From Herbidospora cretacea (lineage in GTDB: Bacteria; Actinomycetota; Actinomycetes; Streptosporangiales; Streptosporangiaceae), in contig NZ_BBXG01000004.1 in the NCBI RefSeq assembly GCF_001570605.1, positions 124,001-188,000 of the forward strand: a stretch of 64,000 bases of DNA, read 5' to 3'. The translations under genes and the position numbers were made by a program. This document shows, one piece after another, positions 1 to 64,000 of this stretch. Below the pieces are notes generated by a model. It had not been told where the DNA came from, searched no databases, and saw only the letters and a program-made list of their open reading frames with translations. Each line of letters opens with the position of its first letter. Within the stretch, counting starts at the first letter, position 1.

Positions 1-2
1 CG

Positions 3-419
3 TTCCGGCGCCGGGGCGCGGCGGCGGGGCTGCGGGCCACCGCGTGGGCGCTGCTGCCGCTGGCGGCTTACCTGACCGGGGCGCTGAAGACGATCTGGAA
101 CATCGTCAGCTCGATCGTCGGTTTCGTGACCGGGCTGGTGCTCTCGCCCATGGTGTGGTCGGGGGTTGCGCTGGCCGGGCTGTCCGTGATCTTGTTCCTG
201 GTGTCGGGGGTGCTGCGGGGCCGTACGCTCCGGGTCGGCCGCAGGGCGAAGACGGGGAAGACGGAGCCCGCGGCCGTGACGACGACCGCGCCCGGCCGGC
301 CGGCCGACGTCACCAAGCCGATGAGCCGGCCCGCCGCTCGGCCCGCCCAGCCCGTCGAGGCCAAGAACGACGATTTCTCCGACATCGAGGACATCTTGAA
401 GAAGCGCGGCATCAATTGA
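3..419 (+). CDS. C-terminal part of an unknown membrane protein (cut by window edge)
   Basis: The reading frame is open from the left edge and stops at 417-419, so only the last 138 residues are visible. Two hydrophobic stretches can be seen: one early (ALLPLAAYLTGALK and following) and one around MVWSGVALAGLSVILFLVSG. They are followed by an Arg/Lys-rich cytosolic-looking linker, a Pro/Ala-rich stretch and an acidic end (DDFSDIEDILKKRGIN). An ATG at 126 exists, but the coding-like hydrophobic sequence continues upstream of it, so I treat the gene as truncated by the window. Family not recognised. The acidic, helix-like C-terminus could be a protein-interaction tail; that is inference only. 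Confidence 0.6.
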   Translation, partial: FRRRGAAAGLRATAWALLPLAAYLTGALKTIWNIVSSIVGFVTGLVLSPMVWSGVALAGLSVILFLVSGVLRGRTLRVGRRAKTGKTEPAAVTTTAPGRPADVTKPMSRPAARPAQPVEAKNDDFSDIEDILKKRGIN

Positions 420-434
420 GCCGGGCTCGGGAAA

Positions 435-449
435 TCTCGCATAGCGAGA
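435..449. terminator. Short hairpin after the partial membrane gene
   Basis: TCTCGC and GCGAGA form a 6-bp stem with an ATA loop 16 bases after the stop codon. There is no T-run. It may be a weak terminator for the upstream gene or chance. Confidence 0.3.
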
Positions 450-715
450 CCTAAGTTACTCATCAGTGCAATGTCACAGTTCCGCGACAGAACCGAAACG
501 GGACTCCGACATTCTCTTCAAGATCAACACGAATGAGTTTCGCGTGAATCACAGTTGGGCCACATAGCGCCTACTGGGTCTTGTTTACGCAGATCAGCAC
601 ATAGATTCTGCCTCCGAGACCCGCTCACCCTGTGGGTCGCATCCACATGGGAGCGCTCCGGACGCGTCGTGCTCCCGTCGGCACAACGTCGTCTGGAACC
701 CAGGGGGCCCAACGC
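450..715 (+). promoter_or_regulatory. Gene-free leader of the peptide-transporter operon
   Basis: No coding-like frame is visible here. The stretch is noticeably less GC-rich than its surroundings, as expected of an actinobacterial promoter region. A -10-like TAGATT sits at 602-607, with TTGTTT at 581-586 as a possible but too closely spaced -35. The operon leader would then be about 100 nt. The motif GTGAATCAC occurs at 544-552. No riboswitch or attenuator was recognised. Confidence 0.35.
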
Positions 716-1717
716 ATGACCGCACCACTTGACGTCTCCGGTGGCGAGCTGAAAGCCACTCCGGAGTCCGTTACCGAGGGAGCGGGCGCGAAGGCGATCC
801 AGGGGCGGTCGCTCGGCCAGATCGCCTGGATGCGTCTGAAGCGTGACAAGGTCGCCCTCACCGGTGCCGGCGTCATCATCTTCCTGATCCTCGTCGCCAT
901 CTTCGCGCCGCTGATCGTCGGCTGGTTCGGCCATCCGCCCAACCAGTTCAACCAGGACATGATCGACACGATGACGATGACGCCCAAGGGCGGCACCGGC
1001 ATCAGCTGGGACTACCTGTTCGGGGTCGAGCCCGTCAACGGCCGCGACCTGTTCAGCCGGGTCGTGTACGGCGCCCGGATCTCCCTGCTCATCGCGTTCT
1101 TCGCCACCCTCCTGTCGGTGGTCATCGGCACCACCATGGGCGTCATCGCCGGTTACTTCGGCGGCTGGGTCGACACGATCATCAGCCGGCTCATGGACGT
1201 CTTCCTCGCCTTCCCCGTCCTGGTCTTCGCCATGGCGCTGGTGGGCGTGCTCGGCCAGTTCGAGACGCAGCTCCAGGTGAAGGGCGACACGCTCCGCATC
1301 CTGCTGCTGATCTTCGTCATCGGCTTCTTCAACTGGGGTTACATCGCCCGCATCATCCGGGGCCAGACCCTGTCGCTGCGCGAACGAGAGTTCGTCGACG
1401 CGTCGCGGAGCCTGGGCGCGCGGGGCCCGTACATCCTGTTCCGGGAGATCCTGCCGAACCTCATCGCGCCGATCCTGATCTACGCGACGCTGCTGATCCC
1501 GACCAACGTGCTCTTCGAGGCCGCGCTGTCGTTCCTGGGGGTGGGCATCCAGCCGCCCACCGCGACCTGGGGCGGCATGCTCGCGGCGGCCACGAAGTAC
1601 TACACCGTTCCGCACTTCATGTTCTTCCCCGGCATGGCGATCTTCATCACCGTGCTCGCCTTCAACCTCTTCGGCGACGGCCTGCGCGACGCGCTCGACC
1701 CACGGTCGGGCCGCTGA
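716..1717 (+). CDS. Dpp/Opp-family peptide ABC transporter permease (DppC/OppC type)
   Basis: Inner-membrane permease of a peptide or nickel-type ABC importer. It forms a heterodimer with the second permease at 3595. The 333-residue product has an N-terminal cytosolic segment, then about six membrane spans. The cytoplasmic EAA loop that contacts the ATPases is seen as EREFVDASRSLGARG followed by LPN, roughly residues 222-246. I chose the ATG at 716 because an AGGGGG ribosome-binding site lies just upstream; an in-frame upstream ATG (632) would add 28 non-conserved-looking residues. It is the first gene of the operon, ahead of the binding protein, which is not the most common order. Substrate specificity cannot be read from sequence. 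Confidence 0.93.
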   Translation: MTAPLDVSGGELKATPESVTEGAGAKAIQGRSLGQIAWMRLKRDKVALTGAGVIIFLILVAIFAPLIVGWFGHPPNQFNQDMIDTMTMTPKGGTGISWDYLFGVEPVNGRDLFSRVVYGARISLLIAFFATLLSVVIGTTMGVIAGYFGGWVDTIISRLMDVFLAFPVLVFAMALVGVLGQFETQLQVKGDTLRILLLIFVIGFFNWGYIARIIRGQTLSLREREFVDASRSLGARGPYILFREILPNLIAPILIYATLLIPTNVLFEAALSFLGVGIQPPTATWGGMLAAATKYYTVPHFMFFPGMAIFITVLAFNLFGDGLRDALDPRSGR

Positions 1718-1763
1718 TCCTTTATCCCTGTTCCCCCGGCTCCTACCAACAAGGGGTTTACGA

Positions 1764-3527
1764 ATGAAGAAGAAAGCACTGGTCGTCTCGGCCGCCGGTG
1801 CCGTCCTCGCCCTGGCCCTGTCGGCCTGTGGCGGCGGCGGAACCGAAACGCCGGCCAACGAGACCGGAGGCAACGCCTCCGCTCCCGCGGCCGGCGCGGC
1901 GGGCTTCAACGCCGGTCTCGAGAACGTGACCAACCCTTCTGACAAGAAGGGCGGCACGCTCAAGATGGCCGTCACCGAGGACTGGGACTCGGTGGACCCC
2001 GGTGACACCTACTACGGCATGTCGTGGAACCTGCTGCGCATCTACGGACGCCCGCTGGTGACCTACAACCCCGCGCCGGGCGCCAAGGGCCGTGAGCTCG
2101 TGCCCGACCTCGCCGAGAGCCTCGGCGAGATGAGCGACGAGGGCAAGACCTGGACCTACAAGCTCCGCACCGGGCTGAAGTTCGAGGACGGCACCCCGAT
2201 CACGTCCAAGGACGTGAAGTACGCCGTTCTCCGCCAGCTCGACAAGGAGACGTTCGTCAACGGGCCGACCTACTTCAACGACTGGCTCGACCTGCCCAAG
2301 GACTTCAAGTCGGTCTACAAGACCCCCGACGTCAACACCGACTCGGCGATCGAGACCCCGGACGACCAGACCGTCGTCTTCCACCTGAACAAGCCCTACG
2401 CCGGTTTCGACAACTTCGCCGCGCTCCCGGCCACCGTGCCGGTCCCGCAGGCCAAGGACACCGGCATCAAGTACCGCGAGCACGTGATCGCGTCCGGTCC
2501 GTACAAGTTCGAGACCGTCGAGGCCGGCAAGCAGTACACCCTGGTCCGCAACGACCAGTGGGACCCGGCGACCGACCCGATCCGCAAGGCGCTCCCGGAC
2601 AAGTACGAGATCTCCCTGGGCGTCGAGGGCAACGACCTCGACAACCGGATCATCTCCGGCGACCTGCACGTCGACATCGCGGGCACCGGTGTGCAGCCGG
2701 CCGCCCTCGCCTCGGTCACCACCGACCCGGCGCTGAAGGAGCGGGCCGACAACCCGGTCACCGCGCGCACCTGGTACATCTCGATCATCGGTGACGTCCC
2801 GCCGCTCGACAACATCGAGTGCCGCAAGGCCGTCATCTACGCCGCCGACCGCACCGGCCTCCAGACCGCCTACGGCGGCCAGTACGCGGGCGACATCGCC
2901 ACCTCGGTGATGCCCCCGGCCATCGGCGGCTGGAAGAAGATCGACCTCTACCCGACCGGCGCCGGCGACGAGGCCAAGGCCAAGGAGGCGCTCGCCGCCT
3001 GTGGCCAGCCCAACGGCTTCGAGACCACGATGACCTTCCGCTCCGACCGTCCCAAGGAGGTCGCGGCCGGCGAGTCGATGCAGCAGGCGCTCGCCAAGGT
3101 CGGCATCAAGCTCACCCTGAAGGGCTTCCCGACCTCGGAGTACTACACCGCCTACGCCGGCAAGCCCGCCTACACCAAGGCCAACGGCATCGGCCTGGCC
3201 ACCAACGGCTGGGGCGCCGACTGGAACGACGGCTTCGGCTTCCTGTCGCAGATCATCGACAGCCGCACCATCCGTGAGGCCGGCAACTACAACCTCTCGG
3301 TCAAGGACCCCGCGGTCGACGCCCTCGTCGACCAGGCCTTCGCCGAGCAGGACACCGCCAAGCGCGACGCGATCTGGGGCCAGGCCGACCAGAAGGTCAT
3401 GGAGGGCGCCTACGTCCTCCCGGCCGTCTACGCCAAGGGTCTGCTGCTGCGGGGCAAGGGCGTGACGAACCAGTTCATCACCGGCGCCTTCGACATGTAC
3501 GACTACCTGGCGCTCGGCGTCCAGTAA
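1764..3527 (+). CDS. ABC transporter substrate-binding lipoprotein, family 5 (peptide-binding type)
   Basis: Extracellular lipid-anchored receptor that captures the substrate for the adjacent permeases. Positively charged N-terminus (MKKK), hydrophobic signal segment and lipobox LSAC with the lipidated Cys at residue 22. A Gly/Ala/Thr-rich linker follows. The mature domain is a family 5 solute-binding protein (SBP_bac_5): GGTLKMAVTEDWDSVDPG start, then LAESLGEMSDEGKTWTYKLR and FEDGTPITSKDVKYA. Total 587 residues, normal for the family. An AAGGGG ribosome site lies upstream of the ATG. A strong hairpin directly follows, so this gene is probably expressed above the rest of the operon. Peptide, nickel and oligosaccharide ligands are all known in this family. 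Confidence 0.95.
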   Translation: MKKKALVVSAAGAVLALALSACGGGGTETPANETGGNASAPAAGAAGFNAGLENVTNPSDKKGGTLKMAVTEDWDSVDPGDTYYGMSWNLLRIYGRPLVTYNPAPGAKGRELVPDLAESLGEMSDEGKTWTYKLRTGLKFEDGTPITSKDVKYAVLRQLDKETFVNGPTYFNDWLDLPKDFKSVYKTPDVNTDSAIETPDDQTVVFHLNKPYAGFDNFAALPATVPVPQAKDTGIKYREHVIASGPYKFETVEAGKQYTLVRNDQWDPATDPIRKALPDKYEISLGVEGNDLDNRIISGDLHVDIAGTGVQPAALASVTTDPALKERADNPVTARTWYISIIGDVPPLDNIECRKAVIYAADRTGLQTAYGGQYAGDIATSVMPPAIGGWKKIDLYPTGAGDEAKAKEALAACGQPNGFETTMTFRSDRPKEVAAGESMQQALAKVGIKLTLKGFPTSEYYTAYAGKPAYTKANGIGLATNGWGADWNDGFGFLSQIIDSRTIREAGNYNLSVKDPAVDALVDQAFAEQDTAKRDAIWGQADQKVMEGAYVLPAVYAKGLLLRGKGVTNQFITGAFDMYDYLALGVQ

Positions 3528-3549
3528 TCCGGCCTTAGTTCGGCAGGCA

Positions 3550-3580
3550 GGGGGCCGGTCCGGCCGGACCGGCCCCCTTT
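3550..3580 (+). terminator. Strong hairpin with short T-tract between binding protein and second permease
   Basis: GGGGGCCGGTCC (3550-3561) pairs perfectly with GGACCGGCCCCC (3566-3577) across a four-base loop and is followed by TTT. It lies 23 bases after the binding-protein stop and 14 bases before the permease GTG. It may act as a partial terminator or a 3' mRNA stabiliser that raises binding-protein level over the transporter core. Confidence 0.8.
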
Positions 3581-3594
3581 GCCGAGGGGGGACA

Positions 3595-4608
3595 GTGGTC
3601 ACCTATATCATCCGGCGCCTGATCGGCGCCCTGGCCATGCTGTTCATTGTCAGCGCGGTCACTTTCTCGATCTTCTTCGTGGTGCCCCGCCTGGCGGGCG
3701 TCACGGCCGACGACATCGCCAACCGCTACGTCGGCCGCGCGGCCACCGCCGAGACCGTGGTCGCCGTCGCGGAGAAGCTCGGGCTGCACGACCCCGTCGT
3801 GGTCCAGTACGGCCGATGGGTGAAGGGCATCTTCGTCGGCGCCGAGTACGACTACGGCACGGGCGTCGAGTTCTGTCCCGCCCCCTGCTTCGGCTACTCG
3901 TTCGTCACCAAGCAACCGGTCTGGCCGGACCTGATGGACCGGCTGCCCGTGACTCTGTCCCTGGCCGCGGGCGCCTCGGTCATCTGGCTGGTGGTCGGCG
4001 TCTCGGTCGGCGTGCTGTCGGCGCTGCGCAGAGGCTCGGTCTTCGACCGGGGAGCGATGATCATCGCCTTGGCGGGCGTCTCGCTGCCGCCGTTCTTCAC
4101 CGGTCTGGTGGCGCTGTCGATCCTCTCGTACGGTCTGGGCATCACCGCCCCGGGCGGCGCCTACGTGCCGTTCTCGGAGGATCCCGTCCAGTGGGCCTAC
4201 AGCCTCATCCTGCCGTGGCTCACCCTGGCGTTCCTCAACGCGGCGGCCTACGCCCGGCTCACCCGTGCCGGCATGCTCGACACGATGGGTGAGGACTACA
4301 TACGCACCGCCAGAGCCAAGGGCCTGAAGGAACGGGTGGTCATCGGCAAGCACGGCCTGCGGGCCGCGCTGACCCCGATCGTCACCATCTTCGGCCTCGA
4401 CGTCGGCATCCTGGTCGGCGGCGCCATCCTGACGGAGAACGCCTTCTCCCTCCAGGGCCTCGGCAAGTACGCCACCACCGCCATCGCGGCCCAGGACCTG
4501 CCCAAGATCATGGGCTTCACCATGCTGGCCGCGTTCTTCATCGTCGTGGCCAACCTCATCGTCGACCTGCTCTACGCGGTCGTGGACCCGAGGGTGCGGC
4601 TGTCATGA
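3595..4608 (+). CDS. Dpp/Opp-family peptide ABC transporter permease (DppB/OppB type)
   Basis: Second transmembrane subunit of the importer. It starts at a GTG preceded by GGGGGGA, giving [23 protein letters not shown], the typical N-terminal span of the DppB group. The EAA loop is seen as [24 protein letters not shown] followed by LTPIV. Length is 337 residues with about six spans. Its last codons overlap the next ATPase by four bases (ATGA), indicating translational coupling. Confidence 0.94.
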
Positions 4609-5627
4609 CCTTCCTCCAGCTCAAGGATCTGAAGATCCACTTCCCGACCGACGACGGCCTGGTCAAGTCGGTCGACGGCCTGTCGTTCAACCTCGAACGC
4701 GGCAAGACGCTCGGCATCGTGGGCGAGTCGGGGTCGGGCAAGAGCGTCACCTCGCTCGGCATCCTCGGCCTGCACAAGGGCGGCCGGGCGAAGATCTCCG
4801 GCGAGGTCTGGCTCGACGGGGAGGAGCTCGTCTCCGCCTCCCAGGAGCACGTCCGCACGCTGCGCGGCAAGAAGATGTCGATGATCTTCCAGGACCCGCT
4901 GTCGGCGATGCACCCCTACTACACGGTGGGGGACCAGATCATCGAGGCGTACCGGATCCACAACGACGTCCCGAAGAAGGTCGCCAAGAAGCACGCGATC
5001 GACATGCTCGGCCGGGTCGGCATCCCGCAGCCCGACCGCCGCGTCGACAGCTACCCGCACGAGTTCTCCGGCGGCATGCGCCAGCGCGCGATGATCGCGA
5101 TGGCCCTGTCGTGCGACCCCGAGCTGCTGATCGCCGACGAGCCGACCACCGCGCTCGACGTGACCGTCCAGGCGCAGATCCTCGACCTGATGCGCGACCT
5201 GCAGCGCGACTTCAACGCCGCGCTGATCATCATCACCCACGACCTGGGCGTGGTCGCCGAACTGTCCGACGACATCCTGGTCATGTACGGCGGCAAGTGC
5301 ATCGAGTACGGCTCCGCCGACGACATTTTCGAGCGGCCCGAGCACCCCTACACCTGGGGTCTACTGGGGTCCATGCCCCGCCTCGACCGCGAGGTGACCG
5401 AGCGGCTGCTGCCGATCAAGGGCAGCCCGCCCTCGCTCATCAACGTGCCGTCCGGCTGCGCCTTCCACCCGCGCTGCGCCTTCGAGCCGCGCACCGGCGG
5501 CAAGGGCAGCACGCTGGTGCCCGACCTGGGCGAGACCGAGGGCGGCCACCTGGTGCGCTGCCACCTCCCCCGGGAGGAGCGGCGGGCCATCTGGGCCACC
5601 GAGATCAAGCCGAAGCTGGAGTCCTGA
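4605..5627 (+). CDS. Peptide ABC transporter ATP-binding protein (DppD/OppD type)
   Basis: Cytosolic ATPase subunit that powers the importer. Walker A GESGSGKS near residues 39-46, Q-loop in [13 protein letters not shown] signature FSGGMRQR, Walker [13 protein letters not shown] and the H-loop His in IIITHDLG. The C-terminal oligopeptide/dipeptide extension with Cys residues ([11 protein letters not shown]) is present; in relatives this region can bind an Fe-S cluster. 340 residues. It overlaps the permease upstream by four bases. The TGA stop shares its last base with the ATG of the second ATPase. Confidence 0.95.
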
Positions 5628-6640
5628 TGACCGAATCGATCCTCTCCGTCCAGGGGCTGGAGAAGCACTTCCCGGTCACCAAGGGCCTGTTCAAGACCCA
5701 GGTCGGCGCGGTCAAGGCGGTCGACGGCATCAGCTTCGACGTCCGCAAGGGCGAGACGCTGGGCCTGGTGGGCGAGTCGGGCTGCGGCAAGACGACCACG
5801 GGCCGCCTGATCACCCGGCTGATCGAGCCGACCGGCGGGAAGATCACCTTCGAGGGTCACGACATCACGCACATGAAGCAGGGCAGGCTCCGCCCGCTCC
5901 GGCGTGACATGCAGATGATCTTCCAGGACCCGTACAGCTCCCTCAACCCCCGCCACACCGTCGGGGCCATCGTCGGGGCGCCGTTCCGGATCCAGGGCAT
6001 CCAGACCGAGCAGGGGACGAAGAAGGCCGTCCAGGAGATCCTCGAACTGGTCGGGCTGAACCCGGAACACTACAACCGCTACCCCCACGAGTTCTCCGGC
6101 GGCCAGCGGCAGCGCATCGGCATCGCCCGCACGCTCGCCCTGAAGCCCAAGCTGATCATCGCCGACGAGCCGGTCTCGGCCCTCGACGTGTCGATCCAGG
6201 CCCAGGTCGTCAACCTGCTGGAAGACCTGCAGAACGAGCTCGACCTGACCTACGTGGTGATCGCCCACGACCTGTCGGTCGTGCGGCACATCTCCGACCG
6301 GGTCGCGGTCATGTACCTCGGCAAGATCGTCGAGGTCGCCGACCGCAAGGACCTGTACGCCTCGCCGATGCACCCGTACACCAACGCGCTGCTGTCGGCC
6401 GTGCCGATCCCCGACACGCGCCAGCGCGAGAACCGCGAGCGCATCCGCCTGACCGGCGACGTCCCCTCGCCGCTCAACCCGCCGCCCGCCTGCCGCTTCC
6501 ACACGCGCTGCTGGAAGGCCCAGGAGGTCTGCAAGACCCAGGAACCGCCCCTGGCGGAACTGGCGCCGGGCCACGCGGTCGCCTGCCACTTCCCGGAGAA
6601 CGCCCCGGCGAAGACCGAGGCCCCGGCGACGGTGGCCTAG
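5627..6640 (+). CDS. Peptide ABC transporter ATP-binding protein (DppF/OppF type)
   Basis: Second ATPase of the importer, expected to pair with the product of 4605-5627. The start is the ATG at 5627 overlapping the upstream stop (TGATG). A longer upstream frame exists, but it is Arg/Pro shadow sequence with no family match. 337 residues with Walker [10 protein letters not shown]-loop [12 protein letters not shown], signature FSGGQRQR, Walker [13 protein letters not shown] and [10 protein letters not shown]. The C-terminal Cys-containing tail ([14 protein letters not shown]) matches the oligopeptide family. It ends in a convergent overlap with the minus-strand gene at 6637; the two stops share CTA/TAG. 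Confidence 0.95.
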
Positions 6641-7110
6641 GAGCCGGCCGCCCGCCTCCCGAGCGGGCGGCCCGCCAGGTCCTCGACGACCTCCTGGTAG
6701 GCGGTCCGGAGGTTGATCAGGAACACCCGCCCGTCGGGCAGCTCCACGCGCACGCGAGCGCTGGCCCCGAGCTTCAGCACACCCCTGCCCGGCCAGTCGA
6801 CGGTGACGACCGCGCCCTCACGGGGGAACGAGCACTCCACGGAGCCGGGAAGGGGATGGAACGCCACCCGGTCCCGGTGAACCGTCAGGAAACCGATCTG
6901 CCAGCCCTCGTGCGGTGCCGCGTCACCCACCGGCGGGAAGCCGTGCGCCGCGCCGTGGACCGTCACCGCTCCGTCGGGGTGGCGCAGCGGGACGGGCAGA
7001 CCCGGCAGGAGGCCGAGCCGGACCAGGACGTGCTGGACGGCGGCCAGAGGCAGCGCCCACGCCAGGATCAGCGTGTACCGCAGCCGTCGGCGCCAGGGCA
7101 TCCTCGGCAT
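6637..7110 (-). CDS. Hypothetical single-span membrane-anchored protein
   Basis: Family not recognised. From the ATG at 7110, preceded by GAGGGGG at good spacing, the product is 157 residues. It has a basic start ([13 protein letters not shown]), one hydrophobic span ([17 protein letters not shown]) and a soluble domain rich in beta-forming stretches ([56 protein letters not shown]). Position-wise it is divergent from the prenyltransferase cluster and convergent with the peptide transporter. The soluble part may face the cytosol or outside; this cannot be decided. An upstream in-frame start at 7176 would add 22 residues without a ribosome site. Confidence 0.6.
6646..6672. terminator. Bidirectional hairpin at the end of the transporter operon
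   Basis: GGCCGCCCGC (6646-6655) pairs perfectly with GCGGGCGGCC (6663-6672) around a seven-base loop, six bases after the last transporter stop. It lies inside the 3' end of the opposing minus-strand gene, so it also codes protein. No T-run, as is common in high-GC actinobacteria. Confidence 0.6.
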
Positions 7111-7223
7111 CGCCACCCCCTCGCGAAGGGGACGAGCGGCGACCGCCGTCGAGTTCCCTAAGGGGGCATATGTCACTTAATGCAGGTCAAGGTCTCGCTT
7201 CCGGACAAAAAGTCTGGAAACAT

Positions 7224-7252
7224 CCGATCGTCTAGCGTGCGTAAGCGATCGG
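7224..7252. promoter_or_regulatory. Inverted repeat in the promoter region of the prenyltransferase cluster
   Basis: CCGATCG (7224-7230) and CGATCGG (7246-7252) form a perfect 7-bp inverted repeat with 15 bases between, ending 9 bases before the ATG. It could be a regulator site or a hairpin limiting translation of the first gene. A second, imperfect repeat (CCGGAC / GTCTGG) lies at 7201-7217. Confidence 0.4.
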
Positions 7253-7261
7253 AAGCGGTTG

Positions 7262-8116
7262 ATGAGTCGAATCGGGTTAAGGGCGGCGCTCGAACTGGTG
7301 CGCGCCCCGGCCACCCTGTCTGTCCCCGGTGACACCATGGCGGGCGCCGCGCTCGCCGGGCGCGGCGGGACCCCCGCCCTGGCGGCGGCCTCAGTGCTGC
7401 TCTATTGGGCCGGGATGGCGCTGAACGACTGGGCCGACCGGGACATCGACGCGATCGAGCGGCCCGAGCGGCCCATCCCGTCGGGCCGGATCTCGGCCAA
7501 CCAGGCGCTCGGCATCGCCGCCGGGCTGACCGGCGCCGGGATCGCCGTGGCCGCCGCGGCGGGCGGGAAGAAGGGCTTCGTCATCGCCGGCCTGCTGGGG
7601 GCGGCGGTGTGGGCGTACGACATGGGACTGAAGCACACCCCGGCCGGTCCGGCCTCGATGGCGGCCTGCCGCACGCTCGACGTGATGCTCGGCGCCGGGC
7701 GGGTGACGCCGATGGCCTTCGCCGTCGGCGCGCACACCTACGGCATCAGCATCCTGGGCCGCGCGGAGGTGGCCGGCGCCGACGAGGCGACGGTCCGGGG
7801 CGCTCTGGCCTGCACGGCCGCCGCCACCGGCCTGGCGGCCGTCTCGGTCGCCCGGGGTGCGGGCTCGGCCGCCGACAAGGCCACCGCGGCCGCCCTCGTC
7901 GCCGGATACGCCGCCAGCGGCGGCCGGGCGACGCTGGCGCTGCGCGGCAAGCCCGACCCCGAGCAGGTGCGCCAGGCGGTGCGCGCCTCGATCATGGGCT
8001 TCGTGCCCCTCCAGGCGGCGGCCGTGGCCGGGGGAGGCAAGACCCGCAGCGCGCTGGGCCTGGTGGCCGCGCTCCCGGTGGGCCGCTGGCTCTCGTCCAA
8101 GATGTCGACCGCATGA
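7262..8116 (+). CDS. UbiA-superfamily prenyltransferase (ebo-type / SCO3242-like)
   Basis: Polytopic membrane enzyme of the UbiA family that should transfer a prenyl chain to an acceptor. The first Asp-rich motif reads NDWADRDID in ALNDWADRDIDAIERPERPIPSG, the family's diphosphate/Mg site. The second is weaker: AYDMGLKHTPAG around residue 120. 284 residues, about eight spans. The ATG at 7262 is preceded by GGAAG; a TTG one codon earlier is less likely. It overlaps the TIM-barrel gene by four bases. In ebo clusters, linked to export or handling of specialised metabolites, such a prenyltransferase accompanies a TIM-barrel protein and a phosphodiesterase-like protein, as here. The natural substrate is unknown. 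Confidence 0.82.
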   Translation: MSRIGLRAALELVRAPATLSVPGDTMAGAALAGRGGTPALAAASVLLYWAGMALNDWADRDIDAIERPERPIPSGRISANQALGIAAGLTGAGIAVAAAAGGKKGFVIAGLLGAAVWAYDMGLKHTPAGPASMAACRTLDVMLGAGRVTPMAFAVGAHTYGISILGRAEVAGADEATVRGALACTAAATGLAAVSVARGAGSAADKATAAALVAGYAASGGRATLALRGKPDPEQVRQAVRASIMGFVPLQAAAVAGGGKTRSALGLVAALPVGRWLSSKMSTA

Positions 8117-8922
8117 ACTTCGGTTACTGCTCCAACGGGTTCCGCGACCACTCCCTGGACGACGCGCTCACCGTGCTCGCCGACCTGGGCTACACCGGGG
8201 TCGCGCTCACCCTCGACCACGGCCACCTGGGCCCCGACCCGGCCTTCGACGAGGTCAGCCGGGTCGCCACCCGGCTCGGGCGGCTGGGCCTGTCGGTGGT
8301 CGTCGAGACGGGCGGGCGCTACACCCTCGACCCGTTCCGCAAGCACTTCCCCACGTTGCTGCACGACGACGCGGGGGCGCGGGTCTCGTACACGAAGAGG
8401 GCGATCGAGGTCGCGGCCGACCTCGGCGCCCCGGTCGTCCACCTCTGGAGCGGCATCCGCCCTGCGGAGGTGTCCGACGCCCTCGCGTGGGACCGGCTGA
8501 CGGCCCACTGCGAGACCCTCCTGGCCCATGCCGAGGAGCACGACGTCGTGCTCGGGTTCGAGCCCGAGCCCGGCATGCTCGTCGACGACCTGGCCTCCTA
8601 CGAGCGGCTGCGCAAGCGGCTGGGGGAGCCCGGCCGGTTCGGGCTGACCCTCGACATCGGGCACTGCCGGTGCCTGGAACCCTGGCCGGTCGCCGAGTGC
8701 GTCCGGCGGGCGTCGCCCTACCTGGTCCACGTGCAGATCGACGACATGCGGCGAGGTGTCCACGAGCACCTGGAGTTCGGCGACGGAGAGATCGAGTTCG
8801 CGCCCGTCCTGGCGGAGTTGCGCGAGTTCGGCGGGATGATCGCGGTCGAGCTGGCCCGGCACAGCCACGCCGCACCGGCGGTCGCCCAGAGGTCCATCGA
8901 TTTCCTCAGAGGATTGCGATAA
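8113..8922 (+). CDS. TIM-barrel sugar-phosphate isomerase/epimerase-like protein
   Basis: Member of the xylose isomerase-like TIM-barrel (AP endonuclease family 2) superfamily. The ATG at 8113 overlaps the prenyltransferase stop (ATGA); a longer upstream frame is Arg/Gly shadow sequence. 269 residues. Visible barrel motifs are the N-terminal FGYCSNGFRDHSLDDAL, GFEPEP (metal-ligand Glu), LTLDIGHC (Asp/His pair) and a C-terminal IAVELARHSH (Glu/His). These are the usual metal positions, so the protein is probably catalytically competent. Together with its neighbours it forms a three-gene unit resembling part of the ebo system. The reaction is unknown. Confidence 0.82.
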   Translation: MNFGYCSNGFRDHSLDDALTVLADLGYTGVALTLDHGHLGPDPAFDEVSRVATRLGRLGLSVVVETGGRYTLDPFRKHFPTLLHDDAGARVSYTKRAIEVAADLGAPVVHLWSGIRPAEVSDALAWDRLTAHCETLLAHAEEHDVVLGFEPEPGMLVDDLASYERLRKRLGEPGRFGLTLDIGHCRCLEPWPVAECVRRASPYLVHVQIDDMRRGVHEHLEFGDGEIEFAPVLAELREFGGMIAVELARHSHAAPAVAQRSIDFLRGLR

Positions 8923-8926
8923 AACG

Positions 8927-10225
8927 ATGCTGGTTATCAACGTGGTCGGGCTCACGCCCCGGCTGCTCGCCCATATGCCCAACGTGTCGAAACTGGGCAA
9001 CGCCGCCGCTCTCACGCCGGTGCTGCCCGCGGTGACCTGCTCGGTGCAGGCCTCCATCGTGACCGGCGCGATGCCCCGCGACCACGGCATCGTCGGCAAC
9101 GGCTGGTACTTCCGCGACCTCGGCGAGGTCTTCCTGTGGCGCCAGCACAACGCCCTCATCCAGGGCGAGCAGATCTGGGACGTCACCCGAGACCTGAAGA
9201 CCGCCAACATCTGCTGGTGGTACGCCATGGGCACCGACTCCGACTTCGTGGTGACCCCCCGCCCGATCTACCACGCCGACGGCGCCAAGTCGCCCGACGC
9301 CTACGTCCGCCCCCCGGAGTGGCACGACCGGCTCACCGGTTCGCTCGGCGAGTTCCCCCTGTTCACCTACTGGGGCCCGAACGCCGGCATCACCTCGTCG
9401 AACTGGATCGTGGGCGCCACCCGCAAGATCATCAACGAGGAGCGGCCCGACCTCACGATGGTCTACATCCCGCACCTCGACTACGACCTCCAGCGCTTCG
9501 GCCCCGACTCCCCGCAGGCGATCGCCGCCGCCAAGGCCGTCGACACGGCCCTGGTCCCGCTGCTCGACGAGAACCCGGTGATCCTCTCCGAGTACGGCAT
9601 CACCAACGCCTCCAAGGCCGTCGACATCAACCGCGCCCTGCGCCGCGAGGGCCTCCTGGAGGTCTACACCCAGGTCGGCATGGAGTATCTCGACCCGTGG
9701 ACCAGCCGTGCCTTCGCGGTGTCGGACCACCAGATCTCCCACGTCTACGTCCGCGACTCCGCCGACATCCCGCGCGTCCGCGACCTGATCGCGGGCCTCG
9801 ACGGCGTCGACGAGGTCCTCGACCAGGCCGGCAAGGAGAAGTACGGCCTCGACCACGAACGCGCCGGGGAACTGGTCGCCGTGGCCGAGCCCGACGCCTG
9901 GTTCACCTACTACTACTGGCTCGACGACGACCGCGCCCCCGACTTCGCGAAGCTGGTCGAGATCCACCGCAAGCCCGGCTACGACCCCGCCGAGCTCTTC
10001 ATGACCAGCAAGGCGATCGCCGCCAAGGCGCTGCTGCGCAAGAAGATGGGCTTCCGGTACGAGATGTCGGTCGTCCCCCTCGACCCCAAGCAGGTCAGCG
10101 GCAGCCACGGCCGCCTCCCCGACTCGCCCGAGGACGGCCCGGTCCTCATCGGCCCGTGGGACGGCGAGAGCTACCACGCCACCGACGTGAAGGACCTGCT
10201 GCTCAAGGAGCTGCGCCGGAGCTGA
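8927..10225 (+). CDS. Alkaline-phosphatase-superfamily (nucleotide pyrophosphatase-like) protein of ebo type
   Basis: A 432-residue member of the type I phosphodiesterase/nucleotide pyrophosphatase fold. The nucleophile region is PAVTCSVQASIVTG, followed by PRDHGIVGNGWYFRD and a PHLDYDLQRFGPD segment. Three canonical metal-ligand positions look changed. The N-terminal Asp of VVDG-type motifs is replaced in MLVINVVGLTP. The usual S-D-H-G motif reads LSEYGI. The late His motif SGSHGRLP is kept. I recall related actinobacterial proteins with the same SEYG, so this may be a family trait rather than decay. It starts four bases after the TIM-barrel gene and is the last gene of the unit. Substrate unknown; true hydrolase activity is uncertain. 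Confidence 0.8.
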   Translation: MLVINVVGLTPRLLAHMPNVSKLGNAAALTPVLPAVTCSVQASIVTGAMPRDHGIVGNGWYFRDLGEVFLWRQHNALIQGEQIWDVTRDLKTANICWWYAMGTDSDFVVTPRPIYHADGAKSPDAYVRPPEWHDRLTGSLGEFPLFTYWGPNAGITSSNWIVGATRKIINEERPDLTMVYIPHLDYDLQRFGPDSPQAIAAAKAVDTALVPLLDENPVILSEYGITNASKAVDINRALRREGLLEVYTQVGMEYLDPWTSRAFAVSDHQISHVYVRDSADIPRVRDLIAGLDGVDEVLDQAGKEKYGLDHERAGELVAVAEPDAWFTYYYWLDDDRAPDFAKLVEIHRKPGYDPAELFMTSKAIAAKALLRKKMGFRYEMSVVPLDPKQVSGSHGRLPDSPEDGPVLIGPWDGESYHATDVKDLLLKELRRS

Positions 10226-10243
10226 CGCCGCTGAGCGGTCGTG

Positions 10244-10927
10244 CTAGGGGTGCGCGCCGGGAGTGATCAGCCCGGTCTCGTAGGCCAGCACGACCGCCTG
10301 CACCCGGTCGCGCAGCCCCAGCTTGGTCAGCACGTTGCCCACGTGGGTCTTCACCGTCGTCTCGCTGACCACCAGCTCGCGGGCGATCTCGGCGTTCGAC
10401 AGGCCCTTGGCGATGAGCTTGAGGACCTCCAGCTCGCGCTCGGTCAGCCGGGCCAGCCGTGTCGGCGACGACTGCTGCTGGGCCGAGGGCAGCCGGCTGG
10501 CGAACTTGTCGAGCAGCCGCCGCGTCACGCTCGGCGCCACGATCGCGTCGCCGGCCGCCACGACCCGGATCGCCTGGAGCAGCTCGGCCGGCGGCACGTC
10601 CTTCAGCAGGAACCCGCTCGCCCCCGCCCGCAGCGCCTCCACGATGTACTCGTCGAGGTCGAAGGTGGTCAGCACCAGCACCCGGGGCACGTGGGCCGAG
10701 GCCGGGGCGTCGCGCACGATCCGCCGGGTCGCCTCGATGCCGTCCATCCCGGGCATCCGGATGTCCATGAGCACCACGTCGGGCAGCAGCGCCCGCGACT
10801 GGTCCATGGCGGTCGACCCGTCACCGGCCTCGCCCACCACGGTCACGTCGGTCTCGGCCTCCAGGATGAACCTGAACCCCGTGCGCAGCAGCGGCTGGTC
10901 GTCGACCAACAACACCCTGATAGGCAT
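10244..10927 (-). CDS. NarL/LuxR-family response regulator
   Basis: Two-domain cytosolic transcription regulator. The receiver domain spans residues 1-120, with acidic pair D9-D10, phospho-acceptor D55 in VLMDIRMPG, a Thr in VLTTFD and a Lys in FLLKDV. The C-terminal LuxR helix-turn-helix (about 155-215) reads RLTERELEVLKLIAKGLSNAEIARELVVSETTVKTHVGNVLTKL. 227 residues. The ATG directly follows the stop of the kinase gene upstream (TAAATG), so the pair is cotranscribed and probably coupled. Target genes cannot be told from sequence. Confidence 0.95.
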   Translation of the reverse strand: MPIRVLLVDDQPLLRTGFRFILEAETDVTVVGEAGDGSTAMDQSRALLPDVVLMDIRMPGMDGIEATRRIVRDAPASAHVPRVLVLTTFDLDEYIVEALRAGASGFLLKDVPPAELLQAIRVVAAGDAIVAPSVTRRLLDKFASRLPSAQQQSSPTRLARLTERELEVLKLIAKGLSNAEIARELVVSETTVKTHVGNVLTKLGLRDRVQAVVLAYETGLITPGAHP

Positions 10928-12112
10928 TTACCTGTCCTTGAGGGGGAAACGGGCCCGGACCTCGAATCCGCCCCCCGGACGCGGGCCGATCCGCAGAACT
11001 CCACCATAGAGGGCAACTCGCTCCTTGATGCCCACGAGACCGTGCCCCTTGCCGCCGTTCTCCCGTTTCAGGACCAGGCCCCGGCCGTCGTCCTCGACGT
11101 GCACCATCAGCTCGCTCGGCTCGTGGCGGACCGTCACCCACGCCCGCGCGGCCGGCCCGGCGTGCCGCAGGCTGTTGGTCAGCGCCTCCTGCACCAGCCG
11201 GTAGGCGGCCAGGTCGACGCCGGGAGGGAGCTGCCGCACCTCGCCCTCCAGCCAGAGCTGCGTGGTCAGCCCCGCTTCGCGCATCTGGTCGACGAGGCCG
11301 GGCAGGTCGTGCATCCCCGGCTGCGGCCCCCGCTCGGCGGGCCCGTCGGTCCGCAGCACGCCGACGATGCTGCGCATCTCGGCCATCGCCGTGCGCCCCA
11401 TCTCCTCGATGGAGACCAGCGCGTCGCGCGCCACCTGGGGGTCCTTCTCCAGCATCGTACGAGCGGCGGCGGCCTGCACCGTCATCACCGAGACGTGGTG
11501 GGCGACCACGTCGTGGAGCTCCCTGGCGATCCGCGACCGCTCCTCGGCCCTGGCCGCCCGGGTGTCGGCCTCGCGGGCCCGTTCGAGCCGGTCGGCCCGG
11601 TCGACGAGCTCCCCGAGATAAGCCCGCCGCAGCCGGATGGTCCGCCCGATCACCCACACCAGCGCCGTGACGACCACGATGATCGCGTGGTCGGTCCAGA
11701 CGAGCTGCTGGTTCCCCGGCAGCGCCCCCGCCAGGTAACCGGCCATGACCAGCACCGCCGCCAGCACGCTGAGCGCCAGCCCCCGCTGGGTGGCGACCGT
11801 GTAGAGCAGGACCATCGCCGCCAGGTCGCCCAGCCCCGCGCTGTAGTCGAGCACGTTCAGCACCACGACGGGCACCGTCGTCGCCGCCAGGATCAGGAAC
11901 GGCCACCGCCGCCGGAACACCAGCGGCAACGTGCAGCAGACGATCAGGACCAGACTGAACGCGTCGGCGGGCCGCTGGGGGAGAGCCGTCAGCCCTTCCC
12001 ACTCGACGGCCGTGTGAGGCCCCACGGACAGGGCGAAGAGCAGCGAGAACGCGGTCATCACGACCGCGAGCACTGAGTCGCTGATCAGCTGCCGCCGGGG
12101 GGAGGTGCGCAC
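10928..12112 (-). CDS. Membrane sensor histidine kinase, NarL-partner (HisKA_3) type
   Basis: Sensor partner of the adjacent response regulator. The N-terminal half has about six short hydrophobic spans (residues 10-155) with little extracellular sequence, suggesting sensing within the membrane. A coiled linker follows, then the HisKA_3 motif with phospho-acceptor H200 in RSRIARELHDVVAHHVSVM. The C-terminal ATPase domain has LVQEALTNSLRHA (N box), VEDDGRGL and KGHGLVGIKERV (G boxes). 394 residues. Start is a GTG without a visible ribosome site, so translation may be leaderless. Confidence 0.93.
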   Translation of the reverse strand: MRTSPRRQLISDSVLAVVMTAFSLLFALSVGPHTAVEWEGLTALPQRPADAFSLVLIVCCTLPLVFRRRWPFLILAATTVPVVVLNVLDYSAGLGDLAAMVLLYTVATQRGLALSVLAAVLVMAGYLAGALPGNQQLVWTDHAIIVVVTALVWVIGRTIRLRRAYLGELVDRADRLERAREADTRAARAEERSRIARELHDVVAHHVSVMTVQAAAARTMLEKDPQVARDALVSIEEMGRTAMAEMRSIVGVLRTDGPAERGPQPGMHDLPGLVDQMREAGLTTQLWLEGEVRQLPPGVDLAAYRLVQEALTNSLRHAGPAARAWVTVRHEPSELMVHVEDDGRGLVLKRENGGKGHGLVGIKERVALYGGVLRIGPRPGGGFEVRARFPLKDR

Positions 12113-12225
12113 GCAATCAATTTAGGCGGCCTCCGGCCTGCGGGCCTCATCCCTAGGAACGAGCCGCCCGCGGCCCCGGCGGGTACGGTAATAAGATCGT
12201 TTTCGAGTGGGGGGCAGGTTCGGTC

Positions 12226-12606
12226 ATGGCATGTCGTATCGGTGAGCTCGTCCTCAGTTGCCGCGACCCCGAGGCGCTGGCGAGGTTCTGGTGCGAGGTC
12301 CTCGACTTCGTCGTGCTCGACCGCGAGGACGACGGCTCGCTGGAGATCGGGTCGCGCGAGGGCTTCGGCGGGCCGCAGCCGACCATCATCCTCAGCAGGC
12401 GCGACCGGCCCGAGGAGGGCAAGTCCCGGCTGCACATCGACCTCAACCCCACCGACCGCGACCAGGACGCCGAGCTCGAACGCCTGCTGAAGCTCGGTGC
12501 GCGCCCCGCCGACATCGGCCAGACGGGGCAGGAGCAGTGGCACGTGCTCCAGGACCCGGAGGGCAACGAGTTCTGCCTGCTCAGGCGCCGTCTCGACCCG
12601 CTCTGA
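12226..12606 (+). CDS. VOC-superfamily (glyoxalase/bleomycin-resistance-like) protein
   Basis: A 126-residue cytosolic protein with two beta-alpha-beta-beta-beta modules of the vicinal oxygen chelate fold: CRIGELVLSCRDPEALARFWCEVLDFVVLD at the start and WHVLQDPEGNEFCLLRR at the end. The metal-type ligands of VOC enzymes are not all obvious: a His in SRLHIDLNP, His in EQWHVL and Glu in GNEFCL are candidates. The substrate is unknown; the family includes dioxygenases, isomerases and drug-binding proteins. A -10-like TAAGAT lies at 12192-12197. It is convergent with the nuclease gene at 12623. Confidence 0.85.
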   Translation: MACRIGELVLSCRDPEALARFWCEVLDFVVLDREDDGSLEIGSREGFGGPQPTIILSRRDRPEEGKSRLHIDLNPTDRDQDAELERLLKLGARPADIGQTGQEQWHVLQDPEGNEFCLLRRRLDPL

Positions 12607-12622
12607 CGCCGGGGGTGCCGTT

Positions 12623-13486
12623 TCAGAGCTCGTCGGTCGCGGCCCTGGCCGGCAGGCGGCGCGTCGGCCGGGGGCGCTGCTCCGGGACGGGCGGGGGAGT
12701 GCCCCCGAACTCCGGGCACAGCGCCTGGTGGTCGCACCAGCCGCACAGCCGTGAGGGCCGGTGGTGCCACTCGCGCGTGGTCAGCGACCGCTCGATCGCC
12801 TGCCACAGCGCCTCGACCTTGCGTTCGGTCGCGCGCAGGTCGGCCTCGTCGGGCTGGTAGCGGAGCACCTCGCCGCCGCCGCCCAGGTACATGAGCTGGA
12901 GCAGCCGGGGGATCTCGCCACGCTGCCGCCACAGCACCAGCGCGTAGAACTTCATCTGGAACAGCGCCTTGGCCTCGAAATGCGGCCCCGGCGCGGCGCC
13001 CGTCTTGTAGTCGACCACCCGGATCTCCCCGGTCGGCGCGACGTCGAGACGGTCGACGTAACCCCGCAGCATCAGCCCGCTGTCGAGCACCGCCTCGACA
13101 TAGAGCTCCCGCTCGGCCGGTTCGAGCACCGTCGGGTCTTCGAGCGTGAAGTAGCGGTCGACCATGCCCCGCGCCTGCTCCAGCCACTCGTCGCGTTCGG
13201 CGTCGGTCGCGAACAGGCCCTGGTAGGCGGGCTCCTCCTCCAGCAGCCGCAGCCACTGCGGCTCCAGCAGCTCACGCGCCGCCGCGGCGGTGCGCGCCCC
13301 GGACGGCAGGTCGTAGAGGCGTTCGAGCACGGCGTGGACGAGCGTGCCCCGGACGGCCGCCGCCGAGGGCTTCTCGGGAAGCTGGTCGATCACCCTGAAC
13401 CGGTAGAGCAACGGGCAGGTCATGAAGTCACCGGCACGGGAGGGGGACAGAGCGCCGATGACGGCGCGCTCCTCGGTCAGGGTCAT
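12623..13486 (-). CDS. RecB-family (PD-(D/E)XK) exonuclease with probable Fe-S cluster
   Basis: Cas4/RecB-type nuclease of 287 residues. Visible motifs: SPSRAGDFMTCPLLYRFRVID at the start, GTLVHAVLERLY, the catalytic GYVDRLD ... EIRVVDYKTGAAPG and a QMKFYALVLWR helix. One Cys near residue 22 plus the C-terminal CGWCDHQALC give the four-Cys pattern of Fe-S nucleases of this group. It probably acts in DNA repair. Start chosen at 13486; an in-frame ATG at 13504 is equally possible. The C-terminal tail is basic and Pro-rich. It is divergent from the site-2 protease gene. Confidence 0.9.
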   Translation of the reverse strand: MTLTEERAVIGALSPSRAGDFMTCPLLYRFRVIDQLPEKPSAAAVRGTLVHAVLERLYDLPSGARTAAAARELLEPQWLRLLEEEPAYQGLFATDAERDEWLEQARGMVDRYFTLEDPTVLEPAERELYVEAVLDSGLMLRGYVDRLDVAPTGEIRVVDYKTGAAPGPHFEAKALFQMKFYALVLWRQRGEIPRLLQLMYLGGGGEVLRYQPDEADLRATERKVEALWQAIERSLTTREWHHRPSRLCGWCDHQALCPEFGGTPPPVPEQRPRPTRRLPARAATDEL

Positions 13487-13582
13487 GCCCAGACCATAGG
13501 CCATTCCCCCGACAGTTCCGGGGCCGAGCGTCCTTTCCGGAGCCGCGTAGGATCCATGCCAAGGAAGGGAAACCAGACCACT

Positions 13583-14701
13583 ATGAGCACACCGTCCCCG
13601 GGCCTGCGGATGGGCCGCCCGTTCGGGATCCCGGTCTACGTGTCGCCGACATGGCTGATCGTCGCCGCGTTCATCACGATCACCTACGAACCGATCGCCG
13701 CTGGACGGCTCCCGGAACTCTCGCCGTGGGTCCATTACTCAGTAGCCCTGTTCTTCGCGGTGCTGCTCTACCTCTCGGTGCTCCTCCACGAGCTGGCCCA
13801 CTGCGTGGTCGCCAAGGCCTACGGCCTGCCCGTCAAGCGCATCACCCTCTATCTGCTGGGCGGCGTCTCGGAGATCGAGAAGGAGCCCGACACCCCCGGC
13901 AAGGAGTTCCTCGTCTCCTTCGCCGGCCCGGTCGTGTCGCTCGGGCTGGCCGGCGTCTTCTTCGGCCTCGCGCAGGTCGTCGACCCCAACACGATCCCCG
14001 GCGTGCTGCTGGACATCCTCTGGCTGTCCAACCTGATCGTGGGCGCGTTCAACCTGCTGCCCGGGCTGCCGCTCGACGGCGGGCGCATGCTCAGGGCCGG
14101 TGTGTGGAAGGTCACCCGCAGCCCCAACACCGGCACCGTCGCCGCCGCCTGGATCGGGCGAGGCGTCGCCGTGGTCCTGGTGCTGTCGCAGATCGTGCTG
14201 CCGCTCATGGCCGGGCAGGAGCCCGACTTCACCTCCATCCTCTGGGCGATGATCCTGGCCTCCTTCATCTGGATCGGCGCCTCGCAGTCGCTGCGCGTCG
14301 CCAAGGTCCGCTCCAAGCTGCCTCAGGTCAGGGCGCGGGCACTCGCCCGCCGGGCCCTTCCGGTGACCTCAGACGTGCCGCTGGCCGAGGCGCTGCGCCG
14401 GGCCCGCGAGAGCGGGGCCGGGGCGCTGATCATCGTCGACCACGAGGGCCGCCCGACGGCGATCGTCAACGAGGCCGCCGTCCACGCCACCCCCGAGCCG
14501 CGCCGCCCCTGGATCGACGTCGGGTCGCTGGCCCGCACCCTCGAACCGGCCCTGGTCCTGGGCGCCGACCTCGAGGGGGAGTCCCTGATCGACGCGATGC
14601 GCGACAACCCGGCCGGTGAATATCTGCTCGTCGAACGGGGCGGCGAAATCTACGGCGTACTCGCCACAGCCGACGTCAACCGGGTCTTCACCGGCGTCTG
14701 A
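13583..14701 (+). CDS. Site-2 protease (M50) with C-terminal CBS-like region
   Basis: Intramembrane zinc metalloprotease of the SpoIVFB/Rip3-like group, 372 residues. Zinc site HELAH (H69, E70, H73) in YLSVLLHELAHCVVAK and the second motif NLLPGLPLDGGRML (D165), both inside membrane segments. After about six spans the C-terminal part (residue 250 on) resembles a CBS-type regulatory pair: VPLAEALRRARESGAGALIIVDHEGRPTAI and GEYLLVERGGEIYGVLATADVNR. CBS domains usually bind adenine nucleotides. Likely role: release of membrane-tethered regulators. The ATG at 13583 follows AAGGAAGGGA at long spacing; an in-frame ATG upstream is an alternative. Confidence 0.92.
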   Translation: MSTPSPGLRMGRPFGIPVYVSPTWLIVAAFITITYEPIAAGRLPELSPWVHYSVALFFAVLLYLSVLLHELAHCVVAKAYGLPVKRITLYLLGGVSEIEKEPDTPGKEFLVSFAGPVVSLGLAGVFFGLAQVVDPNTIPGVLLDILWLSNLIVGAFNLLPGLPLDGGRMLRAGVWKVTRSPNTGTVAAAWIGRGVAVVLVLSQIVLPLMAGQEPDFTSILWAMILASFIWIGASQSLRVAKVRSKLPQVRARALARRALPVTSDVPLAEALRRARESGAGALIIVDHEGRPTAIVNEAAVHATPEPRRPWIDVGSLARTLEPALVLGADLEGESLIDAMRDNPAGEYLLVERGGEIYGVLATADVNRVFTGV

Positions 14702-14801
14702 CCAAGATCGGTATGAATGGCCCCCACTCGTCATCTGGCTCGCGCACCACTAATGTTCTGGTCAAACGATCAGAAGTTAGGTATGGCCGGAGGAGAGTTC
14801 T

Positions 14802-16181
14802 GTGACGGAGCAGGGCGCGGGGGTGGTCCGTCCGCTTCCGGGTGACGGTGTGGTCGCTCACCTGAACGGGCTGGCGCTGGTATGCGGGCCGGGCTCGGCG
14901 CAGGTTGAGGAGTTGCTCGACGCGGTGCGGGAGACCGCGGAGAACGGCGGCGACGGACGGACCCTGGTCCGTAAGGTCGCCCAGGTTCTGGCGCGCTCCA
15001 TGAGCGACGACCCGCCGACGATCGCGGTCGCCGGTCCGGCCGGCGGCGGGGTGGCGGTGCTGGTCTCGGGCGCGGCCTCGGCCCACCTGTTCGGCGCCCC
15101 CGACGGCGACTTCGTGGTGTCCGGCTCAGACGCCCTGACCTGGGCCGACCGGCTCGTAGGCGGCCCGGTGGGCCGGGTCGAACTGCGGCTGCCCGGCTCC
15201 GGCGCGTCCAGCCCCTACTCCCGCCTCGACGGCGGCGTGGTCGCGGGCGGCGGCGCCGAGATCGACTACACGGCGACCGGTCACACGGTCCACCGGCCCC
15301 ATCCGATCCCGCAGCCCTCCCCGCCGCCCCAGCCGGGTCACCCCTACGCCTCGCAGCCCTCGGGCCCGCAGCAGCCGATGATCCCCCACCAGCCGCCGCC
15401 CCCGCCGGGCCCGTCGCCGTACGGCCAGCCGTCCTACGACCCGCCGCCCTACGACCACCCGCCGATGGGCACCCCCATGCAGCCCCCGCCCCCGCCGGGC
15501 CCGGGGCCGTTCGGCCCGCCCCCCGGCCCGCCGATCGGGGCCCCGCCGCCCTACGACCCGCAGCCCCCGGCCCCCGAGCCGCTGCCGCCCCAGCGCGAGG
15601 AGCGCCGCCACGACAGCGGCCACTTCGAGCCCCAGCCGCAGCCCGACCTCCCGCCCGAGGACCCGAGCGACTCCACCCAGATGGACGCCGCCCCCGAGCG
15701 CCTCGGCCCCATGGTCCACGGCGTCGACTGCAAGAACGACCACTTCAACGACCCGCGCGCGCCCTACTGCGCGGTCTGCGGCGTGCCGCTGTCGACCCGC
15801 GACCTGGTCCCCTACAAGGGCCCCCGCCCCGCGCTCGGCGTCCTGCTGCTCGACGACGGCATGGCCCTGACCCTCGACAGCGACTACATCCTGGGCCGCG
15901 ACCCCGAGCGCGCCCCGGAGGTCCAGTCGGGCGACGCCCGCCCGGCCAGGGTGACCAGCCCCGACGGCTCGGTCTCCCGCCGCCACCTGCGGGTGACCCT
16001 GGAGAACTGGGACGTCAACCTGATCGACCTGGGCTCGGTCAACGGCACCCAGATCCAGCCGCCGGGCGACCCCAACTTCTACGACATCCCCCCGAACGAG
16101 TCGGTCACGATCATGCCCGGCACGACCGTCCGGGTGGGCGTCTCCCGCACGATGCGCTTCGAACCCCACCGCAACGCCTGA
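14802..16181 (+). CDS. FHA-domain protein with Pro-rich linker and Cys4 motif
   Basis: A 459-residue protein starting at GTG after a strong GGAGGAGAG ribosome site. The N-terminal part (1-140) has Ala/Gly/Val-rich strands with no recognised domain. A long Pro/Gly/Gln-rich disordered region (about 160-290) follows. Next comes a possible zinc ribbon, CKNDHFNDPRAPYCAVCG, of which three Cys are clear. A C-terminal FHA domain (about 345-455) contains LGRDPE, SRRHLRV and LGSVNGT, the conserved phospho-Thr-binding residues. Such proteins read Ser/Thr kinase output; a Ser/Thr kinase lies at 41920 in this window, but no link is shown. Confidence 0.88.
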   Translation: MTEQGAGVVRPLPGDGVVAHLNGLALVCGPGSAQVEELLDAVRETAENGGDGRTLVRKVAQVLARSMSDDPPTIAVAGPAGGGVAVLVSGAASAHLFGAPDGDFVVSGSDALTWADRLVGGPVGRVELRLPGSGASSPYSRLDGGVVAGGGAEIDYTATGHTVHRPHPIPQPSPPPQPGHPYASQPSGPQQPMIPHQPPPPPGPSPYGQPSYDPPPYDHPPMGTPMQPPPPPGPGPFGPPPGPPIGAPPPYDPQPPAPEPLPPQREERRHDSGHFEPQPQPDLPPEDPSDSTQMDAAPERLGPMVHGVDCKNDHFNDPRAPYCAVCGVPLSTRDLVPYKGPRPALGVLLLDDGMALTLDSDYILGRDPERAPEVQSGDARPARVTSPDGSVSRRHLRVTLENWDVNLIDLGSVNGTQIQPPGDPNFYDIPPNESVTIMPGTTVRVGVSRTMRFEPHRNA

Positions 16182-16187
16182 CCGCCC

Positions 16188-16226
16188 GGGAACCCGGCTC
16201 GTCGTCCCCACCGAGAGCCGGGTCCC
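16188..16226 (+). terminator. Hairpin after the FHA gene
   Basis: GGGAACCCGGCTC (16188-16200) pairs with GAGCCGGGTCCC (16215-16226), with one bulged base, seven bases after the FHA stop. GC-rich, no T-run. It separates the FHA gene from the convergent TetR gene. Confidence 0.6.
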
Positions 16227-16255
16227 GTCTTCCCCGTCACGTCGCCGAAGGCCGC

Positions 16256-16840
16256 TTAGGACAGCCGGAGGCGGTCCAGTTCCGCCAGCATGATCTGCTC
16301 GATCCGCGCCGCCCGGTCGGGGTGGAGCAGGCGGTGGAGGCTCAGCCCGTCCACCAGGGCCAGGAGCCGTTCCGCCGTGTCGTCGAGGCCCTCGCCCGTG
16401 ATCTCCCCGGCGTCGGCCGCGTTCTGGAGCAGGCTGCGGACCAGCAGGTGGAGGTCGTCCGCCTCCTCCCGCTGCACCCGCAGCAGCTCCGGTGAGGTCA
16501 GGCTGCGGGCCCAGAAGCCGATCTCCAGGCCCGTCTCCCTCTCCCGCTCCTCGTCCAGCGGCAGGTTGTCCAGCAGGACCTCGCGCAGCGCCGCCAGCCC
16601 CGTCAATCCGGTCAGCTTCTCCGCCAGGCGTTCGGTGATCCGCCGGTGGCTCGACCGGAGCGCCGACAGCAGGATCTCGTCCTTGTCGGCGAAGTAGTGG
16701 GTCAGGACGCCGTTGGAGTAGCCGGCCTCCTTGGCGATGGCCCGGGTGGTGGCGGCCTCGATGCCCGCGCGCAGGATGACGCGGCGGGCGGCGGCCACGA
16801 CCTCTTCCCTGCGTTCGTCATGGTTCACGATCTTCGGCAT
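16256..16840 (-). CDS. TetR-family transcriptional regulator
   Basis: A 194-residue regulator. The N-terminal helix-turn-helix reads VVAAARRVILRAGIEAATTRAIAKEAGYSNGVLTHYFADKDEIL (residues 14-57). The C-terminal ligand-binding domain (60-194) is helical, with a pattern (TGLEIGFWARSLTSPELLRVQREE) seen in BetI-like and related repressors. It is divergent from the PfkB kinase gene with only 39 bases between starts. A near-palindromic operator lies in that gap, so it most likely represses the kinase/aminotransferase operon and itself. On its own strand TAAAAT ends at 16847, placing a transcript start close to the ATG: probable leaderless mRNA. Confidence 0.92.
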   Translation of the reverse strand: MPKIVNHDERREEVVAAARRVILRAGIEAATTRAIAKEAGYSNGVLTHYFADKDEILLSALRSSHRRITERLAEKLTGLTGLAALREVLLDNLPLDEERERETGLEIGFWARSLTSPELLRVQREEADDLHLLVRSLLQNAADAGEITGEGLDDTAERLLALVDGLSLHRLLHPDRAARIEQIMLAELDRLRLS

Positions 16841-16841
16841 G

Positions 16842-16872
16842 TTGACATTTTAGTCGGACGCCCGTCTATCAT
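16842..16872 (+). promoter_or_regulatory. Promoter of the kinase/aminotransferase operon with embedded TetR operator
   Basis: TTGACA (16842-16847, perfect -35) and TATCAT (16867-16872, -10) with a 19-base spacer. The predicted start falls at about 16879-16880, the A of the kinase ATG, so the mRNA would be leaderless. TAGTCGGACGCCCGTCTA (16851-16868) is an 18-base near-palindrome (7 of 9 pairs match) lying between the -35 and -10. This is the expected place for the TetR repressor encoded on the other strand to block both promoters. Confidence 0.7.
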
Positions 16873-16879
16873 CCAGGCC

Positions 16880-17788
16880 ATGTCGGTTGTCACACTCGGC
16901 GTCCACATCGTGGACGTGCTCGCCCGGCCCGTCGAGTCGATCCCGGCCGGCCAGGACACCCATCTGGTCGAGCAGGTGCGCATCACCGCCGCCGGGGCCG
17001 CCGCCGGGACCGCCGTCGTCCTGGCCAAACTGGGGATCCCGGTCACCTCGCTGGGCGCCGTCGGCGACGACGAGCTCGGCGACTTCCTGCTCATGGTCAT
17101 GAGGCGTCACGGCGTCGACGTCTCGAAGATCACCCGTAAGCCGGGGGAGCAGACCGCGGCCTCCATCCTGCCCATCCGCCCCGACGGCGGGCGGCCCTCG
17201 TTCCACGTCCCCGGCGCGAACCTGGGGCTCTCCCTGGCCGATGTCGACGTCGAGGCCGTCAGGGGCGCCAAGGTCGTCCACCTGGGCGGCATGGACGCCA
17301 CCTGGGGCCTCCACGACCCCGCCTTCCACACGCTGCTGGACGAGATCCGCGCCGCCGGCGCCCAGGTCACCCTCGACCTGCTGTCGAACATGGCCGATCT
17401 GATGCCCGCCGCGAAGACCTTCCTGCCCCATGTCGACCACTTCCTGCCCAACGAGGAGCAGGCCCTCCTGATGACCGGGGCGGCAACCGTCGAGGATGCC
17501 GCCAAGCAGCTCCTCGCCGAGGGGCCGAAGACCGTGGTCATCACCCTCGGCGCCGAGGGCAGCCTCGTCGCCACGGCGGAGGGGCTGACGAAGGTGCCCG
17601 CCGAGGACGTGCGGGCGATCGACACGACCGGATGCGGTGACGCCTACTGCGCCGGGTTCGCCGCCGGGCTGCTCACCGGCCGGTCGGTGCTCGAATCGGC
17701 CCGCCTCGGCACCGCCGTCGCCGCCCGCGTGGCCGGGGGCCTCGGCTCCGACGCGAACCTGGACGGCGCCGCCGCCCTGCTGTCCTGA
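16880..17788 (+). CDS. PfkB-family carbohydrate kinase
   Basis: Ribokinase-like sugar or nucleoside kinase, 302 residues. The N-terminal substrate lid region has the glycine motif AAGAAAGTAVVLAKLGIPVTSLGAVGDDELG. The C-terminal ATP/anion-hole motif is DTTGCGDAYCAGFAAGL, with the catalytic Asp in TGCGDA. Middle strands include VHLGGMDATWG and HFLPNEEQALLMTG. The ATG at 16880 has no ribosome site, in line with the leaderless promoter just upstream. It precedes an aminotransferase by 14 bases and is regulated by a divergent TetR gene. Substrate is not identifiable; the pairing suggests catabolism of an amino sugar or related compound. Confidence 0.9.
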   Translation: MSVVTLGVHIVDVLARPVESIPAGQDTHLVEQVRITAAGAAAGTAVVLAKLGIPVTSLGAVGDDELGDFLLMVMRRHGVDVSKITRKPGEQTAASILPIRPDGGRPSFHVPGANLGLSLADVDVEAVRGAKVVHLGGMDATWGLHDPAFHTLLDEIRAAGAQVTLDLLSNMADLMPAAKTFLPHVDHFLPNEEQALLMTGAATVEDAAKQLLAEGPKTVVITLGAEGSLVATAEGLTKVPAEDVRAIDTTGCGDAYCAGFAAGLLTGRSVLESARLGTAVAARVAGGLGSDANLDGAAALLS

Positions 17789-17802
17789 GAGGAACTCCCC
17801 CC

Positions 17803-19026
17803 ATGTCCCTGGACGCCGATCTGCGCGCCCGCGCCGCCAAGGTCATCCCCGGCGGCATGTACGGCCACCTCAACGCCGTCCTCCACGGCGACACCTACCC
17901 CCAGTTCTTCACCCGCGCCGAGGGCGCCCGCCAGTGGGACGCCGACGGCAGGGAGTACCTCGACCTGATGTGCTCCTGGGGCCCGATGATCGTCGGCCAC
18001 CGCAACCCCCGCGTGGAGGAGGCCGCCGCCCGGCTCCAGGCCCAGGGCGACTGCCTCAACGGCCCGGGGCCGATCATGGTCGAGCTCGCCGAGCTGCTCG
18101 TCGACCTCATCCCGGCCGCCGAGTGGGCCATGTTCTCCAAGAACGGCACCGACGCCACCACCCAGGCCCTCATGGTCGCCCGTGCCGCCACGGGCCGCAC
18201 CAAGGTCCTCATCGCCCACGGGGCCTACCACGGCGCCGACCCGTGGTGCACTCCGGGCCTTTCGGGCGTCACGCCCAACCAGCGGGCCGACACGGTCGAG
18301 TTCGCCTACAACGACCTCCAGGACGCCGAGAGGGCCGCCGCCGAGGCCGGGGACGACGTCGCGGCCATCCTGGTGACCCCCTTCAAGCACGACTCCTTCG
18401 AGGACCAGGAGCTCGCCGAGGCCGGTTTCGCGCGCGGGATCCGGGCGCTGGCCGACCGTCTCGGCGCGGCCCTGGTGATCGACGAGGTCCGGGCCGGCTT
18501 CCGGCTCGACCTGCGGGGGACCTGGGAGCCCTTCGGTGTGCGGCCCGACCTGTCGGCCTGGTCCAAAGCCATGGGCAACGGCCACCCGATCGCGGCCGTG
18601 ACCGGCGCCGACGCGCTCAGGAACGCGGCCCAGACCCTTTACTCGACCGGTTCCTTCTGGTTCTCCTCGGCCGCGATGGCCGCGGCGAAGGCCACGATCG
18701 AGATCCTCCGCGAGACCGACGGGCCGGCGGTGATCGAACGCGCCGGGGCGAGGCTGCGTACCGGACTGTATGAGCAGGCCAAGAGCCACGGCATCACGAT
18801 CAACCAGACGGGCCCGGTGCAGATCCCGTGGCTCTCGTTCGAGGGCGACGCCACGCTGGAGCGGGGCGTCTTCTGGGCGGCCGCCTGCCTGGCCGAGGGG
18901 GTCTACGTCCACCCCTGGCACAACTGGTTCCTGTCGACCGCCCACACCGACGCCGAGATCGACCGCGCCCTGGAGGGCACCGACGCCGCGTTCGCCGCGA
19001 CCGTCCGGCGGTTCAGCGGAGTCTGA
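17803..19026 (+). CDS. Class III PLP aminotransferase (glutamate-1-semialdehyde aminomutase-like)
   Basis: A 407-residue PLP enzyme of fold type I, class III. Motifs: SWGPMIVGHRNPRVEEA, MFSKNGTDATTQALMVARAATGR (PLP phosphate binding), AYHGADPWC, LVIDEVRAGFR (PLP ring Asp) and LSAWSKAMGNGHPIAAVTG (Schiff-base Lys). GAGAGGA lies upstream of the ATG. It resembles HemL and related glutamate-semialdehyde mutases, but the operon with a PfkB kinase and TetR regulator argues for a catabolic role rather than heme synthesis. Its 3' end overlaps the convergent GNAT gene by 14 bases. Confidence 0.9.
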   Translation: MSLDADLRARAAKVIPGGMYGHLNAVLHGDTYPQFFTRAEGARQWDADGREYLDLMCSWGPMIVGHRNPRVEEAAARLQAQGDCLNGPGPIMVELAELLVDLIPAAEWAMFSKNGTDATTQALMVARAATGRTKVLIAHGAYHGADPWCTPGLSGVTPNQRADTVEFAYNDLQDAERAAAEAGDDVAAILVTPFKHDSFEDQELAEAGFARGIRALADRLGAALVIDEVRAGFRLDLRGTWEPFGVRPDLSAWSKAMGNGHPIAAVTGADALRNAAQTLYSTGSFWFSSAAMAAAKATIEILRETDGPAVIERAGARLRTGLYEQAKSHGITINQTGPVQIPWLSFEGDATLERGVFWAAACLAEGVYVHPWHNWFLSTAHTDAEIDRALEGTDAAFAATVRRFSGV

Positions 19027-20110
19027 GCCACTCGACGTTGTCGGTCCACGTGCCGCCGGGGCCGGGCAGGTACTCCTTCTGGGTCTGGCCCCGGGTGAAC
19101 CCGGCCCGCTCCAAAACCGCCTGGGAAGCCAGGTTGTCGGGGTTGGTGCCGGAGATCAGCCGCCGCATGGACGTCTTCGTGAACGCCCACTCGGCCAGCA
19201 GCTGGACCGCCCGCGTGACCAGGCCCCGGCCCCGGAAGTCGCTGTGCAGGCTGTAGCCGACCATCGCCTCCCGCATCGGCGGCGTGAGGTGCGAGAGCTG
19301 GATGTCCCCGGCGTACGCGCCGGTCGCGGCGTCGCGGATGGCCATCTCGGCCTGGATGCCCACCAGCCACCGGTAGGCGGCGCCCCGGCACCGGTAGAGG
19401 GTCTCCTCGAACGGCGGCGCCTCCGGCGGGACCCGGTACTTCACCACGTCGGGCAGCGAGGCCACCAGCTGGTACGCCGGTGCGTCGTCGCCCGTCAGCA
19501 TGGTCAGCGTCACGACCCCGTCGGTGAGCCCGCCCGGCGGCAGGAACGGCAGGAAGGGCCTGATCGGCTCCCCGGAGTCGCCGGGCAGCCGGCCGAACAG
19601 CGCCATGTCGGCCCGGCCGCCGCCGGGGATCGGCCCCGCGCCGCGCGAAAGGCCCTCGTGCCGGAACCCGGCGCCCAGCGCGACCTTCTGCGAGCCCACG
19701 TTCTCCATCTCGGCGACCAGGTGCACGCGCGGCGCCCCGTGGTCGAAGGCCCACCCGGTCACGGCCCGCAGCGCCGCCGTGGCCACGCCCTTGCCGCGGA
19801 CCCAGGGCGCGACCCAGTAGCCCACCTCGACGTTGCCGAACCGGTCGGCCGGCTTGAGCCCGATGACGCCCTGCGCCTCGCCGGAGTCCGGGTCGGCCAT
19901 GACGAACTCGGCCCCGCCCGCCCGCCACCCCTCCTCGGCGATCCCGGTGATGTAGCCGACCGCGTGCTCCCGGGTATAGGGGCGCGGCAGGACGGGGATG
20001 AAGCGCTGCGTCTCGGGATCGGCACAGGCACGGGCGATGGCGTCGGCGTCGGACTCGGCGGGCGGTCGCAGGGTCACCGGTCCGGCGGGGATGGTTTCGC
20101 GGGGGAACAT
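19013..20110 (-). CDS. Tandem GNAT-family N-acetyltransferase (two domains)
   Basis: A 365-residue protein with two GNAT domains. Domain 1 (residues 8-170) has VTLRPPAESDADAIARAC and the acetyl-CoA loop WVRGKGVATAALRAV. Domain 2 (about 185-355) has VVTLTMLTGDDAPAYQLVASLPDVV and DFRGRGLVTRAVQLLAEWAF followed by GTNPDNLASQAVLERAGF. Both R-G-x-G-x loops are intact, so both may bind acetyl-CoA. This looks like RimJ/RimL-type acetylation of ribosomal proteins, but the target is unknown. Start taken at the ATG at 20110, with no ribosome site; an upstream in-frame start adds 12 residues. Confidence 0.88.
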   Translation of the reverse strand: MFPRETIPAGPVTLRPPAESDADAIARACADPETQRFIPVLPRPYTREHAVGYITGIAEEGWRAGGAEFVMADPDSGEAQGVIGLKPADRFGNVEVGYWVAPWVRGKGVATAALRAVTGWAFDHGAPRVHLVAEMENVGSQKVALGAGFRHEGLSRGAGPIPGGGRADMALFGRLPGDSGEPIRPFLPFLPPGGLTDGVVTLTMLTGDDAPAYQLVASLPDVVKYRVPPEAPPFEETLYRCRGAAYRWLVGIQAEMAIRDAATGAYAGDIQLSHLTPPMREAMVGYSLHSDFRGRGLVTRAVQLLAEWAFTKTSMRRLISGTNPDNLASQAVLERAGFTRGQTQKEYLPGPGGTWTDNVEWLRLR

Positions 20111-20172
20111 GGCTACTTGGTACCAGTCGTCCGAGTCGGGGGACAAACCTGTTTTTCAGGCAGATTCACGGC

Positions 20173-20211
20173 GCGGGTGCGCACGGCCTCCGGCCGTCCG
20201 CACCCGCTTTT
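20173..20211 (+). terminator. Terminator-like hairpin in the gap upstream of trmI
   Basis: GCGGGTGCG plus ACGGCC (20173-20188) pair with GGCCGT plus CGCACCCGC (20192-20207), with one mismatch and a three-base loop, followed by TTTT. It lies 19 bases before the trmI start and downstream of a divergent gene, so no plus-strand gene immediately upstream needs it. It may insulate trmI from read-through. Confidence 0.65.
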
Positions 20212-20229
20212 GTGGATAGCCTTGCCGCC

Positions 20230-21090
20230 ATGGGTTTTCGCAGGCACGGCCCGTTCCAGGCCGGAGATCAGGTTCAGCTCACCGATCCGAAGAACAAGCG
20301 TCACACCCTGACGCTCAAGGAGGACGGCGTCTTCCACAGCCACAAGGGGTGGATCGCGCATTCCGACCTGATCGGGCAGCCTGAGGGCTCCGTGGTGCGG
20401 TCGTCGGGCGGGATCCTCTACCTGGCGTTCCGCCACCTGCTGTCCGACTACACGCTCTCGATGCCGCGCGGCGCGGCCGTGATCTACCCGAAGGACTCGG
20501 CCCAGATCGTCGCCATGGCCGACATCTTCCCCGGGGCCAAGGTCGTGGAGGCCGGCGTCGGGTCGGGGGCGCTGTCGTGCTTCCTGCTGCGCGCCGTCGG
20601 CGCCGAGGGCACCCTGACCTCCTACGAACGCCGCGCCGACTTCGCCGAGGTCGCGACGAAGAACGTGACGAAGTTCTTCGGCGAGGAGATGAAGCAGTGG
20701 CGTCTGGTGGTCGGCGACTTCAACGAGGCCCTCGACGAGACCGACGTCGACCGGGTCATCCTCGACATGCTCGCCCCCTGGGAGTGCGTCGACGCCGCGA
20801 GCAAGGCGCTCACGCCCGGCGGCGTGATCTGCTGCTACGTGGCCACGACGACCCAGATGTCAAGAACCGTCGAGACACTTCGCGATCACGGGAGTTTCAC
20901 GGAGCCCAAGGCGTGGGAGACCCTCATTCGCGACTGGCATGTCGAAGGTCTCGCCGTCCGTCCCGACCACCGCATGGTCGGGCACACCGGCTTCCTCGTC
21001 ACCGCCCGCCGCATGGCGGACGGCGTCACGCCGCCGCCGAGGCGCCGCCGCCCGGCAAAGGGGGCGTATGGGGAGGGTACGGAAGACTAG
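20230..21090 (+). CDS. trmI: tRNA (adenine-58-N1)-methyltransferase TrmI
   Basis: SAM-dependent enzyme that methylates A58 in the T loop of tRNAs; family members are homotetramers. 286 residues. N-terminal beta domain (PFQAGDQVQLTDPKNKRHTL), then the Rossmann domain with KVVEAGVGSGALSCFLLRAVG (SAM binding), SYERRADFAEVA (acidic ribose ligand) and VILDMLAPWE. The C-terminus is basic (RRRRPAKG). In actinobacteria this gene commonly sits directly upstream of the proteasomal ATPase, as here. Start chosen at the ATG at 20230; an upstream in-frame start would overlap the hairpin. Confidence 0.95.
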   Translation: MGFRRHGPFQAGDQVQLTDPKNKRHTLTLKEDGVFHSHKGWIAHSDLIGQPEGSVVRSSGGILYLAFRHLLSDYTLSMPRGAAVIYPKDSAQIVAMADIFPGAKVVEAGVGSGALSCFLLRAVGAEGTLTSYERRADFAEVATKNVTKFFGEEMKQWRLVVGDFNEALDETDVDRVILDMLAPWECVDAASKALTPGGVICCYVATTTQMSRTVETLRDHGSFTEPKAWETLIRDWHVEGLAVRPDHRMVGHTGFLVTARRMADGVTPPPRRRRPAKGAYGEGTED

Positions 21091-21300
21091 TGACGATTTA
21101 GCGGCGAACGAGCAAACAAGCGTGACAGTGGGAACAAACACCGTGTTCCATGTGCTCACGCAGATAAACCCTCCGAAAAGGCATCAACTACCAAACACTC
21201 CACGTAACTAGACGAACACCAGTGGGCTACGTTTTTCAAGGCCGTCAGATTGGTAGGGACTTGAGTAGTCTTTCCTCTACTGGGAAGGAGGTGACGGGGC

Positions 21301-23064
21301 GTGGCAGCTCGCGATGACGCAGAGGCTCGGGCCGCGCAGCGCGAACGGGAGGTCGCCGACCTCACAACACAGGTCTCCTTCCTTCAGGAGGAGATCACCG
21401 CGTTGCGCCGCAAGCTTGCGGAATCCCCCCGCCAAGCGCGGGTGCTGGAGGAGCGTCTCCACGACGTTCAAGCTCAGGTGGTCGCCCTCACAGGCCAGAA
21501 CGAACGGCTCGTGGCCACCCTCAAGGAGGCCAGGGACCAGATAGTCGCCCTCAAGGAGGAGGTCGACCGGCTGGCGCAACCGCCATCCGGTTTCGGCGTC
21601 TTCCTCGAGGCCAGAGAAGACGGCACGATCGAGGTGTTCACCGGCGGGCGCAAGCTACGGGTGAACGTCAGCCCCGCCGTCGACGCCGAGTCGCTGAAGC
21701 GTGGCCAGGAGGTCATGCTCAACGAGGCGCTGAACGTCGTGGAAGCCCTGGGCTTCGAGGACGTGGGCGAGATCGTGATGTTGAAGGAGCTGCTCGAAGA
21801 CGGGCAGCGCGCGCTCGTGATATCCCACGCCGACGAGGAGCGCGTGGTCAAGCTGGCCGAGTCGCTGCTGAGTCAGCCGATAAGGTCGGGCGACTCGCTC
21901 CTGCTCGAACCGCGTTCGGGTTACGTCTACGAGCGCATCCCCAAGTCGGAGGTCGAGGAGCTCGTCCTCGAAGAGGTGCCCGACATCTCTTACGACGAGA
22001 TCGGCGGCCTGCGCGGCCAGATCGAGCAGATCAGGGACGCCATCGAGCTTCCCTACCTGCACGCCGACCTGTTCCGGGAGCACAAGCTGCGTCCGCCGAA
22101 GGGCGTGCTGCTCTACGGTCCGCCCGGCTGCGGCAAGACGCTCATCGCCAAGGCGGTCGCCAACTCCCTGGCCAAGCAGGTCGCGGAGAAGACCGGCCAG
22201 TCCGGCAAGAGCTTCTTCCTCAACATCAAGGGCCCGGAACTGCTGAACAAGTACGTCGGTGAGACCGAGCGGCACATCCGCCTGGTCTTCCAGCGGGCGC
22301 GTGAGAAGGCGTCCGAGGGCACCCCGGTGATCGTGTTCTTCGACGAGATGGACTCGATCTTCCGCACCCGCGGATCCGGTGTGTCGTCCGACGTGGAGAA
22401 CACCATCGTCCCTCAGCTGCTGTCGGAGATCGACGGCGTCGAGGGCCTGGAGAACGTCATCGTCATCGGCGCCTCCAACCGCGAGGACATGATCGACCCG
22501 GCGATCCTGCGGCCCGGCCGCCTGGACGTCAAGATCAAGATCGAGCGGCCGGACGCCGAGGCGGCCAAGGACATCTTCTCCAAGTACCTGATCTCGGAGC
22601 TCCCGCTCCATCCCGACGACCTCGCGGAGCACGGCAGCAGCCGTGAGTCCACGATCTCGGAGATGATCCAGCGGGTCGTCGAGCGCATGTACAACGAGAT
22701 CGAGGAGAACCGCTTCCTCGAGGTGACCTACGCAAACGGCGACAAGGAAGTCCTCTACTTCAAGGACTTCAACTCGGGCGCGATGATCCAGAACATCGTC
22801 GACCGGGGCAAGAAGATGGCCATCAAGCAGTTCTTGGAGACGGGCCAGAAGGGCCTGCGCATCCAGCATCTGATGGCCGCCTGCGTCGACGAGTTCCGGG
22901 AGAACGAGGACCTCCCCAACACCACCAACCCCGACGACTGGGCCCGCATCTCCGGCAAGAAGGGCGAGCGGATCGTGTACATCCGCACCCTCGTGCAGGG
23001 CAAGCAGGGCACGGAGGCCGGCAGGTCAATAGACACGGTGGCCAACACGGGACAGTACCTGTAA
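21301..23064 (+). CDS. mpa: Proteasome-associated AAA ATPase Mpa/ARC
   Basis: Hexameric unfoldase that recognises pupylated proteins and feeds them to the 20S core. 587 residues. N-terminal coiled coil (about 8-92) binds Pup. OB-fold tandem (95-225). AAA domain with Walker A GPPGCGKT (273-280), Walker B VIVFFDE (343-349) and arginine-finger region ILRPGRLD. The C-terminus ends GQYL, the Q-Y-L-type tail that opens the 20S gate. Starts at GTG after a strong AAGGAGGTGA ribosome site. The 210 bases upstream hold no gene and are relatively AT-rich, so they probably carry its promoter. A strong bidirectional terminator follows. Confidence 0.97.
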
Positions 23065-23073
23065 GGAATTACG

Positions 23074-23120
23074 CGAAAACGGCACGTCTCCCACTGCGGG
23101 GGACGTGCCGTTTTCGTTTG
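23074..23120. terminator. Strong terminator after mpa
   Basis: CGAAAACGGCACGTC (23074-23088) pairs perfectly over 15 bp with GACGTGCCGTTTTCG (23102-23116), then TTTG. The A-rich outer stem gives a T-rich end in both directions. It separates mpa from the acyltransferase. Confidence 0.9.
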
Positions 23121-23145
23121 TCACGTCTTGTGCGAGGTGATGACG

Positions 23146-23174
23146 TTGTAGCGTTGCCCGTTGTGCGGTATTGG
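23146..23174 (+). promoter_or_regulatory. Candidate promoter of the acyltransferase gene
   Basis: TTGTAG (23146-23151) and TATTGG (23169-23174) are spaced 17 bases apart. The predicted start at about 23181 would give a leader of roughly five bases, matching the lack of a ribosome site before the ATG at 23186. Confidence 0.4.
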
Positions 23175-23185
23175 TGCGGATTTAA

Positions 23186-24724
23186 ATGTGGCGGGCTGAC
23201 GTGACGCGGGGGACGTGGAACGGAGAGCAGCCCTGGCCGTCCGACCCGGGGGTCCCGCCGGGGGACGCACGCGTCCGGCCGAACGGCCCCGGAGACGCCC
23301 GTGTGTGGCCGCAAGAGGCCCAGGCCGGACCCCAGGTCCCACCCGGGCCGGCGCGACACCAGGGCCCGACGAACGGGGATCTCCACGCGTGGCCGGGTGG
23401 GTCCGCCTCGGCGGACGCGCGGGCCTGGCCGGTGGCGCAGGGCGCCGGGGTGGCCGTCCAGCCGGGGCCCGGGACGTGGAACGGAGGCGCTGAGGCGCCG
23501 GTGACGGGGCAGTTCCTCGGGGTGGGTCGCGACGCGGCCGAGCGGGAGGCGCCCGCCGGGCGGGGTGGCAGGCGCAAGCGGGGGGCGGGGGCCGCGCCGC
23601 CTCCGGTCCCGGCGGCCGGTCCCGCGGGCGGGGGAGCGCCGCCGGTGCGGCGGCCCCGGCTGGTGGAGCTGGACCTGCTGCGGTTCGTCGCCGCGTTCGC
23701 CGTGATGGCGTTCCACTTCATGGCCGCGTCGCGGTCGCTCTGGGACGCCTCGCCGGTCGAGCTGTTCGCGCCCGTCAAGCACCTCACCACGCTCGGCATC
23801 CTCGGGGTCGAGCTGTTCTTCCTCATCAGCGGGTTCGTCATCCTGATGAGCGCCTGGGGGCACAGCCTGCGCCGGTTCGCCGTGTCGCGGTTCGCGCGGC
23901 TCTATCCGGCCTACTGGTTCACCGTGATCGCGCTGTACGTGCTCTACACGTACACGAGCACCGAGGCCTTCAAGCCCAATCTGGACACCGTCGGCTACGT
24001 GATCAATCTCACGATGCTGCAGGAGGCGTTCGGGGTCATCCCGGCCGGAGGGGTGTTCTGGTCGCTGTGGGTGGAGCTGAAGTTCTACCTCCTGATCTCG
24101 ATCATCGTGGTCATGGGGGTCAACCTGCGGCGGGCCATGGCGTTCATGTGGGTGTGGCTGGCTGCGGCGATCTTCGCGGAGTGGCTGCAGAACGACCTGG
24201 TCACCGAGGTCTTCATGCCGAGGCAGGCGCCCTACTTCATCGCCGGCATGGCCTTCTACCTGATCCACCGGGAGGGCTCGACCGTCACCCGGTGGGGGTT
24301 CGTCGCGGTGAGCTACGCCTGCTCCCTGTACGTCGCCCTGGAGCGCATGCAGAGCCGGATCGACCTGGTCGGGATCAAGAACTTCCCGGCCCCGCCGCCC
24401 GCGATCATCGCCTGGATCACGGTCATCTACCTGCTCATGGCGGCCGTCGCCCTCGGCTGGCTGCGCTGGGTCAGATGGCGGGCGCTGACCACGGTCGGGG
24501 CGCTCACCTACCCCCTCTACCTGGTGCATCAGAACGTCTCGGCGGTACTTATCCCCGGATTCCGGGAATCTCTTAATCCGTGGGTACTGGTCGGGGGCAC
24601 GATGCTGGCATCGATTCTTCTGTCGTATGCTGTATACCGGCTTGTTGATCGCCCAGGTCAGCGGTTGCTGCGCCGTCTGATGGGCAGGAGCCCTGTGGAA
24701 CAACGCCAGGCATCGGTGCCGTAA
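23186..24724 (+). CDS. Membrane acyltransferase (acyltransferase 3 family) with disordered N-terminal extension
   Basis: A 512-residue protein. Residues 1-145 are Gly/Pro/Trp-rich and likely disordered, with repeated DAR-type units (DARVRP, DARVWP, DARAWP, DLHAWP) and GTWNG at both ends. A basic patch (GGRRKRG) precedes the membrane domain. From about 155 the acyltransferase-3 domain begins: RLVELDLLRFVAAFAVMAFHF (with the family His), GILGVELFFLISGFVILMSAWG, then about ten spans ending in an Arg-rich tail. These enzymes transfer acyl groups from the cytosol to surface polysaccharides, lipids or antibiotics. Its place between mpa and dop is unusual. The target is unknown. Confidence 0.85.
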   Translation: MWRADVTRGTWNGEQPWPSDPGVPPGDARVRPNGPGDARVWPQEAQAGPQVPPGPARHQGPTNGDLHAWPGGSASADARAWPVAQGAGVAVQPGPGTWNGGAEAPVTGQFLGVGRDAAEREAPAGRGGRRKRGAGAAPPPVPAAGPAGGGAPPVRRPRLVELDLLRFVAAFAVMAFHFMAASRSLWDASPVELFAPVKHLTTLGILGVELFFLISGFVILMSAWGHSLRRFAVSRFARLYPAYWFTVIALYVLYTYTSTEAFKPNLDTVGYVINLTMLQEAFGVIPAGGVFWSLWVELKFYLLISIIVVMGVNLRRAMAFMWVWLAAAIFAEWLQNDLVTEVFMPRQAPYFIAGMAFYLIHREGSTVTRWGFVAVSYACSLYVALERMQSRIDLVGIKNFPAPPPAIIAWITVIYLLMAAVALGWLRWVRWRALTTVGALTYPLYLVHQNVSAVLIPGFRESLNPWVLVGGTMLASILLSYAVYRLVDRPGQRLLRRLMGRSPVEQRQASVP

Positions 24725-24799
24725 CTGTCTGGTGGCCGGGCATAGTGAAGGGGCTAGGCTCGGGATATAAACGGCGGAACGACAGGCCATGGGGTGCGC

Positions 24800-26317
24800 A
24801 TGACAGTCCGGCGGGTGATGGGCATCGAGACCGAGTACGGCATCAGCGTGCCCGGTCAACCAGGTGCTAACGCGATGGTGACCTCGTCGCAGGTCGTCAA
24901 CGCGTACCTGGCGGCCTCGGCCGCGCGCGCCCGCCGTGCCCGGTGGGACTTCGAGGAGGAGAACCCCCTCCGCGACGCCCGGGGTTTCGACCTCGCCCGT
25001 GAGGTCGCCGACTCCAGCCAGCTCACCGACGAGGACCTCGGCCTGGCCAACGTCATCCTCACCAACGGCGCGCGGCTCTACGTCGACCACGCCCACCCCG
25101 AATACTCCACGCCCGAGTGCACCAACCCCCGGGCCGCGGTCATCTGGGACAAGGCGGGCGAGCGGGTCATGCACGACGCGGCGGTCCGCGCCTCGGGCAT
25201 GCCGGGCAACGCGCCCATCCAGCTCTACAAGAACAACACCGACTCCAAGGGCGCCAGCTACGGCTGCCATGAGAACTACCTGATGCGCCGGGCGACCCCG
25301 TTCGCCGACATCGTGCGCCACCTGACCCCGTTCTTCGTCTCGCGCCAGGTCTTCGCCGGCGCGGGCAAGGTCGGCATCGGGCAGGACTCGCGCGGCGACG
25401 GCTACCAGATCTCCCAGCGCGCCGACTTCTTCGAGGTCGAGGTGGGCCTGGAGACGACGCTCAAGCGGCCGATCATCAACACCCGCGACGAGCCCCACGC
25501 CGACCCGGAGAAATACCGCCGGCTCCACGTGATCATCGGCGACGCGAACATGTCGGAGATCTCGACCTACCTCAAGCTCGGCACCACCTCGCTGGTCCTG
25601 GCGATGATCGAAGACGGCTTCCTCACCGTCGACCTCTCGGTCGAGTCGCCGGTCGCCGCGCTCCGCGCCATCTCCCACGACCCGTCGCTGAAGCACATCG
25701 TGACGCTGCGGTCGGGGCGGAAGATGACGGGGATCCAGCTCCAGATGGAGTACCTGGAGCAGGCCCGCAAATACGTCGAGGACCGCTACGGGTCCAACGC
25801 CGACGAGATGACCAAAGACGTGCTCAACCGGTGGGAGTCGGTGCTGACCCGGCTCGCCGAAGACCCGATGCAGCTCTCCCGCGAGCTCGACTGGGTGGCC
25901 AAGCTCGAACTGCTGGAGGGCTACCGCACCCGCGACAAGCTCCCGTGGTCCCACCCCCGCCTCCAGCTCGTCGACCTCCAGTACGCCGACATCCGGCCCG
26001 AGCGCGGCCTCTACAACCGCCTGGTCGAGCGGGGCCGCATGCAGCGCCTCGTCACCGAGGACGACGTGGAGCGTGCCGTCGAGACGCCGCCCACCGACAC
26101 CCGGGCCTACTTCCGGGGGCGCTGCCTGCGGCAGTACAGCGAGTCGGTCGCCGCGGCCTCGTGGGACTCGGTGATATTCGACATCCCCGGACGCGAGTCG
26201 CTCCAGCGGGTGCCCACCCTTGAGCCGCTCCGCGGCACCAAGGCCCACGTGGGCGACCTGCTCGACCGGTGCCGCACGGCGGCCGAGCTGGTCCAGGCGC
26301 TGACCGGCGACAACTGA
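24800..26317 (+). CDS. dop: Depupylase/Pup deamidase Dop
   Basis: Glutamine-synthetase-fold enzyme that cleaves Pup from conjugates and deamidates Pup ending in Gln. 505 residues. N-terminal metal/ATP motif [11 protein letters not shown], then [49 protein letters not shown] and [12 protein letters not shown], shared with PafA but with the Dop-type IETEYG and the insertion near residues 40-75 seen in Dop. ATG at 24800 chosen; a GTG two codons earlier is possible. A strong hairpin follows, and pup is not next to it. Since Pup here ends in Glu, Dop is expected to act mainly as depupylase. Confidence 0.95.
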
Positions 26318-26327
26318 GCCGTTCGCC

Positions 26328-26364
26328 GGAGGAGCCCGTGGCCGTGGTGGTCACGGGCTCCTCC
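26328..26364. terminator. Hairpin after dop
   Basis: GGAGGAGCCCGTG (26328-26340) pairs perfectly with CACGGGCTCCTCC (26352-26364). It closes the dop transcript before the B12 riboswitch region. Confidence 0.75.
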
Positions 26365-26419
26365 GCGTTCCAGGAAGTAGTTGATCTACTTTGTAAAGGG
26401 CCGGGATCATGCCGTCTTG

Positions 26420-26560
26420 ACGGGTTTCGGCATATCGAGATACGTTCGCCGGGAATTGTGGCGGCGTGAGGGAAACCGGTGAGAGTCCGGTGCGGTCGCG
26501 CCACTGTGATCCATCAGCCGATGGAAAGTCAGGTCACCACCCGCCACGTTGATCTACGAC
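26420..26560 (+). promoter_or_regulatory. Cobalamin (B12) riboswitch upstream of cbtB
   Basis: The conserved core is clear: GAGGGAAACCGGTGAGAGTC at about 26468-26487, then GGTGCGGTCGCGCCACTGTG at about 26489-26508, and a B12 box AGTCAGGTCACCACC from 26527. It lies about 30 bases before the GGAGGAGGA ribosome site of cbtB. Adenosylcobalamin binding should reduce expression of the cobalt uptake and early cob genes, probably through translation start control. Outer boundaries are approximate. Confidence 0.92.
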
Positions 26561-26592
26561 AGGGACGCGCAATCCCGGAGGAGGATCGTGGC

Positions 26593-26784
26593 GTGAGCCA
26601 GATGTCCAGCTCCCCATCCATTCCCGTACGCACCCTGCTGCCCTGGTCGGCGGCGGTGCCCGTACTACTGATCGTGGCCTACCTGGTGACGATGGACTCG
26701 GCGGGGCTGCTCGCGTCGAGTGGCGACTTCCTGCATGAGCTCATGCACGACGGTCGTCATCTCCTCGGCGTGCCCTGCCACTGA
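26593..26784 (+). CDS. cbtB: CbtB-type cobalt transporter small subunit
   Basis: A 63-residue protein with one membrane span (LPWSAAVPVLLIVAYLVTM) and a His-rich end HELMHDGRHLLGVPCH that probably binds cobalt; the family ends in this conserved H-x3-H...H...C-H pattern. Start is the GTG at 26593, seven bases after GGAGGAGGA; an internal ATG at 26602 is an alternative. It lies under the B12 riboswitch and its stop overlaps the cbtA ATG by one base. CbtAB is a predicted B12-regulated cobalt importer. Confidence 0.92.
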   Translation: MSQMSSSPSIPVRTLLPWSAAVPVLLIVAYLVTMDSAGLLASSGDFLHELMHDGRHLLGVPCH

Positions 26785-27464
26785 TGATCAAGGATCTCTT
26801 CCTCCGGGGCCTCGGCGCCGGAGCCGTCGCCGGGCTGCTCGCGGGACTCTTCGGGTTCCTCGTCGGGGAGCCCTTCATCGACCAGGCCATCGCGATCGAG
26901 GAGGCCGCCGCAGGGGCGGGCCACTCGCACGCCGACGAACTGGTCAGCCGGGGCGGGCAGGCCTTCGGGCTGTTCCTCGCCACCACCCTCTACGGCATCG
27001 TCGTCGGCGGGCTGTTCGCGCTCGTCTACGCCCTCGTCAAGGGCCGTTTCGGGCCCGCGAACGAGCAGACGCTGGCCGTCACGCTGGCCGCCGGGGGGTT
27101 CCTGGCGGTCGTGCTGGTGCCGTTCCTCAAATACCCCGGTAACCCGCCCGCCGTCGGCGATCCCGAGACCATCGGGCAGCGCACCGTGCTCTATCTGGTG
27201 ATGCTGGCCATCGGGCTGCTCGCGCTCGGCGCGGGGGCGGTGGTCCACCGGCGGTACGGGTGGGTCGCGGCCGTCCCGGCGTTCCTGGTGATCGTCGGGG
27301 TCGCCTACGCGGTGCTGCCGGCGATCCAGGAGGTGCCGGGGGACTTCCCGGCGGTGCTGCTGTGGAACTTCCGGGTGTCGTCGCTGGGCATGCAGGCCGT
27401 GCTCTGGGGCGTGCTCGGGTCGGTGTTCGCCCTGCTGTCCGCGCGGCGGCGGGTGCGGGTCTGA
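26784..27464 (+). CDS. cbtA: CbtA-type cobalt transporter membrane subunit
   Basis: A 226-residue polytopic protein with about five to six spans. It begins MIKDLFLRGLGAGAVAGLLAGLFGFLVGEPFIDQAI, typical of CbtA, followed by a His-containing loop GAGHSHADE that may ligand metal. It is coupled to cbtB by the overlapping stop/start and controlled by the same B12 riboswitch. Expected role: cobalt uptake for corrin synthesis. The transport mechanism of this family is not well defined. Confidence 0.92.
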   Translation: MIKDLFLRGLGAGAVAGLLAGLFGFLVGEPFIDQAIAIEEAAAGAGHSHADELVSRGGQAFGLFLATTLYGIVVGGLFALVYALVKGRFGPANEQTLAVTLAAGGFLAVVLVPFLKYPGNPPAVGDPETIGQRTVLYLVMLAIGLLALGAGAVVHRRYGWVAAVPAFLVIVGVAYAVLPAIQEVPGDFPAVLLWNFRVSSLGMQAVLWGVLGSVFALLSARRRVRV

Positions 27465-27477
27465 CCCGGGACCGGTC

Positions 27478-27975
27478 ATGAAGGCGGTGCGGGTGACGCT
27501 GCTGGCGCACCCGCTCACCGCCGGCCAGCGGGAAGGCGCGTTTCCGCTGGCCGGCGAGCCGCCGGCCGACCCGCCGTCGCTGGACAGACCGGCCTCGGCC
27601 CGTGTCCTGCGCGGGCCCGAGGCCCGCTGCGCCCTGCTTCCCGAGGCCGAGGTCGTGGCCGATCTGCGCGATCTCGACATGGGGAGTTGGCGGGGGAGAC
27701 GGCTGGCCGACATCGACCCCGTCGAGCTGGCCCGGTGGATCGGGGATCCCGACGCCGCGCCCCACGGCGGCGAGCCGGTGACCGCGCTCATCGCCCGGGT
27801 GCGGGGGTGGCTCGGCACCCTGGACGGCGGGCCGGTGCTCGCGCTCACCCATCCCGCCGTCGTGCGGGCCGCCGTCTCGGCGGCCACCGGGGCGGACTAC
27901 GCGCGGGTCGACGTGCCGCCGCTGGGGCGGGCGCTGCTCACCGGGGTCGGTGGCCGGTGGAATCTGCGGCTGTGA
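27478..27975 (+). CDS. Degenerate histidine-phosphatase-like protein
   Basis: A 165-residue member of the histidine phosphatase (phosphoglycerate mutase) superfamily by pattern: an N-terminal strand VRVTLLAHPLTAGQREGAFPL in place of the usual L-x-R-H-G-E motif, LRDLDMGSWRGRRLADI in the middle and LALTHPAVVRAAVSAATG for the second His motif. The first His is kept but the neighbouring Arg and Gly of R-H-G are replaced (A-H-P). Also the second motif lacks the usual H-G. The active site may be altered. Position in the B12 operon would suit an alpha-ribazole phosphatase (CobC) role or a regulatory relic. It lies 13 bases after cbtA. Confidence 0.72.
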   Translation: MKAVRVTLLAHPLTAGQREGAFPLAGEPPADPPSLDRPASARVLRGPEARCALLPEAEVVADLRDLDMGSWRGRRLADIDPVELARWIGDPDAAPHGGEPVTALIARVRGWLGTLDGGPVLALTHPAVVRAAVSAATGADYARVDVPPLGRALLTGVGGRWNLRL

Positions 27976-28003
27976 ATCCGCCTCGGAGTAAAGGAAGCCA
28001 GGA

Positions 28004-30094
28004 GTGACCTATCCGTTCAGTGCGGTCGTCGGGATGGACGACCTCAAGCTGGCGCTCATCCTCAACGCCGTGTCGCCACGGGTGGGCGGGGTGCTCGTGC
28101 GCGGGGAGAAGGGCACGGCCAAGTCCACGATCGTGCGGGCGCTGGCCGAGCTGCTGCCCCCGGTCGAGGTCGTGCCGGGGTGCCGGTTCGCCTGTGACCC
28201 GGCGGCGCCGTACCGAGAATGCCCCGACGGGCCCCACGACGGGCCCCACGACGGCGGGGGCGAGACGCGCCGGGCCCGGCTCGTCGAGCTGCCGGTCGGC
28301 GCGTCGGAGGACCGGCTCGCCGGGTCGCTCGACCTGGAGAAGGCCCTCGCCCACGGCGTCGCCGCGTTCGAGCCGGGGCTGCTGGCCGCCGCGCACCGCG
28401 GGGTCCTCTACGTCGACGAGGTCAACCTCCTGCACGACCACCTGGTCGACCTGCTGCTCGACGCCGCCGCGCTCGGGACCTGCTACGTCGAGCGGGAAGG
28501 CGTGTCGGTCCGGCACGCCGCGCGGTTCCTGCTGGCCGGGACGATGAACCCCGAAGAGGGCGAGCTGCGGCCCCAGCTCCTCGACCGGTTCGGGCTGACC
28601 GTCGAGGTCCGCGCCTCGCGCGACCCCGGCGAGCGGGCCGAGGTGATCCGCCGCCGGATGGCCTACGAACGCGACCCCGACCGCTTCGCCGCCGACTGGG
28701 ACGCCCGGGAGGGCGAGCTCGCCGCGCGCATCGCCGAGGCGCGCAAGCGGGTCGAGTCGGTACGCCTCCCCGACGCCGCCCTCAAGCAGATCGCGACCGT
28801 GTGCGCGGGCTTCGAGGTCGACGGGATGCGCGCCGACCTGGTCACCGCCCACGCGGCGGTCGCCCACGCGGCGTGGGCCGGCCGGGACAGGGTCACCACC
28901 CGCGACGTGCGCGAGGCCGCCCGCCTCGCCCTGCCCCACCGCCGCCGCAGGGACCCCTTCGACGCCCCCGGCCTGGACGAGAACAAACTCGACGAACTCC
29001 TCAACCAGCTCCCGGACGACCCGGACGACCCGGAGGACCCGACCCCACCGGACGGCCCGGATGAGACGAGCGAACCGAACGGCGTCGACCAGGAGCAGAC
29101 CGACCAGAGCCAGACCGACGCAAATCGGGCCAGCAAGGACCAGGCCAGCAAGGACCAGGCCAGCCGGGACCAGGCCAGCCGGGACCAGGCCAATCAGAAC
29201 CAGACCGGCCAAGACCAAACCGACCAGAACCAGTCCAACCAGAACCCCGCCGATCCGGGCCTGGCCGAGCGGTCTCCCGCCTCCAACCGTTCCCCCCGGG
29301 AAGGCGAGCCCGACGCCGGTCAGACCCAGGCCGCCGAGTCGTTCCAGGTCCCCGGCGCGCCCTACAAGGCCCGCCTCTTCTCCGTTCCGGGAGTCGGCGG
29401 CGGCGCGCCCGGACGCCGGTCGCGGGGCCGGTCGGCGCGGGGACGCACCGTGGGCTCGCGCGCCCCGAAGGCCAAGGTCACCCAGGTCCACCTCATGGCC
29501 ACCCTCCGCGCCGCCGCGCTGCGGGGCTGGCGGCGGGGCGCGGTCACCCCGGCCGACCTGCGCGAGGCCGTGCGCGAGGGCAGGGAGGGCAACCTCGTCC
29601 TGTTCGTCGTCGACGCCAGCGGTTCCATGGGCGCGCGCAAGCGGATGGGCGAGGTCAAGGCGGCGGTGCTGAGCCTGCTCCTGGACGCCTACCAGCGCCG
29701 CGACAAGATCGGCATGATCACCTTCCGGGGCGACTCGGCCGAACTGGTCCTCCCGCCGACCTCCTCGGTGGAGGCGGGGGCGGCCAGGATGCGCCTGCTC
29801 AGGACGGGAGGCCGCACCCCGATCGCCGCCGGCCTGGTCAAGGCGGCCGAGGTGCTGCGGGTGGAGCACCTGCGGGACCCCGCCCGCCGCCCGCTCGTCG
29901 TCGTCGTCACCGACGGCCGCGCCACCTCGGGCGACGCCGACCGCGCCACCGCCCTGCTGAGGGACACGGCGTGCGTCGTCGTCGACTGCGAGTCGGGCCC
30001 CGTCCGGCTGGGGCTGGCCGCCAGGCTGGCGTTCCGGCTCAACGCCCCCGTCGTCGGCCTGGCCGACGTCGCCCACGTCATGAAAGCCGCCTGA
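28004..30094 (+). CDS. Putative cobaltochelatase/Mg-chelatase ATPase, ChlI-ChlD fusion
   Basis: A 696-residue AAA+ protein that likely works with CobN in place of the CobS-CobT pair to insert cobalt into hydrogenobyrinate a,c-diamide. N-terminal ATPase: Walker A GEKGTAKST (about residues 34-42), LYVDEVNLLHDHL (Walker B) and GTMNPEEGELRPQLLDRFG (sensor). The middle linker (about 325-450) is acidic then Gln/Asn/Asp-rich with short repeats. C-terminal von Willebrand A domain with MIDAS DASGSMG near residue 538 and TDGRATSGD. GTG start after AAGGAAGCCAGGAG. It is followed by cobO after one base. Confidence 0.92.
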   Translation: MTYPFSAVVGMDDLKLALILNAVSPRVGGVLVRGEKGTAKSTIVRALAELLPPVEVVPGCRFACDPAAPYRECPDGPHDGPHDGGGETRRARLVELPVGASEDRLAGSLDLEKALAHGVAAFEPGLLAAAHRGVLYVDEVNLLHDHLVDLLLDAAALGTCYVEREGVSVRHAARFLLAGTMNPEEGELRPQLLDRFGLTVEVRASRDPGERAEVIRRRMAYERDPDRFAADWDAREGELAARIAEARKRVESVRLPDAALKQIATVCAGFEVDGMRADLVTAHAAVAHAAWAGRDRVTTRDVREAARLALPHRRRRDPFDAPGLDENKLDELLNQLPDDPDDPEDPTPPDGPDETSEPNGVDQEQTDQSQTDANRASKDQASKDQASRDQASRDQANQNQTGQDQTDQNQSNQNPADPGLAERSPASNRSPREGEPDAGQTQAAESFQVPGAPYKARLFSVPGVGGGAPGRRSRGRSARGRTVGSRAPKAKVTQVHLMATLRAAALRGWRRGAVTPADLREAVREGREGNLVLFVVDASGSMGARKRMGEVKAAVLSLLLDAYQRRDKIGMITFRGDSAELVLPPTSSVEAGAARMRLLRTGGRTPIAAGLVKAAEVLRVEHLRDPARRPLVVVVTDGRATSGDADRATALLRDTACVVVDCESGPVRLGLAARLAFRLNAPVVGLADVAHVMKAA
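29130..29235 (+). repeat. In-frame 15-base tandem repeats in the chelatase linker
   Basis: Copies of GACCAGGCCAGCAAG and close variants (GACCAGGCCAGCCGG, then AACCAGACC-type units) run in tandem and encode D-Q-A-S-K/R pentapeptides that decay into N-Q/D-Q repeats. It is a likely length-variable, disordered hinge between the ATPase and VWA domains. Confidence 0.8.
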
Positions 30095-30095
30095 G

Positions 30096-30686
30096 ATGCC
30101 GCAAGGTCAACCGGAGAACGTCCCGAACGACGGGCTCACCACGCGTCAGCGCCGGACCCGGCCGCTGGTCATCGTCCACACCGGCCCCGGCAAGGGCAAG
30201 TCGACGGCCGCCTTCGGGCTGGCCCTGCGCGCGTGGAACCAGGGCTGGCCCATCGGCGTCTTCCAGTTCGTGAAGTCGGCCAAGTGGCGGGTCGGCGAGG
30301 AGTCGGCGCTGAGGGCGCTGGGCGAGATCGGCCCGCCGGTCACCTGGCACAAGATGGGCGACGGCTGGTCGTGGATCCGCAAGTCCGACGACGACCACGC
30401 GGCCAACGCCCGTGAGGGCTGGGCGCAGATCCAGCGGGACCTGGCCGCCGAGACGTACCGGATGCTGGTCCTGGACGAGTTCACGTATCCCATCAAATGG
30501 GGCTGGATCTCCGTGGACGACGTCATCGAGACCCTGCGGAACCGCCCCGGATCCCAGCATGTCGTCATCACGGGACGCGACGCCCATCCCGACCTGATGG
30601 AGTTCGCCGACCTGGTCACCGAGATGACCAAGGTCCGCCACCCGATGGACGCCGGGCAGAAGGGCCAGAGGGGCATCGAATGGTAG
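30096..30686 (+). CDS. cobO: Cob(I)yrinic acid a,c-diamide adenosyltransferase CobO
   Basis: Attaches the 5'-deoxyadenosyl group from ATP to the reduced corrinoid cobalt. 196 residues; P-loop HTGPGKGKSTAAFGLALRA near residues 28-46, FQFVKSAKWRVGEE, LVLDEFTYPIKWGW and VVITGRDAHPDLMEFADLVTEM, all typical of the CobA/BtuR/CobO family. Starts one base after the chelatase stop. Its end overlaps the cobB start by seven bases. Confidence 0.96.
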   Translation: MPQGQPENVPNDGLTTRQRRTRPLVIVHTGPGKGKSTAAFGLALRAWNQGWPIGVFQFVKSAKWRVGEESALRALGEIGPPVTWHKMGDGWSWIRKSDDDHAANAREGWAQIQRDLAAETYRMLVLDEFTYPIKWGWISVDDVIETLRNRPGSQHVVITGRDAHPDLMEFADLVTEMTKVRHPMDAGQKGQRGIEW

Positions 30687-31981
30687 CCCGGCTGGTCATC
30701 GCGGCGCCGTCGTCGGGGGCGGGCAAGACCACGGTCGCGACCGGCCTGATGGCCGCCCTGGTCAAAGCGGGCCTGTCGGTCTCGCCGCACAAGGCCGGCC
30801 CCGACTACATCGACCCCGGCTACCATGCCCTGGCGACCGGCCGCCCCGGCCGCAACCTCGACCCGTTCCTCACCGGCGAGGACCTGGTCGCGCCGCTGTT
30901 CCTGCACGGCGCGGCAGACGCCGACATCGCGGTCGTCGAGGGCGTCATGGGCCTGTTCGACGGCCTCCCCGACGGCTACGCCTCGACCGCGCACGTCGCC
31001 CGGCTCATCGACGCCCCCGTGGTCCTGGTCGTCGACGCCACCGGCCAGGGCCAGTCGGTCGCCGCGCTGGTGCACGGCTTCGCCGGGTTCGACACGCGGG
31101 TGCGGATCGGCGGCGTCATCCTCAACCGCGTCGGCTCCGACCGCCACGAGGAGGTCTGCCGGGCCGCCCTGGACCACAGCGGCGTCCCGGTTCTGGGGGT
31201 CATCAGACGGACGCCGGGCATCGAGACCCCGTCCAGGCACCTGGGCCTGATCCCGGTCGCCGAACGCCGGCGTGAGGCGGTCGAGGCGGTGGAGCGCCTG
31301 GGTGACCTGGTCACCGAGGGCTGCGACCTGCATGCGCTGGTCCGGCTGGCCCACACGGCTCCCGAACTGCCCGCAGACCCGTGGAGCCCGGGGGAGAGCA
31401 GCACGCCGTCGACGACGGTGGCCGTCGCCGGTGGGCCCGCGTTCACCTTCGGCTACGCCGAGCAGGCCGAGCTGCTGCGGGCCGCCGGGGCCGAGGTCGT
31501 GCCCTTCGACCCGCTGCGCGACGAGCGGCTGCCCGAAGGCGCCGGGGGCCTGATCCTCCCCGGCGGGTTCCCGGAGATGCACGTCCACGAGCTCGCCGCC
31601 AACGACCGCCTGAAAGGCGAGATCGCCGCGTTCGGCGGCCCGATCCTGGCCGAGTGCGGCGGCCTGCTCTACCTGGCCCGGGAGCTCGACGGCCACCCCA
31701 TGGTCGGCCGGATCGACGCCGAAGCGGAGATGTCGCCCAAGCTCACCCTCGGCTACCGCGACGCCGTCGTCACCCGCGACACCGTCATCGGCCGGGCCGG
31801 GGAGCGGGTCAGGGGGCACGAGTTCCATCGCACGGTCACCGAACTCCCCGGTGAGCGGGTCTACCGCTGGCGCGGCGGCGCCGACGGGTACGCTGCCGGG
31901 CGGATCCTGGCGTCCTACCTGCACCTTCACTGGGCGGGGACGCCGGAGGCAGCGACGCGTTTCGTCAAGGAGTGCAGATGA
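30680..31981 (+). CDS. cobB: Hydrogenobyrinate (cobyrinate) a,c-diamide synthase CobB
   Basis: Glutamine- and ATP-dependent amidation of the a and c side chains. 433 residues. N-terminal dethiobiotin-synthetase-like ATPase with P-loop IAAPSSGAGKTTVATGLMAAL, KAGPDYIDPGYH and VVEGVMGLFDG. C-terminal class I glutamine amidotransferase domain with LILPGGFPEMH and the nucleophile region ILAECGGLLYLAREL, closing with the catalytic His in VRGHEFHR. Start is the ATG at 30680 inside the cobO end; the longer upstream frame is shadow sequence. It overlaps the next gene by four bases. Confidence 0.96.
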   Translation: MVARLVIAAPSSGAGKTTVATGLMAALVKAGLSVSPHKAGPDYIDPGYHALATGRPGRNLDPFLTGEDLVAPLFLHGAADADIAVVEGVMGLFDGLPDGYASTAHVARLIDAPVVLVVDATGQGQSVAALVHGFAGFDTRVRIGGVILNRVGSDRHEEVCRAALDHSGVPVLGVIRRTPGIETPSRHLGLIPVAERRREAVEAVERLGDLVTEGCDLHALVRLAHTAPELPADPWSPGESSTPSTTVAVAGGPAFTFGYAEQAELLRAAGAEVVPFDPLRDERLPEGAGGLILPGGFPEMHVHELAANDRLKGEIAAFGGPILAECGGLLYLARELDGHPMVGRIDAEAEMSPKLTLGYRDAVVTRDTVIGRAGERVRGHEFHRTVTELPGERVYRWRGGADGYAAGRILASYLHLHWAGTPEAATRFVKECR

Positions 31982-32346
31982 CCTTCGAGGAGTTCTGGGC
32001 CGAGCGGCACCTGTGCACGCTCACGACCCTGCGGGCCGACGGCACCCCGCACGTGGTGCCCGTCGGGGTGACCCTCGACGGCGACGTCGCGCGGGTCATC
32101 AGCTCGTCGACGTCGCAGAAGGTCCGCAACGTGGCGAAGGGCGCGTCCCGGGCGGCGGTCTGCCAGGTCGACGGCGCGAAGTGGTCGACGCTGGAGGGGA
32201 TCGCGACGGTGAACGACGACCCGGAGGCGGTCGCGCTGGCCGTGCGCCTCTACACGGCCCGCTACAAGGAGCCGAGGCCCAACCCGCTCAGGGTGGTCAT
32301 CGAGATCAAGATCACCCGCGAGCTGGGGAACGTGCGGCGTGGCTGA
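31978..32346 (+). CDS. PPOX-class FMN/F420-binding oxidoreductase
   Basis: A 122-residue split beta-barrel protein of the pyridoxamine 5'-phosphate oxidase-like group. It starts FEEFWAERHLCTLTTLRADGTPHVVPVGVTLDGDVARV, followed by SSTSQKVRNVAKGASRAAVCQVDG (phosphate-binding region) and PRPNPLRVVIEIK. AAGGAG at 31967-31972 sets the ATG at 31978. In actinobacteria this size class often binds coenzyme F420. It overlaps cobB upstream and cobL downstream, so it is firmly in the cob operon, although no PPOX step is established in the pathway. Confidence 0.88.
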   Translation: MTFEEFWAERHLCTLTTLRADGTPHVVPVGVTLDGDVARVISSSTSQKVRNVAKGASRAAVCQVDGAKWSTLEGIATVNDDPEAVALAVRLYTARYKEPRPNPLRVVIEIKITRELGNVRRG

Positions 32347-33496
32347 CGTGGTCGTCGTCGGCATCGGCGCCGACGGCTGGCCGGGGCTCGGCGAGCAGGC
32401 CCGGGAGGCCGTCGCCAAGGCCGAGGTGATCGCCGGGTCGCACCGCCAGCTCTCGTTACTCCCGGACACCCCGGCGGAACTCCGGCCGTGGCCCTCGCCG
32501 CTCATGCCCGCCCTGCGCGAGCTGCTGACCTGCGGCAGACGGATCGTCGTGCTGGCCAGCGGCGACCCCATGCACCACGGCATCGGCGCGACGATCGCGA
32601 GGATCGTCCCCGAGGTGCGGGTGATCCCGCATCCGTCGTCGGTGTCGCTGGCGTGCGCGCGGCTCGGCTGGCCGGTCGAGTCGGTGACCGTCGTCAGCAT
32701 GGTCGGCCGCCCGCTCGCCGCCGTCTTCGCGCCCGGCCGCCGCTTCGTCGTGCTGAGTGAGGGGAGCGGCTCTCCCGCCGCCGTGGCCGAGGCCCTGTCC
32801 GCGTGCGGGTACGACCGGAGCGCGGTCACCGTCCTCGAACAGCTGGGCGGGCCGGGGGAGCGCGTCGGCCCGATCCGCGACGACCACGACCCGCTGAACG
32901 TCGTGGCCGTCGAGTGCGTCGCCGACGACCCGCTCCCGATCGTCCCCGGCCTCCCCGACGACGCCTACGACCACGACGGCCAGCTCACCAAACGCGAGGT
33001 CAGAGCCGTCGTCCTGGCCTTCCTCCAGCCAGGCGGGCTGCTGTGGGACGTCGGCGGCGGCGCGGGCAGCATCGCGATCGAGTGGATGCGCGCCGACCGG
33101 TCGTGCCGGGCGGTGACCGTCGAACGCGACCCCGCGCGGGCGGCCCGCATCGCGGGGAACGCCGCGAGGCTGGGCGTACCGGCCCTGAAGGTCGTCACCG
33201 GAGCGGCCCCGCAGGCCCTCGCCGGCCTGGAACCCCCGGACGCCGTCTTCATCGGCGGCGGCCTGACCGCCGAGGGCGTCCCCGAGACCTGCTGGCAGGC
33301 TCTCAAGCCGGGCGGACGCCTGGTGGCGACGGCCGTCACCGTCGAGTCGGAGTCGGTCCTGGCCCGGTGGCACCGCGACCGGGGCGGCGACCTGACCCGC
33401 CTGTCGGTCAGCCGGGCGGCCCCGGTGGGCGGGTTCACCGGCTGGCGGCCCGCCATGCCCGTGACCATCTGGTCGGTCAGGAAGGACCTCACGTGA
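32339..33496 (+). CDS. cobL: Precorrin-6Y C5,15-methyltransferase (decarboxylating) CobL
   Basis: Bifunctional enzyme: methylates C5 and C15 and removes the C12 acetate carboxyl. 385 residues. CbiE-like N-terminal methylase (1-195): VVVVGIGADGWPGLGEQA, VVLASGDPMHHGIG and VIPHPSSVSLACARLGWP. CbiT-like C-terminal domain (about 215-385): LTKREVRAVVLAFLQPGGLLWDVGGGAGSIAIEW (SAM site), TVERDPARAARI and AVFIGGGLTAEG. GTG start at 32339 overlaps the PPOX gene by eight bases; the stop overlaps the cobM start. Confidence 0.95.
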   Translation: MADVVVVGIGADGWPGLGEQAREAVAKAEVIAGSHRQLSLLPDTPAELRPWPSPLMPALRELLTCGRRIVVLASGDPMHHGIGATIARIVPEVRVIPHPSSVSLACARLGWPVESVTVVSMVGRPLAAVFAPGRRFVVLSEGSGSPAAVAEALSACGYDRSAVTVLEQLGGPGERVGPIRDDHDPLNVVAVECVADDPLPIVPGLPDDAYDHDGQLTKREVRAVVLAFLQPGGLLWDVGGGAGSIAIEWMRADRSCRAVTVERDPARAARIAGNAARLGVPALKVVTGAAPQALAGLEPPDAVFIGGGLTAEGVPETCWQALKPGGRLVATAVTVESESVLARWHRDRGGDLTRLSVSRAAPVGGFTGWRPAMPVTIWSVRKDLT

Positions 33497-34230
33497 TCCG
33501 TTTCGTCGGCGCCGGCCCCGGCGCGGCCGACCTCGTCACCGTGCGCGGGCAGCGGGTGATCGAGACGTCCCCGGTCTGCCTGTACGCCGGTTCGCTCGTC
33601 CCCGCCGAACTCCTGGCCCGCTGCCCAGAGGGGGCCAGGATCGTCGACACCGCGAACCTCAACCTCGACCAGATCCTCGCCGAGATGACCGCCGCCCACG
33701 AGCGGGGCCTCGACGTCGCCCGGCTCCACTCGGGCGACCCGTCGGTCTTCAGCGCCATGGCCGAGCAGATGCGCCGCCTCGACGCCGCCGGGGTGCCCTA
33801 CGAGGTGGTCCCGGGCGTGCCCGCCTTCGCGGCGGCGGCGGCCTCCCTCAGGCGCGAGCTGACGGTCCCCGGCGTGGCCCAGACGATCATCCTCACCCGC
33901 ACGTCCGAACGCGCCACCCCCATGCCCCCGGGGGAGGACCTGACGACCCTGGCCGCGTCGAGGGCGACGATGGTCCTCCACCTGGCCGTCCAGCGCATCG
34001 GGCCGGTGACCGAGGAGCTCACGGCCGTCTACGGCGCGGACTGCCCGGTGGCGGTGGTCGCCTACGCCTCCCGCGACGACGAAGTCATCATCAGAGGGAC
34101 GCTGGGCGACATTTCCGGAATGGTGGAGGCGGCGGGGGTGAGGCGGACGGCGGTCATCATCGTCGGCCGGGTCCTCACGGCCGGGCAGTTCCCCGACAGC
34201 CACCTCTACTCGGTGGCCCGCTCCCGTTAA
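33493..34230 (+). CDS. cobM: Precorrin-4 C11-methyltransferase CobM
   Basis: SAM-dependent tetrapyrrole methylase of 245 residues. Motifs: IRFVGAGPGAADLVTVRGQRVI, CLYAGSLVPAELL (typical of CobM/CbiF), VARLHSGDPSVFSAMAEQM and YEVVPGVPAFAAAAASLRREL. GTG start at 33493 overlaps the cobL stop (GTGA). It is the last gene of the rightward cob operon and is convergent with cobK. Confidence 0.95.
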   Translation: MIRFVGAGPGAADLVTVRGQRVIETSPVCLYAGSLVPAELLARCPEGARIVDTANLNLDQILAEMTAAHERGLDVARLHSGDPSVFSAMAEQMRRLDAAGVPYEVVPGVPAFAAAAASLRRELTVPGVAQTIILTRTSERATPMPPGEDLTTLAASRATMVLHLAVQRIGPVTEELTAVYGADCPVAVVAYASRDDEVIIRGTLGDISGMVEAAGVRRTAVIIVGRVLTAGQFPDSHLYSVARSR

Positions 34231-34272
34231 GGCTACACAAAGGGCACGCCCGGCGATATTTCGGAAATGTCG

Positions 34273-34995
34273 TCACTCGTGGGCGTGGATCTGGTCGACC
34301 GCCTCGGTGACCGTCTCGACATAGGGCACCTCGGGCGGCACCGGCGGGCGGCGTACCATCACGACCGGGATCCCCAGTTCACGGGCGGCCCGCAGCTTGG
34401 CGCGGGTCAGCTCCCCGCCGCTGTCCTTGGTCACCAGGGTGTCGATGCGGTGCTCCCGCATCAGCGCGATCTCCCCTTCGAGCGTGTACGGCCCCCGCGA
34501 CAGGACGACCTCCATCGCCACCGGATCCTCCGGCGGATCGACCGACCGCGCCAGGAACCACACCCCCGGGACGCCGTCGAACAGCGGCAGGCTGCGCCGC
34601 CCGGTCGTCAGGAACACCCGCCTCCCCAGCAGCGACCGGGCCGCCTCCTCCAGCGACGACACCCACCGCCAGTCGTCTCCCGGCTCCTGCGCCCACCCCG
34701 GACGCCGCAGCCCGACCAGCGGGATCCCCGTCATCGCCGCCGCCTCAGCCGCCGCCTCGGACATCCGGGCCGCGAACGGATGGGTCGCGTCGACGACCAC
34801 GTCGACCGGGTGCTCCCAGAGCCACCGGGCCAGCCCGAGCGAGCCGCCGAACCCCCCGATGACCACGGCCCCCACCGGCAGCCGGGGCTCCTTCACCCGG
34901 CCCGCCAGCGAGGTCACCACCACGTTCTCGGGATGCAGCCGGGCCGCCAGCTCACGCGCCTCGGCCGTCCCCCCGAGGATGAAGACGCGCTTCAT
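34273..34995 (-). CDS. cobK: Precorrin-6A reductase CobK
   Basis: NADPH-dependent reduction of precorrin-6A to dihydro-precorrin-6A. 240 residues. N-terminal nucleotide motif [39 protein letters not shown] and LVTKDSGGELTRAKLRAARELGIPVVMVRRP at the end, all typical. ATG at 34995 lies within the end of cobIJ (four-base overlap). Last gene of the leftward cobG-cobH-cobIJ-cobK operon. Confidence 0.94.
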   Translation of the reverse strand: MKRVFILGGTAEARELAARLHPENVVVTSLAGRVKEPRLPVGAVVIGGFGGSLGLARWLWEHPVDVVVDATHPFAARMSEAAAEAAAMTGIPLVGLRRPGWAQEPGDDWRWVSSLEEAARSLLGRRVFLTTGRRSLPLFDGVPGVWFLARSVDPPEDPVAMEVVLSRGPYTLEGEIALMREHRIDTLVTKDSGGELTRAKLRAARELGIPVVMVRRPPVPPEVPYVETVTEAVDQIHAHE

Positions 34996-36479
34996 GCCGG
35001 ATAGCGCCGGGGCGTGAACACCACGCCATCGGCCACCCGGGTCGTCGACGAGCCGATGATCAGCAGGCAGCGCATGTCGACCTCCGCCGGGTCGAGGTCG
35101 CCCAGAGTCGTCACCACGATCCTCTCCTGAGGGGTCCCCACCGCCCGCCCGATGACGACGGGCGTCTCCGCCGGGCGGTGTTCCAGCAGCAGGTCCCGCG
35201 CCACCCCGACCTGCCAGGTCCGGGTCTTGGACGCCGGGTTGTAGATCGCGAGCACCAGGTCGGCGGCGGCCGCGGCGGAGATCCGCCGGGCGACCACGTC
35301 CCACGGCTTGAGCTGGTCCGACAGCGACACCACACAATAGTCGTGCCCCAGCGGGGCGCCGACCCGGGCCGCCACGGCGTGGGCCGCGGTCAGGCCGGGC
35401 ACCACCCGCACCGGGACCTGCCTGAACCGCTCCTGGGTGGCCGCCTCCAGCACGGCCGAGGCCATCGCGAACACGCCCGGGTCGCCCGAGGACACCACCG
35501 CCACCCGCGACCCGGCGAGCGCCAGGGACAGGGCGTGCTCGGCGCGCTCGGCCTCGACGCGGTTGTCGGTGGCGTGCCGCTTCTGGCGCGGGTTGGGCGG
35601 GACGCGGTCGAGGTAGGGGCCGTAGCCGACGAGCTCGTCGGCGGTGGCCAGGGCGTCCTGGGCCTCGGGGGTCAGCCAGAACCGTCCGGCCGGGCCGAGG
35701 CCGACGACGGCCACCTCGCCGGGGCCGTCGTGGCGGGGGCGCTCGGGCAGCGGGAGCGGGGCGCCGACGGGGGAGGGCAGCAGGGCGAGGGAGAAGTAGG
35801 GGACCGACTCGGGGTCGACGTCGCGCAGGGGCGCGAGGCGCTGCGCGCCGGTGGTGGCGCGTTCGACGTACCAGGCCTCGTCGAGGCGGCCCGCCTCCTC
35901 CAGGGCGGCGCGGACCTTGGCGAAGGTCCGGCCCAGCTTCATGATCGCGACCGGGCCCGCGCCGATGCGGGCCGCCAGTTCGTCCTGCGGGAGGGTGCCG
36001 GGCAGCACGGTCAGCGTCTCGTCGCGTTCGACCAGCGGGCGGCCCAGCGCCGCCGCCGCGCCGCTGATCGACGTCACGCCCGGGACCACCTCGGTCGGGT
36101 AGCTCGCGGCCAGGCGCTTGTGCAGGTGCATGTAGGAGCCGTAGAACAGCGGGTCGCCCTCGCACAGCACCACCACGTCGCGGCCCGCGTCCAGATGGGC
36201 GGCGAGCCGGGTGGCGCAGGTGGCGTAGAACTCGTCGAGGGCGCCCTGGTAGCCGCCCGGGTGGTCGGTCGTCTCGGTCGTGACCGGGTAGACCAGCGCC
36301 TCCTCGATCTGGCCCTCGCGCAGGTAGGGGGCGGCGACCGAGCGGGCGATGCTGCGGCCGTGCCGGGCGCTGTGGTAGGCGATCACCCCGGCCTCGCCGA
36401 GCAGCCGGGCCGCCTTCACGGTCACCAGTTCGGGGTCGCCGGGGCCGAGGCCCACGCCGTAGAGCGTTCCGGTCATCAT
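34992..36479 (-). CDS. cobIJ: Fused precorrin-2 C20- / precorrin-3B C17-methyltransferase CobI-CobJ
   Basis: A 495-residue fusion of two SAM-dependent tetrapyrrole methylases. CobI half (1-240): [44 protein letters not shown] and [16 protein letters not shown]. CobJ half (about 252-495): [75 protein letters not shown] and [11 protein letters not shown]. The fusion couples C20 and C17 methylation, which flank the CobG step. Starts at tandem ATGs (36479/36476) overlapping the cobH stop. Confidence 0.95.
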
Positions 36480-37093
36480 TCCTCGTCACTGGCGATGGCG
36501 TTGAGCGCCGCCGCCGTCATCGCGCTGCCGCCACGGCGACCGCGAACCACCAGAAACTCCAGGTCGGAGGCGGCCAGCGCGTCCTTCGACTCGGCCGCGC
36601 CGATGAACCCCACCGGGATCCCGATCACCGCCGCCGGTCGCGGCGCGCCATCGGCGACCATCTCCAGCAGCCGGAACAGCGCCGTCGGCGCGTTCCCGAC
36701 CGCGACCACCGCGCCGCCCATCCGGTCGCGCCACAGCTCCAGCGCCGCCGCGCTGCGGGTGGTCCCGAGCTCCGCCGCCAGCGCCGGGACCCGCGGGTCC
36801 GCGAGGGTGCACAGAACCTCGTTCCGGTACGGCAACCGCTTCCGCGTCACCCCCGCCGCGACCATGTTCGCGTCGCAGAGGATGGGCGCGCCCGCGTCCA
36901 GCGCCTTCCGGGCCGCCGCGACCACCCCGCCCGACCAGGCCATGTCGCCCGGCAGATCGGTCATGCCGCAGGCGTGGATCATGCGGACCGCGACCCGCGC
37001 CACGTCGGGCGGCATGGCCGACAGGTCGGCCTCGGCGCGGATGGTGGCGAAGGACTGGCGGTAGATCTCCGCGCCGTCCTTGATGTAGGTCAC
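36476..37093 (-). CDS. cobH: Precorrin-8X methylmutase CobH
   Basis: Moves the C11 methyl to C12, giving hydrogenobyrinate. 205 residues. Conserved motifs: [28 protein letters not shown] (catalytic His), [18 protein letters not shown] and [21 protein letters not shown]. The GTG at 37093 overlaps the cobG stop (GTGA on the minus strand), so I prefer it to the longer upstream frame, which is shadow sequence. Confidence 0.95.
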
Positions 37094-38091
37094 GATGCAC
37101 TCCGCTGGTAGCCGGTGGGGGTGGCGATCAGGTCCACGACCTCGCCCCGGGGCCGGCCGCACTTCCGCGCGCAGCCGGACCAGTGGACGGGGACGCCGAT
37201 GGGCCGCGCGTCCCGCTGGACGTCGCTCAGCGACTTCGCGCAGCCGGGGGAGCCGGTGCAGGCGGTGACGTGCAGCCAGGGACTCTCCGGGTCGGTGATC
37301 AGCCCCTCGGGCAGGCGGGTGCCCTTCGGGACCAGCACGGTGCGCCACGGGGTGATCCGCAGCCACTCGGCCTCCGCCAGGACCATCGCCTGCCGTGTAG
37401 TCAGGCGGCCCAGGGGGACCAGCGCGCCGGTCGTCTCACCGAAGTCGCCGACGTAACCGCTGGTCCGGGGCTGCGGCAGGTTCGCGGGGACGCCGGGGAA
37501 AGCGCCCTCGGGGATGCGCCACGCGCCGTCGGAGACCCTCAGGAAGGTCTGCGCGACCTGGACCGCCTCGTGGATCGCCTCGGCGGGCGGTAGCCGTAAC
37601 CGGAGGTCGGTGGTTGCGGCGAAGACGGCGAAGTGCTCACCGCGGGACATCAGCACCACGTCGGCGCCGAGACCCGCCACGTCCCCCGAGCCGTCGTCGA
37701 CCGCGAACAGGAACCGCCCGGACAGCTCGGCGAGCTCCGGCACGGCGCAGATCGCCGCGTCGAGGTCCCGCACCATCCCCCGGAACGCGGCCGAGCCGGA
37801 CAGCGGTGAGGCGACGATGTTGCGCACCCGCTCGTGCGACGCCGACGGCAGCAGCCCCGCCGCCGCGACCGCCGCCGCGAACCCCGCCGGGTCCTTGACG
37901 CCTCTGACCTGGACGTTCGCCCGTGACGTCAGCTCCAGCACCCCACCACCGGCGGTCGCCAGCACCGCCAGCTGCGCCCCCGTCAGGTCGCCCCCGGGCA
38001 GCCGCACCCGGGCGAGCGGCCCGTCGGCGGCGGGGTGGACCTGTAACGCGCCGGGACAGGCGTCACGCGAGGAATGTCCGGTAATGGCCAC
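37090..38091 (-). CDS. cobG: Precorrin-3B synthase CobG
   Basis: Oxygen-dependent hydroxylation and lactone formation on precorrin-3A; it marks the aerobic cobalamin route. About 333 residues from a GTG at 38091. Sulfite/nitrite reductase-like ferredoxin domains: [17 protein letters not shown] and [14 protein letters not shown]. The Fe-S motif is C-x5-C (CTGSPGC) followed by C-x3-C (CARKC). An upstream ATG at 38163 would run into the cobN riboswitch and lacks the family pattern, so the true start is probably at or near 38091; no clear ribosome site was found. Confidence 0.9.
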
Positions 38092-38119
38092 GTCGAGGAT
38101 GGTAAAGCCCCCCGTGGGT

Positions 38120-38297
38120 CTTGCAAGCCGGGGGAGTCCCGTAGTCTCATCGGGCGACGGCACAAACGAGGAAGCCGGTGTGAATCCGGCGCGGTCCCGC
38201 CACTGTCACCGGGGAGCGAACCCCACCGACGGCCACTGTCACAGGGAAGGCCGGGGTGAGCCCTGATCCGGGAGCCAGGAGACTCGGCCGTCACCTG
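38120..38297 (+). promoter_or_regulatory. Cobalamin (B12) riboswitch upstream of cobN
   Basis: Core GAGGAAGCCGGTGTGAATC (from 38168), GCGGTCCCGCCACTGTCACC (38191-38210) and a textbook B12 box AGCCAGGAGACTCGGCC (38273-38289). It ends about 40 bases before the cobN ATG. It should repress cobN when adenosylcobalamin is abundant. Boundaries are approximate. I see no matching riboswitch on the minus strand for cobG. Confidence 0.95.
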
Positions 38298-38339
38298 GAC
38301 ACACGACCCGGGGCGCGGACCCCGAGGGAGGGCCTCGCC

Positions 38340-41300
38340 ATGATCGTTTTGCTGTCCACATCGGACACCGACCTCCTGAGCGCCCGCGCGAGCGGCGCCC
38401 CCTACCGCCTGGCGAACCCCTCCCGGACCCCCGACCCGACGTCGTTACTCGCCGACGCCGACGTGATCGTCATCCGCCTGCTGGGCGGCCGCCGCGCCTA
38501 CGAAGAGGGCCTGGACCTCCTCCTGGGCAGCGGGAAGCCCGTGGTCGTGCTGGGCGGGGAACAGGCCCCCGACGCCGAGCTGATGGAACTCTCGACGGTC
38601 CCGAGCGGGGTGTGCGCCGAGGCCCACGCCTACCTGGCCCACGGCGGCCCGTCGAACCTGGCCGAACTGCACCACTTCCTCAGCGACACGCTGCTCCTGA
38701 CCGGCCACGGCTTCGCCCCACCGGCCGCCCTGCCGTCATGGGGCCTCGGCGCTTGGAGAGACGCGGATGCGGACGCCGCCGAGCCGAGCGCTCCGCGCGG
38801 TCCGGAAATCTCCGGACATGCGACGCCGGTCGTCGGGATCCTCTACTACCGGGCCCACCACGTCGCCGGCAACACCGCTTTCATCCGGACCCTGTCCGAA
38901 GCCATCCGCGACAAAGGCGGCCGCCCGCTCCCGGTCTACTGCGCCTCGCTCCGCACCGCCGAGCCCGGCCTGATCGACACACTGCGGCAGTGCGACGCCC
39001 TGATCGTCACGGTGCTGGCGGCGGGCGGCACCCGGCCCGCGGCCGCGCAGGCGGGCGGCGAGGACGAGGCGTGGGACGTCGGCGCCCTCGCCGACCTGGA
39101 CATCCCGATCCTCCAGGGCCTCTGCCTGACCACCGACCGCGCCACCTGGGAGGCCGCCGACGACGGGCTGTCCCCGCTCGACGCCGCGTCCCAGATCGCC
39201 ATCCCCGAGTTCGACGGCCGGATCATCACGGTCCCGTTCTCGTTCAAGGAGATCGACCCCGACGGCCTGACCGTCTACGCCGCCGACCCCGAACGCGCCG
39301 CCCGGGTGGCCGGGGTCGCGGTCCGGCACGCCCGCCTGCGCCACATCCCGGTCGCCGAACGCCGGGTGGCGATCATGCTGTCGGCCTACCCGACCAAGCA
39401 CTCCCGCATCGGCAACGCCGTCGGCCTCGACACCCCGCGCAGCGTGGTCCGGCTGCTCAGGGCCATGGGCGAGGCCGGATACCAGGTCGGCGACTTCCCC
39501 GGCGTGGCCGCCCAGGACGGCGACGCCCTCATCCACGCCCTGATCGCGGCGGGCGGCCAGGACCCCGACTGGCTCACCGACGAGCAGCTCGCCGGCAACC
39601 CGGTCCGCATCCACAAGGACGTCTACAAGGCCCACTTCGACACCCTCCCGGAAGACCTCCGCGAGGCGATGGAGCGCCACTGGGGCCCCGCCCCGGGCGA
39701 GCTGTTCGTCGACGGCGACGACATCGTGCTGGCCGCCCTCCAGGACGGCAACGTCGTCGTCATGGTCCAGCCGCCGCGCGGCTTCGGCGAGAACCCGATC
39801 GCCATCTACCACGACCCCGACCTGCCGCCGAGCCACCACTTCCTGGCCGCCTACCACTGGCTCTCGCAGCGCTACGACGCCGTCGTCCACGTCGGCAAGC
39901 ACGGCAACCTCGAATGGCTCCCCGGCAAGTCGGCCGGCCTGTCGGCCGCCTGCGGCCCCGACGCCGCCCTCGGCGACCTCCCGCTGATCTACCCCTTCCT
40001 CGTGAACGACCCGGGCGAGGGCACCCAGGCCAAACGCCGCGCCCACGCCACCCTGGTCGACCACCTCGTGCCGCCGATGGCCCGCGCCGACACCTACGGC
40101 GACATGGCCCGCCTGGAGCAGCTCCTCGACGAGCACGCCTCCATCGCGGCCATGGACCCGGCCAAGCTCCCGGCGGTCCGCGCCCAGATCTGGACGCTCA
40201 TCCAGGCCGCCCGCCTCGACCACGACCTCGGCCTCGACGACCGCCCCCACGACGCCGAGTTCGACGACTTCCTGCTGCACGTCGACGGCTGGCTGTGCGA
40301 GGTCAAGGACGTCCAGATCCGCGACGGCCTGCACGTCCTGGGCCAGGCGCCGACCGGAGAACCCCGCGTCGACCTGGTCCTGGCGATCCTGCGCGCCCGC
40401 CAGATGTGGGCCGGCGACCAGGCCCTCCCCGGCCTGCGGGAGGCCCTGGGCCTGACCGAGCACGGCGACGCGCGCGCCGACGTGGACGAGGTCGAGGCGG
40501 AGGCCCGCTCCCTGGTGTCCGCGATGGAGGCCGCGGGCTGGGATCCGGAGAGAGCAGACGATCTCCACGAAACCGCTCAGGTCCGGCAGATCCTGAGATT
40601 CGCCGCCTCCGAGATCGTCCCCCGCCTCGACGGCACCGCCGACGAGATCACCAACGTCCTGCACGCCCTGGAGGGCGGCTACATCCCCGCCGGGCCGAGC
40701 GGTTCGCCGCTGCGCGGCCTGGTCAACGTGCTGCCGACCGGCCGCAACTTCTACTCCGTCGACCCCAAGGCGGTGCCCAGCCGCCTGGCCTGGGAGACCG
40801 GCCAGGCGATGGCCGAGTCGCTGGTCGAGCGCTACCGGGCCGACACGGGGGAGTGGCCCCGCTCGGTCGGCCTGTCCATCTGGGGCACCAGCGCCATGCG
40901 CACCTCCGGCGACGACATCGCCGAGGTGCTCGCCCTGCTGGGCGTCCGCCCGGTCTGGGACGACGCCTCCCGCCGGGTGACCGGCCTGGAGGTCGTCCCC
41001 GCCGCCGAACTCGGCCGCCCCCGGGTGGACGTCACCGTCCGCATCAGCGGCTTCTTCCGCGACGCCTTCCCCCACGTGGTGGCGCTGATGGACGACGCGG
41101 TCAGGCTGGTGGCCGACCTGGACGAGGAGGGCAACTACGTCCGCGACCACGTCCAGGCCGACGGGTCGACGCTGCGCATCTTCGGATCGGCCCCGGGCGC
41201 CTACGGCGCGGGCCTGCTGCCCCTGATCGACAGCCGCAGCTGGCGCGACGACCGCGACCTCGCGGAGGTCTACGCCGTCTGGGGCGGCTTCGCCTACGGC

Positions 41301-41894
41301 CGGGGGATCGACGGCGTCCCGGCCCGGGATGACATGGAGGCGGCGTACAGGAGGATCAACATCGCGGCCAAGAACGTCGACACCCGCGAGCACGACATCG
41401 CCGACTCCGACGACTACTTCCAGTACCACGGCGGCATGATCGCCACCGTCCGCGCCCTCACCGGCCGCGACCCGAAGGCCTACATCGGCGACTCCACCCG
41501 CCCCGAGGCGGTGCGCACCCGCAGCCTCACCGAGGAGACCAGCCGCATCTTCCGCGCCCGCGTGGTCAACCCGCGCTGGCTGGCCGCGATGCGCCGCCAC
41601 GGCTACAAGGGCGCCTTCGAACTGGCCGCCACGGTCGACTACCTGTTCGGCTACGACGCCACCACCGGCGTGGTCGCCGACTGGATGTACGACAAGATCG
41701 CCGCCACCTACGTCCTCGACGAGGAGAACCGCAAGTTCCTCAGCGAGTCGAACCCCTGGGCCCTGCACGGCATCGCCGAACGCCTGCTCGAAGCGGCCGG
41801 ACGCGGCATGTGGGCCGAGCCCGACCCCGAGATCATGGCCGCCCTCCAGCAGGCGTTCCTGGACTCCGAGGGCGACCTGGAAGCCACCTCGTGA
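38340..41894 (+). CDS. cobN: Cobaltochelatase large subunit CobN
   Basis: Porphyrin/corrin-binding subunit that inserts cobalt into hydrogenobyrinate a,c-diamide with an ATPase partner, here probably the ChlI-ChlD protein at 28004. 1184 residues. Visible family blocks: GGRRAYEEGLDLLL near the start, ILYYRAHHVAGNTAFI, PVAERRVAIMLSAYPTKHSRIGNAVGLDTP, HVGKHGNLEWLPGKS, GLVNVLPTGRNFYSVDP, SIWGTSAMRTSGDDIAE and RISGFFRDAFPHV. The ATG at 38340 follows GAGGGAGGG; upstream in-frame starts would lie within the riboswitch. A 12-base tandem repeat overlaps the stop. Confidence 0.97.
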   Translation: MIVLLSTSDTDLLSARASGAPYRLANPSRTPDPTSLLADADVIVIRLLGGRRAYEEGLDLLLGSGKPVVVLGGEQAPDAELMELSTVPSGVCAEAHAYLAHGGPSNLAELHHFLSDTLLLTGHGFAPPAALPSWGLGAWRDADADAAEPSAPRGPEISGHATPVVGILYYRAHHVAGNTAFIRTLSEAIRDKGGRPLPVYCASLRTAEPGLIDTLRQCDALIVTVLAAGGTRPAAAQAGGEDEAWDVGALADLDIPILQGLCLTTDRATWEAADDGLSPLDAASQIAIPEFDGRIITVPFSFKEIDPDGLTVYAADPERAARVAGVAVRHARLRHIPVAERRVAIMLSAYPTKHSRIGNAVGLDTPRSVVRLLRAMGEAGYQVGDFPGVAAQDGDALIHALIAAGGQDPDWLTDEQLAGNPVRIHKDVYKAHFDTLPEDLREAMERHWGPAPGELFVDGDDIVLAALQDGNVVVMVQPPRGFGENPIAIYHDPDLPPSHHFLAAYHWLSQRYDAVVHVGKHGNLEWLPGKSAGLSAACGPDAALGDLPLIYPFLVNDPGEGTQAKRRAHATLVDHLVPPMARADTYGDMARLEQLLDEHASIAAMDPAKLPAVRAQIWTLIQAARLDHDLGLDDRPHDAEFDDFLLHVDGWLCEVKDVQIRDGLHVLGQAPTGEPRVDLVLAILRARQMWAGDQALPGLREALGLTEHGDARADVDEVEAEARSLVSAMEAAGWDPERADDLHETAQVRQILRFAASEIVPRLDGTADEITNVLHALEGGYIPAGPSGSPLRGLVNVLPTGRNFYSVDPKAVPSRLAWETGQAMAESLVERYRADTGEWPRSVGLSIWGTSAMRTSGDDIAEVLALLGVRPVWDDASRRVTGLEVVPAAELGRPRVDVTVRISGFFRDAFPHVVALMDDAVRLVADLDEEGNYVRDHVQADGSTLRIFGSAPGAYGAGLLPLIDSRSWRDDRDLAEVYAVWGGFAYGRGIDGVPARDDMEAAYRRINIAAKNVDTREHDIADSDDYFQYHGGMIATVRALTGRDPKAYIGDSTRPEAVRTRSLTEETSRIFRARVVNPRWLAAMRRHGYKGAFELAATVDYLFGYDATTGVVADWMYDKIAATYVLDEENRKFLSESNPWALHGIAERLLEAAGRGMWAEPDPEIMAALQQAFLDSEGDLEATS

Positions 41895-41930
41895 ATCACA
41901 TTGTGAATCACATCGTGAATCACATCGTGA
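41892..41930. repeat. Three tandem 12-base repeats at the cobN/kinase junction
   Basis: GTGAATCACATT, GTGAATCACATC, GTGAATCACATC, then GTGAAG. The GTGAATCAC core is palindromic apart from its central base. The repeats supply the cobN TGA stop and the TGA stop of the convergent kinase gene. Confidence 0.85.
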
Positions 41931-42867
41931 AGGCGTCGGGCGGCAGGTAGTCGGCCCGCCGCCCCGGCGTCGCCGCCGCGATGCCCTCGCGGTGCAGCAC
42001 CCCCGCCAGCAGCATCGAGACGTCCTTGCCCGCCAGGCGGTCGCGGGCCCGGCGGCGCAGCAGCCCCTCCAGCACCGGCCGCAGCCCGCCCGCCTTCGAG
42101 GGCGGATCGGGGTCGCGGGCCGTGGTCAGCCCGAGCACGGTGGCACCCGTGGCGGGGAAGGGCGGGCGGCCCTCGACGGCGGCGTAGATCGTCGCGCCCA
42201 CCGACCACAGGTCGGCGGCCGGGCTGGCCGGGCCGCCGCTCATCCGCTCGGGCGCGATGTAGTCGACCGAGCGGGCGGCCCGCGCGGTCGACTCGGACTC
42301 CAGCGCGGAGATGCCGAAGTCGGTCAGCACCACCCGGTCGCCGGTCAGCAGCACGTTGCCCGGCTTGATGTCGCCGTGGACGACCCCGGCGTCGTGGGCG
42401 TGGCGCACCCCGGCCAGCAGCTGGTAGCCGATCCACGCCGACCAGTGGACCGGCAGCGAGCCCAGATGCTCGATGGTCTGCTTGAGGGTCAGGCCTTCAA
42501 GGAACTCGGTCACGATCCAGAGGCGGCCGTTCTCCTCCAGCAGGTCGTGGACCGTGATGATCGCCGGGTGGCTCAGCCGGGCCGCCGACCGGGCCTCGTT
42601 GAGCGCCTTGCGCCGGGCCAGCTCCATGTCGGGCCGGTCGGTGCGCTGGGGCGGCTGGACTTCCTTGATCGCGACGTCGCGCTTGAGCAGCAGGTCGTGG
42701 GCCTGCCACATGATGCCCGAGCTGTCGCGGCGGACCGGGATGGAGAGCTGGTAGCGGGCGCCGAGCAGCGGCGGCCTCGGACGCTGAGGCTTGGCCGGCG
42801 GCCCGCCCTTGGCGGACCCGGTGCCTTCATGGTGAGCAGGCGCCGTGTGCTTACCGATCTGAACCAA
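41920..42867 (-). CDS. Cytosolic Ser/Thr protein kinase, non-RD type
   Basis: A 315-residue Hanks-type kinase with no membrane span. Catalytic Lys in KRDVAIKEV, helix C LNEARSAARLSHPAII, catalytic loop VVHGDIKPGNVLL (HGD instead of HRD) and DFGIS. Then YIAPERMSG, DLWSVGATIYAAVEGRPPF. The glycine-rich loop (SIPVRRDSSGIMWQA) is weak, yet the chemistry residues are kept. The N-terminus (1-35) is Pro/Gly-rich. The short C-terminus has no sensor domain. Substrates are unknown; FHA proteins such as that at 14802 are typical partners of this class. It is convergent with cobN. Confidence 0.9.
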   Translation of the reverse strand: MVQIGKHTAPAHHEGTGSAKGGPPAKPQRPRPPLLGARYQLSIPVRRDSSGIMWQAHDLLLKRDVAIKEVQPPQRTDRPDMELARRKALNEARSAARLSHPAIITVHDLLEENGRLWIVTEFLEGLTLKQTIEHLGSLPVHWSAWIGYQLLAGVRHAHDAGVVHGDIKPGNVLLTGDRVVLTDFGISALESESTARAARSVDYIAPERMSGGPASPAADLWSVGATIYAAVEGRPPFPATGATVLGLTTARDPDPPSKAGGLRPVLEGLLRRRARDRLAGKDVSMLLAGVLHREGIAAATPGRRADYLPPDAFTM

Positions 42868-42951
42868 CCACCTGTCTGACCCGAGTCCGAGCTCCCCATG
42901 CGCTCAATATTCTGCTGGTCCGGCGGCGGTTTCGCTCCGTATCCGGGAGAT

Positions 42952-43356
42952 CTAGAGCAACCCGATTCCCAGGATGATCGTACCCGCCGCCAGCGATGCC
43001 CCGCCCAGCCCGGTCAGCCAGATGAGGCGGTTGGGCCGGGTGTCCTTCGGCCGGACGACCGACAGGAAGAATCCGAGCGGCATCAAGACGGGCGCGGCGA
43101 CGATGAGCCACTGCGCCAGCGCGCGGAGTCCGGGGGAGAGGTCGGCCTGGTCGAGGTAGATCAGCGACACGAGGGCGAAGAGCACCAGGACCCCCGCGTG
43201 GGCGTGTCCGGCACGCCAAAGTCCTCTTCTGACTGGATTGTCCAGATATCCGGGTATACGTCCGAGTATGTGAGCGAGCAGACTGGCCCCACCGAAGGCG
43301 ACGCCGGAGACCGTGATCAGCAGGATCCCGGCGGTGGTAAGGGTGGAGGGAGACAT
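42952..43356 (-). CDS. Small four-span membrane protein of unknown function
   Basis: 134 residues from the ATG at 43356. Hydrophobic segments: TAGILLITVSGVAFGGASLL, AGVLVLFALVSLIYL, LAQWLIVAAPVLMPLGFFLSV and WLTGLGGASLAAGTIILGIGLL. Short loops include HILGRIPGYLDNPVRRGLWRAGHAHAG, a His-containing loop. The sequence upstream of this ATG in the same frame is not protein-like. Family not recognised. It is divergent from pup, with the TATTGGATAG repeats in between. Confidence 0.72.
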   Translation of the reverse strand: MSPSTLTTAGILLITVSGVAFGGASLLAHILGRIPGYLDNPVRRGLWRAGHAHAGVLVLFALVSLIYLDQADLSPGLRALAQWLIVAAPVLMPLGFFLSVVRPKDTRPNRLIWLTGLGGASLAAGTIILGIGLL

Positions 43357-43373
43357 CCGAGCGAGCCCCGATC

Positions 43374-43421
43374 TATTGGATAGCGGTACTGTCCGATGAT
43401 TATTGGATAGTAGGGCTATCC
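43374..43421. promoter_or_regulatory. Repeated TATTGGATAG motif between membrane protein and pup
   Basis: TATTGGATAG occurs at 43374-43383 and 43401-43410, 27 bases apart. CTATCC at 43416-43421 forms an inverted repeat with the second copy across five bases. The block is AT-richer than its surroundings and lies in a divergent gap. It looks like a multi-site binding region for an unknown regulator controlling the 43356 gene, pup, or both. Confidence 0.5.
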
Positions 43422-43520
43422 GGTCAACCCCGCCGAAGATCGCACGGCGATTCAGGCGAGTTGTCGGCCGGTTCGGGGAAGATATGGAACAGACACGTCC
43501 CCCGAGTGGAGGTATCACCG

Positions 43521-43730
43521 ATGGCGAGCAAGGACACCGGCGGTCAGAAGCAGACCGGCCGGCAGGAGACCGAGACCGAGCAGGTCGAGGAGCAGTCCGG
43601 AAGCGACGTCCAGGAGCGCCACGAGAAGCTCAGCGACGACGTCGACTCGATCCTCGACGAGATCGACGAGGTCCTCGAAGAGAACGCCGAGGAGTTCGTC
43701 CGGTCCTACGTGCAGAAGGGTGGCGAGTAA
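43521..43730 (+). CDS. pup: Prokaryotic ubiquitin-like protein Pup
   Basis: A 69-residue, very acidic, largely disordered protein tag. N-terminal Lys/Gln/Glu-rich stretch (MASKDTGGQKQTGRQETE), a central coiled-coil-prone segment that docks on Mpa (SGSDVQERHEKLSDDVDSIL) and the C-terminus EFVRSYVQKGGE. The last residue is already Glu, so the deamidation of Gln by Dop is not needed before PafA ligates it to lysines. GGAGGTATCACCG precedes the ATG. It stands alone: dop is 17 kb upstream and a hairpin separates it from prcB. Confidence 0.97.
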   Translation: MASKDTGGQKQTGRQETETEQVEEQSGSDVQERHEKLSDDVDSILDEIDEVLEENAEEFVRSYVQKGGE

Positions 43731-43780
43731 AGGGGCCGACGCCCACCTCGCCACGCTCGGCAGACTCACAGACAGCCGTC

Positions 43781-43824
43781 CTCGTCGCGGCCGCGGGATC
43801 CTCCGCGGGCCGCGACGAGTCGTT
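43781..43824 (+). terminator. Hairpin between pup and prcB
   Basis: CTCGTCGCGGCCGCGG (43781-43796) pairs with CCGCGGGCCGCGACGAG (43803-43819) with one extra G, six-base loop, then TCGTTT. It would allow pup to be made at a higher level than the core subunits. Confidence 0.8.
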
Positions 43825-43952
43825 TGCGCCGAAAAACTCCGATCATGAAACTGGTCCGAAGCTGGTTCGCGGTCAGCTGATCGGGAAGAGTGCAACCAGC
43901 GCTGTCACATGAGTAGGGTCGGCGTAAACAACACGACCTAGGAGGGAGTCGC

Positions 43953-44789
43953 GTGGCATCTCAGCAGGCCTGGATGAACAACCTCTACACCAATACGGGT
44001 TCCTCGTCCTTCACCGATTTCCTGCGGGGCTACGCCCCGGAAATGCTGCCGGACGGCCGTGAGGCGCTGCCGGCGCCCGTCGGCGACCAGATCCCCCACG
44101 CGACCACCATCGTCGCGGTCACCTGCGCCGGCGGCGTGGTCATGGCCGGCGACCGGCGCGCCACCTCGGGCAACATGATCTCCAACCGGGACATGGAGAA
44201 GGTCTTCCGGACCGACGAATACTCCTGCATGGGGATCGCCGGCACCGCCTCGACCGGCATCGAGATGGCCCGCCTCTACCAGGTCGAGCTCGAACACTAC
44301 GAGAAGCTCGAAGGCCGCTCGCTGTCGACCGACGGCAAGGCCAACCGGCTGGCCACCTTCGTCCGCCAGAACCTGGGCGCGGCGATGCAGGGCCTCGTCG
44401 TGGTCCCGATCTTCGCGGCCTACGACGAGCGGATCGACGGCGGCCGCATCTTCGGCTACGACGTCGGCGGCGGCCCCTACGAACACCAGCTCTACCACTC
44501 GATCGGGTCCGGTTCGATCTTCGCGCGCGGCTCCCTCAAGAAGCTCTACCGCGAGAACGCCGCCCCCGACGAGGCCGTCCTCACCTGCCTTCAGGCGCTC
44601 TACGACGCGGCCGACGACGACTCGGCGACGGGTGGTCCCGACGTGACCCGCCGGATCTGGCCGGTCGTGGTGGTCATCACCGCCGACGGCTACCGCCGTC
44701 TCCCCGACGAGGAGATCGCGACCCTGGTCGAGTCGCTGCTCGCGGGCCGTATGACCGACCCCGACGGGCCGACCGCCCCGCTGCGCTAG
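43953..44789 (+). CDS. prcB: 20S proteasome beta subunit PrcB
   Basis: Catalytic subunit of the 20S core. 278 residues including a propeptide of 50 residues that should be cleaved between A50 and T51 in [11 protein letters not shown], exposing the N-terminal Thr nucleophile. Other active-site features: AGDRRAT (Asp), KVFRTDEYS (Lys) and [14 protein letters not shown] (Ser/Gly loop). GTG start after GGAGGGAG. It is followed by prcA after 14 bases. Confidence 0.97.
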
Positions 44790-44803
44790 AAAGGAACCCA
44801 CAG

Positions 44804-45601
44804 GTGTCCATGCCGTTCCCATACGCGTCGCCTGAGCAGATCATGCGCGACCGCGCGGAATACGCGCGGAAAGGCATCGCCCGAGGCCGCAGCGTGGTCG
44901 TGGTTCAGTACGCCGACGGCATCCTGCTGGTGGCCCCGAACCCGTCCAAGGCGCTTCACAAGATCAGCGAGATCTACGACCGCATCGGCTTCGCCGCCGT
45001 CGGCCGCTACAACGAGTTCGAGACCCTGCGCCAGGCCGGCATCCGCTACGCCGACGTCAACGGCTACAACTACAACCGCAAGGACGTCACCGCCCGCGCC
45101 CTGGCCAACGTCTACGCCAGCCAGCTCGGCATGATCTTCACCGACTCGATCAAGGCCCTCGAGGTCGAGATCGTCGTCGCCGAGGTCGGCGAGACGGCCG
45201 AGCAGGACCAGATCTACCGGCTCACCTTCGACGGCTCGGTCTTCGACGAGCAGGGCATGGCCGTCATCGGCGGCCAGTCCGACACCGTCGCGACCCGCCT
45301 GAAGGAGCGCTACCGCGTGGGCGCCCCCCTGGCCGAGGCCCTCGACGCGGCCCTCACCGCGCTGACCGAGCCGGGCGGCGAACGCCCCGGCGCCGGCCAG
45401 CTGGAGGTGGCCGTCCTCGACCGCAACCGCGAACACCGCAAGTTCCTGCGCCTCAGCGGCCCCCGCCTGGAGCGCCTCCTCGCCGACGCCACCCCCGCAG
45501 CCACCCCCGAGAGCCCGCCGGCCACCCCCGAGGGCGGCCGCAAGCCCCCGCCGACCGCGCCCGAGGGCGACATCGACACCGGTTCCGAACCGCCGCTCTA
45601 G
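44804..45601 (+). CDS. prcA: 20S proteasome alpha subunit PrcA
   Basis: Outer-ring subunit that gates the core and receives the Mpa tail. 265 residues. It starts [44 protein letters not shown], the gate-forming N-terminus plus the alpha fold. GTG at 44804 is eight bases after AAGGA, better than the ATG two codons later. After residue 228 there is a Pro/Thr/Gly-rich tail ([16 protein letters not shown] and on) of about 37 residues with no fold, apparently an extension beyond the folded core. A stable hairpin follows. Confidence 0.97.
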
Positions 45602-45615
45602 AGACACCGACGCCT

Positions 45616-45654
45616 CACGGGGCCGCCCGCCGCACACCGGCAGGCGGCCCCGTG
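45616..45654 (+). terminator. Hairpin after prcA
   Basis: CACGGGGCCGCC (45616-45627) pairs perfectly with GGCGGCCCCGTG (45643-45654) across a 15-base loop, 15 bases after the prcA stop. No T-run. It ends the prcBA transcript. Confidence 0.8.
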
Positions 45655-45807
45655 GCGTGTGAAGGGCCTTTCCTCCGTTACGCCTCCGGAATGGCCGGCC
45701 ACCCGACCGCACCAGGGAGGCAAAGCCGAGATTGCCCGCTGTTTCGGCTGCGTTGCCACTGTCGCCACTACGTTCGGGAAGAACGGCACCCACGGGGAGG
45801 AGGCGTC

Positions 45808-45855
45808 ATGACGCGCGCGACTCCGGTCGGACGATGTCCGCTGAACGGCCGGTGA
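45808..45855 (+). CDS. 15-codon mini-ORF with a very strong ribosome site
   Basis: GGGGAGGAGG, four bases upstream, leads into an ATG and 15 codons (MTRATPVGRCPLNGR), stopping at 45853-45855. It overlaps, in another frame, the likely start (ATG 45834) of the membrane-protein frame, which itself has no good ribosome site. It could be a translational-coupling leader, or the remains of the gene's original start before a frame change. Confidence 0.4.
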   Translation: MTRATPVGRCPLNGR

Positions 45856-46950
45856 CGCCGACGGCCACGCCGCCCGCCCGGGAGCTCGGCGACCGTCCGG
45901 CGATCAGCCATCCCGACGCGCTCAGCCCCGCCGCGCTGGCGGACGCCGTCGCGGGTCAGCCCCGGCGTGGGCTGATCGGCCTGCTCTTCGTCGTCCCGCT
46001 CGCCGTGCTGCTGGCGATCGGCGCGAACGGGGCCGTGCACTCGCTGCTCGTGCTCGGGCCGATCATCACCTTCGCCCTGCCGGTCCTCGCGATGATCGCG
46101 TTCTGGTGGGAGGACTGGCCGGGCGTGATGTTCCTGCGCCAGTGGTCGGGCCTGTACGACACCGTGATCGTCGTGGCCGGCGGGGTGGTGCTGACCGTGG
46201 CGAGACAGTTCGTCGTCAACGGGCCGGAACTGGTCGGTGTCTTCGCGCCGGGTCCCGCCCACATCGGCACCTATCCGGCCACGGTGCACCTGTGCGGCTG
46301 CATCTTCACGATCATGCTGCAACTGACCCTGGTCTGCGAACGCCGGCCGCTCGACCGGTTCGGCCGGATCCCCTCCGGCCTGGTCGCGCTGGCCCTGAGC
46401 TGGGCGCTCGGGCTGGCCGCCTGGCTGGTCGTGGTGCGCTCGCTGGGGGTCCCGGGGGCGGAGTACGCCGCCTTCTTCGTGTCGATCGGCCTCTGGCAGA
46501 TGATCTTCTACACGGCTGTGCGCGGCTGGCCCTTCGCCCGGATCGCCCGGAGGGGGACCCGGCTCCTTGGTGGCCAACGTGACCGTGATCGCCTGCGGAT
46601 GGGCCGCCTACTGGCTCGCCTCCGCCCTCCTCGGCTGGCCGGGGGGCCGCATCACCGCCGTGGCGGGCACCGGCATCAGCTGCGTCCTGGTGGTGGCCCT
46701 GCTGTTCGAATGGTGGCCGGCCATCCGGGTGACCCGGAACCTCGCCGTGAGCCGGACGATCTCCCTGTCCATCGCCGCGACTCTGGCCGTGCTCCTGGCG
46801 TGGTCGCTGCCGCTGCTGGCCCGCGCGCTAGGGGTGCCGCCCGAGCACGAGTGGGGGTGGCTCAGCCACGTCACCCTGAACGCCCTGAGCACAGCGGTGC
46901 TCCTGCACGTCGCGGTGTGGCGGCGATGGCCGGCCCGTGCCGATATCTGA
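45834..46950 (+). pseudogene. Polytopic membrane protein split by a frameshift
   Basis: From ATG 45834 one frame encodes a clear membrane protein with about six spans (GLIGLLFVVPLAVLLAIGANG, LLVLGPIITFALPVLAMIAFWWED, VIVVAGGVVLTVARQFVV, GCIFTIMLQLTLVC, LVALALSWALGLAAWLVVV, AFFVSIGLWQMIFYTAVRGWPFARI). Near 46545-46570 this frame turns into Arg/Pro/Gly shadow sequence. The hydrophobic pattern continues in the +1 frame from about 46567 to the stop at 46950 (VANVTVIACGWAAYWLASALL, ISCVLVVALLFEWWPAI, ISLSIAATLAVLLAWSLPLL). A one-base indel, perhaps in the AGGGGGA run at about 46551-46557, would restore one protein of about 370 residues. Family not recognised. It may be a real mutation, a sequencing error or two coupled genes. 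Confidence 0.65.
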
Positions 46951-46988
46951 CCCGGCCATAAGTCAGGTTTCGCTAGGCTCGTCCCGCT

Positions 46989-47615
46989 ATGACGATCACA
47001 TTCCGGCGGGCCCTCGTGGCCTTGGCCGTCCTCCCGCTCGCTGCCTGTTCCTCCACTCCCGAGGCGGCCGCGCCCGCCCCGGCGGTCACCGTCACGGTCA
47101 CCGAGACGGCGACCCCCGCCGCCCCGGTGGCCAGCGCCACCCCCGAGGCCGTGCCCACGGAGACGGCGGCCCCGGCCCAGACGCCCCAGGTGAGCGCCGA
47201 CGTCGACAAGGAGGACCCGATCTCGGGCCGGATCCCGAAGATCAAGGCCGCCAAGTTCCAGTACGACGAGGGGCACGACTTCAGCCAGGTCACGCCGAGC
47301 GCCGACGGCGTGCTGCGCGGCCGGCTCATCTCGTGGGGCGACGGCGAGGCCCGGTACGTCCCGGTCCGCTACGCGGGCGGCGACTTCGTCGGCCCCGAGG
47401 GCGGGATGACCTACGCCGCCCCGATCGCCCAGAGCGTGCAGTTCCTCAGCGCGGTCGGCTGCAAGGGCGACGACCAGACGATCAACTCCGCGTCCCTGGG
47501 CACCGAGCCGTGCCCGCGCGCCCGGCTGATCGAGCTCGCCGGGCAGGGGGAGCCCACCGCGCTCATCACCGTGAAGAGTGGCCAGATCGTGAAGGTCGTC
47601 CAGATCTATTACTGA
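46989..47615 (+). CDS. Secreted lipoprotein of unknown function
   Basis: A 208-residue protein with a signal peptide and lipobox LAAC (lipidated C20), then a Thr/Val/Ala/Pro-rich linker (about 25-75) suggestive of a wall-spanning spacer. The folded C-terminal part has FQYDEGHDFSQVTPSADGVLRGRLISWGDGEARYVPV and two Cys (GCKGDD, EPCPRA) that could form a disulfide. A -10-like TAGGCT lies about 11 bases upstream of the ATG, so translation may be nearly leaderless. It lies directly upstream of pafA. Family not recognised. Confidence 0.82.
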   Translation: MTITFRRALVALAVLPLAACSSTPEAAAPAPAVTVTVTETATPAAPVASATPEAVPTETAAPAQTPQVSADVDKEDPISGRIPKIKAAKFQYDEGHDFSQVTPSADGVLRGRLISWGDGEARYVPVRYAGGDFVGPEGGMTYAAPIAQSVQFLSAVGCKGDDQTINSASLGTEPCPRARLIELAGQGEPTALITVKSGQIVKVVQIYY

Positions 47616-47684
47616 CGTTCGCGGGGAATGAGACGACCATGAGTTTCCTACCGCACACGACGGATCTGGGAATAGGGTGAGGTG

Positions 47685-49043
47685 ATGGATCGTCGCATCT
47701 TCGGGCTGGAGAACGAGTACGGCGTCACCTGCACATTCCGGGGCCAGCGCAGGCTGTCCCCCGACGAGGTGGCCCGCTACCTGTTCCGGCGAGTGGTGTC
47801 CTGGGGCCGATCGAGCAACGTCTTCCTCCGCAACGGCGCGCGTCTCTACCTCGACGTCGGCAGCCATCCTGAATACGCCACCCCCGAGTGCGACAACGTC
47901 GTGGAGCTGGTCACCCATGACAAGGCGGGCGAGCGCATTCTCGAGGGACTCCTCGTCGACGCCGAGAAGCGCCTCCGCGAAGAAGGCATCGCGGGGGACA
48001 TCTACCTCTTCAAGAACAACACCGACTCCGCGGGCAACTCCTACGGCTGCCACGAGAACTACCTCGTCGGCCGCCACGGCGAGTTCGGCCGCCTGGCCGA
48101 CGTCCTGATCCCCTACCTGGTCACCCGGCAGATCATCTGCGGGGCCGGCAAGGTGCTGCAGACCCCGCGCGGCGCCGTCTACTGCGTCTCCCAGCGGGCC
48201 GAGCACATCTGGGAGGGCGTGTCGTCGGCGACGACGCGCAGCCGCCCCATCATCAACACCCGCGACGAACCCCACGCCGACGCCGAGCGCTTCCGCCGGC
48301 TCCACGTCATCGTGGGCGACTCCAACATGAGCGAGACGACCATGCTCCTCAAGGTCGGCGCCACCGACCTGGTGCTGCGCATGATCGAGGCGGGCGTGGT
48401 GATGCGCGACCTGTCGCTGGAGAACCCGATCCGGGCCATCCGCGAGGTCTCCCACGACATGACCGGCCGCCGCCGGGTGAGGCTGGCCAACGGCCGCGAG
48501 GCCTCCTCGCTGGAGATCCAGCAGGAATACCTCGGCAAGGCCAAGGACTTCGTCGACCGCCGCGGCGGCGACGAGATCAGCAAGCGGGTCCTGGAACTCT
48601 GGGAGCGCACCCTGCGCGCCGTGGAGACCGGCGACCTCGACCTGGTCTCGCGGGAGATCGACTGGGTCACGAAATACCAGCTGATTGAACGTTACAGAAA
48701 CAAGTACGATCTCCCGCTCTCCTCACCCCGGGTGGCCCAGCTCGACCTGGCCTACCACGACGTGCACCGCAAGCGGGGCCTGTTCTATCTGCTGCAGAAA
48801 CGCGGGTCGGTCGAGCGGGTCGCGTCCGACATCAAGATCTTCGAGGCGAAGTCGGTTCCGCCGCAGACCACGCGGGCCCGGCTGCGCGGCGAGTTCATCC
48901 GCAAGGCCCAGGAGAAGCGGCGCGACTTCACCGTCGACTGGGTCCACCTCAAGCTCAACGACCAGGCCCAGCGGACCGTCCTCTGCAAGGATCCTTTCCG
49001 TAGTGTTGACGAACGGGTCGACAAGCTGATCGCTGGAATGTGA
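47685..49043 (+). CDS. pafA: Pup--protein ligase PafA
   Basis: ATP-dependent ligase that joins the C-terminal Glu of Pup to target lysines. 452 residues, glutamine-synthetase-like fold. N-terminal metal/ATP motif [80 protein letters not shown]. The smaller C-terminal domain ends [22 protein letters not shown]. It lacks the insertion near residue 40 seen in Dop. ATG at 47685 after GGTGAGGT; a GTG one codon earlier is possible. Confidence 0.97.
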
Positions 49044-49118
49044 TCTCCTTACGTCGAGGAGACGGCGGGTTCGGGTAGTGTGACCCGAACCCGCTGTCAT
49101 ATCCTTGAGGACTTTCAC

Positions 49119-50153
49119 ATGCGCCGCCGCACGGCCATCGCCGCCGCCGCTCTTCCTTTGATGCTGACCGCTGTCGCGTGCGGCACCGCTCAGAAGACGG
49201 CCACCGGAGCCAGCCCTTCCGCCGCCGCCACGAGCGCCGCACCCAGTGCGGCCGCCTCGTCGGGCGCCGCCGCGGCCGCCCCCGTCGGTCCCGCCGCCGA
49301 CCCGAAGGACATCAAGGTCGCGGGTGACCCGGGCAGCAAGCCCAGCGTCACCTTCCCGAAGGGCGGTCCGGCGCTGACCTCGTCCGCCCGGGTCATCTCC
49401 GAGGGTGACGGCGCCGCCGCCGCCGACGGTGACACGCTGGTCGCGAAGGTCAGCGTCTGGACGTGGGACGGCAAGGAGAACAAGGCCACCGGCTCCGCCT
49501 ACGACTCGGGCCAGTCGGAGTTCGTGCCGATCAGCCAGCAGCAGATGCCCAAGGCGCTCTACGACGGCCTGCTGGGCAGCAAGCCCGGTGGCCGCGTGCT
49601 CGTCGTGGTCGGCAAGGACTCGATCGACCCGGCCGTGGTCGAGCAGGCCAAGACCCAGGGCACCGACTTCACCACCAGTTCCCAGGTCCTGGTCATCGAC
49701 GTCGTCTCGGCCACCGCCAAGGCCGCCAAGGGCAAGGCCACCGACCCCGGCATCGAGGGTGTCAAGCTGGTCAACCCGGGTGACGACAGCGCCCCGACGC
49801 TGACCACCACGACGACGGCCCAGCCGCCGAAGGACCTGACGGTCAAGACCGTCATCAAGGGCGACGGCCCGAAGGTCACCGAGAAGCAGACCGTCATGGT
49901 CCACTACACCGGCAAGATCTGGGGCACCGACAAGCAGTTCGACAGCTCCTGGGAGCGCAAGCAGCCGACCTCGTTCGCGCTCGACCAGGTCGTCCCCGGC
50001 TGGAAGCAGGGTCTGACCGGCGTCAACGTCGGCAGCCGCGTCGTCATCACCATCCCGCCGGCCCTCGGCTACGGCGAGGCCGGCCAGCCCGACGCCGGCA
50101 TCAAGGGCACCGACACCCTGGTGTTCGTCGTCGACGTGCTCGGCGCTCTCTAG
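49119..50153 (+). CDS. FKBP-type peptidyl-prolyl isomerase lipoprotein with a degenerate first FKBP-like domain
   Basis: A 344-residue secreted lipoprotein: signal peptide with Cys lipid site at C21 (TAVAC). Ala/Ser-rich linker. A first FKBP-like domain (about 90-215) with GDTLVAKVSVWTWDGKENKATGSAYDSG and GLLGSKPGGRVLVVV but lacking the aromatic pocket. A second, canonical FKBP domain (about 245-344) has VMVHYTGKIWGTDKQFDSSW, VVPGWKQGLTGVNVGSRVVITIPPALGYGEAG. Likely a chaperone for exported proteins. TTGAGGAC lies upstream of the chosen ATG. FKBP genes commonly follow pafA in actinobacteria. Confidence 0.92.
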   Translation: MRRRTAIAAAALPLMLTAVACGTAQKTATGASPSAAATSAAPSAAASSGAAAAAPVGPAADPKDIKVAGDPGSKPSVTFPKGGPALTSSARVISEGDGAAAADGDTLVAKVSVWTWDGKENKATGSAYDSGQSEFVPISQQQMPKALYDGLLGSKPGGRVLVVVGKDSIDPAVVEQAKTQGTDFTTSSQVLVIDVVSATAKAAKGKATDPGIEGVKLVNPGDDSAPTLTTTTTAQPPKDLTVKTVIKGDGPKVTEKQTVMVHYTGKIWGTDKQFDSSWERKQPTSFALDQVVPGWKQGLTGVNVGSRVVITIPPALGYGEAGQPDAGIKGTDTLVFVVDVLGAL

Positions 50154-50160
50154 GAAACCG

Positions 50161-50811
50161 ATGGACGATCTCGCGGCGGTCGCGGCCCTCAACGACCCCG
50201 TCCGCCGCGAACTGTACCGATACGTCACCTCGCAGGGCCGCCCGGTCGGGCGCAACGAGGCCGCGGAAGCGGCCGGCGTCGCGCGCCCCCTGGCGGCCTT
50301 TCATCTTGACAAGCTTGTCGAGTCGGGCCTCCTGGAGGCCGATTTCGCCCGTCTGACCGAGAAGAAGGGCCCCGGCAGCGGCCGCCCGGCGAAGGTCTAC
50401 CGCCGGGCCCCGGGGGAGCGCCAGGTGAGCGTGCCCCCGCGCGACTACCGCACCCTGGCCCTGGTCCTGGCCGAGGTCGTCGACCTGCTCGGCGCCGACG
50501 AGGTGGCCGAGAAGGCCGCTCACCGCATCGGCGCCCGTCTCGGCGCGGAGAGCGCCGCCACCGGCCTGGCCGACCTGCTCCGGGAGCGCGGCTACGAGCC
50601 CTACGACGACGACGGGACGCTGCGCCTGCGCAACTGCCCCTTCCACGTGCTCGCCCAGGAGCAGCCCCTCCTCGTGTGCTCGATGAACCTGTCCCTCTGC
50701 CAGGGCCTTCTCGAAGGACGCGGTGACCCGGGCCCGGCCCGGCTCGATCCCCGGCCGGGGGAGTGCTGCGTCGTCTTCCCCCAAGAGGATTCTAAAACAA
50801 ATCAAAGTTGA
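50161..50811 (+). CDS. Winged-helix regulator with C-terminal Cys motif (putative Fe-S sensor)
   Basis: A 216-residue ArsR/SufR-like transcription factor. N-terminal winged helix (residues 5-80): LNDPVRRELYRYVTSQGRPVGRNEAAEAAGVARPLAAFHLDKLVESGLLE. The C-terminal third has Cys in CPFHVLAQEQPLLVC (C-x13-C), NLSLCQG and GECCV, a spacing like that of Fe-S or metal-binding regulators such as SufR. It starts seven bases after the FKBP stop. An AT-rich inverted-repeat site lies at its 3' end, before the DUF3291 gene, which it may regulate. Confidence 0.85.
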   Translation: MDDLAAVAALNDPVRRELYRYVTSQGRPVGRNEAAEAAGVARPLAAFHLDKLVESGLLEADFARLTEKKGPGSGRPAKVYRRAPGERQVSVPPRDYRTLALVLAEVVDLLGADEVAEKAAHRIGARLGAESAATGLADLLRERGYEPYDDDGTLRLRNCPFHVLAQEQPLLVCSMNLSLCQGLLEGRGDPGPARLDPRPGECCVVFPQEDSKTNQS

Positions 50812-50818
50812 CATAGAA
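50790..50818 (+). promoter_or_regulatory. AT-rich candidate operator/promoter before the DUF3291 gene
   Basis: TTCTA (50790-50794) and TAGAA (50814-50818) bracket an AT-rich core containing TCAAAGTTGA (50802-50811) and a perfect TTGACA (50808-50813), which overlaps the stop codon of the regulator gene. No good -10 is visible at standard spacing. It is the only AT-rich block in this gap and a plausible site for the upstream regulator. Confidence 0.5.
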
Positions 50819-50843
50819 GACCCGGCTTTGCGACGGTGAGGTC

Positions 50844-51296
50844 ATGCATCTGGCCCAGTTCAACGTCGCGCACATGCGCGCGCCCGTCGACGACCCCCTG
50901 CTGACCGAGTTCGTCGCCGCCCTCGAACCCGTGAACACGCTGGCCGACGCCGCGCCGGGCTTCGTCTGGCGCGCCATCGCCAACGAGGACGACCCCGAGG
51001 AGACGATCGTCCACGAGTTCGGCGACCATCTGCTGATCAACTTCTCGATCTGGGAGTCGCGCGAGACGCTGTGGAACTTCGTCTACAAGTCGGCCCACCT
51101 GGCGGTCCTCCAGCGCCGCCGCGAGTGGTTCCTGCGCGTCGCCGAGCCCTACACGGTGATGTGGTGGGTGGAGGAGGGCGAGATCCCGTCGCTGAAGGAG
51201 GGCTGGTCGCGGCTGACCCTGCTGCGCGAGAAGGGCCCGACCCCCGACGCCTTCACCTTCAAGGAGTTCTACGATCCCCACGGGGACAGGGCGTGA
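50844..51296 (+). CDS. DUF3291-family protein
   Basis: A 150-residue cytosolic protein matching the DUF3291 pattern: HLAQFNVAHMRAPVDDPLLTEFVAALEPVNTLADAAPGFVWR at the start, LLINFSIWESRETLWNFVYKSAHLAVLQRRREWF in the middle and YTVMWWVEEGEIPSLKEGWSRLTLLREKGPTPDAFTF at the end. The fold is predicted to be a ferredoxin-like barrel related to monooxygenase/EthD types. Function unknown. GGTGAGG sets the ATG. It probably belongs with the upstream Cys-rich regulator. Confidence 0.85.
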   Translation: MHLAQFNVAHMRAPVDDPLLTEFVAALEPVNTLADAAPGFVWRAIANEDDPEETIVHEFGDHLLINFSIWESRETLWNFVYKSAHLAVLQRRREWFLRVAEPYTVMWWVEEGEIPSLKEGWSRLTLLREKGPTPDAFTFKEFYDPHGDRA

Positions 51297-51407
51297 AAGC
51301 CTTCTTTCCGTTACGGCTCCGCCCACCCCGGCGCCGCCCGCCGCTCCGGGCCGCGCCGTCTCCGGCGCAAACCGGGCGCGCGGGGTTCGCCCGGTGACGC
51401 GGAGGAC

Positions 51408-52481
51408 TCAGGCCGGCAGAAGAGCGGCCCCGTGCCGCCCGGCCGCGGCCGAGGTGAGGAAGTAGGCCAGGTCCTGGTCGAGTTTGCGCCCCATGGTCGA
51501 CAGGCCCACAGGGGAGGCCTGGAGAGCCTCGTACAGGCCGTCGACCTTGACTTTCACCAGGTTGTGGCGCTCGCCCAGGGGGGCGGCCTGGCGCTCGACG
51601 CGGGCGCCGAAGTCGCCCCCGAGTTCGGGGACCACGATGTCGGCCCTGGTCAGGGCGGCCCGGCCGTAGGCGGTCAGGCTGTGGTGGGAGACGCCGATGT
51701 GGCGCTCGCGCAGGTCGCCCTCGCTGACGCGCAGGGCGCCCACCGGGCGGCCGTTCAGGACGCCGGCGGCGTTGACCGCCTCGCCGGCCGAGACGCCGGA
51801 GAAGCCCCACTTCGTCCCGGTGCCCAGGTTGCCCGGACCCTGGGCCACGACGACCAGGTCGGCGTCGAGGACGTGGCGGGCGGCGAGCAGGCCCGTGTGG
51901 GTCGTGACCGCCTCCAGGTCGCCGCCGAACGACTGGCCGACCGTGACAACGCCTGTCAACCAGCCGATCTCGCGGAGTTTCGCGCAGGCCATCGAGAACC
52001 ACGCCGGCAGCGCGCCGCCGTCGAGCATCACGTAGGCGACCCGGGCGCCGGGGCGCTCCAGGTAGAGGCCGCAGAGGATCGCGGGCAGGGCCGAGTGCAG
52101 GTCGGCGACCACGACGGGCATCCCGTCGAGGGAGTCGGCCTCCTCCAGGACGGCGTGGTGGGGGGAGTCCTGCTCGTCGGCGCCCAGAACCGTGGCCTGC
52201 AGGGGGGTGTAACGGGCCTTGACGAGATGGCCCGGTCCTGCGGGATCTTGTGGCAAACGGTCAGGAATCGCCACCACCATGGCGTAACCTCCCGTACCGA
52301 GGCCCATGGCGAGGGCGGTCGTGTTGAGCAGCACCGTGTCGCCGGGCTCGGGGCGGCCCACCAGCGGCGGATAGGCCAGCGCCCGGCATCGAGTGCCGTC
52401 GTCGACGGCGACCTCGATCTCGAGTGCGCCGGGCCATTCGCGCCTGATCTCACGGACCTCGCCCCTGCGCCATCTGATCAC
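51408..52481 (-). CDS. DUF3866-family protein
   Basis: A 357-residue cytosolic protein of the DUF3866 family, function unknown. Conserved-looking blocks: MIRWRRGEVREIRREWPGALEIEV, DTVLLNTTALAMGLGTGGYAMVVA, RPGARVAYVMLDGGALPAWFS, VGQSFGGDLEAVTTHTGLLAA and VVAQGPGNLGTGTKWGFSG. The gene is divergent from pafB with 37 bases between starts, a common neighbourhood in actinobacteria; the shared gap suggests joint control. No catalytic motif recognised. Confidence 0.85.
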   Translation of the reverse strand: MIRWRRGEVREIRREWPGALEIEVAVDDGTRCRALAYPPLVGRPEPGDTVLLNTTALAMGLGTGGYAMVVAIPDRLPQDPAGPGHLVKARYTPLQATVLGADEQDSPHHAVLEEADSLDGMPVVVADLHSALPAILCGLYLERPGARVAYVMLDGGALPAWFSMACAKLREIGWLTGVVTVGQSFGGDLEAVTTHTGLLAARHVLDADLVVVAQGPGNLGTGTKWGFSGVSAGEAVNAAGVLNGRPVGALRVSEGDLRERHIGVSHHSLTAYGRAALTRADIVVPELGGDFGARVERQAAPLGERHNLVKVKVDGLYEALQASPVGLSTMGRKLDQDLAYFLTSAAAGRHGAALLPA

Positions 52482-52518
52482 CGGAAAAGGGTAGCGTTCG
52501 AGTCAGGAGGGAGGGCCG

Positions 52519-53463
52519 ATGTCGCGGCGGAAGACGGAACGGTTGCTGAATCTGGTGATCTGCCTGCTGTCGACCACACGTCCGTTGAGTGCGGAGCAGA
52601 TCCGTTTCGCGGTGCCCGGGTACGACCCGGCCAACGACGAGGCCTTCCAGCGGATGTTCGAGCGGGACAAGAACGAGCTCCGCGAGATCGGCATCCCCAT
52701 CGAGGTCCAGAAGGACCCGTGGGAGGACGACCCCGGCTATCGCATCGTCAAGCAGTCCTACGAGCTCCCCGAGATCACCCTGGAGCCCGACGAGGCCGCC
52801 GTGCTCGGCCTGGCCGCCCAGGTGTGGCAGCGGGCCAGCCTGGCCGAGGCGGCCGGCGGGGCGATGCTCAAGCTCAAGGCCGGCGGCGTCGAGACCGACC
52901 TGGCCGAGGGGCCGCTGGAGCTGCGGGTCGACACCCGCGACGCCGCGTTCACCCCGCTGTGGGAGGCGGTGCGCGACCGCCGGGCCGTCACCTTCCACTA
53001 CCGCTCCGGCGGCAGCGAGTCGGTCCTCAAGCGCGTGGTCGAGCCGTGGGGCGTGCTGTCCCGGCGCGGCCGGTGGTACGTGGTCGGCCACGACCGCACC
53101 CGCGACGGCACCCGCGTCTTCCGGCTCAGCCGCATCGTCGGCGACGTCACCCCGACCGGCCGCCCGGGAACGGTCGAGGTGCCCGAGGGCACCGACCTGC
53201 GGGCGCTGGTGGCCTACGGCGGAGACGACCCCGGTCCCGAACGCACCGCCACGGTGCGCGTCCGCCCCGGCACCTGCCAGGGCCTGCGCCACCTCGCGCG
53301 CGAGGTCCGGCCCGGCGACGGCTGGGACGAGGCCGACATCGTCTTCACCGACCCCGAGAGGCTCGCGGGCTGGCTGGCCAGCCTGGGCCCCGACGCCGTG
53401 ATCGACGGACCTCCGGACGCCCGCGAAGCCGTGATCCGCCGCCTGAAGGGTGCCCTGCATTGA
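52519..53463 (+). CDS. pafB: WYL-domain transcription regulator PafB
   Basis: One subunit of the PafBC activator, which with PafC drives a LexA-independent DNA-damage response in mycobacteria. 314 residues. N-terminal winged helix (MSRRKTERLLNLVICLLSTTRPLSAEQIRFAVPGY), then the WYL domain from about residue 145 (AVTFHYRSGG, RVVEPWGVLSRRGRWYVVGHDR, RVFRLSRIVG) and a C-terminal WCX extension. AGGAGGGAGG ribosome site. Its stop overlaps the TTG start of pafC. Confidence 0.95.
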   Translation: MSRRKTERLLNLVICLLSTTRPLSAEQIRFAVPGYDPANDEAFQRMFERDKNELREIGIPIEVQKDPWEDDPGYRIVKQSYELPEITLEPDEAAVLGLAAQVWQRASLAEAAGGAMLKLKAGGVETDLAEGPLELRVDTRDAAFTPLWEAVRDRRAVTFHYRSGGSESVLKRVVEPWGVLSRRGRWYVVGHDRTRDGTRVFRLSRIVGDVTPTGRPGTVEVPEGTDLRALVAYGGDDPGPERTATVRVRPGTCQGLRHLAREVRPGDGWDEADIVFTDPERLAGWLASLGPDAVIDGPPDAREAVIRRLKGALH

Positions 53464-54410
53464 ACGACCGGCTCCCCCGGCTGCTCGCCCTCGTGCCCTA
53501 CCTGATGTCCCACCCCGGGGCCTCCGTGCCCGAGGTGGCCAAGGTCTTCGGGCTCAACGAGAAGCAGCTCATCGAGGACCTCCAGCTGGTCTGGATGTGC
53601 GGCCTGCCCGGCCACACCCCCGGCGACCTGATCGACGTCTCCTGGGACGGCGGCGAGATCCTCATCGACAACGCCGACACGATCGCCCGCCCCCTCAAGC
53701 TCGGCGTCGACGAGGCCAGCGCCCTGCTGGTCGCGCTGCGAATGCTGGGCGAGCTGCCCGAGTTCGCCGGCGGCGAGGTCCTCGGCCGGGTCGTGGCCAA
53801 GCTGGAGCAGTCGGCCGGAGACGGCGCCGCCGCGATCAGCAACCAGGTCACCGTCGAGGTCGAGGCCGCCCCCGGCGCGCTCGCCACCGTCACCGACGCG
53901 GCCCGCCGGGGCCGCCGCCTCTCGCTCGTCTACTACACCCCGGGTCGCGACGAGATCACCCCGCGTGAGGTCGACCCGCTGCGGGTGGCCCTCGTCGACG
54001 GCCGCCACTACCTGGAGGGCTGGTGCTACCGGGCCGAGGCGATGCGGATGTTCCGGGTCGACCGAATCCAGGAGGTCGCCGTCCTCGACGTGGCGGCCGA
54101 CCCGCCCGCCGAGGCCGAGCCGATGGACGTCACCCAGGGCGTCTTCCGCCCCTCCGAGACCGACGAGCTGGTCGAGCTGGAGGTCACCCCGGCCGGGCGG
54201 TGGATCTCCGAGTACTACCCCGTCGAGGAGGTCGAGGAGCTCGGCGAGGGCCGTCAGCGGGTGGCGCTGCGAGCCCGTGACCAGGGCTGGCTCGTCCGGC
54301 TGGCGCTGCGGCTCGGCGACTCGGGGCGGGTCGTCCGGCCCGAGACCCTGGCCGCGCGGGTCGCCGAGACGGCCAAGCGGACCCTGGCGAACTACGAGGG
54401 AAGCGTGTGA
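53460..54410 (+). CDS. pafC: WYL-domain transcription regulator PafC
   Basis: Partner of PafB. 316 residues. Helix-turn-helix region (RLPRLLALVPYLMSHPGASVPEVAKVFGLNEKQLIEDLQLVWMCGLPG), WYL domain (LSLVYYTPGRDEITPREVDPLRVALVDGRHYLEGWCYRAEAMRMFRVDRI) and WCX extension. Start is a TTG at 53460 fused to the pafB stop (CATTGA), so its translation should depend on pafB translation, which would keep the two subunits in proportion. The end overlaps a small membrane-protein gene. Confidence 0.95.
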   Translation: MNDRLPRLLALVPYLMSHPGASVPEVAKVFGLNEKQLIEDLQLVWMCGLPGHTPGDLIDVSWDGGEILIDNADTIARPLKLGVDEASALLVALRMLGELPEFAGGEVLGRVVAKLEQSAGDGAAAISNQVTVEVEAAPGALATVTDAARRGRRLSLVYYTPGRDEITPREVDPLRVALVDGRHYLEGWCYRAEAMRMFRVDRIQEVAVLDVAADPPAEAEPMDVTQGVFRPSETDELVELEVTPAGRWISEYYPVEEVEELGEGRQRVALRARDQGWLVRLALRLGDSGRVVRPETLAARVAETAKRTLANYEGSV

Positions 54411-54556
54411 TCTGGTTATACGCGGGCCTGGGCGCGGCGGGCCTGGTGGTCGTGGGGTTTCTGACGGTTCGCGTCCTGGTGGCCGCACGGGGACTGGGGG
54501 CCGAAATCGAGCGAACCAAGGCCCGAATGCGGACGATTCGTCCCCCCGAAGGGTGA
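54407..54556 (+). CDS. 49-residue single-span membrane protein between pafC and tatA
   Basis: GTG at 54407 overlaps the pafC stop (GTGTGA). The product starts MIWLYAGLGAAGLVVVGFLT, one hydrophobic span over residues 2-28, then a basic/acidic cytosolic tail with EIERTKARMRTIRPPEG. Translational coupling and a coherent hydrophobic-then-charged pattern support a real gene. No known family. It might be a small accessory protein of the Tat system or of PafBC; neither is shown. Confidence 0.62.
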   Translation: MIWLYAGLGAAGLVVVGFLTVRVLVAARGLGAEIERTKARMRTIRPPEG

Positions 54557-54622
54557 TGAGCACTGCCATCGCAGCGTACGATCGGGCAAGGACGTGCATC
54601 ACCCGCCCCTTAAGGACGTGTC

Positions 54623-54967
54623 ATGGGAAGCCTGGGACCCACTGAGCTCATCATCATCGGGCTCATCATCATCCTGCTGTTCGGCGCCAAGAAACTCCCC
54701 GACACGGCTCGCGCCCTCGGGCAGTCGATGCGTCTGTTCAAGAAGGAGACGCAGAAGATGCGCGAGGAGGACGACGGCAAGGACACCGTCGTCACCGCGC
54801 AGGCCGAGACGGTCACCCCGCAGCCGGCGCCGGCCCCGCCCGCGCAGATCCCGCCGGCCGTGCCGACGCCCTCGGTCGAAGACCGGCTGCGCCAGCTGGA
54901 AGAGGAGAACGCGAAGCTCCGCGCGTCCTCGCAGCCCGGCGTCCAGCCGTCCGACAAGAAGAACTGA
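54623..54967 (+). CDS. tatA: Sec-independent translocase subunit TatA
   Basis: Pore-forming subunit of the twin-arginine export system for folded proteins. 114 residues: N-terminal span ELIIIGLIIILLFGAKKLPDTARALGQSMRLFKKE (short span, F-G hinge and amphipathic helix), then a long Pro/Ala/Gln-rich tail with a coiled stretch near the end (VEDRLRQLEEENAKL). TTAAGGACG precedes the ATG. It is followed by tatC after 36 bases; a tatB is not present here, as is common in actinobacteria where it is encoded elsewhere. Confidence 0.96.
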   Translation: MGSLGPTELIIIGLIIILLFGAKKLPDTARALGQSMRLFKKETQKMREEDDGKDTVVTAQAETVTPQPAPAPPAQIPPAVPTPSVEDRLRQLEEENAKLRASSQPGVQPSDKKN

Positions 54968-55003
54968 CCTCCGCCGCACCTTCTCCCGAGACAGGATCAT
55001 GGG

Positions 55004-55861
55004 ATGGCCCTGTTGAAGAGGTCGTCGACGCAGAAGGCCTCCTCGGCCGCGACCGACGACCCCGATGGGCGCATGTCGCTCATGGACCACCTCCGCGAAC
55101 TGCGGAACCGCCTGTTCAAGATGATCATCGGCGTGGTGGTCGGGACGATCGTCGGGCTGGTCTTCTTCGATCCGATCTGGGATTTCATGACCGGGCCGTT
55201 CTGCCGCCTGCCCGACGCCTACCGGCTCGGCGGCGGTAAAGAGTGCAGCCTGGTGGTCGGCAGCGTCACCGGCGGTCTGTTCATCAACCTCAAGGTCGCC
55301 TTCATGTTCGGCCTCGTGGTGGCCTCGCCGATCTGGCTCTACCAGATCTGGGCGTTCGTGACGCCCGGCCTCTACCGCAACGAGAAGCGCTACAGCTACA
55401 CCTTCCTCGGCCTGGCCGTCCCGCTGTTCCTGGCCGGCGCGACGCTCGCCTACCTGACGATGGACAAGGGCCTGTCGCTGCTGCTGGGGTTCGTGCCCGA
55501 GAACGCGGTGCCGCTCATCGACGTCAACGACTATCTGACGTTCCTGATGATGATGCTGCTGATCTTCGGCGTGTCGTTCCTGCTGCCTCTGTTGCTGGCC
55601 TTCCTCAACCTGCTCGGCGTGCTCCGCTACGAGACCGTGGCCAAGCACCAGCGCATGGTCGTGTTCGGCATGTTCGTCTTCGCGGCCGTCGCGACGCCGA
55701 GCCAGGACCCGTTCACCATGCTGGCGCTCGCGCTGCCGATGATCGGGCTGTTCTTCCTGGCCGAGGCGTTCATGTTCGTCCACGACAAGCGGGCCGACGC
55801 CGCCGCGGCCGTCAAGGCCAAGGCGCTGGAAGAGGAACTCGACGGCACCCCCGCCGAGTGA
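55004..55861 (+). CDS. tatC: Sec-independent translocase subunit TatC
   Basis: Signal-peptide receptor of the Tat translocase. 285 residues with six spans. Conserved cytosolic N-terminal motif SLMDHLRELRNRLFK, first-span end VFFDP, periplasmic loop with two Cys (FCRLPDAYRLGGGKECSL), then IWLYQIWAFVTPGLYRNEKRY and PFTMLALALPMIGLFFLAEA. The basic/Ala-rich C-terminus carries a short charged tail. The stop overlaps the next gene's GTG (GTGA). Confidence 0.97.
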   Translation: MALLKRSSTQKASSAATDDPDGRMSLMDHLRELRNRLFKMIIGVVVGTIVGLVFFDPIWDFMTGPFCRLPDAYRLGGGKECSLVVGSVTGGLFINLKVAFMFGLVVASPIWLYQIWAFVTPGLYRNEKRYSYTFLGLAVPLFLAGATLAYLTMDKGLSLLLGFVPENAVPLIDVNDYLTFLMMMLLIFGVSFLLPLLLAFLNLLGVLRYETVAKHQRMVVFGMFVFAAVATPSQDPFTMLALALPMIGLFFLAEAFMFVHDKRADAAAAVKAKALEEELDGTPAE

Positions 55862-56724
55862 GCGGGATAACCGTCCTCGCCAACCCGGCCGCCCGCGGCG
55901 GCCGGGGGATGGCCCGTCTCGAATCGGTGCTGGCGCGGCTGCGCGCCTCCGGCCGGGACCTCGCCGTCATCTCGGGCGCCTCGCCCGGCGACACGCTGGA
56001 GCAGGCCCGCGCCGCCGTGCGCGGGCGCCCCTCGGTGGTCGTCGCGTGCGGTGGTGACGGCATGGTGCACCTGGCGGTCCAGGCGGTGGCCGGCACGGGC
56101 GTCCCGCTCGCGATCGTCCCCCTCGGCACCGGCAACGACATCGCCGCCGACCTCGGGATCCCGCGCGACCCGTTACGCGCCGCCGACCTGGTCACCGGGG
56201 GAGTGCCCCGGGTCATCGACGCCGCCACGGTCGGCGACAGGTGGTTCGCCGGGGTGCTGGCCTGCGGCTTCGACTCGCGCGTCAACGAACGCGCCAACGC
56301 CATGACCGGCCCGGCCAAATACGTCACCGCCGTGCTGCGGGAGCTGAGGGAGTTCGAGCCGATCCCGTTCCGGATCACCCTCGACCACCACCCCGCCGCC
56401 GAGGTCACCGCGATGCTGGTGGCGGTCGGCAACACGCGGTCGTACGGGAACGGCATGAAGGTCTGCCCCACCGCGCGGCCCGACGACGGCCTGCTCGACG
56501 TGGTGATCCTGAAGGCGCTGCCCAAGGCCGCCTTCCTGCGCGCCTTCCCGAAGGTGTTCCTGGGCACCCACACGAAACACCCGGCGGTCGAGGTCCACCG
56601 TGCCGCCTCCGTGACGCTGGAGGCACCCGGCGTGATCGCCTACGCCGACGGGGAACGCGCCGGACCCACCCCGCTGACCTGCACGGCCCGTGCAGGTGCG
56701 CTGACGGTGATGACACGGCCGTAA
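55858..56724 (+). CDS. Diacylglycerol/lipid kinase family protein (YegS/LCB5-like)
   Basis: A 288-residue soluble kinase that would phosphorylate a lipid alcohol. Nucleotide-binding blocks: ITVLANPAARGGRG at the start, VVVACGGDGMVHLAVQAVAG (GGDG motif) and VPLGTGNDIAADLGIP. The C-terminal beta domain has YGNGMKVCPTARPDDGLLDVVIL and IAYADGERAGPTPL. The GTG at 55858 overlaps the tatC stop. Position right after tatC and before helY is common in actinobacteria. The lipid substrate is unknown. Confidence 0.92.
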   Translation: MSGITVLANPAARGGRGMARLESVLARLRASGRDLAVISGASPGDTLEQARAAVRGRPSVVVACGGDGMVHLAVQAVAGTGVPLAIVPLGTGNDIAADLGIPRDPLRAADLVTGGVPRVIDAATVGDRWFAGVLACGFDSRVNERANAMTGPAKYVTAVLRELREFEPIPFRITLDHHPAAEVTAMLVAVGNTRSYGNGMKVCPTARPDDGLLDVVILKALPKAAFLRAFPKVFLGTHTKHPAVEVHRAASVTLEAPGVIAYADGERAGPTPLTCTARAGALTVMTRP

Positions 56725-56749
56725 CAGGAATATCGGTAGGGTTGACGCC

Positions 56750-59458
56750 ATGAGCACGCCTGCGGAACGCTACGCCGCCTTCCGTGACCAGCAGAACGAG
56801 TCGGGCCCGGCGCTCACCTCGTTCCGCGGGTTGTACGACTTCGAGCTCGACGAGTTCCAGCTCGACGCCTGCCAGGCACTGGAGGCCGGAGACGGCGTGC
56901 TGGTGGCGGCGCCGACGGGATCGGGCAAGACCGTGGTCGGCGAGTTCGCCGTCCACCTGGCCCTCGAACAGGGCCGCAAGTGCTTCTACACCACGCCGAT
57001 CAAGGCCCTGTCGAACCAGAAGTTCAACGACCTGGTGCGCCGCTACGGCGCCGCCAACGTGGGCCTGCTGACCGGCGACAACAGCGTCAACGGCGATGCC
57101 CCGATCGTCATCATGACGACCGAGGTGCTGCGCAACATGCTCTACGCCGGGTCCCAGACCCTGTCGGGCCTCGGCTATGTGGTGATGGACGAGGTCCACT
57201 ACCTGGCCGACCGCTTCCGGGGCGCCGTCTGGGAAGAGGTGATCATCCACCTGCCCGAGTCGGTCCGGGTCGCGGCCCTGTCGGCCACGGTGTCCAACGC
57301 CGAGGAGTTCGGCGAGTGGCTCGGCGCGGTCCGCGGCGACACGACGGTGATCGTCGACGAACACCGCCCGGTGCCGCTGTGGCAGCACATGATGGTCGGC
57401 AACCGCATCTACGACCTGTTCGCCAGCGAAGACGGCGCGACCCGCATCAACGCCAACCTGATGCGCATCTCCCGCGACGAGCAGCGGCTCAACCAGGTCC
57501 GCGGCAAACGCGGCTACAACCGCCCCAGACGGACCCCCCACGACCGCGCCCAGGTCATCGAGCGCCTCGACGCCGAGGGCCTGCTGCCCGCGATCACCTT
57601 CATCTTCTCCCGCGCGGGCTGCGACGCCGCCGTCAAGCAGTGCCTCTACGCCGGTCTGCGGCTCACCACCGACGAGGAGCGCCACGAGATCCGCCAGCTC
57701 GTCGACGAGCGCACCGCCCACCTGCCCGACGAAGACCTGGCGGTGCTGGGATACCTCGACTTCCGCGACTGCCTGGAGCGCGGCCTGGCCGCCCACCACG
57801 CGGGCATGCTCCCGGCCTTCAAGGAGGTCGTCGAGGAGCTGTTCACCAAGGGCCTGGTCAAGGCGGTCTTCGCGACCGAGACCCTGGCGCTGGGCATCAA
57901 CATGCCCGCCCGCTCGGTCGTCATCGAGAAGCTCGACAAGTGGAACGGCGAGACCCACGCCGACCTGACCCCGGGTGAGTACACCCAGCTCACCGGCCGG
58001 GCCGGCCGCCGCGGCATCGACGTCGAGGGCCACGCGGTGGTCGTCTACCAGCCCGGCATGGACCCGATCGGGGTCGCCGGTCTGGCCAGCACCCGCACCT
58101 ACCCGCTGCGGTCGAGCTTCCGGCCCTCGTACAACATGGCGGTCAACCTGGTCGGCCAGGTCGGCCGTGAGCGCGCCCGCGCCCTGCTGGAGGACTCCTT
58201 CGCCCAGTTCCAGGCCGACCGCGCGGTCGTCGGGCTCGCCCGCCAGCTGCGCAAGCACGAAGACGCGCTCCGGGGCTACAAGGAGGCGATGACCTGCCAC
58301 CTGGGCGACTTCCCCGAATACGCCGCCATGCGCCGCGCGCTGTCCGACCGGGAGGCCGAGCTGTCCAGGCAGCGCGGCGCCGCCCGGCGCGCCCAGGCGG
58401 TGCAGAGCCTGGAGGTGCTGAAGGTCGGCGACGTGATCCGGGTGCCCGGCGGGCGCCGGGCCGGGCTGGCCGTCGTCCTCGACCCGGGCGTGAGCGTGCG
58501 CGGCGAGGGGCCGTCGCTGCTGGTCCTGACGGTCGGCAAGCAGGTCAAGAAGCTGACTCCGGCCGACTTCCCGGTGCCGGTCGAGCCGGTCGACCACATC
58601 CGCGTCCCGCGCAACTTCAACGCCCGCAGCCCGAAGGAGCGGGCGAACCTGGTCGCCACCATGCACGCCAAGCTCGGCGACGTCGACCTCGGCAAGCCGG
58701 TGCGCGCCCGCGACCACGCCGCCGAGGACGACGAGATCCTCCGCCTGCGCCGCGAGCTGCGCCAGCACCCCTGCCACGGCTGCGACGAGCGCGAAGACCA
58801 CGCCCGCTGGGCCGAGCGCTACTACAAGCTGCAGCGCGAGACCGAGGGCCTGCGCCGCCGCGTCGAGGGCCGCTCCCACGTCATCGCCCGCACCTTCGAC
58901 CGCGTCTGCGGCATCCTCGACGAGCTCGGCTACCTGGAGGGCGAGACCGTCACCGACGAGGGCCGCCGCCTCGCCAAGCTCTACACCGAGCTCGACCTGC
59001 TGACCGCCGAGTGCCTGCGCGGCGGCATCTGGGAGAAGCTCGACCCCGCCGAACTGGCCGCCTGCGTCTCCTCGCTGGTGTACGAATCCCGCCAGTCCGA
59101 CGACAACAGGAGCCCCCGCATCCCCGCCGGAGCCGCCAAAGAGGCGCTGGCGTCGATGGTGAAGCTGTGGGCCGACCTGGAGGCCGTCGAGCAGGACCAC
59201 GAGCTGTCGTTCACCCGCGAGCCCGACATGAACTTCGCCTGGGCCGCCTGGCGCTGGGCCAAGGGCCACACCCTCGACGCGGTGCTGACCGACAACGACC
59301 TGGCGGCGGGCGACTTCGTGCGGTGGGTCAAGCAGCTGCTCGACCTGCTCGGCCAGTTGCGCGACGCCGCGCCCCAGGGCAGCAAGGTGCGCGAGACCTC
59401 GGTGAAGGCGATCGACGCCATGCGGCGCGGAGTGGTGGCCTACTCGTCGCTGACCTGA
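56750..59458 (+). CDS. helY: Ski2-like DEVH-box RNA helicase HelY
   Basis: A 902-residue superfamily 2 helicase, related to Ski2/Mtr4 and probably involved in RNA turnover. Motifs: Q-motif region FELDEFQLDACQAL, Walker A VAAPTGSGKT near residue 55, TTPIKALSNQKF (Ia), VMDEVHYL (DEVH), ALSATVSNAEE (III), FATETLALGINMPAR (V) and QLTGRAGRRGID (VI). An Arg/Lys-rich arch-like insertion and a Cys/His patch (HPCHGCDEREDH, about residue 675) lie in the C-terminal half, which ends in a DSHCT-type helical domain. An RNB ribonuclease lies at 60715, a plausible functional partner. Confidence 0.94.
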   Translation: MSTPAERYAAFRDQQNESGPALTSFRGLYDFELDEFQLDACQALEAGDGVLVAAPTGSGKTVVGEFAVHLALEQGRKCFYTTPIKALSNQKFNDLVRRYGAANVGLLTGDNSVNGDAPIVIMTTEVLRNMLYAGSQTLSGLGYVVMDEVHYLADRFRGAVWEEVIIHLPESVRVAALSATVSNAEEFGEWLGAVRGDTTVIVDEHRPVPLWQHMMVGNRIYDLFASEDGATRINANLMRISRDEQRLNQVRGKRGYNRPRRTPHDRAQVIERLDAEGLLPAITFIFSRAGCDAAVKQCLYAGLRLTTDEERHEIRQLVDERTAHLPDEDLAVLGYLDFRDCLERGLAAHHAGMLPAFKEVVEELFTKGLVKAVFATETLALGINMPARSVVIEKLDKWNGETHADLTPGEYTQLTGRAGRRGIDVEGHAVVVYQPGMDPIGVAGLASTRTYPLRSSFRPSYNMAVNLVGQVGRERARALLEDSFAQFQADRAVVGLARQLRKHEDALRGYKEAMTCHLGDFPEYAAMRRALSDREAELSRQRGAARRAQAVQSLEVLKVGDVIRVPGGRRAGLAVVLDPGVSVRGEGPSLLVLTVGKQVKKLTPADFPVPVEPVDHIRVPRNFNARSPKERANLVATMHAKLGDVDLGKPVRARDHAAEDDEILRLRRELRQHPCHGCDEREDHARWAERYYKLQRETEGLRRRVEGRSHVIARTFDRVCGILDELGYLEGETVTDEGRRLAKLYTELDLLTAECLRGGIWEKLDPAELAACVSSLVYESRQSDDNRSPRIPAGAAKEALASMVKLWADLEAVEQDHELSFTREPDMNFAWAAWRWAKGHTLDAVLTDNDLAAGDFVRWVKQLLDLLGQLRDAAPQGSKVRETSVKAIDAMRRGVVAYSSLT

Positions 59459-59460
59459 AC

Positions 59461-59474
59461 TGACCGGCCGGTCA
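59461..59474. promoter_or_regulatory. Perfect 14-base palindrome after helY
   Basis: TGACCGGCCGGTCA has no loop, so it resembles a repressor operator more than a terminator. It starts two bases after the helY stop and lies about 50 bases upstream of a -10-like TATAAC (59527-59532) that could serve the small gene at 59578. Confidence 0.45.
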
Positions 59475-59577
59475 GGAGCGAGTGGTGGTCTGTTCGCCCA
59501 CCGTAACTCCAAAGGGAGATTCCGGATATAACGCGGCGGAAATCCGCTAAGTACAAGCCCCGCCTCTGGAGGTCCGG

Positions 59578-59745
59578 ATGTTCGCTCTCCTCGCCGCTCT
59601 CCTGTTCCTCGTCGCCCTCGTCTTCGCGATCGGCGGCTACGCCGTCGGCGCGGTCCTGACCGTGACCACGCTGACCATCGCCGGCGCCGTCTTCCTGGCC
59701 CTGCACCTGGGCGGATACGGCACCACCTGGAGCCTCAGGAAGTGA
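59578..59745 (+). CDS. 55-residue two-span membrane protein
   Basis: ATG at 59578, six bases after GGAGG, a near-ideal ribosome site. The product has two hydrophobic stretches: FALLAALLFLVALVFAIGGY and VLTVTTLTIAGAVFLALHLGG, with a short polar end (TTWSLRK). A -10-like TATAAC at 59527-59532 gives it its own promoter, roughly 40 bases upstream. The AT-richer gap before it also contains CTCCAAAGGGAG. Family unknown, but ribosome site, promoter and codon use support a real gene. Confidence 0.75.
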   Translation: MFALLAALLFLVALVFAIGGYAVGAVLTVTTLTIAGAVFLALHLGGYGTTWSLRK

Positions 59746-59818
59746 CCTGACGACTGCGCCAAGGGCCGCCCGCGATCACGCGAGCGGCCCTGTCCGTTTC
59801 TCTGGCAAGATCGCCAGC

Positions 59819-60718
59819 GTGATCGTGTACGGCGACCGCCCCTTCGCCGAGATCGGAGAGCCCGCCCTCGCCGTCACCGACGAGCGTCGTGGCCTGCTCG
59901 CCGTGGCCGGGGCCGCGGACTTCCGCAGCCCTGTCCCCGTCGGCGTCTACGACACGCGCGACCTGAGTTGCCGGGCCCTGGTCCACTCGCGCCACAAGGT
60001 CCACGCGATGGCCTTCCACCCCACTCTTCCACTCCTCGCGATCGGCACTGGCCAGTACGACGGCGGCTACCACTTCGGCGGGGAACTGTTCCTGCTGTCC
60101 CTGGAAACGGGTGTGGCCGCGCCGCTCATCGAGCACCTGCCCGGCTACGACGCGTCGGGCCGACAGATCCTCGGCCTGGAGTGGCTCGACGACCAGGCCT
60201 TACGGGTGGTGATGGCGCCCCCGGATGACTGGGACGACCCGGACGCGTGGACTGAGGGGCACGTCGCGGTGGTGCGGCGGACCGACTGGGGCAGGGTGCC
60301 TCCCCGATCGGTCACCTCCTACGACCTGGTCGGCCCTCGGATCCCGGCACCGCGCCCCGACGGTCGCGAGGCCGCCCGCGCCGCTGTGACCCGACTGGGC
60401 AAGGGTTGGGAACCTCGCCGCAACGTCCATGCGGTGGAGGCACCACTCTGGATCTTCCGCACCGACCGGCCCGCCACGGCGCTGGACGCCGGCGACGACG
60501 CCGTCTACGTCGCCTACGACGACGGTGAGATCGTCGTGCTCGACCTTCACACCGGGACCGTGCGCGGGCGTGGCCCCCTGACCATCGGAGCGGTGTCCGT
60601 CCTGCCGACGGCCCTCACCGTCGCCGGGCCGGGCCGGCTGCTGGTCGGCACGGGCGACGGACGGATCCTGGACTGCCCGGCCGGACCGGGAGGACTCGGG
60701 GCAGGACCTCGGATCTAG
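59819..60718 (+). CDS. Predicted beta-propeller (WD40-like) protein
   Basis: A 299-residue cytosolic protein starting at GTG with no clear ribosome site. It shows repeated strand units such as GLLAVAGAADF ... VGVYDTRDL, AMAFHPTLPLLAIGTGQYDG, GELFLLSLETG, GLEWLDDQALRVVMAP, AVYVAYDDGEIVVLDLHTGTVRG and LLVGTGDGRILD. These are spaced as blades of a propeller, likely a scaffold or interaction protein. No catalytic motif seen. Its TAG stop shares bases with the TAG of the convergent ribonuclease gene (CTAG). Confidence 0.75.
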   Translation: MIVYGDRPFAEIGEPALAVTDERRGLLAVAGAADFRSPVPVGVYDTRDLSCRALVHSRHKVHAMAFHPTLPLLAIGTGQYDGGYHFGGELFLLSLETGVAAPLIEHLPGYDASGRQILGLEWLDDQALRVVMAPPDDWDDPDAWTEGHVAVVRRTDWGRVPPRSVTSYDLVGPRIPAPRPDGREAARAAVTRLGKGWEPRRNVHAVEAPLWIFRTDRPATALDAGDDAVYVAYDDGEIVVLDLHTGTVRGRGPLTIGAVSVLPTALTVAGPGRLLVGTGDGRILDCPAGPGGLGAGPRI

Positions 60719-62163
60719 TCGGTCGCCGGGTGTTCCCAGGTGAAGCGGATCTCCCGGGTGGCCGTGTCGGCGCGCAGGAGCCGGGCGGAGACCCGCTGCC
60801 CCAGGGGGAGGTCGGCGCCGTCGCAGCGGGCGATCACGGCGGGTTCGGAGATCTGGATCTGGCCGCCCTTGCCGTTCTCGGCGACGTCGACGACGACCGC
60901 CTCGAAGGTCTCGCCGATGCGGTCGCGCAGCAGGAACGCCTCGACCAGGTCGACGCAGGCCCGCTCGACCCCGGACGTCCGCCTCGTCGCCGCCGCCATC
61001 TGGGCGGGGAGCTCCGTCAGCGCCTGGCCGATCTCCTCGGGCACCGGTTCGCCGGCGGCCACAGCCAGGCAGACCTCGGTGGCGTAGCGGTCGACCAGCC
61101 GCCGCAGGGGAGCGGTGACGTGGGCGTAGGGCGCGGCGACCGCGGCGTGCAGGGCGTCGGGGGGCGGATCGCCGTCGAAGCCGACGTAGGCGGCGCCGCG
61201 CAGCAGGACCGTCGACTCGTGGAGGAAGGCCGCGTGGCCGGGGATCTTCGGGTCGAGACCGTGGACGACCTCGCCGTAGCCCGCCCCCTCGGGCCAGGGC
61301 ACGCCGAGGGCCAGCGCCATCCGGCGGACCTTGCCGACGTCGGCCGGCCCGGCCGACGGGAGCACCCGCAGGATCCCCACCTCGGCGTCGAGCATCATCT
61401 GGGCCGCCGACATGCCGGTCAGCAGGGAGATCTGCGCGTTCCACTCCTCGCACGGCTGCGGCGAGCGGAACTCCACCCGGTAGCCGTCACCCGCCCGGAC
61501 GACCTCCTGGTCGGGGGTCGGCAGCGTGACCCCGCCGCGGGCACGCTCGATCTCCAGCCGCAGCGGCCCGATCTCCGAGAGCAGGCGCAGGGTCCCGTCG
61601 GCGCGGCCGGTGTCGACGAGGGTCTGCACGTAGTCGTAGTCGAGCCGTTCCCGGCTCCGCACCAGCGCCGGCCGGACGTCGGAACCGACGACCTGGCCCT
61701 CGGCGTCGAGATCGACGCACCAGAGGGCCACCGGGCGGACCTCGCCGGGCAGCAGGCTGGCCGCGCCCTCCGACAGCACCGGCGGGTGGAGGGGCACCCG
61801 CCCGTCGGGCAGGTAGACGGTCTCGCCCCGGCGCCGGGCCTCCCGGTCGATCGCCCCGCCGGGGCGGACGAAGGAGCCGACGTCGGCGATGGCGTACCAG
61901 ACCCGGTAGCCGTTCTGGCGCTCCTCCAGGCAGAGGGCCTGGTCGAGGTCCATCGAGCCGGGCGGGTCGATGGTCAGGAACGGCAGATCGGTGCGGTCTT
62001 CGAGGCGGAACCGCCGGGAGGCCGTGGCCGTGGCCTCGTCGAGGACCGCCTGGGGGAACTCGTCGGGCAGGTCGAACTCCCGGCGCACCCGGTCGAAGCC
62101 CTCGCTCAGGCGCGGCGGTCCGGCGTCGGGTATCCGGATTTTTCGGTGTGGCACGTCCCTCAA
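60715..62163 (-). CDS. RNB-domain ribonuclease (RNase II/R family)
   Basis: Processive 3'-5' exoribonuclease, 482 residues. Catalytic Asp cluster in FLTIDPPGSMDLDQAL (positions about 66-75) plus YAIADVGSFVRPG. Downstream RNB features: ARGGVTLPTPD, EEWNAQISLLTGMSAAQMML and APYAHVTAPLRRLVDRYATEVCLA. A short C-terminal OB-like segment (about 425-482) stands in for the S1 domain; the N-terminal cold-shock domains of full RNase R are absent. The gene upstream on this strand encodes a 5'-3' exonuclease. Cellular role probably RNA decay or maturation. Confidence 0.94.
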   Translation of the reverse strand: MRDVPHRKIRIPDAGPPRLSEGFDRVRREFDLPDEFPQAVLDEATATASRRFRLEDRTDLPFLTIDPPGSMDLDQALCLEERQNGYRVWYAIADVGSFVRPGGAIDREARRRGETVYLPDGRVPLHPPVLSEGAASLLPGEVRPVALWCVDLDAEGQVVGSDVRPALVRSRERLDYDYVQTLVDTGRADGTLRLLSEIGPLRLEIERARGGVTLPTPDQEVVRAGDGYRVEFRSPQPCEEWNAQISLLTGMSAAQMMLDAEVGILRVLPSAGPADVGKVRRMALALGVPWPEGAGYGEVVHGLDPKIPGHAAFLHESTVLLRGAAYVGFDGDPPPDALHAAVAAPYAHVTAPLRRLVDRYATEVCLAVAAGEPVPEEIGQALTELPAQMAAATRRTSGVERACVDLVEAFLLRDRIGETFEAVVVDVAENGKGGQIQISEPAVIARCDGADLPLGQRVSARLLRADTATREIRFTWEHPATD

Positions 62164-62172
62164 CGTAGCGGT

Positions 62173-63060
62173 TCAGCCCTTCCCGAGCACGGTCAGCAGC
62201 CGGTTCAGGGGGCTGTCGAGCCCGTAACGGTCGGCCAGGGCGACCAGCGCCTCGGGGTCGTGGGGCTTGGCCGGCACCTCGAACGGCACCGAGGGGATCG
62301 GCACGTCATGGGCCACCTTCACCACGGCGGGCGCGACGGCCAGGTAGTCGCGGGCGGCCTCCAGCTTGTTCCGCGCCCCGGCCGGGAAGCCCTCGTCGCC
62401 GACCGCCGCGAGCAGCGCGTCGAGGGACCCGAAGCGGGTGATCAGCGAGGCGGCCGTCTTCTCGCCGATCCCGGCCACGCCGGGCAGCCCGTCGGAGGGG
62501 TCGCCCCGGAGGGTGGCGAAGTCGGCGTAGGCCTGGCCGGGGATGCCGTATTTCGCCGTCACCCACGCCTCGTCGACCGTCTGCAGGTTCCGGATTCCCC
62601 TTACTGTGTAAAGGACCCGGCGCCGTTTGGCGTCGTCGACGAGCTGGAACAGATCCCGGTCGCCGGTGACGATCTCGACCGGCTGCGCAGAGGTCGCCGT
62701 GAGGGTGCCGATGACGTCGTCGGCCTCGTACCCCTCGACCCCGAAGGACGCGATGCCCACGGCGGCGAGGACCTGTTCGATGACCGGAACCTGCGGGGCC
62801 AGCGTGTCGGGGATCTCCTCCTCGTCGCCCGAGGCGACGCGATGGGCCTTGTACGACGGGATCGCCGCCACCCGGAACGCGGGCCGCCAGTCGGCGTCCA
62901 TCGCCGCGACCAGATGGGTGGGGGAGTGCGCCTTCACCAGCGTGGCGATCATGTCGATCAGGCCCCGGACGGCGTTGACGGGCATGCCGTCAGGGGCGGT
63001 CATCGACTCCGGCACGCCGTAGTAGGCGCGGAAGTAGAGCGACGGGGTGTCGAGAAGCAT
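62173..63060 (-). CDS. 5'-3' exonuclease (FEN-1 / Pol I N-terminal-like)
   Basis: Stand-alone homologue of the 5'-nuclease domain of DNA polymerase I, 295 residues. Metal-ligand motifs MLLDTPSLYFRAYYG, LVAAMDADWRPAFRVAAIPSYKAHR, VEGYEADDVIGTL and IVTGDRDLFQLV. Helix-3-turn-helix DNA-binding motif LPGVAGIGEKTAASLITRFGSL. It should process flaps or RNA primers. Start at ATG 63060; a GTG two codons upstream (63066) is possible. It lies nine bases from the ribonuclease gene and downstream of the phosphatase gene on the same strand. Confidence 0.94.
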   Translation of the reverse strand: MLLDTPSLYFRAYYGVPESMTAPDGMPVNAVRGLIDMIATLVKAHSPTHLVAAMDADWRPAFRVAAIPSYKAHRVASGDEEEIPDTLAPQVPVIEQVLAAVGIASFGVEGYEADDVIGTLTATSAQPVEIVTGDRDLFQLVDDAKRRRVLYTVRGIRNLQTVDEAWVTAKYGIPGQAYADFATLRGDPSDGLPGVAGIGEKTAASLITRFGSLDALLAAVGDEGFPAGARNKLEAARDYLAVAPAVVKVAHDVPIPSVPFEVPAKPHDPEALVALADRYGLDSPLNRLLTVLGKG

Positions 63061-63070
63061 CAGCACCCGT

Positions 63071-63976
63071 CTATGCTCCCAGCACCCCCACCGCGAGCAG
63101 GCACGTGTCGTCGCGCGGATTGGGCCCGCCGACGGTCTTCAGCATCGCGTCGACGGTCGTGGGCAGGTCGGCCACGGTCAGCGACCCGGCCGCCGCGAGC
63201 ACCTGCGCCTGGCCCTCGTCGATGTCGCGGTCACGCCGCTCGATCAGCCCGTCGCTGAACATCAGCAGCACGTCGCCCGGCCGGAGCTGGACCTTGGCCA
63301 CGCCGTAGGCCGGTTTGAGGGCGGCCCCGAGCAGCACGCCGGGCGGGGCGACCATCGGCCGGGCGATCCCGCCGCGCACCAGCACCGGCACCGGGTGGCC
63401 CGCGCCGGCCCAGGTGAACCGGAGCGTCTTGGGGTCGAACAGGCCGACCACGGCGGTGGCGGTGGTGTCGTCGAGACGGGTCATCGTCAGCGTGTTGAGC
63501 CACCCGAGCATCGCGCCGGGGCCCTGGCCGGTCATCGCCAGCGCGGCCAGGCCGTGGCGGAGCTGGGCCATGTGGGCGATGGCGGGGATGCCGTGGCCGG
63601 ACACGTCGCCGACGGCCAGCAGGACCCGCCCGTCGGGCAGGTTGCTCGCCTCCCACCAGTCGCCGCCGAGCACGTTGAAGAGCTGCTCGGGCTCCCCGGC
63701 GACCTGCCGGTGGTGGCTGCCGACCGGGCGGTCCTCCATCGGCACGCAGCGCACGGCGACCCTGGCGCTGGGCAGCATCAGATCGGCGCCGGGCTCGGGG
63801 AGGATGGCGTCGCGCAGCAGATAGGTCAGCTCGCGCTGTTCCGCGAGGCGCGCCTCGGTCCGGTCGAGCCGGTCTCGCATCGAGGCGACCATGTCGGCGG
63901 CCGTGTGGGCGCCGACGAGGGCAGACTCCTCGATGGAGGTCAGGGGCGGCTGCTCGCCACCGGCGCCGCCGGTCAT
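63071..63976 (-). CDS. PP2C/SpoIIE-family serine phosphatase (possibly cut by window edge)
   Basis: Metal-dependent phosphatase of the RsbU/SpoIIE type, probably a regulator of anti-sigma-factor antagonists. 301 residues visible. N-terminal helical segment with coiled region (MRDRLDRTEARLAEQRELTYLLRDAILPE), then the phosphatase core: VAVRCVPMEDRPVG, LGGDWWEASNLPDGRVLLAVGDVSGHGIPAIAHMAQLRHGL, TFTWAGAGHPVPVL-type strand, and DVLLMFSDGLIERRDRDIDEG. The ATG at 63976 starts MTGGAGGEQ, but the frame stays open to the right edge (eight more codons), so an N-terminal sensor domain may be missing. Confidence 0.88.
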   Translation of the reverse strand: MTGGAGGEQPPLTSIEESALVGAHTAADMVASMRDRLDRTEARLAEQRELTYLLRDAILPEPGADLMLPSARVAVRCVPMEDRPVGSHHRQVAGEPEQLFNVLGGDWWEASNLPDGRVLLAVGDVSGHGIPAIAHMAQLRHGLAALAMTGQGPGAMLGWLNTLTMTRLDDTTATAVVGLFDPKTLRFTWAGAGHPVPVLVRGGIARPMVAPPGVLLGAALKPAYGVAKVQLRPGDVLLMFSDGLIERRDRDIDEGQAQVLAAAGSLTVADLPTTVDAMLKTVGGPNPRDDTCLLAVGVLGA

Positions 63977-64000
63977 GGTGAGGCTCGCTCTCGGGAAACG

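Follow-up and report, generated by a model that had tools for sequence, protein, structure and literature searches.

A C-E-F gene trio in Herbidospora cretacea: probable half of an ebo variant with a myo-inositol-phosphate synthase, divided between two loci

It is nearly certain that Herbidospora cretacea encodes a seven-gene ebo-type system spread over two loci, and our best overall reading, which we consider probable, is that a gene trio on one contig forms half of a complete ebo variant in which a myo-inositol-phosphate synthase (MIPS) would supply the ring and a UbiA protein would prenylate it to give a predicted product. The trio (genes C, E and F) lies in the window, by which we mean the whole 64,000-nucleotide stretch of contig NZ_BBXG01000004.1 that was analysed, and the other half lies on another contig (C1) of the same genome. 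The features are as follows.

7262-8116, + strand: UbiA-type gene (C), ATG start, 284 aa; SCO3242-family UbiA prenyltransferase, EboC-like
8113-8116, + strand: ATGA stop/start overlap of C and E, read directly from the sequence
8113-8922, + strand: xylose-isomerase-like TIM-barrel gene (E), 269 aa
8923-8926, + strand: four-base gap between E and F, read directly from the sequence
8927-10225, + strand: EboF-type alkaline-phosphatase-superfamily gene (F) with a changed metal site, 432 aa
C1:366047-369807: EboA, EboB and EboE together behind MIPS on the other contig, from profile searches

Direct reading of the sequence confirms the arrangement given in a preliminary description of this DNA, namely three genes joined by a four-base overlap and a four-base gap; an in-frame TTG stands 3 bases 5' of the ATG of the UbiA-type gene. 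All three proteins score above their Pfam cut-offs (C, UbiA, 61.3 bits; E, AP_endonuc_2, PF01261, 118.2; F, Phosphodiest, PF01663, 190.9). The proposal that the trio is of ebo type is supported by F, which is 45.5-52.5% identical to the F proteins of five ebo clusters of the dehydroquinate-synthase-like (DHQS) type, and by C, which reaches 318.8 bits on the SCO3242 family model (NF045897, SCO3242_trans; cut-off 260) and 121.9 bits on its sister, the EboC model (NF035940; cut-off 250). The latter cut-off is a narrow one, since in Roseivivax, whose cluster is of the DHQS type, the UbiA protein misses it too (85.8 bits). A six-frame search with profiles of seven ebo-type proteins found no match beyond C, E and F, and the window contains no further gene of ebo type.

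The trio is not a chance arrangement, because it is kept in all seven Herbidospora genomes searched, the reading frames that flank it have equal sizes in six sister loci, and the neighbouring ABC-transporter and response-regulator genes are homologous at three of these (L046, L080 and L081). Genes for a CopC-like, a cupredoxin-like and a membrane protein are likewise all present at the seven Herbidospora loci; they were rejected as members of the system, as among the other loci searched the only matches were CopC-like ones, in L102 and L105.

The trio had been interpreted as a reduced system, and in this respect the preliminary description was wrong, since EboA, a TatD-type EboB and EboE are encoded together behind a dedicated MIPS at the second locus. 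EboA (C1:367366-367767) scores 169.1-169.7 bits on NF035938 (cut-off 50) and misses the narrower NF035937 (82.5 of 320); EboB, a TatD-like hydrolase (PF01026, 60.7 bits, cut-off 27), shares 39.9-61.3% identity with its TatD-type counterparts in the five DHQS-type clusters; and EboE reaches 432.6 bits on NF035939 (cut-off 250). Both halves occur, on different contigs, in each of the seven Herbidospora genomes, where most relatives have one cluster. That Herbidospora should keep all seven genes while they are unlinked argues for one shared pathway. A self-standing reduced system, modifying or carrying a prenylated metabolite without EboA, EboB or EboD, is highly improbable: the trio is indeed physically separate and tightly coupled throughout the genus, and a metagenome bin with MIPS, C and EboB alone in 20.8 kb (L096) hints that reduced sets may exist, but the same seven genomes retain EboA, EboB, EboE and the dedicated MIPS, and in the class sample the SCO3242-type UbiA protein is always accompanied by EboA (71/71).

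Searching the genome for partners recovered EboA and the TatD-type protein, but not the DHQS-like member, whose place in this lineage is taken by MIPS. The genome yielded no EboD, and the idea that one is encoded elsewhere in it was rejected, as the only DHQ-synthase match is AroB; the AroB gene adjoins genes that, by eye, resemble aroC and aroK. NF004852, our test model for EboD, gives 531-571 bits for five proteins at the EboD position, against a cut-off of 333, and is above that cut-off in none of 296 genomes of the class, 280 of which have a weaker match (219.6 bits at most; 171.5 for the AroB of G000). Across 97 loci, MIPS is present in 85 and EboD in five, and the two are never together.

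The ebo MIPS matches PF07994 (177.1 bits) and is similar to the Archaeoglobus MIPS 1u1i (257.7 bits), and four lysines and one aspartate aligned with 1u1i are identical in all 79 aligned ebo-type MIPS proteins. These we take to be the catalytic residues of the Archaeoglobus enzyme, and the ebo MIPS, as judged from the alignment, carries the residue set expected of an active myo-inositol-phosphate synthase. Counting against an inositol product, the MIPS relative 6k96 makes a different cyclitol, being named a five-membered-cyclitol-phosphate synthase. The ebo protein is not of the mycothiol type (36 of 638 bits on TIGR03450, mycothiol_INO1). A single PF07994 match was seen first, and PF01658 then revealed a separate housekeeping MIPS gene at C2 (669.5 bits on mycothiol_INO1, cut-off 638), which disposed of the idea that the ebo MIPS is the sole or the housekeeping one.

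Other actinobacteria have a single operon in the order MIPS-C-E-EboA-EboB-EboE-F. Locus counts were taken from six-frame profile searches because a simple gene caller overlooked several genes, and they show the full set of seven at 74 of 93 loci, a number that includes some redundancy (the same or near-identical DNA is counted twice in L042/L195, L086/L182, L080/L045, L081/L040 and L118/L123). No MIPS occurs within the fetched stretch of L109, L122, L146 or L148, and L112 gave no match to E. Among the 296 class genomes, EboA and the SCO3242-type UbiA protein occupy an identical set of 71, adjacent in 67, and the PF07994 MIPS is found in all 71 and in two others, adjoining EboA in 67. Outside the actinobacteria, MIPS, UbiA, TIM-barrel proteins, TatD and F are clustered on two haloarchaeal plasmids, these being the two examined of four with matches to F at 36-38% identity. 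On a Streptomyces plasmid the cluster has ScyD/E-like and multicopper-oxidase neighbours, but these were rejected as parts of the system, with counterparts at none of 78 other loci. Might the MIPS simply serve general inositol metabolism, standing beside EboA by chance, with the ebo-type proteins unrelated to cyclitols? MIPS enzymes are common, and two class genomes carry the PF07994 type without EboA (G102 and G121) and two more away from EboA and UbiA (G056 and G218), but we think this very unlikely given that the genome has its housekeeping MIPS besides, that the ebo MIPS belongs to a distinct type so regularly found next to EboA, that no locus has both MIPS and EboD and that the pairing recurs in the two haloarchaea.

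Sequence does not reveal what a UbiA enzyme prenylates, and this, like the aromatic acceptor of an EboC relative described below, counts against the reading of a prenylated cyclitol. In C, residues N55, D56, D59, D63, Y119, D120, K124, R137 and D140 are invariant in nine aligned sequences. A gene for polyprenyl synthetase, a kind of enzyme that supplies prenyl donors, lies directly 3' of F in 18 of 78 named loci outside Herbidospora, with a concentration in one family as judged by genus names; neither Herbidospora locus has such a neighbour. The TIM-barrel protein E has E152, D183 and H186 in all 91 aligned rows and E248 in 88, the other three being gaps (numbering of the L046 fragment, two higher than in the window protein), and in some other actinobacteria a relative of E is fused with EboA in one reading frame (16 of 93 loci). 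Aromatic rings are the acceptors of many UbiA enzymes, and the same seven genes could conceivably make a new quinone-like lipid, with inositol from MIPS being oxidised and dehydrated by inosose-dehydratase-like TIM-barrel proteins to a polyhydroxybenzene that is then prenylated. For 34 of 78 clusters the fetched stretch does include Gfo/Idh/MocA dehydrogenases, and E has a weak similarity to the myo-inosose dehydratase IolE (22.6 bits); that score is, however, far under the cut-off of 290, and among the seven core genes the NAD-binding MIPS is the sole dehydrogenase. Even with a flavobacterial EboC relative that farnesylates the aromatic acid 8-HQA in vitro (PMC9235831), we regard the aromatic route as rather unlikely.

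F aligns with phosphonoacetate hydrolase, and it has E-Y in place of a D-H pair and glutamine at the position of the histidine four residues after the conserved aspartate. Among 89 relatives both changes are conserved in 95% or more, and E-Y is present in nine of nine F proteins from three cluster types, none with histidine at the second place. The D-H pair and the following histidine are presumably metal ligands in two-metal type I phosphodiesterases, a ligand set from which F departs at each of these places, and the altered metal site of EboF, as predicted from alignment, argues against a standard phosphodiesterase step.

Putting these elements together, we infer a pathway in which MIPS would convert glucose-6-phosphate to inositol phosphate or a closely related compound, EboB and both TIM-barrel proteins may remodel the cyclitol, and the membrane UbiA protein would equip it with a polyprenyl chain. 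With its alkaline-phosphatase fold and altered metal site, EboF might bind or process the phosphorylated intermediate, and EboA may keep the complex together, by analogy with a proposal for Nostoc (PMC6282210). The outcome would be a prenyl-linked cyclitol lipid, and for a prenylated lipid of the inositol type in particular we put the chances at slightly below even. The most likely role, again by analogy with what has been proposed for Nostoc ebo, would be to help small metabolites across the membrane, but this carrier role is a tentative suggestion to which we give a low probability.

How did the system come to be divided? In the tree of C-E-F, Herbidospora groups with the Nonomuraea/Microbispora rows (100*), and in that of the MIPS half, aligned without EboA, it falls outside this clade, in a placement that is not starred. 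Support for the MIPS half having had its own history is modest (p-AU 0.035), coming from quick trees and for a group chosen for testing after the trees had been viewed; four of the 36 chosen loci (L181, L184, L187 and L133) were dropped as genes were missing in one or both halves. These trees suggest that the Herbidospora halves differ in history, clearly for C-E-F and modestly for the MIPS half. Most likely, two copies of the operon once existed and lost complementary genes, and several relatives do carry two operons. The other explanation, that C, E and F moved out of one ancestral operon, has the merit of requiring no second copy, and for the MIPS half the trees reject it only modestly. We nevertheless think it unlikely, as C and E stand at positions 2-3 of the single operon and F at position 7, so that a single cut cannot produce C-E-F, and as the different groupings of the halves and the relatives with two operons both speak for complementary loss.

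More broadly, and speculatively, ebo systems might quite generally build a prenyl lipid whose ring head derives from a sugar, with the ring formed by one of two unrelated enzymes, a DHQS-like cyclase in one lineage group and MIPS in actinobacteria and haloarchaea. In the latter case the pathway would yield an undescribed polyprenyl-inositol or quinone-like membrane-carrier lipid, and EboF would be a remodelled alkaline-phosphatase fold with a chemistry other than two-metal hydrolysis. We consider this wide proposal doubtful as a whole. The 2016 work that gave ebo clusters their name proposed, on the strength of EboD and EboC, that the product is an isoprenoid-cyclitol (PMC5133447), and the literature that we searched holds no report of an ebo product since. 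That one slot is filled by two different ring-formers, of which one belongs to a well-understood type of inositol-phosphate synthase, supports the cyclitol idea, and with MIPS in that slot the precursor would be a defined, labelable compound, which makes the idea testable.

In the literature searched we found no description of a MIPS-type ebo variant, although NCBI names its individual proteins. The name of C's UbiA family comes from SCO3242 of Streptomyces coelicolor, and SCO3243 is listed as a myo-inositol phosphate synthase; compared by description, both appear in the part of PMC3610822 consulted under the calcium-dependent-antibiotic cluster and not as an ebo system. A remark that actinobacterial EboA is fused to a xylose-isomerase-like protein, marked 'data not shown' in PMC5133447, fits the loci here, where the fusion partner is a relative of E; the text examined there accompanies it with no mention of MIPS or the full gene set. 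UbiA-297/EboC (PMC9235831) is likewise a UbiA protein of ebo-type clusters, known from Flavobacteria and the actinobacterial genus Saccharomonospora, but that cluster was described with EboD and the protein assayed on aromatic acceptors, whereas our lone Saccharomonospora locus, L108, is of the MIPS type. That ebo is needed for metabolites to move across the membrane is known from Nostoc, through deletions of eboA, B, C, E and F (PMC6282210). Split ebo operons are known in Arenibacter and Adhaeribacter, and genomes without eboD in Leeuwenhoekiella and two Planctomycetes (PMC5133447). With the ebo operon eboABCDEF (PMC5133447) the system has in common relatives of EboA, EboB, EboE and EboF, a UbiA prenyltransferase, a sugar-phosphate-cyclising enzyme and a conserved operon; it differs in that MIPS replaces the DHQS-like EboD, the UbiA protein is of the SCO3242 type, a TIM-barrel protein is added and, in Herbidospora, the genes occupy two loci.

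The three genes in the window, which spans 124001-188000 of contig C4, are confirmed as a coupled unit on the forward strand, with a four-base overlap and a four-base gap just as the preliminary description had it, and Pfam assigns them as follows.

7262-8116, + strand: UbiA gene (C)
8113-8922, + strand: xylose-isomerase-like TIM barrel gene (E)
8927-10225, + strand: type I phosphodiesterase gene (F)

An oligopeptide-type ABC transporter lies upstream and a two-component system downstream, and a six-frame search of the 64 kb with seven ebo-type protein profiles found C, E and F only, in keeping with the earlier statement that the TatD-type, EboA and DHQS-like members are absent here. The reading of the three genes as a reduced system is nevertheless wrong, since EboA, EboB, EboE and a myo-inositol-phosphate synthase (MIPS) sit at a second locus of the same genome. 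The NCBI EboA model has a single match in the genome (169.7 bits, contig C1:367366-367767), with MIPS directly upstream (PF07994 match), and our reading of this locus (L034) gives four closely packed genes.

L034:9048-10196: MIPS, family checked
L034:10193-10795: EboA, family checked
L034:10798-11655: TatD-type EboB, family checked
L034:11657-12808: EboE, 432.6 against the curated EboE cut-off of 250

The partners proposed for a genome-wide search were thus recovered in part: EboA and EboB (and also EboE) are present, but EboD is not found in this genome, MIPS standing in front instead. The lone DHQ-synthase match scores as AroB (333.9, above 305) and reaches 171.5 on NF004852, for which the cut-off is 333. 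C-E-F is therefore part of a complete but split MIPS-type ebo variant. EboA occurs in all seven Herbidospora genomes, always on a different contig from the UbiA gene, and both loci, fetched from all seven, carry C-E-F at one and MIPS-EboA-EboB-EboE at the other, so that the two-locus arrangement is a genus trait. After EboE (L034:12805-15293) come genes for a CopC-like protein, a small lipoprotein that by eye resembles a cupredoxin, and a multi-pass membrane protein; these recur in the MIPS-half stretch of all seven genomes, and the other loci searched gave two CopC-like matches only.

For relatives, we took the best 80 of 558 confirmed matches from a GTDB genome scan with a UbiA alignment, plus 13 further loci, and scored gene content by six-frame profile searches. 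All seven proteins, in the order MIPS-C-E-EboA-EboB-EboE-F, are present in 74 of these 93 loci, a count that is not one of independent cases, some loci being the same DNA. An additional E match precedes or follows in 12 of the 74, EboE matches are repeated in one, and E and EboA share a single reading frame in 14, as they do in two Lentzea loci; TIM-EboA fusions in actinobacteria are mentioned in PMC5133447. The 19 incomplete loci include Herbidospora's own (eight C-E-F loci and one MIPS-half locus). A separate E match is missing from four loci: in L101, L117 and L143 the EboA match spans 1.4-1.6 kb, consistent with fusion, and in L112 six-frame profile searching of the fetched locus gave no E match. 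MIPS was not found in the fetched stretch of the operons L122 and L146 (Lentzea) and L109 (Streptomyces ureilyticus), nor MIPS or E in that of L148, and the incomplete L156 lies near a contig end. In a metagenome bin of the Streptosporangiaceae, MIPS, UbiA and EboB lie together (L096:8886-11697), with E, EboA, EboE and F unmatched within 20.8 kb, and this may hint at a truly reduced or broken version.

A sample of 296 genomes of the class contains EboA in 71 (every match over cut-off) and SCO3242-type UbiA in the identical 71 (70 over cut-off, the match in genome G103 being cut by a contig start); the hypergeometric value of 3e-70 is descriptive only, as it ignores relatedness. PF07994 MIPS occurs in 73, namely all 71 EboA genomes and two more. 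EboA adjoins UbiA in 67 of the 71. Two of the four exceptions are the sample's Herbidospora genomes; in the other two, G103 and G243, a contig starts no more than about 1 kb from the UbiA match, which makes a contig break likely. MIPS likewise adjoins EboA in 67 of 71, with the MIPS of G056 and G218 located elsewhere. NF004852 exceeds its cut-off in none of the 296 genomes; the weaker matches in 280 (maximum 219.6 bits) are what AroB and its kin would be expected to give. The proteins at the EboD position of five DHQS-type clusters, used as a control, reach 531-571 where the cut-off is 333. These counts document the gene content and distribution of MIPS-type ebo.

DHQS-like enzymes and MIPS have unrelated folds. 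Ebo-type MIPS is present in 85 of 97 loci, EboD in 5 and both in none. Annotated plasmid clusters with a '3-dehydroquinate synthase' occur in Roseivivax, Deinococcus, Mycetohabitans, Aureibacter and Azospirillum, a Streptomyces plasmid is annotated with a seven-gene MIPS-type cluster, and of 55 plasmid records in which F has a match, 28 are from Streptomyces. Two haloarchaeal plasmid clusters hold inositol-3-phosphate synthase, UbiA, sugar-phosphate-isomerase-like proteins, TatD and F, with no EboA or EboE annotated, and Herbidospora MIPS is 45% identical to each of their MIPS proteins. As for surroundings, BMP-type ABC transporter genes lie near both haloarchaeal clusters (L164 and L167, Halocatena salina and Natronococcus sp.), with a ThuA-domain gene near one and a PQQ-dependent sugar dehydrogenase near the other; a ferritin-like gene lies just upstream of the DHQS-type clusters of Mycetohabitans and Aureibacter (L162:48-1106, L163:636-1904). 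On the Streptomyces plasmid (Streptomyces sp. NBC_00019, typed as mobilizable), the MIPS-type operon (L165:1020-12479) lies between genes for a ScyD/ScyE family protein and for a multicopper oxidase, neighbours that recall scytonemin clusters.

The ebo MIPS is dedicated and looks active, judging by its sequence. The housekeeping MIPS is a gene on contig C2 (TIGR03450 669.5, cut-off 638); the ebo enzyme scores 36 on that model, 257.7 bits against Archaeoglobus MIPS 1u1i and 35.9 against 1gr0. Four lysines and one Asp aligned to 1u1i are identical in all 79 ebo-type MIPS long enough to align, and two of these five positions differ between 1u1i and 3qvw/3qvx, which we take to be active-site mutants. 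Aligning EboF with 1ei6, a phosphonoacetate hydrolase, shows E-Y in place of the D-H pair and Gln in place of the His four residues past the conserved Asp, with Thr retained; the D-H pair and the His are metal ligands in two-metal type I phosphodiesterases. E-Y, Gln, Asp and Thr are conserved in at least 95% of 89 relatives, as is a Val at what is presumably the first metal-binding Asp of other family members. All nine F proteins compared, from DHQS-type, actinobacterial MIPS-type and haloarchaeal clusters, have SEYG, and at the second place none has His (Gln in eight, Leu in Halocatena); because this sequence pattern holds across cluster types, EboF of any type is, judging by sequence, probably not an ordinary two-metal phosphodiesterase.

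How did the split arise? Quick trees of the 32 loci common to the C-E-F and MIPS/EboB/EboE data sets place Herbidospora differently: beside eight Nonomuraea/Microbispora-type rows for C-E-F (support 100), and outside that clade, without starred support, for the other half. With constraint groups picked after the trees were inspected, holding 12 neighbouring rows together without Herbidospora is rejected for C-E-F (p-AU 8e-8), and joining Herbidospora to the eight rows is modestly rejected for MIPS/EboB/EboE (p-AU 0.035). Nonomuraea jabiensis has two operons (L082 and L087), each with all seven genes, and G085, G115 and G235 have at least two UbiA matches each. The best fit is a history in which two operon copies underwent complementary gene losses; simple relocation of C-E-F from a single operon would have had to select genes 2, 3 and 7.

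Among 78 non-Herbidospora named loci, polyprenyl synthetase (PF00348; 161.7 bits in L091) directly follows F in 18 and lies anywhere in the fetched stretch in 21, a link that is lineage-bound because most of the 18 are Micromonosporaceae by genus name. Also common are ThuA (38), sugar-dehydrogenase-like GSDH (39), ROK regulator (38), sugar-type permease (39) and Gfo/Idh/MocA (34), which need not imply a functional link; the Herbidospora loci searched yielded none of the six.

PMC5133447, which defines ebo and proposes an isoprenoid-cyclitol product, also describes operons that are split, operons that have eboG but lack eboA, and a few genomes in which eboD is missing. In Nostoc, gene deletions show eboA, B, C, E and F each to be required for the scytonemin monomer to reach the periplasm (PMC6282210). 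The word 'inositol' is absent from the main text of the former, and from the latter too. Farnesylation of 8-HQA has been shown, and the cluster is mentioned in Saccharomonospora (PMC9235831); SCO3242 and SCO3243 are listed as calcium-dependent-antibiotic cluster genes (PMC3610822). NCBI annotation already names individual proteins of the MIPS-type cluster; among the matches listed from open-licence literature, which mostly leaves subscription journals aside, we recognised no description of the system. For it we infer a prenylated inositol-type product and a carrier role. Compared with canonical ebo, the Herbidospora set was tested for EboD and for linkage in one cluster and showed neither, and for this reason we file it as an ebo variant rather than a canonical member.
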